A DNA stretch of 37,438 bases from Bacteroidales bacterium (GTDB taxonomy: Bacteria > Bacteroidota > Bacteroidia > Bacteroidales > UBA12077), in the NCBI GenBank assembly GCA_030668615.1, contig DAOUTQ010000013.1, positions 1-37,438 on the forward strand, given 5' to 3'. Position 1 is the first letter of the stretch. Each line of letters starts with the position of its first letter. Below the pieces are notes generated by a model, which was not told the DNA's origin, did not search any database, and worked only from the letters and a program-made list of their open reading frames with translations. The translations under genes and the position numbers were made by a program. Positions 1 to 37,438 of this stretch are shown here, in pieces.

Positions 1-87
1 ATGAAATTACTCAAAAATAAAAATGAAGTAAGTATTGTAAATTTATCTGGAAGAGGAGATAAAGATGTTGATAGAAATCTGATTTAA
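1..87 (+). CDS. trpB: Tryptophan synthase beta chain, C-terminal end (partial)
   Basis: Only the last 28 codons and the TAA stop lie in the window; the gene begins upstream of position 1, so the ATG at base 1 is not a real start. The readable peptide carries NLSGRGDKDV at residues 14-23. This is the glycine-rich phosphate-binding signature near the C-terminus of tryptophan synthase beta chains, which bind PLP and join indole to serine in the last step of tryptophan synthesis. The fragment is short, so the call rests on this one motif. A TrpB-like paralogue would look the same at this end. Confidence 0.75.
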   Translation: MKLLKNKNEVSIVNLSGRGDKDVDRNLI

Positions 88-94
88 AGAAAAC

Positions 95-252
95 AAAGAG
101 GCTTTCCAAAAAAGAATAAAAGTTGTTCATATTTATGCTTCGCATGAGAGAAGTTCGACAGGCTCAATATGACAACTTTAATGTAGTCCATTTGTCACAC
201 TGAGTTTATCGAAGTGTAGACAAAATAAAGCGATTTTTTGGACAGCCTCTTT
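95..252. repeat. Composite palindromic repeat (MITE/REP-like) between trpB and queE
   Basis: A 19-bp terminal inverted repeat with one mismatch bounds the element: left arm 95-113 (AAAGAGGCTTTCCAAAAAA) and right arm 234-252. Inside lies a second, imperfect inverted repeat of about 24 bp: left 151-174 (starting AAGTTCGACAGGCTC) and right 192-215 (TTGTCACACTGAGTTTATCG onwards). The inner core resembles the TTCGACAAGCTCAGTGTGACA-type REP repeats common in Bacteroidota intergenic DNA. No coding sequence is visible within it. The outer arms recur around a different core at 24990-25126. Confidence 0.7.
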
Positions 253-276
253 ATCAATAAAAATAAATTATTACTT

Positions 277-284
277 TACCTTTG
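277..284 (+). promoter_or_regulatory. Candidate Bacteroidota -7 box upstream of queE
   Basis: TACCTTTG matches the Bacteroidota consensus TAnnTTTG exactly and lies 20 bp before the queE ATG. No good -33 TTTG is visible at the usual spacing, so the call is moderate. It lies just outside the repeat at 95-252, so queE would be transcribed separately from trpB. Confidence 0.4.
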
Positions 285-304
285 TATCAATAAAAATTTC
301 GGGG

Positions 305-937
305 ATGAAGAATTTTGATGAAGCTATAGCACAAAAGGGATTGGAACTACCATTAGTAGAAGAATTTTATTCATTACAAGGTGAAGGATACCATACAGGA
401 AAAGCGGCCTATTTTATACGAATTGGTGGTTGCGATATTGGTTGTCGATGGTGTGATTCAAAAATGTCATGGAACCCAGCATTACATCCTTTGGTTTCGA
501 TCGATGCAATTGTATCTAATGCACTAAAAACAAGTGCAAATGCAGTTGTTGTTACTGGAGGCGAACCAAGCTTGTTTAATATGAAACCTCTTACCGACAA
601 ATTAAAAGTTCATAATATAAAAACTTTTATCGAAACAGCAGGAGCAAAGCCATTAACCGGCACTTGGGATTGGATTTGCTTATCACCAAAACGACAAAGT
701 CCACCACTTGATGAGTTCTATCAAATTGCCAATGAGTTAAAAGTCATTATTTATGAGGATGAGGATTATCACTGGGCAGAAGAAACAGCATCGAAAGTTA
801 ATGAGGATTGTATGCTTTATTTGCAATCAGAATGGAGTCGATATCAACAAAATATACCTACTATAGTTGATTACGTTAAAACTTACCCAAAATGGAATGT
901 GTCACTTCAAGCACATAAGTTTATGCATATTCCATAA
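305..937 (+). CDS. queE: 7-carboxy-7-deazaguanine synthase QueE (radical SAM)
   Basis: This 210-residue cytosolic enzyme would convert 6-carboxytetrahydropterin to 7-carboxy-7-deazaguanine in the queuosine pathway. The radical-SAM cluster motif is the Cx3Cx2C form, CDIGCRWC, with C43, C47 and C50. The preceding FYSLQGEG segment (21-28) is the QueE substrate-side signature, and VVTGGEPSLF (around 78-87) is the SAM-binding GGE motif. Length fits the family. The ATG at 305 follows a good promoter box, and no upstream in-frame alternative fits better. A PorE-like gene starts 52 bp downstream with no terminator between, so the two may be co-transcribed. The other queuosine genes are not in the window. 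Confidence 0.93.
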   Translation: MKNFDEAIAQKGLELPLVEEFYSLQGEGYHTGKAAYFIRIGGCDIGCRWCDSKMSWNPALHPLVSIDAIVSNALKTSANAVVVTGGEPSLFNMKPLTDKLKVHNIKTFIETAGAKPLTGTWDWICLSPKRQSPPLDEFYQIANELKVIIYEDEDYHWAEETASKVNEDCMLYLQSEWSRYQQNIPTIVDYVKTYPKWNVSLQAHKFMHIP

Positions 938-989
938 TTAGCAAAAGCTTTTTTTCGTATCTTAGATGGTCTAACTAAAATAGATTCTA

Positions 990-2951
990 ATGCGAAACAT
1001 CTTATTTTTCATTGCAGCCTTACTTTTATTACCTGTAATATCCGATGCGCAGAGTAATTATACATCTTCAAATAAAAAAGCAATTAAGTCTTATGAAGAA
1101 GCACTTACCGCCTTCGATAGAATGGACTATGGGAATGCAGTGATATTAATGGAAAAAGCACTAAAAAGCGATGATGAATTTGTAGAAGCACATTTAGTGC
1201 TTGCTGAAATTTATTTGGAAAATGGGGATAACAAAAAAGCAATTAACTCTTATAAAAAATCAATTGAAATTAATCCTAATTTTTTTCCGGGACTTTATTA
1301 TTCTTTGGGTTTGCTGGAAATGGCGGAGAACGAATTTATTGAAGCTAAAGAACATTTTGAAAAATACCTTGGTTTTAAAAATCTAAAACCAGCTATAATG
1401 TCAATGGCAAAAAAGAAAATTAAAACATGTGAATTTGCTATTAAAGCTATTAAAAACCCTGTTCCGTTTAATCCTTTAAATTTAGGAGATAGTATAAACT
1501 CAGAATTTGATGAATACTGGCCAACAATTACAGCTGATGAACAAACTATTATTTTTACCAGGTTAATACCGATTAATAGTGAAGTTGGAATAAAAATGGT
1601 TGGTGGTAAAAATCCTGTAATAGATTTAGAAAGTGTACAGGAAGATTTTTTTATTAGTGAAAAAGAAAATAATGTGTGGCTTGGTGCTCAAAATATTGGT
1701 GAACCATTAAATACTACAGGAAATGAGGGAGCACAGACTGTTTCTGTTGATGGACGTACAATGTATTTCACTGCATGCAATAGGGAAGATGGAAGAGGTC
1801 GATGTGATATATACAAATGCAAAAGTGAAAATGGCGAATGGTCTGTACCTGAAAATATTGGATCACCAGTAAACTCAAAATTCTGGGAGGCACAACCATC
1901 AATTTCTCCGGATGGTAAAACCTTGTTTTTTGTAAGTAACCGCGAAGGAGGTTTAGGAGGGAAGGATATATGGATAAGTACACAAAATAGTGCTGGGGAA
2001 TGGTCTAAACCTATAAATCCGGGCGAAAAAATTAATAGTAGAGGCGATGAACAGTCTCCATTTATACATCCTGATAATCAAACATTGTATTTTTCTTCGA
2101 ATGGTCGGATTGGAATGGGAAGCAGTGATTTATTTAAAGCAAATAGAAACGATGACGGTACATGGAATGAAGCTGTTAATCTTGGCTATCCGATAAATAC
2201 TACTTTTGATGAAATAGGGCTAATAGTAAATGCCAAAGGTGATAGGGCATTATTTTCATCTGACCGACTTGATAGAAAAAGACGCGATATATTTGAATTT
2301 GAACTATATAAAGAGGCACGCCCTGATCCGGTTTCTTATATGAAGGGGAATGTATTTGATTCAGAAAAAAAGACAAAATTACAAGCGCGTTTTGAACTTA
2401 TTAATTTAGCGACAGATTCGATAATAATGCAGGCTGAATCTGATGCTGTTACGGGCGAATTTTTATTATGTATTCCTTCTAATAATGATTATGCTTTGAA
2501 TGTATCAAAAAGTGGATATCTTTTCTATTCAGATAATTTTAGCCTAAAAGGAGTGTTCGATATTTCTGAACCATATTTAAAAGATGTTGCCTTAAATCTT
2601 ATAAAGCAGGGTGAAAAAATTATTCTCAAGAATATTTTTTATGAAACAGATTCATATGAACTTAAACAAGAATCACTATCGGAGTTAAATAGATTATTGA
2701 CATTTTTAAATCAAAATCACCAAATTAATATAGAAATCTCAGGACATACCGATAATGTTGGATTACATGATTATAATATGGAATTATCTGAAAATCGTGC
2801 TAAATCAGTATATACATTTTTAATTAATAATAAAATTAATATAGAAAGACTGACTTATAAAGGTTATGGAGAAATGCAACCAATTAGTTCAAATGAAACT
2901 AAAGAAGGTAGAGCAGATAATAGAAGAACTGAAATAAAAATCTTAAATTGA
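990..2951 (+). CDS. PorE-like TPR / beta-propeller / OmpA-domain envelope protein
   Basis: This 653-residue protein has a signal peptide (1-20, cleavage near SDA-Q). TPR-like repeats span about 28-150, and PD40/WD40-like beta-propeller blades about 165-440 with repeated segments such as SPDGKTLFFVSN. A small carboxypeptidase-regulatory-like domain lies at about 445-525, followed by a C-terminal OmpA domain (about 545-653). The OmpA part shows GHTDNVG, the NRA helix and DNRRTEI, which bind peptidoglycan. This domain order is that of PorE, the T9SS-associated periplasmic protein of Porphyromonas, and three T9SS cargo genes lie nearby. PorE is a lipoprotein, but no lipobox cysteine is visible here, so it may be a paralogue. 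A generic OmpA-family protein is the safer name. Confidence 0.8.
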   Translation: MRNILFFIAALLLLPVISDAQSNYTSSNKKAIKSYEEALTAFDRMDYGNAVILMEKALKSDDEFVEAHLVLAEIYLENGDNKKAINSYKKSIEINPNFFPGLYYSLGLLEMAENEFIEAKEHFEKYLGFKNLKPAIMSMAKKKIKTCEFAIKAIKNPVPFNPLNLGDSINSEFDEYWPTITADEQTIIFTRLIPINSEVGIKMVGGKNPVIDLESVQEDFFISEKENNVWLGAQNIGEPLNTTGNEGAQTVSVDGRTMYFTACNREDGRGRCDIYKCKSENGEWSVPENIGSPVNSKFWEAQPSISPDGKTLFFVSNREGGLGGKDIWISTQNSAGEWSKPINPGEKINSRGDEQSPFIHPDNQTLYFSSNGRIGMGSSDLFKANRNDDGTWNEAVNLGYPINTTFDEIGLIVNAKGDRALFSSDRLDRKRRDIFEFELYKEARPDPVSYMKGNVFDSEKKTKLQARFELINLATDSIIMQAESDAVTGEFLLCIPSNNDYALNVSKSGYLFYSDNFSLKGVFDISEPYLKDVALNLIKQGEKIILKNIFYETDSYELKQESLSELNRLLTFLNQNHQINIEISGHTDNVGLHDYNMELSENRAKSVYTFLINNKINIERLTYKGYGEMQPISSNETKEGRADNRRTEIKILN

Positions 2952-3027
2952 AACATTATTACGTAATTATTGTTTTCTTTTTTAAAAGTATTTACATAAA
3001 ATTTATGATTATTAAATCAATATTTGA

Positions 3028-3414
3028 ATGAAATTACTACATATTAATGCAACAGAAGATACTCCTGAAATAAATCTGGATCCTGAATCTGGAGTTTTAG
3101 AGTTTACAGGTATTTCAATCCCTGAAAATGCACCTATATTTTACAAACCGGTAATAGACTGGCTTGAAAAATACATAGAGACTCCAAATAAAACTACTGA
3201 TTTTATCTTTAAAATTAAGATGATAAGTTCATCATCATCAAAAATATTTTATGATATTATCACAAAAATTGATCAGCTTAGCGAAAATAAGGATGTTTGT
3301 ATAAGAGTTTTTTGGTACTACAGTATTTATGATGATGAAATACTCGAGCAAGGTCACGAATACAAAAAAATGCTTTCAGTCTATTTTGACTTAATATTAG
3401 TTGAGGAAAGCTAA
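3028..3414 (+). CDS. SiaC-like regulatory phosphoprotein (DUF1987)
   Basis: This is a 128-residue soluble protein of the SiaC/DUF1987 family. In Pseudomonas, SiaC is phosphorylated by the kinase SiaB and dephosphorylated by SiaA; unphosphorylated SiaC activates the diguanylate cyclase SiaD. Family features seen are TPEINLDPESG (12-22), GISIPENA (28-35), a serine run S67-S71 at the position of the usual phosphorylated NTSS segment, and a closing WYYSIYDDE segment. No siaA or siaB homologue is in the window. The gene converges on a cyclase-HD gene with only 3 bp between the stops, which suggests a functional link between a SiaC switch and a nucleotide cyclase. Function beyond the family is inference. 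Confidence 0.82.
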   Translation: MKLLHINATEDTPEINLDPESGVLEFTGISIPENAPIFYKPVIDWLEKYIETPNKTTDFIFKIKMISSSSSKIFYDIITKIDQLSENKDVCIRVFWYYSIYDDEILEQGHEYKKMLSVYFDLILVEES

Positions 3415-3417
3415 GAA

Positions 3418-4827
3418 TTATTCTTCAATCAGGGTTTTAATTCGTTCAATTTGCATTTGTTTATTTACTTCTCTAAGATTTTTTCCTGTTTTAGTAAAAA
3501 AATGATGTTTTGATAAAAACATTACTTGAATTTTATTCCAATCGTTTAAACTTCCAATCTTGTTTTGTTCTTTTAATTCTTTAAAAAGAGTGTTTGAGAC
3601 AGGTATAAAATCGCTACGTCCAAGGTAATCCAGATCTGAGTCACACATTATGCTTTCCAGCAAGTTTTGTGGATCAGGAGGTAGCTTTGTAGCCATAATT
3701 AATTCACAAATCTTATCAATTTGTTCAGGAGTATATCGGTATTTTGGTAAATAATCTTTAGTTAACTGTGTTCCATTATATTCGTGCTCATCGTAACCAA
3801 TAATATGACCTGCATCGTGAAAAAGAGCAGCTGTTTTTAGCAATAGAATAGATTCATCATCAACACCTTCTCCATATCCAATTAATTCAGCCTGATTTAT
3901 TACATCAATCGTATGTTTAAAATTATGATAATATAAATAGGAAGGTAATTCACGCTCAAGCCTGTCAAGAATAATTTCTTGTAAATCAGTAAATTGTCTT
4001 AACAAGTATTTATTCCACATTATTTGGTTTGGAGTTTTACCCCGTTTTCTATCTTCTGAATACGCCGGCTTAATTCGTTTAAGAAAATACATTTCCATAT
4101 CTCCTTTATACTTAACCGGAATTTTACCATTGTATTCGCAAACAAAGTATTGTTTTACAAGCTCATAAGTCATGATTGAAATGTTTATCTGGCTTACTTC
4201 GCTTGCAGAAGCCATTCGTGTTGCTATATGTACTGTTTCTCCTTTTAATTCATAAGATATTTTTTTCCTGCCTGAAAATGTTGCTGTTACTGGACCAGTG
4301 TGAATTCCCATTTTTAAATCCCAGAATTTTTTATTCTGACTTTCATATTCTGCTTTAAGCTTGTTTAAATAATCTTGCATTTCAAGGGCAGCTAAAACAA
4401 CGTCAACTGGGTTTGTGATGTTTTTAATAGGAACACCCCCAGCACACATATATGCATCGCCTATGGTTTTAATCTTCTCTATTTTATACTTTTCAACAAT
4501 TGTATTAAAGTGAAAAATGATCTGATCAAGTTCGTCAATAATATCAGTATTTGCAGATTGTTCAGCTATTTTTTTAAATCCTTGTATGTCTGCATAAAGG
4601 ACTGTAGCCATTTCAAATCTTTTGGTCTTGCTCTTTATCTGGCTACTTGCTTCTTTAGGTAAAACTTCAGGAGGAATTATGGATATAATATTTTCAAGTT
4701 TCTCGTTTTTCTTTAATAATTTTTTATTAGTTTCAGTTAATTCTTTAAGCTGATTGGAAAACTCCATATTTTCTTTAAGTAAATCAGCGATTTTTAAAAC
4801 GAGTTTTTGTTCTTGTTCTTTATCCAT
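3418..4827 (-). CDS. Class III nucleotide cyclase fused to an HD domain
   Basis: This 469-residue soluble protein starts with a coiled coil (about 1-50), then a cyclase homology domain (about 70-250), then an HD domain (about 275-465). Metal-binding aspartates are D80 (LYADIQGF) and D124 (KIKTIGDAYM). K120 sits at the adenine-selecting position. The second base-selecting position is E193 rather than Asp, and the usual transition-state Asn is H200; R204 is kept. The HD half has H305 (HNFKHTIDV), H337-D338 (LFHDAGH) and D398, the pattern of small-molecule phosphohydrolases. One chain could thus make and break a cyclic nucleotide, or the HD part may act on something else. It converges with the siaC-like gene. 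Confidence 0.85.
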   Translation of the reverse strand: MDKEQEQKLVLKIADLLKENMEFSNQLKELTETNKKLLKKNEKLENIISIIPPEVLPKEASSQIKSKTKRFEMATVLYADIQGFKKIAEQSANTDIIDELDQIIFHFNTIVEKYKIEKIKTIGDAYMCAGGVPIKNITNPVDVVLAALEMQDYLNKLKAEYESQNKKFWDLKMGIHTGPVTATFSGRKKISYELKGETVHIATRMASASEVSQINISIMTYELVKQYFVCEYNGKIPVKYKGDMEMYFLKRIKPAYSEDRKRGKTPNQIMWNKYLLRQFTDLQEIILDRLERELPSYLYYHNFKHTIDVINQAELIGYGEGVDDESILLLKTAALFHDAGHIIGYDEHEYNGTQLTKDYLPKYRYTPEQIDKICELIMATKLPPDPQNLLESIMCDSDLDYLGRSDFIPVSNTLFKELKEQNKIGSLNDWNKIQVMFLSKHHFFTKTGKNLREVNKQMQIERIKTLIEE

Positions 4828-5020
4828 ATCAATGTTGAAAGAAATATTACTTAAAATTAATTGCTTCCTGTAAATTTATTTAATTTGAAATAAAATAACA
4901 AAACATTAAGTAATTAATTAAAATATTTATACTATTAAATTGCAAAAAGGTTCTAATAAAGTAGAATTGTTTTTTTAGTACACAAAATCAGTGTGTTAAT
5001 TTTGTAGAATGGTGCTAATC

Positions 5021-6688
5021 TTATAATTTAATTATAGAATAAGAAATGTTTTTTTCTGAAGTTCTTAACTGTACATAATAAATACCTGTAGATAATTGTT
5101 CAAGGTTTATCTTATCACCAAGTCTGAAAATAGTATTTCCGCGGTTTATTGGAATACGCTGATAGTAAATTCTTTCTCCAGTTATCTTAAAAATATTTAT
5201 TTCAATATCTTGATCTATTGCTGAATAAAGGCTGATATTAAGTTGGTCATTAAAAGGATTTGGATAGATCTCTTCTTTAATACTTGTTGGATTTTCTCCC
5301 CGGTAGAGAACAAAATTGGCATATGCAACACTTTTAGAACTTACAACAATATTTTTTGCAGTATCATTTTTAAAACCATCTGCTGAAGCTATTAGGTCGT
5401 ATGTTCCTGGTTCAATTAACCTATGATAATCTCCAATATCCGGATCTGTAAAAACCATAGAACTATCATCTGTTGCATCATGATTTTTAACAAAAATCAT
5501 TGCTTTTAAAGGATTCCCAATAGAGTCGGTAACAATACCTTTTATACCATATAGACTCTCATTAATAAAGTTAAAAAATGAGTGTTTATTGTAATTCCAA
5601 TAATTAGGAAGCGATGTTTCTGCAACATGCTTAATGTCAGATAGTTCAATTGTAATCTCTCGTGAGTTATGAAAATAAGTAAAATAGTCTTGTCTACCTC
5701 CTGCAATTGTATACCAGTCATATCCATTTGTAATTCCATTTTGCAAATAGGTTAAATAACCGGAAGGAGAGTTGGCCTGTGCGAGGTCTGCATAATCTCT
5801 CGAAATACTAATAAACCAGTCATTGTCAGTATGCCTTCTGTACCATGTATCCCATGGATAATTTATCACTTCAACACCACCATGAAAGTTTGCTGAAAGT
5901 ACAAAGTTGTGATTTTTGGCAAATTCCATCATGGCTACTGTTTCTGGTTGCCATGCATTTCCATCTGGATGGTTCCCGTCTTCAGGATCTGGAAAGTTTC
6001 TGTTTAAATCAATACCATTAGCATTAAATCTTTGCGGGCTTTCTATAGTACTATTATCATTCTCATATGTTCCATCAGGATTTGCATTTGGATTAATATA
6101 AATATCAGTTTCATTAATTAGTGATGAAATATCTTCGTTTAATTCATAATTTGTTACAAGAGAATCGATTAACCTTAGCATTAAAATAAATCCAAGTGTC
6201 TCGTCACCATGCATGGTACTTGACAAGAAAATTTCAGGTTCATTTTCTTCCACATTAATATTATCAGAAATTTTTAGTACTAATAAATCTCTACCCAAAA
6301 CAGTAGTTCCGATATTTAATAATTTACATATTTCCGGATATGTATCAGCATAATTCTCCATCATTTCAACATACAGATCATAAGTAGGATATTTATTCCA
6401 GTCTTGCATTTCTGCAATTGTTGTTACAGCAGCAGATTTTTGAGATTTGATAGTATTGTTTAGAAGAATATAATTATATCCAAACGATACGAATTTCTGA
6501 AAATTACTTTCTGTTGCAAAAGCATATACAGTATTATCTTTTACATTATCAATGGAAATTATTGTAGTAAGCTTTTCAATTTCAGATTTATCTGTAATAT
6601 CAAATTTGAAATAATATTCTTTATGATTTTGTGAAAAGATTATTTTAAAAATAAATAGAAATAGAACTAAGAGTTGTGTTTTTTTCAT
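5021..6688 (-). CDS. Secreted M14 zinc carboxypeptidase with T9SS sorting domain
   Basis: This 555-residue protein has a signal peptide (1-19, IIFS-Q) and an M14 carboxypeptidase domain (about 97-365). Zinc ligands are H160 and E163 (MHGDET) and H269 (NFHGG). The substrate-binding arginine is R230 (DLNRNFP) and the catalytic glutamate is E348 (ITIELSD). A carboxypeptidase-regulatory-like beta domain (about 382-460) follows, then a T9SS type A sorting domain from about 470 with YPNPFNDQLNISL. It should be exported to the cell surface or medium and trim C-terminal residues from peptides. The regulatory domain suggests the carboxypeptidase D/N branch. It sits downstream of the papain-like gene but a terminator and its own promoter box separate them. 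Confidence 0.9.
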   Translation of the reverse strand: MKKTQLLVLFLFIFKIIFSQNHKEYYFKFDITDKSEIEKLTTIISIDNVKDNTVYAFATESNFQKFVSFGYNYILLNNTIKSQKSAAVTTIAEMQDWNKYPTYDLYVEMMENYADTYPEICKLLNIGTTVLGRDLLVLKISDNINVEENEPEIFLSSTMHGDETLGFILMLRLIDSLVTNYELNEDISSLINETDIYINPNANPDGTYENDNSTIESPQRFNANGIDLNRNFPDPEDGNHPDGNAWQPETVAMMEFAKNHNFVLSANFHGGVEVINYPWDTWYRRHTDNDWFISISRDYADLAQANSPSGYLTYLQNGITNGYDWYTIAGGRQDYFTYFHNSREITIELSDIKHVAETSLPNYWNYNKHSFFNFINESLYGIKGIVTDSIGNPLKAMIFVKNHDATDDSSMVFTDPDIGDYHRLIEPGTYDLIASADGFKNDTAKNIVVSSKSVAYANFVLYRGENPTSIKEEIYPNPFNDQLNISLYSAIDQDIEINIFKITGERIYYQRIPINRGNTIFRLGDKINLEQLSTGIYYVQLRTSEKNISYSIIKL

Positions 6689-6714
6689 TATTAAATATCA
6701 GATATTACTAACTA

Positions 6715-6722
6715 CAAATTTA
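6715..6722 (-). promoter_or_regulatory. Candidate -7 box for the M14 carboxypeptidase gene
   Basis: On the minus strand this reads TAAATTTG, an exact TAnnTTTG match about 26 bp before the ATG. A TTTC sequence 20 bp further upstream could serve as a weak -33 element; it lies in the loop of the upstream terminator hairpin. The promoter therefore overlaps the end of the papain-like transcription unit. Confidence 0.4.
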
Positions 6723-6728
6723 CAAAAT

Positions 6729-6758
6729 AAAAAAGGGCATCCGAAAGATACCCTTTTT
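6729..6758 (-). terminator. Terminator of the papain-like protease gene
   Basis: An 11-bp stem (6731-6741 with 6747-6757, one G-T pair) closes a 5-nt loop. On the minus strand a run of T residues follows. It lies about 20 bp beyond the stop of the C1A protease gene. Confidence 0.8.
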
Positions 6759-6779
6759 ACGATTAAATATAATATTTTG

Positions 6780-9338
6780 TTATTTAATAATTACTGGAAG
6801 CGAATATTGATTATTTATTGTAGTAACTCTTACAATATATAATCCACTTTTGTTAAGTGAAAAATCATATTCGTTCTGGTCTATAACTCCTTTTCTGCTG
6901 AAAATAATAGAACCGTCTACAGAAAGTACATCTATATTTGTTCTATCATTAATATTATTAATTGAAGATAAATCTAATTTAAATTCACCATTTGATGGGT
7001 TCGGATAAACTTTAATTAAATCATTTTTGTTTAGTTCATCATTAACTCCTAATGGCCATGCTTCACTAATTAAAATTGTAGCTTCACCTTCAGCTCCAAC
7101 AGCGCTTCCATCCATTTGTAACCAATAAGTTTTTCCTTCGGTTAAAGCACTAGTAGCATTTATTGTAGCTGAGTAATCTTCATCAACATGATCATCGTTC
7201 GCCCCAACAAGTGTATATTTACTATCATCTCCACCAACAATATCAGCACAAGATTCAGCATCATAAACTGCAATTTGGTTATCAAAACCATCAGTTTCTA
7301 TTTTTACAGCTTTAGTTGAAGGCGCAACAAATTTAAACCACACACTATTTTGTAATCCACCTTCATCACACCATTGCATTGTTCCTTCACAACCTGTAAG
7401 AGGAGGAAATGGTTCATTTGTTTCAACAGTTGCTTCAACATTAGTATAAGGTCCTGATTCAACACTTAAAGGAATTTCAATTGCATCACATACATCATCA
7501 TTATCTGGGGAAAATACGATAGTAATTCTTACTGAATCCTCTGCTGTACAAGTTCCCATTGTACCTACTACATAATAAGTAGTATCAGTAGATCGAGTAA
7601 CAGTAATCATCGATTCTGTATTACTTCCAGTGATTTCTGAAGATGGTTGCCATACATATGAGTCAGCACCAAATGCATATAAGTTAATGGTTGCACCCTG
7701 ACTAATAAATACAGTGTCTTCAGGAATAACAACGTCAATTGTATTGCTAACTTTTATATAATCATATAATATAAGTGAATCTTTTGTACTTGATCCGTTT
7801 TCAATAACTAATTTTATTGTTTTAATTCCATCACTTGAGTATGAAACTACTTGTGGCCCTTCTCCTGTAGCAGTTGCTGGAGTAGCATCAGCACCGAAAT
7901 CCCATGTATAATTTGTTATTGTACCGATAGAATTGCTTGTAAATGTAACATTACTATTAGGACAAACAGTATTACGGTCAGAAGAAAAGGAAGCTTGCAA
8001 GTCGCTTGTTGTACCATAAGCTCTAATACAAAGATCTACTTCACTAGTAGTACCATCTCCTATTGCATTCCATTCATCACCTTCATCACTTATCCAGCAA
8101 ACACCAGATTCAATGTCTGCAAGTGAATAACCAGCATAATACATTTCTACAGGTATTGGATAATCGTCTCCAGGAGTATAGTATCCAATTTTAATATAAA
8201 AATCTCCATTTACTTCAAATGGAATATCGAAAGTATAATAACCAGGATGCTCTGCTAACATGTTATATTTTTTTGCAAGTGTATCTTCAAGTAAATCACC
8301 ATTTTTAGTTTGAAATACTTCTATGTCAATTATTGAATTTGAAGCGCCAATAAATGTACCTACTTTAGTAAAATTATGAGTTTCTGAAACATTATATTTA
8401 ATTAAAGCATAATCATTTTGATCACGATATCCATATGAAGTTATTTCACCAAAATCATCTATCATTAATATTTCATCAATATTATTTAATTCTTTTCTTA
8501 TAGGATATATTGTAGGGTTATTTATTGCATATGTATCATTATATGACATGTAGAAATATCCGTTATCTCCCCAGCTGCTTCCCCAGCTATTTTTTATTAT
8601 CCATGCTCCGGTTCCTCCAGCAGTTGATTTAGTATCATCCCAACCTACTAATAATACACCGTGATTTACAGATTCTGTACCATCATAATAATAGGTATCC
8701 TCTGCAGTATATAATCCACCTATTGTGTAGTATGAAACTGCCATAGCACCATAATTCATTAAATAATATTTAACAACATCAGGATCGGAAGGTAAAAATC
8801 TGGATTCAGGAACATAAAATTGTGGATCAATTCCAGTTGCTGAACATGAGAATTCATAATCCAAATATACATCTTCTGTTTCCAAAAGTGGGCCTTGTAA
8901 TCTGGATAGATATGCAGTTGCTATACCCTGATTTCCTCCCTCTTCCCACTCAAAACCATGGCATGTAGCCATATTATGTTCAGATAAATCTTCTTCAGCA
9001 AATCCTAACATCATAATTCTTGATTCAAGCGCACCAGTTGCTGCAAAACTCCAGCAATGACCCGCACCATACTGATTTTTAACAGGACTAACAAATCCCT
9101 CAGTATTTAAGTTGAATATAGATGGAAAACCTGGTTTTGCATCCGGTACTTTCTCACTTACTTTATCTGAAAATACATAAGTAGTAGGAGCCGGGATTAT
9201 TCCTGTAACATCTCTTTTTGCTCCTGATTCAATGAATTTTTTAAACTCTTCGTTTACTGGAGCTTGTTCCGGTTTCTGAGCCAAAATACTTCCTGAAAAT
9301 AAAAGTAGTATTATGGCGGTTGTAAAATTTAATTTCAT
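6780..9338 (-). CDS. Secreted papain-like (C1A) cysteine protease with PKD and T9SS domains
   Basis: This 852-residue protein has a signal peptide (1-20, ILA-Q) and a short propeptide-like stretch. The C1A peptidase domain spans about 75-275: oxyanion Q89, nucleophile C95 (GAGHCWSFAA), H226 (VNHGVLLVGWDD) and N250 (IKNSWGSSWGDNGYF) form the complete papain active site. A beta-rich region (about 285-440) follows, then a PKD domain (about 442-525, YTWDFGADATPA), a further beta domain (about 625-765), and a T9SS type A sorting domain near the end (YPNPSNGEFKLDLS). It should be an active surface or secreted endopeptidase. A serpin gene lies 41 bp upstream on the same strand, so enzyme and possible inhibitor are probably co-transcribed. 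Confidence 0.92.
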   Translation of the reverse strand: MKLNFTTAIILLLFSGSILAQKPEQAPVNEEFKKFIESGAKRDVTGIIPAPTTYVFSDKVSEKVPDAKPGFPSIFNLNTEGFVSPVKNQYGAGHCWSFAATGALESRIMMLGFAEEDLSEHNMATCHGFEWEEGGNQGIATAYLSRLQGPLLETEDVYLDYEFSCSATGIDPQFYVPESRFLPSDPDVVKYYLMNYGAMAVSYYTIGGLYTAEDTYYYDGTESVNHGVLLVGWDDTKSTAGGTGAWIIKNSWGSSWGDNGYFYMSYNDTYAINNPTIYPIRKELNNIDEILMIDDFGEITSYGYRDQNDYALIKYNVSETHNFTKVGTFIGASNSIIDIEVFQTKNGDLLEDTLAKKYNMLAEHPGYYTFDIPFEVNGDFYIKIGYYTPGDDYPIPVEMYYAGYSLADIESGVCWISDEGDEWNAIGDGTTSEVDLCIRAYGTTSDLQASFSSDRNTVCPNSNVTFTSNSIGTITNYTWDFGADATPATATGEGPQVVSYSSDGIKTIKLVIENGSSTKDSLILYDYIKVSNTIDVVIPEDTVFISQGATINLYAFGADSYVWQPSSEITGSNTESMITVTRSTDTTYYVVGTMGTCTAEDSVRITIVFSPDNDDVCDAIEIPLSVESGPYTNVEATVETNEPFPPLTGCEGTMQWCDEGGLQNSVWFKFVAPSTKAVKIETDGFDNQIAVYDAESCADIVGGDDSKYTLVGANDDHVDEDYSATINATSALTEGKTYWLQMDGSAVGAEGEATILISEAWPLGVNDELNKNDLIKVYPNPSNGEFKLDLSSINNINDRTNIDVLSVDGSIIFSRKGVIDQNEYDFSLNKSGLYIVRVTTINNQYSLPVIIK

Positions 9339-9379
9339 TTTTGATTTTTTTATGGTTATTAAATTTAGATTCTTATTAT

Positions 9380-10558
9380 TTATAAATTTGGATTTAATAC
9401 TTTTCCAATAAAATAAATTGTATTTGTTTTTTGATTCCTAATCATGTAAATAAATGGACGATTAGTATTAAATTGTACTTCATCAACGTTTATTGAGGTT
9501 TTTCTCATGAAAATAGCTGTAGCAGCAGAAGCTTCAGTACCTTCTTCATCTACTTCAATATTCGCTTTATGAATAACTTTACTTATATATAATTTTTCAT
9601 TTTCAGTGATACCAGAAAAATCTGCACTCATTGTAAAAGCTTCTTTTATTCCTAATTGTTTTAGTGATGCATTCAGATCAAATTCCGATTCAATATTGTA
9701 TTTAGGAAATGATAATTGAATCTGTTTCTTTGTTTTCTTTTCAATGTAATTTAAATAGTAATCGTAATTAAGTTTTTTTTCAACCTTCTTTAATTTCTTA
9801 TACGATTTTGGTAATATAACTAAAAGGGATAATTGTTCATTTGAATAGGGAATATCAATTATTTCACAATATTTATCTTCGTAATACCATGAAGAAAATG
9901 AATTATTCATAAAAGCAGTTTTTATACTTTCCTTTTTACCAATCTTAAAATCATCATTTGTATTATTTTCTTTTTTGAACTTTGTTAACCATGCTCCTTT
10001 AAAATATAGTGCATTTACAAGTACAAGTCTGGTTGCATTATCAATTGCAGAAGGTTTTATAAGATCTTTAATTTTATTATTTGTATTTTTTCCTACCCAT
10101 TCATTAATTGTAGTTCTGGATTTTTCCGGATTTGAGATAAAATCAGTAAAGTTTGCTGATGATGAATAGTATTTTTTGTTGTTTTCAAGAAATTCTGTAT
10201 TAAGTTTTAATCCTTTTTGAATCCACAATGAATTTGCGTTAAATAGTCTTACTGTACTCTTTTTATCAGAATAACTTTCAACAAGTTTATCATAGCTCTT
10301 GTTAAATTCTGATATATTTTTATTAAAATAAAAAGTATTAGAGATCTCATTAAAAGTATTGCTTTTTGCTCCTGTATATGTCATTGCTATAGCAGAAGTG
10401 ATACTGGCCGGAGAAAAAATAAGGTTTTTATCTGTTTTGCTTAATAATTTATATATATCGAATGTAAAACGATTATTACTTTCAATAATATCTTGTGCCT
10501 GAGTAGTAAATAATATACTTGATGCAAGTGCTACTAAAAATACTTTCTTCATCATCAT
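9380..10558 (-). CDS. Serpin-family protease inhibitor
   Basis: This 392-residue protein has a signal peptide (about 1-22) and otherwise matches the length of a complete serpin domain. Family landmarks include NLIFSPASI (45-53), LVNALYFKGAW (180-190), FPKYNIESEFDL and the closing RPFIYMIR/YFIGKVLNP. The reactive-centre hinge is EEGTEASAAT (338-347), rich in small residues as in inhibitory serpins. Counting from G340 as P15 places P1 at T354 and P1' at S355, with R352-K353 just before. The protein lacks a T9SS tail and a lipobox, so it would be periplasmic or released. It is the first gene of a likely operon with the papain-like protease. Three consecutive ATGs make the exact start uncertain by two codons. 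Confidence 0.93.
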   Translation of the reverse strand: MMMKKVFLVALASSILFTTQAQDIIESNNRFTFDIYKLLSKTDKNLIFSPASITSAIAMTYTGAKSNTFNEISNTFYFNKNISEFNKSYDKLVESYSDKKSTVRLFNANSLWIQKGLKLNTEFLENNKKYYSSSANFTDFISNPEKSRTTINEWVGKNTNNKIKDLIKPSAIDNATRLVLVNALYFKGAWLTKFKKENNTNDDFKIGKKESIKTAFMNNSFSSWYYEDKYCEIIDIPYSNEQLSLLVILPKSYKKLKKVEKKLNYDYYLNYIEKKTKKQIQLSFPKYNIESEFDLNASLKQLGIKEAFTMSADFSGITENEKLYISKVIHKANIEVDEEGTEASAATAIFMRKTSINVDEVQFNTNRPFIYMIRNQKTNTIYFIGKVLNPNL

Positions 10559-10579
10559 AAGATTTTAAATTAGGGTGTA

Positions 10580-10587
10580 CAAATATA
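10580..10587 (-). promoter_or_regulatory. Candidate -7 box for the serpin-protease operon
   Basis: The minus strand reads TATATTTG, an exact TAnnTTTG match 21 bp before the first serpin ATG. A TTTA at 10609-10612 could be a weak -33 element. This would give a short leader and a single promoter for the serpin and the downstream protease. Confidence 0.45.
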
Positions 10588-10762
10588 GTGATTTATTATA
10601 ATTATGTGTAAATAAAAATGAACTGGATTTATCGTTTTACAATAAAATTGAATTTAAACCTTTCAATTTTAATATATGTTCGAAATAATAATTTCTGTAC
10701 AATTGTATTTTATGACAGAATTTAATACTTTTATGTTATAATTATTATTAAAAGTTTACCTT

Positions 10763-11566
10763 ATGAAAAAGATTGTTTTCAGTATTATAGTATTATTATT
10801 GTTTGGCTTTAATGTTTCAGGACAAAGTATTTCATCTTCAGTAGTTTCAACTGCAGGTAACTCTGTTGAAGCCGGAGGAATAGAAATTTCGTGGACACTA
10901 GGAGATTTGGTTATAGAAACAAGGGAGGCAGGATCTCTTATTGTTACACAAGGATTTCAACAAGCATTTATTAACACGGATAATAATGCACCAACAGATA
11001 TATCTCTTTCTGAATCAAGCATTGAAGAAAACTTATCTGCATCTACAGTAATTGGAGATTTTTCTTCAACTGATATTGACGATGGAGATACTCATACTTA
11101 TAGTTTAGTTGCAGGAAATGGAACTAATGATGCAGATAACAGTAGCTTTAGTATAGATGGAGACCAATTAAAATCAGCTGTGTCATTTGATTTTGAAACC
11201 CAAAGCGAATTTCATATTTATGTTCGAACGACTGATTTAGGAGATGCTTATTTTGAAAAAACATTTCAGATAGATATTATTGATGTTGAAGAAACAGGCA
11301 TAAATGATATGAATAAATCGGATATAAAAGTATATCCAAATCCATCAAGTGAATTTATACGAGTTAATTTTGCGGCAAATGTACAAAAGGACTTGGTTAT
11401 TGAACTATATGATCTTGAAGGAAAACTTATCAGAAATTTAATTAGAAAGAAAGCCGAAGAAGAAATTCTAATACCTGTGAGTGATTTAAGCGCATCACAG
11501 TATATATTAAAAATATATGATTCATCAGGAATAGAGGTTCAAACATTCAAGCTTATAAAACGTTAA
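10763..11566 (+). CDS. Secreted cadherin-domain protein with T9SS sorting domain
   Basis: This 267-residue protein has a signal peptide (1-20, NVSG-Q). A short N-terminal beta region follows (about 21-70, with the VEAGGIEISWTLGDL stretch often seen in Bacteroidota T9SS proteins). A cadherin-like domain covers about 76-172, with NAPTDISLS, DIDDGDTHTY and FDFETQ calcium-site-like segments. The T9SS type A tail begins near residue 188 (VYPNPSSEFIRVNF). No enzymatic domain is visible. It is probably a surface-attached adhesion or scaffold protein, but the specific role cannot be read from sequence. It is divergent from the serpin operon, separated by 204 bp. Confidence 0.8.
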   Translation: MKKIVFSIIVLLLFGFNVSGQSISSSVVSTAGNSVEAGGIEISWTLGDLVIETREAGSLIVTQGFQQAFINTDNNAPTDISLSESSIEENLSASTVIGDFSSTDIDDGDTHTYSLVAGNGTNDADNSSFSIDGDQLKSAVSFDFETQSEFHIYVRTTDLGDAYFEKTFQIDIIDVEETGINDMNKSDIKVYPNPSSEFIRVNFAANVQKDLVIELYDLEGKLIRNLIRKKAEEEILIPVSDLSASQYILKIYDSSGIEVQTFKLIKR

Positions 11567-11665
11567 TAAATAAAATATATATTCTTTGCCTGATAGTCCA
11601 TTATTGTTATTTTTGCTATTGAATATAATTTGATAGCTGAAATTTGAAAGATCTCAAAAATATGA

Positions 11666-11705
11666 CAAAAACTTTATTAAGAAATTAACTTAATAAAGTT
11701 TTTTT
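11666..11705 (+). terminator. Terminator-like hairpin between the cadherin gene and the SLC13 gene
   Basis: A 14-bp perfect stem (11667-11680 with 11690-11703) encloses a 9-nt loop and runs into a T tract. It lies 100 bp after the cadherin stop and ends only 11-12 bp before the SLC13 ATG. It may end the upstream transcript, or act as a leader hairpin of the transporter gene. Confidence 0.7.
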
Positions 11706-11716
11706 ATTGCTGTAAT

Positions 11717-13498
11717 ATGATAACATTTGACCTGATAGTAGTTTTTATTGTAATTCTGTTTATTCTTATATCTCTATATAAAGAAATAATAGGAGCTACG
11801 TTTGCATTTGTTATTGCTGTAGTTACATTAGGCTTTTTTGGAATATTAACTCCCCGAGAAATTTTAAATGGTTTTGCAAATGAGCAACTGGCTGTAATTT
11901 TACTTTTACTTTTATTAGGTGATATTATCAGACAAACAGCAATAGTTGAACTATTATTCGATAGAATTTTTAAATCAGCAAAGAGTTACCGAGGATTTTT
12001 AAGTAGGATGACCTTAATTATTGCCGGTTTTTCTGCTTTCTTGAACAACACACCTCTCGTTGCAGTAATGATGCCTTATGTTAACAATTGGTGTAAGAAA
12101 AATGATATATCACCATCAAAATTCCTGATGCCATTATCTTATGCAGCAATACTTGGAGGTTGCGCAACCTTAATTGGTACATCAACAAACCTTATTGTTA
12201 ATGGGATGGTTGTTGATCAAACTATAATACCTGGTTTAGAATCACTAAATATTTTTGATTTCGCTTTTGTAGGTGTTCCAATGATTTTTATAGGATTTCT
12301 ATATTTATTATTTTTTGGAGAAAAACTATTACCGGCAAAAGAAGATATTATTGATGAATTTACTCAGAATACCAGAGAATATTTAGTTGAAGCAGAGATA
12401 CGTAAAACTTCTCAATTAATTGGTAAAACAATCGAAGAAGCAGGCTTAAGAAATTTAAAAGGATTGTTTTTAGTTGAAATTATCAGAAAATCATTTAAAA
12501 TTTCATCTGTAAAACCAAATATAATATTACAGCAGGATGACTTATTGATATTTGCCGGAGATACTGAGAGAATAACCGATATGATTGATTCCGAACTGGG
12601 ATTAAGATTGCCTTCAGTTGGAATGTTGTATAAGAAAAAGCAAACCGAAGTTGTTGAGATAGTAATTTCTCACAACTCTGCTATGGTTCATAAGACGGTT
12701 AAAGAAATACGATTCAGAGCTAAATTTGATGCTGCAGTAATTGCTGTTCATCGAAATGGTGAAAGGATTTCAGGTAAAATAGGTGAGATTATTATTAAAC
12801 CAGGTGATGTTTTGCTATTGTTTACGGGTGCTGATTTTGTCAGCCGATCAAGCCATACACTTGATTTTTATTTTATTTCGAAAGTAAAGGATTTTCAAAA
12901 ATTAGAACCATATAAAATTTGGACTCTTTTAGGAGGAACTGTTCTAGTTATTTTACTAGCGGCTTTTAAATTAGTTTCTCTTTTTATGGGACTCATAGTT
13001 CTTATAATGATATTATTAGCACTAAAGATTGCGAATCCAAAAGAATTATATAAAGCTATAGATTATAAATTAGCATTGATAATTGCAATGTCTTTAGCTT
13101 TAGGTACAGCTATGATAAAATCTGGAGCAGCAGAGCTTTTCGCTGATTCCGTTATTTCGATATTCCTTCCCTTGGGAAAAGTTGGGTTGTTATTTGGAAT
13201 TTATTTAATAACTGCTATTTTAGCTGCATACATAACCAATATAGCGGCTGTAGCAATTATTTTTCCCATTTCATTAACGATGGCTGTAAACCTTAATTTA
13301 CCAGTGATGCCATTTATATTAGTTGTTTCATTTGCTGCTGCTGCTAATTTTATGACTCCAATTGGTTATCAGACCAATTTGATGGTTTACGGTCCAGGAG
13401 GCTACTCATTTAAAGATTTCTTCCGTGTAGGATTTCCACTTACTATTATTTACATGTTTGTTACCGTTACCATTTTAAGTTTATTATATTTTTATTAA
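11717..13498 (+). CDS. SLC13/DASS-family permease with RCK_C domains
   Basis: This 593-residue inner-membrane protein belongs to the divalent anion:sodium symporter superfamily. The N-terminal membrane half (about 1-205) contains FLNNTPLVAVMMP and GTSTNLIVNG, a hairpin plus STN-type substrate and sodium site. Two soluble RCK_C/TrkA_C domains (about 218-298 and 308-390) sit in the middle. The second membrane half (about 400-593) repeats the pattern with AYITNIAAVAIIFP and PIGYQTNLMVYGPGGY. Sulfate is a likely substrate because cysQ follows after 11 bp, but dicarboxylates and other oxyanions are alternatives. RCK_C domains suggest control by a small ligand. No cysDN genes are nearby. Confidence 0.85.
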   Translation: MITFDLIVVFIVILFILISLYKEIIGATFAFVIAVVTLGFFGILTPREILNGFANEQLAVILLLLLLGDIIRQTAIVELLFDRIFKSAKSYRGFLSRMTLIIAGFSAFLNNTPLVAVMMPYVNNWCKKNDISPSKFLMPLSYAAILGGCATLIGTSTNLIVNGMVVDQTIIPGLESLNIFDFAFVGVPMIFIGFLYLLFFGEKLLPAKEDIIDEFTQNTREYLVEAEIRKTSQLIGKTIEEAGLRNLKGLFLVEIIRKSFKISSVKPNIILQQDDLLIFAGDTERITDMIDSELGLRLPSVGMLYKKKQTEVVEIVISHNSAMVHKTVKEIRFRAKFDAAVIAVHRNGERISGKIGEIIIKPGDVLLLFTGADFVSRSSHTLDFYFISKVKDFQKLEPYKIWTLLGGTVLVILLAAFKLVSLFMGLIVLIMILLALKIANPKELYKAIDYKLALIIAMSLALGTAMIKSGAAELFADSVISIFLPLGKVGLLFGIYLITAILAAYITNIAAVAIIFPISLTMAVNLNLPVMPFILVVSFAAAANFMTPIGYQTNLMVYGPGGYSFKDFFRVGFPLTIIYMFVTVTILSLLYFY

Positions 13499-13509
13499 AA
13501 CAGGATTAA

Positions 13510-14307
13510 ATGAATTTGAACAAAAATATTGAATTAGCAATTAAGGCTTCATTAATAGCGGGTAATGAAATTTTAAAAGTCTATAATACAGATGATTTTG
13601 AAATTAAAATAAAATCCGATAATTCACCTTTAACAATAGCAGATAAGAAAGCTCATAAAGTAATTGTGGATATTTTAAAAGATACTAATATTCCTGTTTT
13701 AAGTGAAGAAGGTAAAAATATCGCTTATGAAGAAAGATCAAAGTGGGATTACTATTGGTTGGTTGATCCCCTTGATGGTACTAAGGAGTTTATCAAAAGA
13801 AATGGAGAATTTACAGTTAATATTGCTTTAATTCATAATAAAGCACCAGTAGTAGGTGTAATATATGTTCCAGTAACAAGGGATTTATATTTTAGCGAAA
13901 ATGAAATAGGAGCTTTTAAAGTTATTAATGTTGATTCTGAATCAGATATTAATTTAGTAATGACTCAAGGCTTTAAATTACCTTTTATTGAAGAAAATGA
14001 AGTGTTTACAGTTGTTGGAAGTCGTTCGCATATGAACTCAGAAACAGAAGATTTTATTGCTAAACTTAAAAAGGAACATGGAGAACTTGAGTTTATGTCT
14101 AAAGGAAGTTCACTTAAAATTTGCATGGTTGCTGAAGGATTAGCAAATATTTATCCTCGTTTTGCTCCAACAATGGAGTGGGATACAGCTGCAGGCCACG
14201 CAATAGCAATTGGAGCTGGATGCACAGTAACGCAATCCGATGAGAGATTACCTTTGATTTATAATAAAGAAGATCTTTTAAATCCCTGGTTTATTGTTAA
14301 AAGATAA
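13510..14307 (+). CDS. cysQ: 3'(2'),5'-bisphosphate nucleotidase CysQ
   Basis: This 265-residue inositol-monophosphatase-fold enzyme would remove the 3'-phosphate from PAP or PAPS, recycling the by-product of sulfate activation and sulfotransfer. Metal-binding motifs are complete: SEEGK with E66-E67, DPLDGT with D86 and D89, and WDTAAGHAI with D225. PLTIADKKAH (40-49) is the CysQ-type N-terminal motif. It starts 11 bp after the transporter stop and is clearly in one operon with it. The stop codon directly abuts the stop of the oppositely oriented LytTR gene, with no base between. An inositol monophosphatase is the only close alternative, but the motif set favours CysQ. Confidence 0.92.
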   Translation: MNLNKNIELAIKASLIAGNEILKVYNTDDFEIKIKSDNSPLTIADKKAHKVIVDILKDTNIPVLSEEGKNIAYEERSKWDYYWLVDPLDGTKEFIKRNGEFTVNIALIHNKAPVVGVIYVPVTRDLYFSENEIGAFKVINVDSESDINLVMTQGFKLPFIEENEVFTVVGSRSHMNSETEDFIAKLKKEHGELEFMSKGSSLKICMVAEGLANIYPRFAPTMEWDTAAGHAIAIGAGCTVTQSDERLPLIYNKEDLLNPWFIVKR

Positions 14308-15036
14308 TTATCCAAACTTTTCTTTAATCTGCTTTGCATAGCGTCTGCTTATAATATAAGGTTCTTCTTTTCCTTTTATATGTAACCTATACGAATAATT
14401 AAACCATTTTTCAATATTTTCGACAAATTCCAGATTTACAATTGTTGCTCGGTGTATTCTGCAAAAGTAATTTGTTGGTAAGCGTAATTCCCACTCTTTC
14501 ATTGATTTTGAAACTAAGCCTTTTTGACCTTCTTTTGTATAAACCATAGTGTAATCACCTTCAGATTCAATGGTAATTAAAGAACTGATTTTTACAAAAA
14601 GCATTTGAGATCCTAAAGCTAAAAATAGCCTGTCGTCATAATTAAGATTATATTCAGTTTCGACTGGTTTAACTTTTTCTTTTTCAAGTTTATTAATTGA
14701 TTTTTGTAAACGCTCCGCAGTAACTGGTTTAAGTAGGTAATCCATTGCATTTACTTCGAAAGCTCTTATTGCATATTGATCGTAAGCTGTTACAAAAATT
14801 ATTTTGCCTGAGTATTCTATTTGATTTAAAAGATCAAATCCTGTTTCACCGGGCATTTGAATATCCAGAAAAATAAGATTTGGATTTACAGTTTCAATCA
14901 TTTTTAGGGCTGATTTAACATCATCAGCCTCATGAATTGTTTTAATACATGCAAACTCTGATAACATGCTAATTAACTCCTTTCGGGCTAATCTTTCGTC
15001 ATCAACAACTAAAGCATTATACTCAACTTTACTCAT
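14308..15036 (-). CDS. LytTR-family response regulator
   Basis: This 242-residue cytosolic regulator has a receiver domain (about 6-120) with D12-D13, phospho-acceptor D58 (LIFLDIQMPG) and K103 (LLKPV). A LytTR DNA-binding domain follows (about 137-240; FCRIHRATIVNL and YIISRRYAKQIK). It would receive phosphate from the sensor kinase encoded just upstream, whose reading frame overlaps this start by 8 bp, so the two are translationally coupled. LytTR regulators bind pairs of 9-10 bp direct repeats. A possible site lies upstream of the kinase gene at 16160-16208. The regulated process is not evident. Confidence 0.92.
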   Translation of the reverse strand: MSKVEYNALVVDDERLARKELISMLSEFACIKTIHEADDVKSALKMIETVNPNLIFLDIQMPGETGFDLLNQIEYSGKIIFVTAYDQYAIRAFEVNAMDYLLKPVTAERLQKSINKLEKEKVKPVETEYNLNYDDRLFLALGSQMLFVKISSLITIESEGDYTMVYTKEGQKGLVSKSMKEWELRLPTNYFCRIHRATIVNLEFVENIEKWFNYSYRLHIKGKEEPYIISRRYAKQIKEKFG

Positions 15037-16102
15037 TTAAAATGTCTGTTTTAATACTAATATTTATACATACAGCATCTTCCTTTTTTATAATCTCAAA
15101 GCTATAATCATTCTTATATGCATTTTCTAGCCTTTTTCGCACATTCATAAGGCCGGTATTTGTTCCATCATCCTTTGAGTTCTCAATCCATTTTCCTGAG
15201 TTACAAACTGTAATATACAAAATATCATTTTTTATATAAGACTGTAGCAGGACTTTTAATGGCAATTTACTGGTTTTCATACCATGCTTAATGGCATTTT
15301 CGACTAATGGGTGAAGAATAAAACTTAGCACTTTTATTTTTTCAGCCTGCTTTGATATATTATATTCAACCTGTAATTTTTCTTCAAATCGCTTCTTTTC
15401 TATTGATAGATAGTGTTTTATTACTTCAAATTCTCTACTTAATGGTACAAGTTTAACTTCTTTCTGAAGTAATGAATATCTCAAAAACTCAGACAATTCA
15501 GTAATCATTAATTTTGCAGCTTTTTGGTTTTCATCAACTAATGCACGAATAGAATTTAATGAATTAAACAAAAAATGTGGATTGAGTTGATAGCGTAACA
15601 TTTCAAGCTCTGCTGTTTGTGCTAAGACCAAAGCTTCTTCTTTTCGTTCTTTTTCATTTTGAAAGTCAATCCAGAATCTTATTCCGTAATAAAGGGCAAT
15701 CCATCCAAAAAGTAAAAAGAATTGTGCGTAATTTCTTTTTATTAATCCAAAAAATGATAATGTTTTTTTAAAATATAGAATTCTTTTCTCGTCAAAAAAT
15801 GGAAAACTAAGAGAAATATCAAATAAGTACCACGCAATGGTTACAAAATAAATTGTTAAAATTAACACTCCTGAAATAACAATTATTGACCTTATCTTTT
15901 TCTGAATAAATCTTAAATAATATCTTAACAATGACGTGACAATAAATCCTGTTAAGTAAGTTATGAAATTCAGATAGAAAGTAAGAAAATCAGGAATTTT
16001 ACCCTTTCCGAAGAAGAAAAGCATTGCAACTCCGTAAAGAATCCAGCCTATTGCATTAGCTATCCAAAATACACGATTGATATTTTTGGTGTTCAATTTC
16101 AT
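15029..16102 (-). CDS. LytS-type sensor histidine kinase
   Basis: This 357-residue inner-membrane kinase has about four transmembrane segments in the first 145 residues (around 12-32, 38-60, 72-95, 125-145). A short coiled linker leads to the His_kinase domain (about 165-250) with phospho-acceptor H176 in YQLNPHFLFNSLNS. The ATPase domain (about 255-355) shows the N box LVENAIKHG (N269) and a GLMNVRKRL G-box. There is no separate periplasmic sensor domain, so the signal is probably felt in or near the membrane. It forms a two-gene unit with the LytTR regulator, overlapping by 8 bp. Confidence 0.92.
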   Translation of the reverse strand: MKLNTKNINRVFWIANAIGWILYGVAMLFFFGKGKIPDFLTFYLNFITYLTGFIVTSLLRYYLRFIQKKIRSIIVISGVLILTIYFVTIAWYLFDISLSFPFFDEKRILYFKKTLSFFGLIKRNYAQFFLLFGWIALYYGIRFWIDFQNEKERKEEALVLAQTAELEMLRYQLNPHFLFNSLNSIRALVDENQKAAKLMITELSEFLRYSLLQKEVKLVPLSREFEVIKHYLSIEKKRFEEKLQVEYNISKQAEKIKVLSFILHPLVENAIKHGMKTSKLPLKVLLQSYIKNDILYITVCNSGKWIENSKDDGTNTGLMNVRKRLENAYKNDYSFEIIKKEDAVCINISIKTDILNE

Positions 16103-16159
16103 TAATGGGAATTTTATGCTAATATCTAAAAAATATCCTAAGAATTAAAACAAATATAG

Positions 16160-16208
16160 ATTAACGGTTAGGGAGTTCGATAAAAGGTATTTTACAATTA
16201 ACCTTTTA
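16160..16208. promoter_or_regulatory. Possible LytTR operator between the kinase gene and the ankyrin-MBL gene
   Basis: ATTAACGGT (16160-16168) and ATAAAAGGT (16180-16188) match at 7 of 9 positions with a 20-bp period. The first reads ACCGTTAAT on the minus strand, a good LytTR half-site. The second forms a perfect 8-bp inverted repeat (TAAAAGGT/ACCTTTTA) with 16201-16208. The site lies between divergent genes and could control either. This is a pattern match only. Confidence 0.3.
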
Positions 16209-16295
16209 AAGAACTAAATATCCGCTTATCGAAATACTATTTAATTATTGTATTAATATTTGGAATTTAGCTTCTTTAATCAAACAAAAAAAAAT

Positions 16296-18533
16296 ATGAA
16301 AAAATTATTAGGATGTTTTGTTATTGTAAGTCTTCTTTTTCCTGCTGTACTTTTTGCACAGGAAAATACAACAGAGAAGTTATTTTCATCAATAAGAAAA
16401 GGTGAATTAGAGACAGTTAAAACTATTATAGAAAAAGATAATTCTGTAATAAATGTTATTAATCGTACAGGTTCAACACCATTAATTTTTGCTGCATCTT
16501 TAAATCAAGTAGAAATTTGTAATTACTTAATTGATAACAATGCTGATGTAGATGCAGCTAATGCGAATGGAAGCACAGCAATACAGTTCGCTTCTTTAAA
16601 TGGTCAATTGGATTTAGTTAAGAAATTAATTGGAAAGGGAGCAAAAGTAAATGTTTGGAATAATTTAGGTCGTAATGCAATACATTATGCAGCATTTAGT
16701 GGAAATATTGAGTTATTCGAGTATTTAGAAAGTAAAGGCCTGGATATGACACCTGCTACAGCTGACGGAGGAACAATGTTACATTGGGCTTGTTATGGTG
16801 GTAATATTGAAATGGTAAAATACTTATTAAACCGTGATTTTAGTCTTGATAGTAAAGATAGAGATGGAAATACAGTGTTATTATGGGCATCAACAGGAAA
16901 TAGTATAGAAATGATTAAATTTTTGGTTGACGAAAAAGGAATGGATGTAAGAGGGGATGATAAAACAGGAAATACAGTAATACAAATGGCAGCGTCTAGA
17001 GGAAATATTGATGGCATAAAGTATTTCTTATCAAAAGGGTTTGAAATAGATGAAAAATTTGAAAACGGTGAATCCTTAATACATTTAGTTGGTAACATTG
17101 GAGATGTTGATTTTTTAAAATATTTACTTGAAAAAGGAGTTGATGTAAATGCTACAAGTAATACAGGAAGTACAGCATTAAATAATGCAGCTTTTGCAGG
17201 TAATATTGAAATAATTGCATTATTAATGGACAACGGAGCTTTAATTGCACCTAAAATTTGTAAAGAATCGGCATGTGCAGAATCTCCAACACCTTTACAC
17301 AATGCAGCGTGGCGTTCACCAAATGTTATAGAATATTTTATTAATAATGGTGTTGATGTAAATATTCTTGATAATAATTATAAAACAGCTTTACATAATG
17401 CATTGAGAGGTGATAGCATAAGAAACATAAAACTATTGTGTGACGCTAACATAAATATAAATCAACAAGATAAGAATGGATTGACAGCTTTACATACTGG
17501 TACAAGGCAAGGTAAGGTAGAAGGAATAAAATCATTATTAAAATATAATCCGGATGTAAATATTGCTGATATTTCAGGAAGAACGCCTTTACATTATGCT
17601 GCAATTAAAGGTAATAATGAAATCATTAATTTGTTACTTAAGAATAATGCAGATATTAATTTAAAAGATATAAAAGGTAATTCTACTTTAGATTTGGCAA
17701 AGTATTATGGGAATACTAAGTCTGCGAAAGTATTAACTGTGAGTGGAGCTAAAAGCTTTAAGAAGTCTAAAAGTTTATTTGAAAAAGACTTGGCTATAGG
17801 CGAATCTGCTATTTGGTATTTAGATCATAGTGGTTATGCTATTAAAACAAAGAATAATCTTTTAATTTTTGATTATTGGGAGAGACAGCCATTAACAGAA
17901 AATGGAAATTTAAATAATGGTTATATTAATCCTGAAGAATTAAAAGATTTAAATGTAACAGTATTTGTTTCTCATACACATGGAGATCATTTTTCACAAG
18001 TGATTTTTGATTGGAAAGATAAAATTAAAAATATAAACTATGTTTTAGGTTTTGAACATAATACAGAAGTTGATTACAAGTATATTCCGGCCAGAGAAAC
18101 AAAAGAAGTTGGTAATGTTAAAATTACTCCCGTAGTTTCAAACGATTCAGGCCAGGGATTTTATGTTGAAGTTGATGGTGTTACAATTTTCCATCCAGGA
18201 GATCATACAAATATAAGTCGTGATATGTGTCCGAATTATACAGGCGATATTAAGTTCTTGCGGGAAAAATATAAGCAAACTGACATTGCATTTTACCCTG
18301 TTACCGGATGTAGATTTCGCGACAAAGTTGCTTTAAAAATGGGAACTGAGTTTGCTTTAAAAACTATGAAACCTATGCTTGCATTACCTATGCATGGTTC
18401 CGGTAATGAATATGAATATAAAAGAGTTGCTGAAGAGTTTAACAAGGAATTAGGTATTGATAGCTTCAAATATCCATTAAATAGAGGTGATCGCTTTTAT
18501 TATAATAACTCAAGTTTAAGTTCAATTAAGTAG
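16296..18533 (+). CDS. Exported ankyrin-repeat protein fused to a metallo-beta-lactamase-fold domain
   Basis: The start is placed at the ATG at 16296, because it directly opens a signal peptide (MKKLLGCFVIVSLLFPAVLFAQ-like, about 22 residues); an upstream TTG at 16260 would add 12 hydrophilic residues. The 745-residue product has about 13 ankyrin repeats (about 24-485), with repeated G-T-PLH-AA cores. A UlaG-like metallo-beta-lactamase fold (about 500-735) follows. Metal motifs, numbered from this start, are HTHGDH (H560, H562, D564, H565), HPGDH (D636) and MHGSG (H700), so a dinuclear site appears intact. The substrate is unknown; ascorbate-phosphate lactonase and phosphodiesterase relatives exist. 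A strong terminator follows. Confidence 0.85.
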   Translation: MKKLLGCFVIVSLLFPAVLFAQENTTEKLFSSIRKGELETVKTIIEKDNSVINVINRTGSTPLIFAASLNQVEICNYLIDNNADVDAANANGSTAIQFASLNGQLDLVKKLIGKGAKVNVWNNLGRNAIHYAAFSGNIELFEYLESKGLDMTPATADGGTMLHWACYGGNIEMVKYLLNRDFSLDSKDRDGNTVLLWASTGNSIEMIKFLVDEKGMDVRGDDKTGNTVIQMAASRGNIDGIKYFLSKGFEIDEKFENGESLIHLVGNIGDVDFLKYLLEKGVDVNATSNTGSTALNNAAFAGNIEIIALLMDNGALIAPKICKESACAESPTPLHNAAWRSPNVIEYFINNGVDVNILDNNYKTALHNALRGDSIRNIKLLCDANININQQDKNGLTALHTGTRQGKVEGIKSLLKYNPDVNIADISGRTPLHYAAIKGNNEIINLLLKNNADINLKDIKGNSTLDLAKYYGNTKSAKVLTVSGAKSFKKSKSLFEKDLAIGESAIWYLDHSGYAIKTKNNLLIFDYWERQPLTENGNLNNGYINPEELKDLNVTVFVSHTHGDHFSQVIFDWKDKIKNINYVLGFEHNTEVDYKYIPARETKEVGNVKITPVVSNDSGQGFYVEVDGVTIFHPGDHTNISRDMCPNYTGDIKFLREKYKQTDIAFYPVTGCRFRDKVALKMGTEFALKTMKPMLALPMHGSGNEYEYKRVAEEFNKELGIDSFKYPLNRGDRFYYNNSSLSSIK

Positions 18534-18556
18534 AGTGATTTCATAGTCAGGTTAGT

Positions 18557-18591
18557 AAAAAAGCCAACTGATTTTATCAGTTGGCTTTTTT
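18557..18591 (+). terminator. Strong terminator after the ankyrin-MBL gene
   Basis: A 15-bp perfect stem (18557-18571 with 18577-18591) with A and T runs on its two sides forms a terminator that works on either strand. It lies 24 bp past the ankyrin-MBL stop. The 137 bp from here to the stop of the TauE-like gene show no further structure that I could recognise. Confidence 0.88.
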
Positions 18592-18728
18592 AGATATTTT
18601 TATTTTGCATGTTCTGATTTAGGAACTTATACCAATTCTTCATCAAAATGTCGTATTTAAAATCTAGTTTAAAGTTTAGAATTGTTAATGCCGTTACATA
18701 TTGAATAATAATCGGTATTAAAATGCGT

Positions 18729-19538
18729 TTATTTAAATAGTGCAGGAATGTTTAACAAATAAGCTGAGAAAACTACAATTACAATTATTAATACCCAACG
18801 TACAAAATTACTTCCCCAACTAATTGCCATTTTAGAACCTACGATTCCTCCAAATACATTTCCGATAGCTGCAATTAATCCTATTCCATAATGAACCTGA
18901 TCGTTCATGATAAAAACTGCTAAAGCAAAAGGACTATATAAAAAGACTATCATTACTTTTATTGCATTAGCCTTTACTAAATCATATCCTGCATTTAAAA
19001 CTAATACTGAAAGCATAAAGATTCCAACTCCAATATGAATGAATCCTCCATATAAACCAATAATGAAGAAAAGTAGAAGTTGTATAATGGTAGGTTTGCT
19101 TTGAATTTTTTGAATTTGGTTTTTAAGCCAACGTTCAGTTTTGTAGAAGATAAAAAACAACATTATAAGCAATATTCCTGCTAATATTTTTTCAAAAACA
19201 GCTTCGTTGATTTCAGTTGCAATTTGAGCTCCTAAAATCGATCCTATTACAACAGGAATCGCAAGTTTAAATCCTTTTCTCCAATCTAAAGCATTGTGTC
19301 GTTTAAAATTTAAAGTAGAAGCAAACGTTTGCATTATTACACCCAAACGTATTGTCCCATTAGCAAGATTTACAGGTAAACCAAGCATCATGAAAAGAGA
19401 ATATGTGATTACAGTCCCGCTTCCGGCAATAGTATTAATAACTCCAACTAAAAACCCTGCGAGAATCAATAAGGCTATTATTCCTGGAGAATAAATATAA
19501 GCATTCTTTAAAAAGTCTATTGATATAGTTAGAAGCAT
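18729..19538 (-). CDS. TauE/SafE-family (TSUP) anion exporter
   Basis: This 269-residue inner-membrane protein has about eight hydrophobic segments and the TSUP-family signature GVINTIAGSGTVITY (about 32-46), with a second related repeat starting near FFIIGLYGGFIHIGVG. Family members move sulfite, sulfoacetate, taurine-derived anions or other organosulfur compounds. Its exact substrate cannot be read from sequence. It is a single gene flanked by the ankyrin-MBL terminator and by a REP-like repeat upstream. A sulfur-related transporter and cysQ lie about 4-7 kb away, which is a suggestive but weak link. Confidence 0.85.
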   Translation of the reverse strand: MLLTISIDFLKNAYIYSPGIIALLILAGFLVGVINTIAGSGTVITYSLFMMLGLPVNLANGTIRLGVIMQTFASTLNFKRHNALDWRKGFKLAIPVVIGSILGAQIATEINEAVFEKILAGILLIMLFFIFYKTERWLKNQIQKIQSKPTIIQLLLFFIIGLYGGFIHIGVGIFMLSVLVLNAGYDLVKANAIKVMIVFLYSPFALAVFIMNDQVHYGIGLIAAIGNVFGGIVGSKMAISWGSNFVRWVLIIVIVVFSAYLLNIPALFK

Positions 19539-19554
19539 ATTTTACAATTTCTTA

Positions 19555-19627
19555 TGTCATTCCCGTGAAAACGGGAATCTCTTACTACACTTAAATTATG
19601 AGATCCCCAATCAAGTTGGGGATGACA
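19555..19627 (+). repeat. REP-like double hairpin upstream of the TauE-like gene
   Basis: Two hairpins lie between TGTCA and TGACA ends. The first is ATTCCCGT/ACGGGAAT (19559-19578) and the second is ATCCCCAA/TTGGGGAT (19603-19623). A related copy in the opposite orientation forms the core of the element at 24990-25126. Such TGTCATTCCCGTGAAAACGGGAATC-type repeats are typical dispersed intergenic elements in Bacteroidota. Confidence 0.75.
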
Positions 19628-19642
19628 AATTCACCTATTAAA

Positions 19643-19670
19643 AATCCTGTCTGAATGAACAGACAGGATT
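19643..19670 (-). terminator. Terminator of pepD
   Basis: An 11-bp perfect stem (AATCCTGTCTG at 19643-19653 with 19660-19670) has a 6-nt loop. On the minus strand it is followed by a T run, 28 bp beyond the pepD stop. Confidence 0.85.
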
Positions 19671-19697
19671 ACAATATTAAGTAAAAATTAGATTACT

Positions 19698-21158
19698 CTA
19701 ATTACTTGGTATATTTTTTAATACATCAATTAACAAATCCCAGAATTTAACAGTAGTTTCAATATCAATTCTTTCTTCTGGTGTATGAGCTCCTTTAATA
19801 GTTGGACCAAAAGAAATCATATCTAAATAAGGATATTTTTCTAAGAAAAGTCCGCATTCTAATCCTGCATGGATAGCTCTAACTATAGGTTTAACTCCAA
19901 ATAACTTTTCATAAGATTTTTCAGTAATTTTCATTATATCAGAGTTTGTATTTGGTTTCCATCCTGGATATCCTTCGCCATGTTTCACTTTAGCACCAGC
20001 TAAACGGAAAACACTTTCTACTTTACTTGCAATATCATATTTTGCTGTTTCTATTGAGCTACGTTGACTTGTTGTAATAAAAATCTGATTGTCTTCAATA
20101 AATTTTATCGATGCAAGATTTGTTGATGTTTCAACTAAACCTTTAATATCCATACTCATTGCAAATACACCATGAGGACATGCGTACAAACTATTTAATA
20201 ATGCAAACTGAGTGTCTTCATCAATTACAAAGTTAGGTAAATCAGCTTCTTCAATTTCAAGTTCTAATTTAGGTTCTGTAACTGCAAGCTCATTTTTAAC
20301 TGCTGGTGCAAAATCATTAAATAAAGTAATTAATTCAGCTTTTTCGTCTTTATGAATAGTAATATGAACAAATGCTTCACGAGGAATTGCATTACGTGCT
20401 TTTCCTCCATCAAAATCACCAAGTTTAATATCCAATTCATTACAAGCATTCCATAGAAAGCGATTCATTATCTTAATTGAATTACCTAATCCTTTCTCAA
20501 TTTCGTCTCCAGAATGACCTCCGTTTAAGCCTTTTACACTAATTTTTATTCCGACATGATTTTCAGGAACTGATTCCTCATCATAATCGAAAATAGCTAA
20601 AGTGTCAATTCCTCCGGCACAACCAATAAACAATTCACCTTCATCTTCTGAGTCGAGATTTATTAGAATTTTGCCTTCGAAGAAACCTGATTGCAATGCA
20701 AATGCACCTGATAATCCTGTTTCTTCATCAACTGTAAATAAACACTCAATAGGTCCGTGTTCTACATCTGTTGATGTTAACAAAGCCATTTGAGCAGCAA
20801 CTCCAATTCCATCATCAGCACCTAAGGTTGTACCTTTTGCTTTTACCCAATTGCCATCAATAACAGGCTGAATAGGATCGGTTTCGAAGTTGTGATTTGT
20901 ACCTTCATTGGCTTCACAAACCATATCAATATGACTTTGTAAAACAACTGTTTTTGTATTTTCTTTTCCCGCTGTTGCAGATTTTGAGATTAAAACATTT
21001 CCAATCTCATCGCGTTTTGTATTTAGATTATTGTTTTTTCCAAAATCAAGTAAAAATTGAATTATTTTTTCTTCTTTTTTAGATTGACGAGGTATTTGAC
21101 AAATATCTTCGAAATATTCCCAAACAACTTTTGGTTCCAGATTACTTAGTATTTTCAT
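19698..21158 (-). CDS. pepD: Aminoacyl-histidine dipeptidase PepD (M20C)
   Basis: This 486-residue cytosolic metallopeptidase would hydrolyse a broad range of dipeptides, including X-His. Metal-site motifs of M20 are complete: QSHIDMV (H76, D78), TLGADDGIGV (bridging D115), VDEETG (catalytic E145, ligand E146) and the late IHAGLECG and GAHTPEERI segments. The length matches PepD. The central dimerisation domain (about 200-390) is present. No signal peptide is seen. It is a single-gene unit with its own candidate promoter (21202-21232) and terminator. It could finish the breakdown of peptides produced by the secreted proteases elsewhere in the window. Confidence 0.93.
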   Translation of the reverse strand: MKILSNLEPKVVWEYFEDICQIPRQSKKEEKIIQFLLDFGKNNNLNTKRDEIGNVLISKSATAGKENTKTVVLQSHIDMVCEANEGTNHNFETDPIQPVIDGNWVKAKGTTLGADDGIGVAAQMALLTSTDVEHGPIECLFTVDEETGLSGAFALQSGFFEGKILINLDSEDEGELFIGCAGGIDTLAIFDYDEESVPENHVGIKISVKGLNGGHSGDEIEKGLGNSIKIMNRFLWNACNELDIKLGDFDGGKARNAIPREAFVHITIHKDEKAELITLFNDFAPAVKNELAVTEPKLELEIEEADLPNFVIDEDTQFALLNSLYACPHGVFAMSMDIKGLVETSTNLASIKFIEDNQIFITTSQRSSIETAKYDIASKVESVFRLAGAKVKHGEGYPGWKPNTNSDIMKITEKSYEKLFGVKPIVRAIHAGLECGLFLEKYPYLDMISFGPTIKGAHTPEERIDIETTVKFWDLLIDVLKNIPSN

Positions 21159-21201
21159 TATAATATTTTATTACGATTAATTAAACTAATTATTTAATTT
21201 G

Positions 21202-21232
21202 TAAACATACAAAACAATATAAAACGTGCAAA
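21202..21232 (-). promoter_or_regulatory. Candidate promoter of pepD
   Basis: On the minus strand a TTTG (21229-21232) is followed after exactly 19 bp by TATGTTTA (21202-21209), one base off the TAnnTTTG -7 box. Spacing and both elements agree with the Bacteroidota housekeeping promoter. The start codon is 44 bp downstream. Confidence 0.5.
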
Positions 21233-21342
21233 TAAATGAGTATAAAATAATTATTGAGAAATATTTTTTTTGATCAATTTTGCTGGTTTTTAGTAATTTG
21301 AAAAGATGTTAAAAAACTATTTGCTAAAAAGTTAAAGATCAT

Positions 21343-21372
21343 TTTGTTTGAATAAATTTTATTCTATTTTTA
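21343..21372 (+). promoter_or_regulatory. Possible promoter of the isocitrate/isopropylmalate-type dehydrogenase gene
   Basis: TTTG (21343-21346) and TATTTTTA (21365-21372, last base off consensus) are separated by 18 bp, close to the Bacteroidota spacing. The ATG lies 45 bp further on. In such AT-rich DNA a chance match is possible. Confidence 0.3.
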
Positions 21373-21417
21373 CGATGTCTTAATTTAAATTTATAACTAA
21401 ATCAAAAAAAAGTTAAC

Positions 21418-22617
21418 ATGGCAAAAAGGACAATAGTATCGATGCCCGGTGATGGTATCGGAAGAGTAGTTTTAGAAGAAACAATCCGAGTTCTGGAAGC
21501 TGCTGGATTTGAAGCTGATTATGTTGAAGGTGATATAGGATGGGAATTCTGGTGTAAAGAAGGAAATCCTCTTCCACAGCGAACGCTTGATTTGATCGAA
21601 AAGCACAAAATTGCTTTATTTGGAGCAATAACTTCAAAACCCAAAGATGAAGCTGCTGAGGAATTAATTCCGGAATTACAAAATAAAGGTTTGGTTTATT
21701 CAAGTCCAATTGTTGGTTTACGTCAACATTTTGGTTTGGATATTTGTATGCGTCCATGTAGAACGTTCACAGGCAATCCTCTTAATTTTATTAGAAGAGG
21801 AGCTAATGATACTATCGAAGAGCCTGCAGTTGATGCTGTAATCTTCCGTCAGAATACTGAAGGACTTTATGGTGGCGTTGAATGGAGTAATCCTCCTGAT
21901 ACTGTTTATCATGCTTTAATGACGCATCCTAAATTCGTTAAAAATTTTGGTGAAACTGCACGTGAAGAGATTTCTGTTTCTACTCGTATTTTTACAAAAA
22001 ACGCAACTGAAAGAATCTTAAGAGCTTCTTTTGCATTCGCTAAGGAAAATGGATATAAATCGGTTACTTTATGCGAAAAGCCAAATGTGATAAGAGAAAC
22101 ATCAGGTATGATGTACAAAATGGCTCAACAAATACAAAAAGCAGATTATCCTGAAATAGATCTTTGGAATACAAATATTGATGCTCAAATGATGTGGTTA
22201 ACAAAAAATCCAGAAAATTACGGAGTAATTGTTGCCGGTAATATGTTTGGTGATATTGTTTCTGATGGTTTTGCTGGTTTAATTGGTGGCTTAGGTTTTG
22301 CTTCAAGTGCTCAAATGAATCCTGATTCAGGAGTAGCAGTTTTTGAACCTACTCATGGTTCAGCACCAAAATATGCTGACTATGATGTATCAATTGTTAA
22401 TCCAATTGCTATGGTTGAATCTGCATGTGCAATGCTTGATTTTATTGAAGAAAAAGAAATGGCAATCAAAATCAGAAAAGCTGTTTCTGAAGTAATCTCA
22501 GAAGGTAAAACTCGCACTTATGATATGATGAAAATGTCAGGTCGTCCTGATGTTATTCAAAAAGGTGCTGCATCTACTCAACAAATGGCTGATGCTATTA
22601 TCGCTAAATTAGCGTAA
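21418..22617 (+). CDS. Isocitrate/isopropylmalate-family dehydrogenase (likely isocitrate dehydrogenase)
   Basis: This 399-residue cytosolic enzyme belongs to the beta-decarboxylating dehydrogenase family. Seen are MPGDGIG (9-15), substrate arginines in LRQHFGLDICMRP (R102, R112), TEGLYGG (Y151), catalytic K221, metal aspartates D254, D279 and D283, and HGSAPKYA (313-320). The K318-Y319 pair at the cofactor site resembles that of NADP-using isocitrate dehydrogenases; NAD enzymes usually have Asp-Ile there. The substrate loop TSKPKDEAAEEL is not clearly diagnostic, so isopropylmalate, homoisocitrate or tartrate relatives remain possible. Absence of leu genes nearby favours isocitrate dehydrogenase of the TCA cycle. 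A terminator separates it from the HD gene. Confidence 0.82.
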   Translation: MAKRTIVSMPGDGIGRVVLEETIRVLEAAGFEADYVEGDIGWEFWCKEGNPLPQRTLDLIEKHKIALFGAITSKPKDEAAEELIPELQNKGLVYSSPIVGLRQHFGLDICMRPCRTFTGNPLNFIRRGANDTIEEPAVDAVIFRQNTEGLYGGVEWSNPPDTVYHALMTHPKFVKNFGETAREEISVSTRIFTKNATERILRASFAFAKENGYKSVTLCEKPNVIRETSGMMYKMAQQIQKADYPEIDLWNTNIDAQMMWLTKNPENYGVIVAGNMFGDIVSDGFAGLIGGLGFASSAQMNPDSGVAVFEPTHGSAPKYADYDVSIVNPIAMVESACAMLDFIEEKEMAIKIRKAVSEVISEGKTRTYDMMKMSGRPDVIQKGAASTQQMADAIIAKLA

Positions 22618-22630
22618 TAAAATAATTTCA

Positions 22631-22666
22631 AAGAGGGTACATTAATAAAGTGTATCCTCTTTTTTT
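22631..22666 (+). terminator. Terminator after the dehydrogenase gene
   Basis: An 11-bp stem (22631-22641 with 22651-22661, one G-T pair) is followed by a T run. It lies 14 bp past the stop and 26 bp before the HD-family gene, so read-through into that gene is likely to be limited. Confidence 0.85.
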
Positions 22667-22691
22667 ACCCTAAAATTTAAACTACAATTAT

Positions 22692-23234
22692 ATGAACGCA
22701 AAAGTATTAGAATTATGGCCTGAGCTGGAATGGATTCAGGATGAAAATTTAAGAGAGCAAACTGCAAAAACATGGGAACTCGCATTAGAACGAAGTGTAT
22801 TAACAGTTGATGATCTACAGACAATCCCTTTTACATTATTGGTTCCGACTAAAGTTACTTTTATGGCACATAAACGTGCAGTTGTGCATATTGCAAAGGA
22901 TGCAGGACTAAAATGTAACGAATTTTTTAAAGATGATTTACCTGTTAATATGGATGTAGTTATTGCTGGTGCAATTCTTGCTGATGTAGGTAAATTATTG
23001 GAATATGAAATGGTTGATGGCAAGTCTGTACAGGGAAGCTACGGAAAATATCTTCGTCATCCTTTCTCAGGTGTATCAATTGCAGAAGAATGTGGTGTTC
23101 CTGCTGAAGTTTGTCATATTATTGCAACACATGCCGGCGAAGGTGATATGGTAAAACGTACTACTGAGGCGTATTTAGTTCATCATGCTGATTTTATGAC
23201 TTTCTTACCGTTTAAAAGTAGATTACAACTTTAA
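22692..23234 (+). CDS. HD-domain family protein with an altered HD motif (AD)
   Basis: This 180-residue soluble protein looks like a compact HD/HDIG domain. It has H60 (FMAHKRAVV), then AGAILADVGKL (93-103), where the usual His-Asp pair reads A97-D98. H123 (RHPFSG), H147 (IATHAGEGD) and D167 (VHHADF) follow. All other metal ligands are in place, so the protein may bind one metal or have changed its chemistry. It is followed by a terminator and preceded by one. Its position right after the dehydrogenase could be functional or chance. The substrate is unknown. Confidence 0.7.
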   Translation: MNAKVLELWPELEWIQDENLREQTAKTWELALERSVLTVDDLQTIPFTLLVPTKVTFMAHKRAVVHIAKDAGLKCNEFFKDDLPVNMDVVIAGAILADVGKLLEYEMVDGKSVQGSYGKYLRHPFSGVSIAEECGVPAEVCHIIATHAGEGDMVKRTTEAYLVHHADFMTFLPFKSRLQL

Positions 23235-23255
23235 AATTATAAATTAATGAAATTT

Positions 23256-23281
23256 AAAACCGCCTAATTGGCGGTTTTTTT
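23256..23281 (+). terminator. Terminator after the HD-family gene
   Basis: An 8-bp GC-containing stem (AAACCGCC at 23257-23264 with GGCGGTTT at 23270-23277) is followed by a T run. It lies 22 bp past the stop. Confidence 0.88.
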
Positions 23282-23317
23282 GTATATTTAAGAGTCTAAC
23301 TTAATATTTAAAATTTC

Positions 23318-23674
23318 ATGACTTATTACGATAAAGCAAAAAAATTATTTAAGATGATAGAAGAAGGCAAATTGCTTGAAGCTCTCGATAAATATTATCA
23401 TAAAGATGTATTGATTATTGCGGATGATGGTAAAGAACGAAAGGGGCTCGCACAGGCAAGAGCTTATGATGAAAAATTTCTAAAGGAAATACAGGAAGTA
23501 ATGGGAGGTGAGGTTTATACTATAACTTCGGATGAAGAACGAGGAATTACAATGGTTGAGTTTTGGATAAACCTAAAATTTAAAAATGGCAATAAAAAAA
23601 CTATTAAAGAAGTTGCAATACAGTATTGGGAAGGAGATTATGTAATAAAAGAAAACTTTTATTCGAAGAAGTAA
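23318..23674 (+). CDS. SnoaL-like (NTF2-fold) protein
   Basis: This 118-residue soluble protein has the size and pattern of a SnoaL-like NTF2-fold domain. It begins with a helix (AKKLFKMIEEGKLLEALDKY), followed by YYHKDVLIIADDG, the KERKGLAQARAYDEKF segment and alternating beta strands ending QYWEGDYVIKENFYSK. Family members range from ketosteroid-isomerase-like enzymes to ligand-binding or stress proteins, so the function is open. It sits alone between two terminators. The start ATG at 23318 is the only good one. Confidence 0.7.
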   Translation: MTYYDKAKKLFKMIEEGKLLEALDKYYHKDVLIIADDGKERKGLAQARAYDEKFLKEIQEVMGGEVYTITSDEERGITMVEFWINLKFKNGNKKTIKEVAIQYWEGDYVIKENFYSKK

Positions 23675-23691
23675 TTATATGATTTAAAGTT

Positions 23692-23721
23692 AAGGTCTTT
23701 GTTTATACAGAGACTTTTTTT
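23692..23721 (+). terminator. Terminator after the SnoaL-like gene
   Basis: A 10-bp stem with two G-T pairs (23692-23701 with 23708-23717) and a 6-nt loop is followed by a T run, 18 bp past the stop. Confidence 0.75.
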
Positions 23722-23801
23722 GTATTTAACGATAGGTTAAAACCATAATTGTTTATCATACCGGATATAACAAATTGTTCTTTGTATTTAAAGCTACAAT
23801 A

Positions 23802-24989
23802 ATGAAAACCTTAATTCAATTAACCGGATTTTTTCTTTTAACACTGATTTTTATTCCATTAACTGCAAAGCCAAACAATGAACTCCGTTTAAAAAATACG
23901 CATTATTCAAATTCTTCCGGAGAGAAGGGCGTAACTCATTTGTACTACAGTCTTGAAAATAAAAATTACAAAGCTAAGTGGGAATTGTTAGATGGTAGTC
24001 GACATTCCATTAATTATCATTTCTTAGATGAGAATGGTAATCTTATTAGGAAATACCGTGAATTTTCGGATAGTCTCACTTCTAATAATTTTTACAAATA
24101 CAATAGTGATGGTAATCTAATTGAAGATTATTTTGAGCGAAGCGATGGAGTTAAAGGTGTTGCTTGGTATAAATATGAAGATGGAAAAAAAGTAGAAGCA
24201 GAATGTAGAGGTTTAAACGGATGGTTTTTCGGATTTATAAAATATGAATATTTAGACGATATTTTAATAAAAGGAATTATACAAAAGGAAGGAAAGGAAA
24301 TTGGTTTTATTGATTACAAGTATGATGATAATAGGAATTTGTTAACAGAGTACTGGAGTTTTGGTAAATGGAATCAAACGTTTACATATGAATATGAACC
24401 GGTAAATAATATCATTCCAGAATTATATTCATATTCAAGTCCATTTTTAAATCCAACGAAAGAGTTTATTATTCATGAAGAAAATTACAATTGGAACGAA
24501 GAACAGGGCGGACCTTCAATCTACGAATACAAAGGAAACAAATTAGTTAGAAAGATTTACAGATATGATACTTTAGAAACAATTACTACATATGAATACA
24601 ATGAAGCAGGTTTGTTGATGAAATCGTTCAGAAATTATTCTGATGGACGAAAAGCTGAATTCTCATATCATTATAAACAAAATAATCAGCTTATTAGACG
24701 CTTGTTTTTTGCCTCAAATGGATTCGAAGGAAGTGAATCATATCAATATGATGAAAATGGAAGACTTTTAGAAGCTAAATGGGATAAATTCGATACTTGG
24801 CTTACTGGAACAATAACTTTTGAATATGATGAAGATAACAGGCTTAAATCAGGCTTTTTTAAAGGAGAAAATAACTTTGATGCTGATTTAAGTTTTGAGG
24901 TTGATAAGAATGGAAATCTTACCAAAATTTATTGGGATTTTAGTTTTGGTAAAACACAAACTTATTGGTTTAAATACGATAAATTGTAA
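23802..24989 (+). CDS. Exported protein built of YD-type repeats, function unknown
   Basis: The start is placed at the ATG at 23802, which opens a signal peptide (about 1-22, IPLTA-K); an upstream TTG at 23775 would add nine residues. The 395-residue product consists almost entirely of about twelve repeats of roughly 20-35 residues with a Y-x-Y-[DE]-x-x-G-x-L core, for example YKYNSDGNLIEDY, YEYNEAGLLMKSF and YQYDENGRLLEAK. This resembles the YD repeats of RHS proteins and wall-associated proteins, here without a C-terminal toxin or a T9SS tail. It is probably a periplasmic or surface beta-solenoid. A composite repeat begins exactly at its stop. Confidence 0.6.
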   Translation: MKTLIQLTGFFLLTLIFIPLTAKPNNELRLKNTHYSNSSGEKGVTHLYYSLENKNYKAKWELLDGSRHSINYHFLDENGNLIRKYREFSDSLTSNNFYKYNSDGNLIEDYFERSDGVKGVAWYKYEDGKKVEAECRGLNGWFFGFIKYEYLDDILIKGIIQKEGKEIGFIDYKYDDNRNLLTEYWSFGKWNQTFTYEYEPVNNIIPELYSYSSPFLNPTKEFIIHEENYNWNEEQGGPSIYEYKGNKLVRKIYRYDTLETITTYEYNEAGLLMKSFRNYSDGRKAEFSYHYKQNNQLIRRLFFASNGFEGSESYQYDENGRLLEAKWDKFDTWLTGTITFEYDEDNRLKSGFFKGENNFDADLSFEVDKNGNLTKIYWDFSFGKTQTYWFKYDKL

Positions 24990-25126
24990 AAAGAGGATGT
25001 CCAAGAAGTCATTTTTTGTTATCTCCAACTTGATTGGAGATCTCATAATACATTGCAATATTGTTAAATATGAGATTCCCTTTTTCAAGGGAATGACAAT
25101 AGTGTTACTTTTTGGACACCCTCTTT
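24990..25126. repeat. Composite palindromic repeat between the YD-repeat gene and pepO
   Basis: A 15-bp terminal inverted repeat with one mismatch bounds it: AAAGAGGATGTCCAA (24990-25004) and its partner at 25112-25126. The core has two hairpins, ATCTCCAA/TTGGAGAT (25021-25041) and ATTCCCTT/AAGGGAAT (25075-25094). The core is an inverted, diverged relative of the repeat at 19555-19627. The ends match those of the element at 95-252. The left end starts one base after the upstream stop codon. Confidence 0.7.
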
Positions 25127-25146
25127 ACATTATATGAAATATATTA

Positions 25147-27189
25147 TTACCAAATAGAAGCTCTTTCTTCTTCAGGTAGATATAATGCGTTTCCTTCTTT
25201 TACATCAAATGCAGCATGGAATTCAGGAATATTAGCTAAAGGACCATGTACTCTGTTAATTCCTAATGAGTGAACGTCTTCTGTTGTTCTACGAATCATT
25301 TCTTTTTCTCGAACATTCTGAGCCCAAACTCTTGCCCAACTTAAGAAATATCTTTGATCAGGAGTAAAACCATCAATCATTTCTTCTTGTGGATTTACAG
25401 CTTGTGCATTTTGGAATGCTGTGTAAGCAATTGTTAAACCACCTAAGTCAGCTATATTTTCACCTAAAGAAAGTTCTCCGTTTGCATGTAAATCATCAAG
25501 AATAACAATTTCGTTAAATTGATTAACTAAAACTTGAGTTCTGGCATTAAAACGCTCAGAATCTTCATCAGTCCACCAGTTTTTTAAGTTACCTTCTTTA
25601 TCATATTCTTTACCTTGATCGTCAAATCCATGAGACATTTCGTGACCAATTACTGCACCAATTGCAGCATAGTTAATAGCATCGTCTCCGTCAAGATAGA
25701 AGAAAGGTGGTTGTAAAATACCAGCTGGAAAACATATTTCATTTAATAAAGGATGATAATAAGCATTTACTGTATGAGCAGGGAAGAACCATTCTTCTTT
25801 ATTTACTGGCTGTCCTATTTTACTATTCCTATATTCTTTCCCAAATTTATTTGCAGCTAAAACATTCAGTACATAAGCATTACTACCAACTTCTAATTCA
25901 GAAAAATCTCTCCACTCGTCCGGATAACCAATCTTAACTCTCATTGAAGCTAATTTATCTGTAGCTTTTAACTTTGTTTCATTGCTCATCCATTCTAATT
26001 TCTCGATGCGTTGAGCATAAGCAACTTTTAAGTTTTCAACTAAAGTTACCATTCTTTCTTTTGCTTCAGCAGGGAAATATTTTTCAGAAAATTTCTGACC
26101 AATAGCATCACCTAATGCACCATTAGTTGTTCCAAGAACTCTTCTCCAGCGTGGACGCATTTCCTGGCTTCCTCGCATTGTTCGACCATAAAAATCAAAG
26201 TTTTGCTCCTGAATTTTCTGAGTTAAATAATTTGCTGTTGTATTTATTAAATTCCAGTAGAAGTAATCTTTCCATTCTTCAACACTGACTTCAACTATCA
26301 TTTTGTTTAATTCTTCGAAAAATTTTGGTTGACGTACATTAATTTCACCATCATAATCAATACCAATTTCTGTCATGTATGCTTTCCAATCGAAATTAGG
26401 ATATAATTTAGCAAAATCTTCCTGGGATTTTTTATTTAATGTAGCATGTGGATTCCTATTTTCTAAACGAGAAAAAGAAGCATGAGCCAGGCGAGTTTCA
26501 ATTTTCATAATTGTATTTGACATTTCAAATGCATCTTCTTCTGATATTCCAGTTAGAACCATCATTTTTACAAGATGTTTTTGATACGCATCACGAATTT
26601 CTATTGTACGTTCATCTTCATTTAAATAGTAATCTCTATCTGACATTCCTAATCCACCCTGATTAAAGTGAGCAATGTTCATACTACTATTATTAGGATC
26701 CATTGATCCGAACAGCACAAATAAAGAACCAATTCTATAAGTATGGAAATGAGTAATTTGTGATTGAACATCTTCCATTGTAGAAATAGAAGCTATCTTT
26801 TCAAATTCAGGATTTAATGGTTCTATGCCCTGTTCTTCAATTTTAACGGTATCCATTCCCAATGCATAGAAATCACTAATCTTTTGTTCTATTGTACCTT
26901 GTTCATGACTTCCAGCAGCAAGATCTTCAAGTAATGTCTGAACTTTCATGCTTGTTTCTTTTCCTAATTGATCAAAAGATCCGTAACGACTTTCATCATC
27001 TGGTAAAGGATTTTCTTTCATCCATCCATTATTAGCAAAATGATAAAAATCTTCAGCAGGGTCTACTGTAGTATCAATTTGACTAACATTAAGAGTAATT
27101 TTTTCTTCAAGCTTTTGTTGACATGAGTTTGTAAATACCATTGTAATAATCGCTATTGTAGCGAGTTTTAACGTTAATTTAATTTTCAT
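25147..27189 (-). CDS. pepO: M13 family metallopeptidase lipoprotein (PepO/neprilysin-like)
   Basis: This 680-residue protein is a lipoprotein by its signal peptide with lipobox TNSC (C23), so it is anchored in the periplasm or outer membrane. The M13 fold covers nearly all the rest. The zinc site is HEMSH (H516, E517, H520, in VIGHEMSHGFDDQG), with the downstream ligand in GENIADLGG. NAYYHPLLNE is the M13 substrate-binding motif (usually NAY/FY). It would cleave oligopeptides of up to about 40 residues, fitting a step between secreted endopeptidases and cytosolic PepD. It has the usual family length. It lies downstream of rocD on the same strand, but a terminator separates them. Confidence 0.93.
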   Translation of the reverse strand: MKIKLTLKLATIAIITMVFTNSCQQKLEEKITLNVSQIDTTVDPAEDFYHFANNGWMKENPLPDDESRYGSFDQLGKETSMKVQTLLEDLAAGSHEQGTIEQKISDFYALGMDTVKIEEQGIEPLNPEFEKIASISTMEDVQSQITHFHTYRIGSLFVLFGSMDPNNSSMNIAHFNQGGLGMSDRDYYLNEDERTIEIRDAYQKHLVKMMVLTGISEEDAFEMSNTIMKIETRLAHASFSRLENRNPHATLNKKSQEDFAKLYPNFDWKAYMTEIGIDYDGEINVRQPKFFEELNKMIVEVSVEEWKDYFYWNLINTTANYLTQKIQEQNFDFYGRTMRGSQEMRPRWRRVLGTTNGALGDAIGQKFSEKYFPAEAKERMVTLVENLKVAYAQRIEKLEWMSNETKLKATDKLASMRVKIGYPDEWRDFSELEVGSNAYVLNVLAANKFGKEYRNSKIGQPVNKEEWFFPAHTVNAYYHPLLNEICFPAGILQPPFFYLDGDDAINYAAIGAVIGHEMSHGFDDQGKEYDKEGNLKNWWTDEDSERFNARTQVLVNQFNEIVILDDLHANGELSLGENIADLGGLTIAYTAFQNAQAVNPQEEMIDGFTPDQRYFLSWARVWAQNVREKEMIRRTTEDVHSLGINRVHGPLANIPEFHAAFDVKEGNALYLPEEERASIW

Positions 27190-27238
27190 TATTTTAGGTT
27201 TTTAATTAATAAATCAAGAATTAAGCAGCGAATATAAA

Positions 27239-27273
27239 AAAAGCTGCCAAATCTATTGATTGAGACAGCTTTT
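27239..27273 (-). terminator. Terminator of rocD
   Basis: An 8-bp stem (AAAAGCTG at 27239-27246 with 27266-27273) with inner pairing in the loop is followed by a T run on the minus strand. It lies between rocD and pepO. Confidence 0.75.
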
Positions 27274-27290
27274 ATTATAAATAGTTTAAT

Positions 27291-27312
27291 GCCCGCCTGC
27301 CGGACGGGCAGG
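27291..27312. repeat. GC-rich palindromic element
   Basis: This 22-bp GC-rich sequence stands out sharply in AT-rich DNA. It folds as CCTGCC-GGCAGG (27296-27301 with 27307-27312) or alternatively as GCCCG-CGGGC (27291-27295 with 27305-27309). Such short CCTGCCSG-type palindromes are dispersed repeats in Bacteroidota genomes. It lies just past the rocD stop, before the terminator. Confidence 0.6.
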
Positions 27313-27325
27313 ATTATCAATAAAA

Positions 27326-28546
27326 TTATTCGAATTTCTTAAAAACTTCTTTAATCTTATTCATTGCATCACGTAATTGCTCTTCAGTAATTACTAATGG
27401 TGGAGCAAAACGAATAATATTTCCGTGTGTTGGTTTTGCTAAAACACCGTTTTCTTTCATTGCAACGCAAACATCCCAAGCTGTTTTACCCTCTTTATTT
27501 TTTATTACAACAGCGTTTAATAAACCTTTACCACGAACTAATTCAATCATATCAGAATCAATGCTTTCGAACTCATCACGGAAAATTTTACCTAAACGTT
27601 CTGCATTTTCTTCTAATTTCTCATCTTTTATAACATCTAAAGCAGCCATTGCAACTTTACAAGCAATTGGATTACCGCCAAAAGTAGAACCATGTTCACC
27701 CGGCTTAATGCAAAGCATAATATCATCATTAGCTAAAACAGCAGAAACAGGGAATACACCACCCGAAATAGCTTTACCTAAAATTAAAATATCTGGCTTA
27801 ACATCTTCATGATCTACAGCTAACATTTTTCCTGTACGTGCAATACCAGTTTGTACTTCATCAGCAATGAAAAGAACATTGTATTTTTTACACAGCTCCG
27901 ATGATTTTTTTAAATAACCATCTTCAGGAACATAAACACCTGCTTCTCCTTGAATAGGTTCAACTAAGAAAGCAGCTACATTAGAATCTTGTAATTCTTT
28001 TTCTAATACTTCTAAATCATTGTAAGGTATTTTAACAAATCCCGGTGTATATGGACCATAGTCGTTATATGCGTCAGGATCAGTTGACATAGAAATGATT
28101 GTAATTTTTCTTCCGTGGAAGTTTTCGTTACATACAATTATTTTTGCTTCGTTTTGTGGAATTCCTTTTACTTTATAACCCCATTTACGAGCTAACTTTA
28201 TTGCTGTTTCGTCAGCTTCAGCACCAGTGTTCATTGGAAGAACTTTGTCGAAACCAAAATATTTAGTTATATATTCTTCGTATTCACCAAGTACGCTATT
28301 GTAAAACGCACGTGAAGTTAAAGTAAGCTTTTTAGCTTGCTCAATCATTGCATTTACAATTTTTGGATGGCAATGTCCTTGGTTAACTGCAGAATATGCA
28401 GACAAAAAATCGTAATATTGTTTTCCTTCTACGTCCCAAACGTGAACGCCTTCAGCTCTTTCTAACACAACTGGAAGTGGATGATAATTATGAGCTCCAA
28501 ATTTATCTTCCTTGCTGATGTAATCCTGACTTGTCATTTTTGTCAT
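27326..28546 (-). CDS. rocD: Ornithine aminotransferase RocD
   Basis: This 406-residue class III PLP aminotransferase would convert ornithine and 2-oxoglutarate to glutamate semialdehyde and glutamate, linking arginine and proline metabolism. Typical segments are [13 protein letters not shown] (49-61), [12 protein letters not shown] (106-117), [14 protein letters not shown] (195-208), ADEVQTG (228-234) and the PLP lysine K258 in [18 protein letters not shown] and the TGAEA segment favour ornithine over acetylornithine aminotransferase. The length is normal. M4 is a possible alternative start. It has its own terminator and is divergent from the nitroreductase gene. Confidence 0.93.
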
Positions 28547-28693
28547 AACTTTGATTTTTAAATTGTTATATATTAATTATCCTTTTTTTCTTCAGCTTAC
28601 AATTCTAAGAAATCTTTTTCTGATTATAAAACTTAAAATGAAGATTTTATTTATAAACTGAATATTATAAAACATATTTTTAAATTTAAGGGT

Positions 28694-28723
28694 AAAAAGT
28701 ATTTTCAGTGTTGAATACTTTTT
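28694..28723 (+). other. Orphan hairpin with T tract upstream of the nitroreductase gene
   Basis: A perfect 10-bp inverted repeat (AAAAAGTATT at 28694-28703 with 28714-28723) with a 10-nt loop lies between divergent genes, so it does not follow any visible gene on either strand. It ends 42 bp before the nitroreductase ATG. It could be a leader structure, an operator, or the end of a small RNA. Confidence 0.45.
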
Positions 28724-28765
28724 ATTAACTTGCTATTGATAGTTTTAATTTAAATACTTGTAATT

Positions 28766-29311
28766 ATGAGCCATATACATCAAGTGATTAGAGAGAGATA
28801 TAGTACTGTTACGTTTTCGTCGAAACAAATTGAAGAGGAAAAGCTTGTATCGCTTTTAGAAGCTGCTCGTTGGGCTCCATCAGCTTTTAATGAACAGCCA
28901 TGGAGATTTATAGTAGGTGTAAAAGGTAAGGATGAAAATTACAAAAAAATTTATGACTGTTTAATGGAAGCCAATCAGGCTTGGGCAAAATTTGCGCCTG
29001 TTCTTGTTTTAACAATTGCTTCAAAAAATTCTTCAGTAACGGGTAAACCAAATCGATTTTCTCAATATGATACAGGAATGGCTGTCGGAAATATTTTGGC
29101 ACAAGCTACTTCCTTAAATCTATATGCTCATCAAATGGGAGGTTTTAGTATAAGTAATGCAAAAGAGTTTTTTGAAATAGGAGATGAGTATGACGTAATG
29201 GCTGTTATGGCTATTGGTTATAAAGGCGATATAGACTTATTTCCGGAATATATACAAGAAAGAGAGTTGAAAGAAAGACGCAGAAAATCTATTGATAAGA
29301 TATTAATGTAA
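28766..29311 (+). CDS. Nitroreductase-family flavoprotein
   Basis: This 181-residue soluble protein has the nitroreductase fold. It shows the FMN-binding RERYSTVTF segment (9-17), AARWAPSAFNEQPWRF (33-48) and the GMAVGNILAQATSLNLYAHQMGGF stretch (about 103-126). It would bind FMN and use NAD(P)H to reduce nitro compounds, quinones or similar substrates. The true substrate is unknown. It is divergent from rocD, and a DUF4293 gene follows 98 bp downstream. Confidence 0.88.
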   Translation: MSHIHQVIRERYSTVTFSSKQIEEEKLVSLLEAARWAPSAFNEQPWRFIVGVKGKDENYKKIYDCLMEANQAWAKFAPVLVLTIASKNSSVTGKPNRFSQYDTGMAVGNILAQATSLNLYAHQMGGFSISNAKEFFEIGDEYDVMAVMAIGYKGDIDLFPEYIQERELKERRRKSIDKILM

Positions 29312-29409
29312 GGCATGATAAAATACTGGTTTTCTGTTGTTTTATTATTAAAAAACTATAATTTTGTGAAAAATTAATCAGTATTCAAAATTTTATTGCT
29401 TAAAACATT

Positions 29410-29868
29410 ATGATTCAGAGGATTCAATCAATATATTTATTAGTAGCAACAATTTTATTAGGATCTGTTTTTGCTTATCCTTTTGCTGAACTTTTAAGTT
29501 CTGAAGGGCAATTATTTATATTCAGTTTTAATGGGCTTTCCGTTGAAAATGAAGAAGGAATGTATTTACTTACTATTCCACCAATTATTCTACTTGTAAT
29601 AGTTACTTTAATATCATTTATCAGTATATTTTTATATAAAAAGAGGGTTATTCAGATGCGAATGAACTCGTTAAATATATTCCTGATGGTTGGTTATTTG
29701 GGATTGAATTATTATTATATTCAAAACTTTTCAAAGCAGTTAGATGGCGTTGTTAGTTATGAAATAACCGCTATTTTCCCATTTGTAGCAGCAGTTTTAA
29801 CTTATTTGGCAATTAGAGCAATAGGAAAAGATGAAGCTTTAATCAGAAGTATGGATAGAATACGATAG
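29410..29868 (+). CDS. DUF4293 family membrane protein
   Basis: This 152-residue protein has about four transmembrane segments (around 7-27, 53-77, 90-107, 122-140). It opens with MIQRIQSIYLLVA, the recognisable start of the Bacteroidota-specific DUF4293 family. The function is unknown. It converges with pyrI, and a short repeat-rich spacer of 61 bp lies between the two stops. Confidence 0.85.
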   Translation: MIQRIQSIYLLVATILLGSVFAYPFAELLSSEGQLFIFSFNGLSVENEEGMYLLTIPPIILLVIVTLISFISIFLYKKRVIQMRMNSLNIFLMVGYLGLNYYYIQNFSKQLDGVVSYEITAIFPFVAAVLTYLAIRAIGKDEALIRSMDRIR

Positions 29869-29931
29869 TGAATTGTGATCAGTGAATTGTGAATAGTCCA
29901 TTCTCAACTCACCAATCACCAATCACCAATT
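29868..29931. repeat. Short repeats between the DUF4293 gene and pyrI
   Basis: GTGAATTGTGA occurs twice with a 14-bp period (29868-29878 and 29882-29892). TCACCAA occurs three times in tandem (29909-29929). The two parts are loosely complementary, so the transcript could fold and help end both converging genes. The first copy overlaps the DUF4293 stop and the last base pair overlaps the pyrI stop. Confidence 0.55.
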
Positions 29932-30391
29932 AAAATATTTCCATATGCTCTGAGTCTGTGATCTTTTCACAATAATGGCATTTTATGGCCACTTTCTTTT
30001 TATTTACTACAGTAAATTTAGGTATAACGCCTTCATGATTTGTAATACATTTCGGATTACCACATTTTGCAATTCCTTTAATATTATCAGGAACTTCAAC
30101 TATTTTCTTTTCAACTACTTTGTAATCTTTAATGATATTTAGCTTCGCTTCCGGAGCTACTAAAGCTATTTTATTAATGTCATCATCCACAAAGAATATA
30201 TCAGCCAATTTAATAATGGCTTTTAGACCTAATCTCTTACTCTCAAAGTTAGAACCAAAAGTCATTTGAGTTTCGATCTTACCTAATCCAAGTATATTTA
30301 TTACTTTAAAAAGACTGCTGGCAGGAATGTGGTCGATTACTGTACCGTTTTTTATTGCGCTTACCTGTAATTTTTTATCGTTCATTTCCAT
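29930..30391 (-). CDS. pyrI: Aspartate carbamoyltransferase regulatory chain PyrI
   Basis: This 153-residue protein is the allosteric chain that binds CTP/ATP and assembles with PyrB. The N-terminal nucleotide-binding domain (about 6-100) contains NGTVIDHIPA (15-24). The zinc domain has four cysteines in the CxxxxC and CxxC arrangement: C110, C115, C138 and C141. The length is normal. It starts 7 bp after the pyrB stop, so the two form an operon with pyrB first. Presence of PyrI is common in Bacteroidia and rarer in Flavobacteriia. Confidence 0.95.
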   Translation of the reverse strand: MEMNDKKLQVSAIKNGTVIDHIPASSLFKVINILGLGKIETQMTFGSNFESKRLGLKAIIKLADIFFVDDDINKIALVAPEAKLNIIKDYKVVEKKIVEVPDNIKGIAKCGNPKCITNHEGVIPKFTVVNKKKVAIKCHYCEKITDSEHMEIF

Positions 30392-30398
30392 GATTCGC

Positions 30399-31310
30399 TT
30401 ATTTTTTAAGTCCTAAAATATGGGTTATAATTGCCTGACGCGTATATACACCGTTTAATGCCTGAGTAAAATAATATGCTTTTTCGTTTTCATCAACATT
30501 AGTATGTATTTCTTTTACTCTTGGCAATGGATGAAGGACTTTCATATTTGGTTTTGTACTCTCAAGCATATCGTTTTTAAGAACATATGAGTTTTTGGTT
30601 TTCTCATATTCCATTGGATCAGAGAATCTTTCTCTCTGAATTCGCGTCATGTAAATAATATCGGCATGAGAGATAATATCAGAAAAATCTCTGTGCTCAT
30701 AATATTTCAGACCATTTTTATCAAGGAATAATTTATATTCATCAGGAATTTTCAATTCTTCAGGTGAAATAAAATTGAAAGTTGTATTGAACATTGACAT
30801 TGCCTGAAGTAATGAATGTACAGTACGACCATATTTTAAATCACCAACAAAATATACATTCAGATTATCAAGTGTTCCTTGTGTTTTTCTGATTGAATAT
30901 AAATCCAATAAGGTTTGTGTTGGATGCTGGTTAGCACCATCACCTGCATTTACTATGGGTACTCCAGAAACTTCACTTGCCCAGCGTGCGCTTCCTTCAA
31001 TCGGATGGCGCATTATGATCATATCACTGTAATTTGCAACAGTCATAATGGTATCTTTTAGTGATTCTCCTTTTGAAACACTTGATGAGCTGGAATCGGT
31101 AAAACCAATAAATTTTCCACCTAATCGGCTTATTGCACTTTCGAAACTTAACCTTGTACGAGTTGAAGGTTCAAAGAATAGTGTTGCAATTACCTTATTG
31201 TCTAAAAGGTTTTGATTTGGATTTTTTTCGAAATCAGCTGCAAGATCAAGGATTTTAAAGATCTCTTCTTTCGAATAATCCGTGATTGAAACTAAATGTT
31301 TGTTTTCCAT
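30399..31310 (-). CDS. pyrB: Aspartate carbamoyltransferase catalytic chain PyrB
   Basis: This 303-residue cytosolic enzyme joins carbamoyl phosphate and aspartate in pyrimidine synthesis. Carbamoyl-phosphate motif STRTR (49-53), SKGES (79-83), R101, HPTQ (129-132) and the late [10 protein letters not shown] are all present. Length and motifs are those of the PyrB class that pairs with PyrI, encoded immediately downstream. A 30-bp imperfect inverted repeat lies in the upstream spacer (31399-31494), and could affect expression. No clear TAnnTTTG box was seen. Confidence 0.96.
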
Positions 31311-31398
31311 TTATCAGGGTTTTAATATTTGAATTTATTATCTATTTATATAATCTTTTGCTTAAAAGTTTATTTATGCTCGTTACTGTTTTTTATCA

Positions 31399-31494
31399 AG
31401 TTTAAGGTTTAAAGTTGAAAGTTTTAGGTATTAAATTGTTTACTTATTTGGCTTAAATTCATTTCTTTAAACTTTTAACTAAAAACTTTGAACT
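31399..31494. repeat. AT-rich imperfect inverted repeat between yigZ and pyrB
   Basis: A 30-bp arm at 31399-31428 (starting AGTTTAAGGTTTAAAGTTG) pairs with 31465-31494, with 7 mismatches, several of them G-T pairs. The arms consist of AAAGTTT-like heptamer units. It directly follows the yigZ stop (31499) on the minus strand and may end that transcript. It resembles AAAGTTTAAAGTT-type repeats dispersed in Bacteroidota. Confidence 0.6.
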
Positions 31495-31498
31495 AATA

Positions 31499-32116
31499 TC
31501 ATCTTGTTTCTACAAATTCAATTTTTAAATTTTCAATTCTGTCAAATTTGCTCAATACGTTATCAACATTGGCCCTACGTAGGCTTAGTGTAATTGAGCA
31601 TGATAATTCAAAATTCTGATTAATGTGTTCAATTTTTTCCTCCTTCATTATTCTCATAACATCATTCATTACCGGATACTCAAACCTAAGTTCATAAATA
31701 TCATGCAATGTTTTTTTAACGATTTTAGCATTTTTTAATGCTTCTTCTGATGCTGTTTTATAGGCATTGATTAATCCGCTTACACCTAATTTTGTGCCAC
31801 CAAAATAGCGTATTACTACAATTAGGATATTGGTTAAATCAAATGATCTTATTTGTCCTAATATGGGTTTTCCAGCAGTGCTCGAAGGTTCTCCATCGTC
31901 ATTTGCTCTAAATATATTCTTGTCTTTTCCAAGCATATATGCATAACAATGATGTCTTGCATCATGATAATCACTTCTTAATTGCTCCTGTACTTGTTTC
32001 ACTTCTTCCTCCGAAGATACAGGATGTGCAAAAGCAATAAATTTGCTTCCGCGATCTTTGAATAAACCTTCTGAAGGTTTACTAATAGTCAAATATTCAT
32101 CAACAATTTCTGCCAT
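31499..32116 (-). CDS. yigZ: YigZ/IMPACT family protein
   Basis: This 205-residue soluble protein has the IMPACT N-terminal domain (about 15-125): EGLFKDRGSKFIAFAHP, DARHHCYAYMLG, DDGEPSSTAGKPIL and VIRYFGGTKLGVSGL are all family signatures. A YigZ-type C-terminal domain (about 140-200) follows. The molecular role in bacteria is unclear; the eukaryotic relative controls translation through Gcn1. Its start codon directly abuts the stop of the EamA-like gene, so the two are very likely co-transcribed. Confidence 0.93.
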   Translation of the reverse strand: MAEIVDEYLTISKPSEGLFKDRGSKFIAFAHPVSSEEEVKQVQEQLRSDYHDARHHCYAYMLGKDKNIFRANDDGEPSSTAGKPILGQIRSFDLTNILIVVIRYFGGTKLGVSGLINAYKTASEEALKNAKIVKKTLHDIYELRFEYPVMNDVMRIMKEEKIEHINQNFELSCSITLSLRRANVDNVLSKFDRIENLKIEFVETR

Positions 32117-32998
32117 TTACGTTTTAGATAAAATATAGATTGCAAAAAATGATATTATAATTCCTACCCAATTTATTTTTAGGAATTTTTCTTTAAATAC
32201 AATTAATCCGATTAATACTGATAAAGCAATAACTCCTAAATTATTAATTCCGAATACTATGGAGCCATCTAAAGACTCGCCTAATTGATTTTTATGATTT
32301 AACGCTTTGATCAGAAAATATATTGATCCGTAATTACTTATCCCTAAAATAATTCCCCACAAAAGAATTTTTTTGTCGAGTAATTCCTTAAATGATGTTT
32401 TTCGTAAAAGCTTTGTAACTATTCCTGATATAGCAGACATTGCAAATAGAATAACCGTAAACAGCGGTAATATATCATCAGCAACATAATTGTGCTGTGC
32501 ATATTTAACTATCGAATCTACAAGTCCCATACTTAAAAACAAGATGATAGGTATATAGATATTTCGCGGATCAAACTCCACTTTTCGTTTACGATAAACA
32601 GTGAGAAGTACGGCAAGTATTGCAAGGATAATACCAATGGCTTTGAAGTTGGTTAATACATCTAAGGGATCAATAATAATTGATACAGCAATTGGTATTA
32701 TTACAGACATTTTATTTGAAACTGAAGTAATCGCAATTCCAACAATTTGAGATGATTTGGCAATAAGCACAAACGTCATGATAAATAAAATTCCGATAAT
32801 AATGGAGTAGGGGAACCATGCATTTTTAAATATTGGAAATATATCAGTTTGAGTATTAGTAAGTAATAGTCCTAAAATAGTTGCAGTAACATAATTAATA
32901 ATGATAACGTTGAAAGTATTGATCTTAAATCTATCAAGAAATTTGAAGATGACATAAATTGCCGCTGATGAAAGAATACTAAATACTAAAAATATCAT
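32117..32998 (-). CDS. EamA/DMT-superfamily transporter-like membrane protein
   Basis: This 293-residue inner-membrane protein has about ten hydrophobic segments in two halves, as in the drug/metabolite transporter (EamA) family. The first half opens with IFLVFSILSSAAIYVIFKF and the second ends with VFKEKFLKINWVGIIISFFAI, the usual last-helix pattern. The substrate is unknown. A strong hairpin with an eight-T run ends 18 bp before its ATG, leaving no room for a promoter in between. yigZ follows with no gap. Confidence 0.75.
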   Translation of the reverse strand: MIFLVFSILSSAAIYVIFKFLDRFKINTFNVIIINYVTATILGLLLTNTQTDIFPIFKNAWFPYSIIIGILFIMTFVLIAKSSQIVGIAITSVSNKMSVIIPIAVSIIIDPLDVLTNFKAIGIILAILAVLLTVYRKRKVEFDPRNIYIPIILFLSMGLVDSIVKYAQHNYVADDILPLFTVILFAMSAISGIVTKLLRKTSFKELLDKKILLWGIILGISNYGSIYFLIKALNHKNQLGESLDGSIVFGINNLGVIALSVLIGLIVFKEKFLKINWVGIIISFFAIYILSKT

Positions 32999-33016
32999 AA
33001 TCGTTCGCTATTGCAC

Positions 33017-33052
33017 AAAAAAAACAGGTTTCTAAAAAAGAAACCTGTTTTT
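33017..33052 (-). terminator. Strong hairpin terminator between nrfA and the EamA-like gene
   Basis: A 13-bp stem (33021-33033 with about 33040-33052) is followed on the minus strand by eight T residues. A small GGGTC/GACCC hairpin (33055-33068) lies just upstream of it. It is about 240 bp past the nrfA stop and 18 bp before the EamA-like ATG. The remaining nrfA trailer (33069-33290) is plain AT-rich sequence without recognisable features. Confidence 0.8.
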
Positions 33053-33290
33053 CGGGGTCAATCGACCCAAATGTTTTGTACTGTTGACTGTATTTTGTCT
33101 TTAAATATTTTTAATGTCATTATTAAAATTTCAAAAAATCATATTCTGAACAAAGATAAATAAAACTTAAAAACTACAAACAGAAAAATTAATATTCTAT
33201 TAACAGATTTATTAACAATTTCTAGTTTTCATTAGATATGAAACATCAAGGTATTAATAAAAAATCTTTAAATCCCCGAAAATATTTATA

Positions 33291-34829
33291 TTAAAGATTA
33301 TTAACACCCCAAGAAGCTTCTCTCTTTTTGGCATCTTCCAGCCATTGTGGAAGTAAAGTATTTAAGAATTCTTGTTTTTCACTTTTTAATTTTTCAGCAT
33401 CCATGCCGATATATTTTTGAGCTTTTGCTTTTGTAGAAATATCCGGGTAAGGTATTTCTTTATTATAACCAAGGTCTGCTAATAATCTGGTCAATTTAAT
33501 TCTACCTTCTTGAGCTATAGTAATACCGGTTGAAATAACTCGTCCTGTTTCTACAGGTGAATGGAACGATCCTCCATGACTGGCGGCTGCATAATCCCAT
33601 CTCCATTGTGCATGGCGAATATCCATTAAAATATCTTGCATTTGCTCTTCTGTTGCTCCTTTTTCCCATGCAAATTTTGCTTCTACATGAGCACGAACTA
33701 TTAATTCTTCTAATTTATCTCTGTTTTCAATAATTCGATCTTGCCTTTCGGAAACATTAGCAATTAATTTATCAGTTTCTTCGCGGTGACATACTTGACA
33801 AGAGTTAGCCACGTTATTAAGTGGGCTTTGAATTTTATGATCAGTGTATTTTACACCACCTTCACTTTTATACGGCATATGACAATCGGCACAAGAAACA
33901 CCTCTGTCGGCGTGAACGCCTGTTAAGTAAACCTCATAACCAGGGTGTTGTGCTTTTAACATAGGAGCTTTACTTAATTTATGAGTCCAATCTTTAAACC
34001 CAATTTCATCGTAGTAAGCTTCCATATCTTCGCAGGTCGTACCCTTGTCCCAAGGGAAAGTAAGATATGCACTACCTTCAAATTTATTTTTATCGAAATA
34101 ATATTCAACATGACATTGTGCACAAACCAGTGATCTCATTTCCTGGTGACTTGCTTTGGTGATGTCTTTTCCATTTCTTTGGAATGCTTCTATAAGTGCA
34201 GGACGTGTTATACGAAGATTCATATTTTCAGGATCGTGGCAATCAGCACATCCAATTGTGTTAACAATTTCCTTTCCCAATTTTGCCCATTTACCTCTAT
34301 AGAACTCAGCTATACCTTCTTCAGATCCCATCTTTTCCATTAAATCGTTCATCACTCTTGGAACATCTGGGCTTTTACATGTCCAGCATGTAGTTGGCAT
34401 TGGACCATCGTTATCACTTGTTGGCCCACCTGTTCGTAATGTATTATTAATATCAGTTACAGCATAATAATGGCCTCTACCTTGATTATAATCTTTAGAA
34501 AAACCGTAACCAGCCCAAAGAACAACCAATCGTGGGTCTACTTCCAACATATCAATCATGGTATTACCATTGTACTTTGATTTGAAAGTACTGTCTTCGG
34601 TCTGATAATAAGATTGAAATTCTCTTGGATAATTTTCACCCCATACTTCATTCCTTGGTTCCCAATCCGATAGTTCCACTTGAGGTGTATAAGCAAATAC
34701 AGCCTCTGCTCTTCTTTCTATAACAGAAGAAGCAAGTAAACCTAACATAAATACTATAACCATAGTGCCTAAAAATAATATCCAGCCAAGCCATGGTTTC
34801 TGTTTTACTTGTTCATTTATTGACTTCAT
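33291..34829 (-). CDS. nrfA: Cytochrome c nitrite reductase NrfA (ammonia-forming)
   Basis: This 512-residue pentahaem enzyme reduces nitrite to ammonium in the periplasm. An N-terminal hydrophobic segment (about 14-35) serves as signal or anchor. The catalytic haem uses CWTCK (C148, C151, K152). Four CxxCH sites follow: C194-H198, C236-H240, C313-H317 and C344-H348. The active-site residues are R118, Y243 and H306, and the calcium site has E242, Y243, K292 and Q294. All are in place, so it should be active. It lies 20 bp downstream of nrfH, its membrane electron donor. This supports growth by nitrite ammonification or nitrite detoxification without oxygen. Confidence 0.96.
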   Translation of the reverse strand: MKSINEQVKQKPWLGWILFLGTMVIVFMLGLLASSVIERRAEAVFAYTPQVELSDWEPRNEVWGENYPREFQSYYQTEDSTFKSKYNGNTMIDMLEVDPRLVVLWAGYGFSKDYNQGRGHYYAVTDINNTLRTGGPTSDNDGPMPTTCWTCKSPDVPRVMNDLMEKMGSEEGIAEFYRGKWAKLGKEIVNTIGCADCHDPENMNLRITRPALIEAFQRNGKDITKASHQEMRSLVCAQCHVEYYFDKNKFEGSAYLTFPWDKGTTCEDMEAYYDEIGFKDWTHKLSKAPMLKAQHPGYEVYLTGVHADRGVSCADCHMPYKSEGGVKYTDHKIQSPLNNVANSCQVCHREETDKLIANVSERQDRIIENRDKLEELIVRAHVEAKFAWEKGATEEQMQDILMDIRHAQWRWDYAAASHGGSFHSPVETGRVISTGITIAQEGRIKLTRLLADLGYNKEIPYPDISTKAKAQKYIGMDAEKLKSEKQEFLNTLLPQWLEDAKKREASWGVNNL

Positions 34830-34849
34830 AATTCAGTATTTATTTCTTA

Positions 34850-35434
34850 TTATTCTATTAACTCTTTTAACCATTCCGGTACCGGGCTTTCCGGAACAGG
34901 AACTTTTGCATTTGGCACACTCGATAAACTATTAATCCTGCCATGAGGAACTTCTCGATGGCATTCCCAACATTCTCGATCTGTATTATGAACCTTATAG
35001 TTGCCTTTTGTTTGAGAAAATAATTTAGATTGATCAAACAAATTAGTATGACATCTGATACAATTTTCCTTTACTACTTCTTTCCCTTCTTCGCCAATAA
35101 ATATCACTTGTCTTTCAGCTCTCATGGTAAATAAAGTAGCATGATTTAGTCCATCTTTGCCTTTAAAGTAGTATTTTCTTACGAAATTATCGTGCGGAAC
35201 ATGACAATCGTTACAGGTTGCGGTTTCGCGATGCGAACTATGATTCCATGTAGCATATTGTGGAGCCATAATATGACAATTTACACAAGCTTGAGGGTCA
35301 TCAGATAAATATGACCAGGCTTTAGATACATAAACAGAGTAAGTTCCTAAACCTATAAAAATTCCAAGTAAAATAATAACTGGTATTTTCCAATTTTGTG
35401 GTGGACTTAATCTTTTTATAAGCCTTAATTTCAT
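34850..35434 (-). CDS. nrfH: Cytochrome c quinol dehydrogenase NrfH
   Basis: This 194-residue NapC/NirT-type protein has one N-terminal transmembrane segment (about 17-35). Four CxxCH haem sites lie at C50-H54, C74-H78, C125-H129 and C155-H159. M56 in CHIMAPQY is at the position of the unusual methionine ligand of haem 1. It would take electrons from menaquinol and pass them to NrfA, encoded 20 bp downstream. Haem maturation genes are not in the window. The upstream spacer contains two inverted repeats but no clear FNR- or CRP-like site. Confidence 0.95.
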   Translation of the reverse strand: MKLRLIKRLSPPQNWKIPVIILLGIFIGLGTYSVYVSKAWSYLSDDPQACVNCHIMAPQYATWNHSSHRETATCNDCHVPHDNFVRKYYFKGKDGLNHATLFTMRAERQVIFIGEEGKEVVKENCIRCHTNLFDQSKLFSQTKGNYKVHNTDRECWECHREVPHGRINSLSSVPNAKVPVPESPVPEWLKELIE

Positions 35435-35737
35435 ACTTATCTCAATAATTAGAATTTAGATAAGTAAATTACAATATTTTAGAATAAAAGACCTGCCTGT
35501 CTTTCACTTTTTTTAAGATTTTATTTTTATTTAAAATGAGTCCAAATACTTTCTGAATTCGAAATTTTCAGGAGTAATACCGTTTATTATTCAAGTTGTC
35601 ATATTTGTGAAAAACAAATATGGATTGAATATATAACCGCATTAACAATTCTAATCTTCAAAACATCACATTATATGCGATATTTTGAAGAAGAAGTTGG
35701 TATAAAATGATTAAGAAAATTATTAATTAATTTAGAA
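35435..35737. other. 303-bp spacer between nrfH and the lipid-kinase gene
   Basis: No coding sequence is visible. It holds a perfect 9-bp inverted repeat CATATTTGT/ACAAATATG (35600-35608 with 35614-35622) and a 12-bp inverted repeat with one mismatch, CTTCAAAACATC with its partner (35656-35667 with 35679-35690). A small AAAGAC/GTCTTT hairpin lies near 35490. One of the larger hairpins may end the lipid-kinase transcript, and the other may be an operator for nrfHA. Confidence 0.5.
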
Positions 35738-36715
35738 TTATAACATATCTTCTTTTACAATTAAATCTAATTTATCAATGCTTGTTTCTATTTTGCACGG
35801 TAAATAACCAATTGGGTCTCCATCGAGTTCAACTTCCGAATTTTTATAATTACCAAGTACTTCAATCTTATTACAATAATCTATTGATAGAATTTCAGTA
35901 TTGATGAATTCCTTTCCGCCATATACTTTTTTTATTGAATTTGGTAAATTGAATAGATTTATTTGTTTGGCAGTCAGGCAATAGAATCCTTTTTCAGAAT
36001 AACTGATTTTATTGTGAACTTTAATCCCCGAAGCAATGAATTTTGTTCTTCCAACTGATAAATTATATAGATTACTGATTGTATGTTTTTTCTCATCTTT
36101 TTTTACAGTAAAATCATTGGCTTTATAAACCATTACTGTTACTAATAGAGAAATAAAAGTACCCAATTTATCGCCTAAATATTTTCTAATTTTATTATTT
36201 GCTTTTCGGGCCAATGTAGCTCCAAGACCTATGTTTACGCAACAACCAAAATATTTTAGTTTTGGTGAGTTGATTTCTGATGTATCGGACCCATTAAGGT
36301 TTTTATCGTTTTCAGATGAACATAATAATTTCCCTATATAAATCTGTATTGAATAATTATCTATAATTGTTTTAATAGCTTCATCAGTATTTCTTGGAAT
36401 ATTATAACTTTTACAGAAATCGGGGCTTGTACCTGTATAGATTACACCCATTTTAGAATTTGAAATTAATTTCCCTTCAGAATCAAAAAAACCATTTAAA
36501 ACACTGCTTATTGTACCATCACCTCCAACTGCAATTATTATATTATAATCTGCTTTGTTGGCTTCTACAGAGTATCTGTATGCATCTTCAAGTTCAGTTG
36601 TATATTTATACTCGTAATCAATATTTTCTTTACTGAAAGTATTAAATATCTTTTCAAAAGATTTTTTACTTTTTCCTCCTTTTGAACCAGGATTCATGAT
36701 TAAAAAATATTTCAT
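35738..36715 (-). CDS. Diacylglycerol-kinase-family lipid kinase
   Basis: This 325-residue protein has the DAGK catalytic fold. It begins with IMNPGSKGGKS (6-16), the nucleotide-binding AVGGDGT (62-68), and ends with EVELDGDPIGYLPC (294-307), which carries the catalytic acidic residue region. The usual GTxNDFA motif reads GTSPDFC (95-101), an uncommon variant. The substrate may be diacylglycerol, a sphingoid base, ceramide or another lipid. The start overlaps the end of the upstream oxoamine synthase gene by 4 bp, so the two are translationally coupled, which favours a sphingoid- or capnoid-type lipid substrate. No membrane segments are needed for this family. Confidence 0.83.
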   Translation of the reverse strand: MKYFLIMNPGSKGGKSKKSFEKIFNTFSKENIDYEYKYTTELEDAYRYSVEANKADYNIIIAVGGDGTISSVLNGFFDSEGKLISNSKMGVIYTGTSPDFCKSYNIPRNTDEAIKTIIDNYSIQIYIGKLLCSSENDKNLNGSDTSEINSPKLKYFGCCVNIGLGATLARKANNKIRKYLGDKLGTFISLLVTVMVYKANDFTVKKDEKKHTISNLYNLSVGRTKFIASGIKVHNKISYSEKGFYCLTAKQINLFNLPNSIKKVYGGKEFINTEILSIDYCNKIEVLGNYKNSEVELDGDPIGYLPCKIETSIDKLDLIVKEDML

Positions 36716-37438
36716 GCTCCTGTTTCTTTTATTTCTTTAAAGATTTGAATTGCGCGATCTATAGTATTCTCTTCAAGGTTTGCTCCTGCAATCAACCTAA
36801 TCACTCCCTGATTTTCAGGAACAGAAGGATAAATAAATGGTGTTGCAATAATTTTTCTATTATATAGTTCTTTTGCAAAAAGCAATGTCTCTACTGAAGT
36901 GCCAGTAACTATTGATGTAATTGGTGCAGAGGAAGATCGTATATTATAACCAAATTTTATTAAAGCATCTCTTAGTTTATTACGATATTTCCACATTTTA
37001 TTTCCTAATACTTCGAATTCATCTTCAATAATGTAAATTGCTTTTTCAATACCTGCAAGTATTGAAGGTGCTATAGATGTTGAATAAACAAGATGAGAAG
37101 AATAGTATTTTAGGTAATCAATTAAAGTCTTTTTTCCACTAATCAGTCCGCCTGAATTAGCAATAGATTTGCCTAAAGAAGCGGTGTATATACCCTGGTA
37201 ATCTTTAATACTTGCATGTTCTAATATTCCTTTACCATTTTTCCCGATAACTCCAATTCCATGAGAATCATCAATTACAGGGATTGCATCATATTTTTTA
37301 CATAATTCAACTATTTCGGCAAAAGGAGCAATGCTACCTTCAGTTGAGAAAACTGATTCTGTAACAACAAAAATTTGTTTATGTTTCAGGCTATTTTTCA
37401 GGTTTTTCTCAAGGCTATCCATATTATTATGCAAAAAG
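36712..37438 (-). CDS. Alpha-oxoamine synthase family PLP enzyme (partial, N-terminus outside window)
   Basis: About the last 240 residues are inside the window, compared with about 400 for the family. The frame stays open to the edge, so the TTG near 37434 is not a real start. Motifs are the VTESVFSTEGSIAP segment, DDSHGIGVIG with the PLP-stacking His, and the PLP lysine in TASLGKS. The family joins an amino acid with an acyl-CoA: serine palmitoyltransferase, KBL (glycine C-acetyltransferase), BioF, or cysteate acyltransferase for sulfonolipids. DDSHG looks somewhat KBL- or BioF-like. The coupled lipid-kinase gene favours a lipid-forming enzyme. The missing N-terminus prevents a firm choice. 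Confidence 0.75.
   Translation of the reverse strand, partial: FLHNNMDSLEKNLKNSLKHKQIFVVTESVFSTEGSIAPFAEIVELCKKYDAIPVIDDSHGIGVIGKNGKGILEHASIKDYQGIYTASLGKSIANSGGLISGKKTLIDYLKYYSSHLVYSTSIAPSILAGIEKAIYIIEDEFEVLGNKMWKYRNKLRDALIKFGYNIRSSSAPITSIVTGTSVETLLFAKELYNRKIIATPFIYPSVPENQGVIRLIAGANLEENTIDRAIQIFKEIKETGA

What the first reader, a model, noticed from the sequence alone, without database searches (positions are those of the whole stretch)
6780..10558. Serpin and papain-like protease encoded in one apparent operon
A secreted serpin gene (9380-10558) precedes, by 41 bp on the same strand, a complete papain-like protease with a T9SS tail. A single good promoter box lies before the serpin and a terminator after the protease. 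The serpin hinge (EEGTEASAAT) is of the inhibitory type. Serpins usually inhibit serine proteases, but some, including miropin of Tannerella, inhibit cysteine proteases. The layout recalls staphopain-staphostatin operons, where a cysteine protease and its dedicated inhibitor are co-expressed. I infer that the serpin protects the periplasm or cell surface from its partner protease, as a serpin-based analogue of that system.
Basis: partly seen in the sequence, partly recalled or inferred. Interest (0 to 1): 0.72.

Follow-up and report, generated by a model that had tools for sequence, protein, structure and literature searches.

The report
Serpin leading a swappable-protease gene locus
A Bacteroidales bacterium carries a protease-inhibitor (serpin) gene directly in front of a secreted papain-like protease gene; relatives keep the same inhibitor, with nearly the same bait loop, while the protease behind it is of the papain type, of the streptopain type, or missing, so the inhibitor is probably a general bodyguard rather than the private partner of this one protease.

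Summary
In detail: serpin 9380-10558(-) lies 41 bp before a T9SS-tailed papain-like (C1A) protease 6780-9338(-), and a strong hairpin follows. In the genus, all 6 genomes with an ortholog of this C1A have it directly behind this serpin, so the pair is conserved. But the slot behind the serpin holds C1A in 6, a C10 (streptopain-type) cysteine protease in 3, and neither in 7 of 16 readable genomes, where an M14 carboxypeptidase follows at once. Loop motif MRKT is kept in 15 of 16, across all three states. The nearest relative (serpin 88% identical; genome 91% complete) lacks the C1A gene, yet its serpin is under like constraint (pair dN/dS 0.10, equal branch lengths). A serpin dedicated to this C1A should not behave so. 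Best reading: a serpin-led locus of secreted peptidases with an exchangeable cysteine-protease slot; the serpin has one conserved specificity and probably guards the periplasm, perhaps against either cysteine protease. Closest known layouts are potempin-KLIKK and Bfp-Bfi operons. Inhibition, location and shared transcription are untested.

The parts
9380..10558 (-). Serpin, 392 aa, Sec-like signal peptide (by eye), no lipobox pattern, no T9SS tail match
9494..9547 (-). Serpin reactive loop from P17 (E338) to P1' (S355, 17-residue count recalled); MRKT = residues 351-354, 9497-9508
   Evidence: MRKT kept in 15 of 16 genus serpins
10580..10587 (-). TATATTTG, promoter-like -7 box (consensus recalled; weak)
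6780..9338 (-). C1A papain-like protease, 852 aa: catalytic domain, Lectin_like, PKD, T9SS tail; signal by eye
8502..9125 (-). Peptidase_C1 catalytic domain with Q89, C95, H226, N250
8016..8462 (-). Lectin_like domain
6801..7010 (-). T9SS type A C-terminal sorting domain (residues 777-846)
9339..9379 (-). 41-bp serpin-C1A gap, no TAnnTTTG box
6730..6758 (-). Terminator-like hairpin, 13 pairs, T-run; a like element follows the serpin directly in G314
6715..6722 (-). TAAATTTG, promoter-like -7 box before the M14 gene
5021..6688 (-). M14 zinc carboxypeptidase with T9SS tail, the most constant downstream gene of the locus

Best explanation
A serpin-led locus of secreted peptidases with an exchangeable cysteine-endopeptidase slot. 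The first gene makes a serpin that stays in the periplasm (or is shed), because it has a Sec-like signal but no T9SS tail. The next gene, when present, makes a cysteine endopeptidase (C1A or C10) that crosses the periplasm and is put on the surface by T9SS; the last makes a surface carboxypeptidase (M14) that would trim the new ends. The serpin is a suicide inhibitor of one fixed specificity (loop MRKT) that protects the cell from proteases of its own and possibly of others; it is not tuned to, and does not depend on, the C1A protease of this window. Shown: gene order, domains, conservation, different genes in the middle slot, constant loop, purifying selection in the pair of which one lacks the C1A gene. 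Inferred: shared transcript, periplasmic location, inhibition, and which protease is the target.
For: Locus-1 serpin in 18 of 20 genus genomes, own included (G301 no serpin match, G304 only a 35% paralog). Next gene readable in 16: C1A 6, C10 3, M14 directly 7. M14 seen in 13 of 14 loci whose contig runs on past the slot. MRKT in 15 of 16 readable loops (C1A 5 of 6, C10 3 of 3, none 7 of 7; G309 has MNKT). MRKT columns are 97% identical pairwise against 55% for the rest of the protein (15 rows), while in 116 order-level rows the same columns are 21% against 36%. On the best serpin tree the three slot states need 7 changes; well-supported branches alone force 3 to 4 per state, and C1A and C10 are no more clustered than shuffled labels. 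G306 (C10) and G312 (C1A): serpins 92%, M14 91%, identical loop. G000 and G314: C1A present or absent, serpin pair dN/dS 0.10, branch lengths 0.058 and 0.059. G314's 92-bp serpin-M14 gap matches the window's C1A-M14 gap with its hairpin (score 30 against 11.5 shuffled, reached by 0 of 1000) and not the serpin-C1A gap (reached by 476 of 1000).
Against: A constant loop cannot show that the cysteine proteases are targets at all. C10 relatives of the slot gene (52-68% identical) also lie without a serpin beside them in 4 genus genomes (G309, G097, G305, G300), and 4 of 5 sister-genus genomes keep a 36-42% C1A homolog away from their serpins, so the association is not obligatory. The three slot C10 proteins carry their own Spi-like propeptide inhibitor, so may need no serpin. 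All of this is one inherited locus, not many independent ones, and outside the family such neighbours are rare (2 of 147). Several genomes are incomplete; G314 is 91% complete with 8% contamination.
Confidence: 0.5

Rival explanations
1. One reading: the serpin is the dedicated inhibitor of the adjacent C1A protease, a serpin-based analogue of staphopain-staphostatin.
For: In 6 of 6 genus genomes with the C1A ortholog it lies directly behind the serpin; C1A and serpin diverge to like degrees (for example G000-G313 61 and 63%, G309-G312 64 and 65%); no I29-type inhibitory propeptide was matched in the C1A, so an outside inhibitor could be useful; miropin inhibits gingipain K and a calpain-like peptidase (PMC8201313, passages).
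Against: Serpin kept with the same MRKT where the C1A gene is absent (7 of 16) or replaced by C10 (3 of 16), with no sign of relaxed constraint in G314; 3 of 5 sister-genus serpins have MRKT with no C1A, C10 or M14 gene in the stretches of 6-11 kb read around the five.
Confidence: 0.15
2. The serpin targets a trypsin-like or Lys/Arg-specific serine protease from outside or elsewhere in the cell, and shares the locus with the proteases only because all belong to one secreted-proteolysis programme.
For: Loop with R and K near the scissile region, kept irrespective of the neighbour; M14, the most constant neighbour (13 of 14 loci), is a metallopeptidase that serpins cannot trap (recalled); 145 of 147 order-level serpin genes have no C1A or C10 neighbour and none an M14 neighbour.
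Against: The gene in the slot is a cysteine protease in all 9 filled cases, of two families, which a mere neighbourhood effect would not predict.
Confidence: 0.3
3. The gene order is chance or passenger linkage without function.
For: Outside the family only 2 of 147 order-level serpin genes have a C10 neighbour and none a C1A neighbour; C1A and C10 homologs also live away from serpins in the family.
Against: Order, strand and short gaps (25-43 bp) are kept in 9 genomes down to about 46% serpin identity while the middle gene differs.
Confidence: 0.05

Closest known systems
Potempin-KLIKK protease operons of Tannerella forsythia (PMC7296668, passages)
   Same: Inhibitor gene directly precedes a secreted protease gene in a Bacteroidales; the passages report inhibitory activity specific to the co-expressed protease (as unpublished data)
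   Different: Potempins are small lipoproteins specific to the protease behind them; here the inhibitor is a 392-aa serpin with one loop motif for differing proteases; the protease does not end in KLIKK
Bfp-Bfi C10 protease and staphostatin-like inhibitor pairs of Bacteroides fragilis (PMC2873492, passages)
   Same: Cysteine protease plus adjacent exported inhibitor, co-transcribed there, envelope protection proposed
   Different: Small (116-138 aa) staphostatin-like inhibitors, predicted lipoprotein proteases, no serpin
Staphopain-staphostatin and SpeB-Spi (PMC2873492 and PMC7863939, passages)
   Same: Secreted cysteine protease with a juxtaposed inhibitor gene
   Different: Other inhibitor folds, Gram-positive bacteria, inhibitor specific to its protease
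Miropin (PMC8201313, PMC7296668, passages)
   Same: Bacteroidales serpin of broad, cross-class inhibition; loop identical among T. forsythia strains
   Different: No protease partner gene is mentioned in the passages seen; its loop was not compared here
Cross-class serpins against papain-like enzymes, SCCA1 and others (PMC7863939, passages)
   Same: Precedent that serpins inhibit papain-like cysteine proteases
   Different: Eukaryotic; gene pairing with the target not mentioned in the passages seen

Membership tests
Serpin superfamily (MEROPS I4, inhibitory type) | Whole serpin fold by sequence | tested here: met
   PF00079 positions 1-370 of 370, E 1.1e-112; conserpin 1.4e-81
Serpin superfamily (MEROPS I4, inhibitory type) | Inhibitory hinge P17-P8 with small residues | tested here: met
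   EEGTEASAAT
Serpin superfamily (MEROPS I4, inhibitory type) | Covalent trapping of a protease | not testable with these tools
   needs purified proteins
Papain family C1A | Peptidase_C1 domain with Gln, Cys, His, Asn | tested here: met
Papain family C1A | Proteolytic activity | not testable with these tools
   needs purified protein
T9SS cargo | Type A C-terminal sorting domain | tested here: met
   PF18962 2.2e-8, TIGR04183 3.6e-8
T9SS cargo | N-terminal Sec signal | not tested
   seen by eye only, no predictor at hand
Staphopain-staphostatin system | Inhibitor of the staphostatin family (I57, beta-barrel) | tested here: not met
   inhibitor is a serpin
Staphopain-staphostatin system | One inhibitor specific to one protease | tested here: inconclusive
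   genomic pattern argues against it; no assay
Potempin-KLIKK operon | Inhibitor gene directly before the T9SS protease gene | tested here: met
   41-bp gap, same strand
Potempin-KLIKK operon | Inhibitor is a small lipoprotein | tested here: not met
   392-aa serpin; no lipobox pattern in 16 of 17 genus N-termini read, the window's among them, one ambiguous (G303 LLSC)
Potempin-KLIKK operon | Protease ends in KLIKK | tested here: not met
   C1A ends SLPVIIK
Potempin-KLIKK operon | Co-transcription | not testable with these tools
   only gap, box and hairpin seen
Bfp-Bfi pair | Staphostatin-like inhibitor beside a C10 protease | tested here: not met
   serpin beside C1A in the window; C10 only in 3 relatives

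The most novel reading that the evidence does not exclude
One cross-class serpin with a nearly frozen loop is a universal guard for interchangeable cysteine proteases of two families (C1A and C10): a constant immunity gene with a swappable effector behind it. If R352 is read as P1, M351 gives the hydrophobic P2 that both papain-like and streptopain-like enzymes favour (preference and register recalled, not tested), so one loop could serve both, which would explain why the protease can differ with no change in the serpin.
Probability: 0.22. Interest if true: 0.72.

Novelty: new variant of a known kind. Interest (0 to 1): 0.48.

Why it matters
[quoted passage not shown] Here natural replicates, the same serpin with a C1A protease, a C10 protease or neither behind it, make the question testable: does the serpin trap its neighbours, both kinds of them, or something else? 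If it traps both, it would be the first case known to me of a serpin serving as the self-protection gene of an exchangeable secreted-protease slot; if it traps neither, gene adjacency is a poor guide to serpin targets.

Tried and rejected
Dedicated-partner model: demoted, see above. Assembly artefact as the cause of the missing C1A gene in G314: unlikely, since the contig runs unbroken through the syntenic locus and the gap matches the window's C1A-M14 gap with its hairpin. A search of the G314/G316 genome found no ortholog, only a 32% match to another C1A, but that genome is 91% complete with 8% contamination. Loss in G314 or gain in G000 was not settled.

Artefact as the cause of the C10 swap: unlikely, three genomes with three different sequences. 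No M14 was seen behind C10 in G308 (contig end) or in G310 (2.2 kb read).

Two of the six C1A cases are imperfect: G311's gene is cut by a contig end; G307's lies on two overlapping contigs, the copy beside the serpin (C182) being broken by a stop and cut, and 95% identical over 724 aligned bases to the copy at the end of C285.

Clustering of the slot states: C1A (6 changes, shuffled mean 5.4) and C10 (3, mean 2.9) are not clustered on the serpin tree; 'none' is weakly so (4, mean 6.0, 30 of 500 shuffles as low). So simple vertical inheritance of the slot is not shown, although C1A and serpin identities run in parallel.

Wider survey: 149 serpin rows outside the family were read in the order (116, without the genus row L032; 33); two are the same genes seen twice (L031 and L119), giving 147. 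29 of the loci had at most 1.5 kb on each side, and 13 genes had one side unseen at a contig or stretch end. The order listing was cut by the tool, so the survey is not complete. My home-made profiles covered serpin, C1A, C10 and M14 only; Pfam was run on 10 neighbours, of which only the two C10 proteins were proteases. The 5 sister-genus serpins and 6 genus paralogs have no C1A, C10 or M14 gene in the stretch read. Further afield, 29 phylum-level serpin loci (1.5 kb flanks at most; one repeats an order locus, in one my gene caller missed the serpin) showed no C1A, C10 or M14 gene. Lectin_like proteins were found in 4 of 395 phylum genomes; the other three have no serpin match in the same sample.

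Loop count: a regular expression parsed 103 of 116 rows (13 dropped), 0 with MRKT; a plain search of the last 80 residues found MRKT in 0 of all 149 rows.

Literature: searches of the open-licence library showed, in the listings and in the passages that I read of eight papers, none that describes a serpin gene paired with a cysteine protease gene in bacteria. Most listed papers were not opened, and subscription journals, including the original miropin paper (not held), were not seen.

Not run: structure prediction, because the relatives came mostly from a source that tool does not take and a single-sequence model would not settle the target.
Full report
What is there. On the minus strand lie a serpin (9380-10558) and, after 41 bp, an 852-aa papain-like protease (6780-9338), then a hairpin with a T-run (6730-6758), then an M14 carboxypeptidase (5021-6688) with a promoter-like box of its own. 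The serpin matches the Pfam Serpin profile over its full length (E 1.1e-112), and the protease matches Peptidase_C1, Lectin_like, PKD and the T9SS sorting tail. The four papain active-site residues are present. The window is the whole of contig 220 of a genome that is 88% complete; its nearest named relative is a Bacteroidales MAG.

Conservation. Of 20 genomes of the genus, own included, 18 have a serpin at or like this locus. 13 of the 18 show at least one of the window's flanking genes beside it in the stretch read (a transporter-like gene on one side in 12, a cyclase-like gene on the other in 10; these two names are my own labels, not from a family search). G306, G310, G311, G313 and G315 show neither; G306, G311 and G315 carry other genes upstream. 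The gene after the serpin could be read in 16: a C1A protease in 6 (G000, G307, G309, G311, G312, G313), a C10 protease in 3 (G306, G308, G310) and M14 directly in 7 (G314, G302, G283, G303, G305, G198, G097); in G315 and G300 the contig ends inside the serpin. In all 6 genus genomes with an ortholog of this C1A (48-64% identical to the window's) it is behind the serpin, with the reservations on G311 and G307 told under Tried and rejected. M14 follows in 13 of the 14 loci whose contig runs on; the exception is G310, of which 2.2 kb were read. Of the nine slot proteins seven show their C-terminus; six of these have a T9SS tail (Pfam for the window, L070, L071 and L078; a tail motif for L075 and L080, none found by that pattern in L085).

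The slot differs while the serpin hardly does. G306 and G312 have serpins 92% identical and M14 proteins 91% identical, with an identical reactive loop, but one has C10 and the other C1A between them. The window and G314 have serpins 88% identical; G314 has no C1A gene there or, as far as its genome shows, elsewhere beyond a 32% relative. The 92 bp between serpin and M14 in G314 align with the window's C1A-M14 gap and its hairpin, and not with the serpin-C1A gap, so gene plus leader are present as a clean unit in one and absent in the other; the direction was not settled. On the best tree of the serpins the three slot states need 7 changes, with several forks unresolved; well-supported branches force 3 to 4 per state. 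C1A and serpin identities run in parallel where both exist. C10 relatives of the slot gene (52-68% identical) lie elsewhere, without a serpin beside them, in G309, G097, G305 and G300.

The loop. MRKT (residues 351-354) is kept in 15 of 16 readable loops, in all three states; the exception, MNKT, is in a C1A genome. Its columns are 97% identical pairwise, against 55% for the rest of the protein and 32% from P2' on (15 rows); in 116 order-level rows (two of them duplicates) the same columns are 21% identical against 36%. MRKT is absent from the last 80 residues of all 149 order-level rows. 3 of 5 serpins of the sister genus have it, with no C1A, C10 or M14 gene in the stretches of 6-11 kb read around the five. 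By the usual 17-residue count (recalled) P1 is T354; with a shift of one or two residues it is K353 or R352. Serpin dN/dS is 0.10 for the window against G314 and 0.12 for G306 against G312, and the two branches of the first pair have equal length (0.058 and 0.059), so there is no sign that lack of the C1A gene relaxed the serpin.

How it most likely works. The serpin has a Sec-like signal (by eye), no T9SS tail match and no lipobox, as in 16 of 17 genus N-termini read, so it should reside in the periplasm, through which T9SS cargo passes. A conserved loop at the head of a secreted-peptidase locus suggests a general guard with one specificity. Because the slot is filled with a cysteine endopeptidase in nine cases of two families, those enzymes are plausible targets; because the serpin is kept when they are absent, they cannot be its only reason to exist. 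M14 is a metallopeptidase and cannot be trapped by a serpin (recalled). Inhibition, location and co-transcription are all untested.

Outside the genus. Among 147 order-level serpin genes none lies beside a C1A gene and two beside a C10 gene: G073 (serpin, then C10 with CUB and T9SS domains, gap 177) and G105 (C10 first, overlapping the serpin by 4 bp). Their loops lack MRKT. C10 is common in the order (196 of 295 genomes), so chance is not excluded for two cases; the overlap in G105 is what an operon would look like.

Comparison with what is known. Potempin-KLIKK operons place an inhibitor directly before a T9SS protease in a Bacteroidales (PMC7296668, passages), and B. fragilis Bfp-Bfi pairs join C10 proteases to exported staphostatin-like inhibitors (PMC2873492, passages). 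The present locus resembles these in layout but fails defining features of both (inhibitor family and size, KLIKK end), so it is not a member of either. Miropin is a Bacteroidales serpin of broad, cross-class activity that includes gingipain K and a calpain-like peptidase (PMC8201313, passages), which shows that such a serpin can inhibit cysteine proteases. I saw no paper on a serpin-cysteine protease gene pair in bacteria in the nine searches named under Tried and rejected; that library is partial and most listed papers were not opened.

Verdict.

Noticed in passing
L289:3469-6149 (G105, order relative): C10 protease gene and serpin gene overlap by 4 bp on one strand, protease first; both begin like lipoproteins by eye. 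A separate serpin-C10 layout with a different loop.
   Followed up: partly
L168:4879-8775 (G073): Serpin followed after 177 bp by a C10 protease with CUB domains and T9SS tail.
   Followed up: partly
window 5021-6688 and relatives: The M14 tree splits G000, G314, G303 and G313 from the rest (G000 to the rest 47-55% identical), while the flanking-gene tree does not group G000 and G314 with G303, so the M14 gene may have been exchanged too.
   Followed up: no
G000:C117:28639-29022 and G000:C15:8-727 (L104, L103): Fragments of further serpin sequence at two contig ends, perhaps one gene; full-length paralogs in other genus genomes look lipoprotein-like by eye and have another loop.
   Followed up: partly
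L096:4893-10364, L097:2062-7929 (sister genus): Proteins of 1823 and 1955 aa with a stretch 34-37% identical to the C1A protease.
   Followed up: no
L304:3722-7465: Three serpin genes in tandem, 4 and 35 bp apart.
   Followed up: no
L079:1-760: C1A copy beside the serpin in G307 is broken; a 95% identical, longer copy sits on another contig, so strain mixture or assembly error is likely.
   Followed up: partly
window 10763-11566: Cadherin-like T9SS-tailed protein divergent from the serpin; a fast-changing upstream neighbour in many genus genomes.
   Followed up: no
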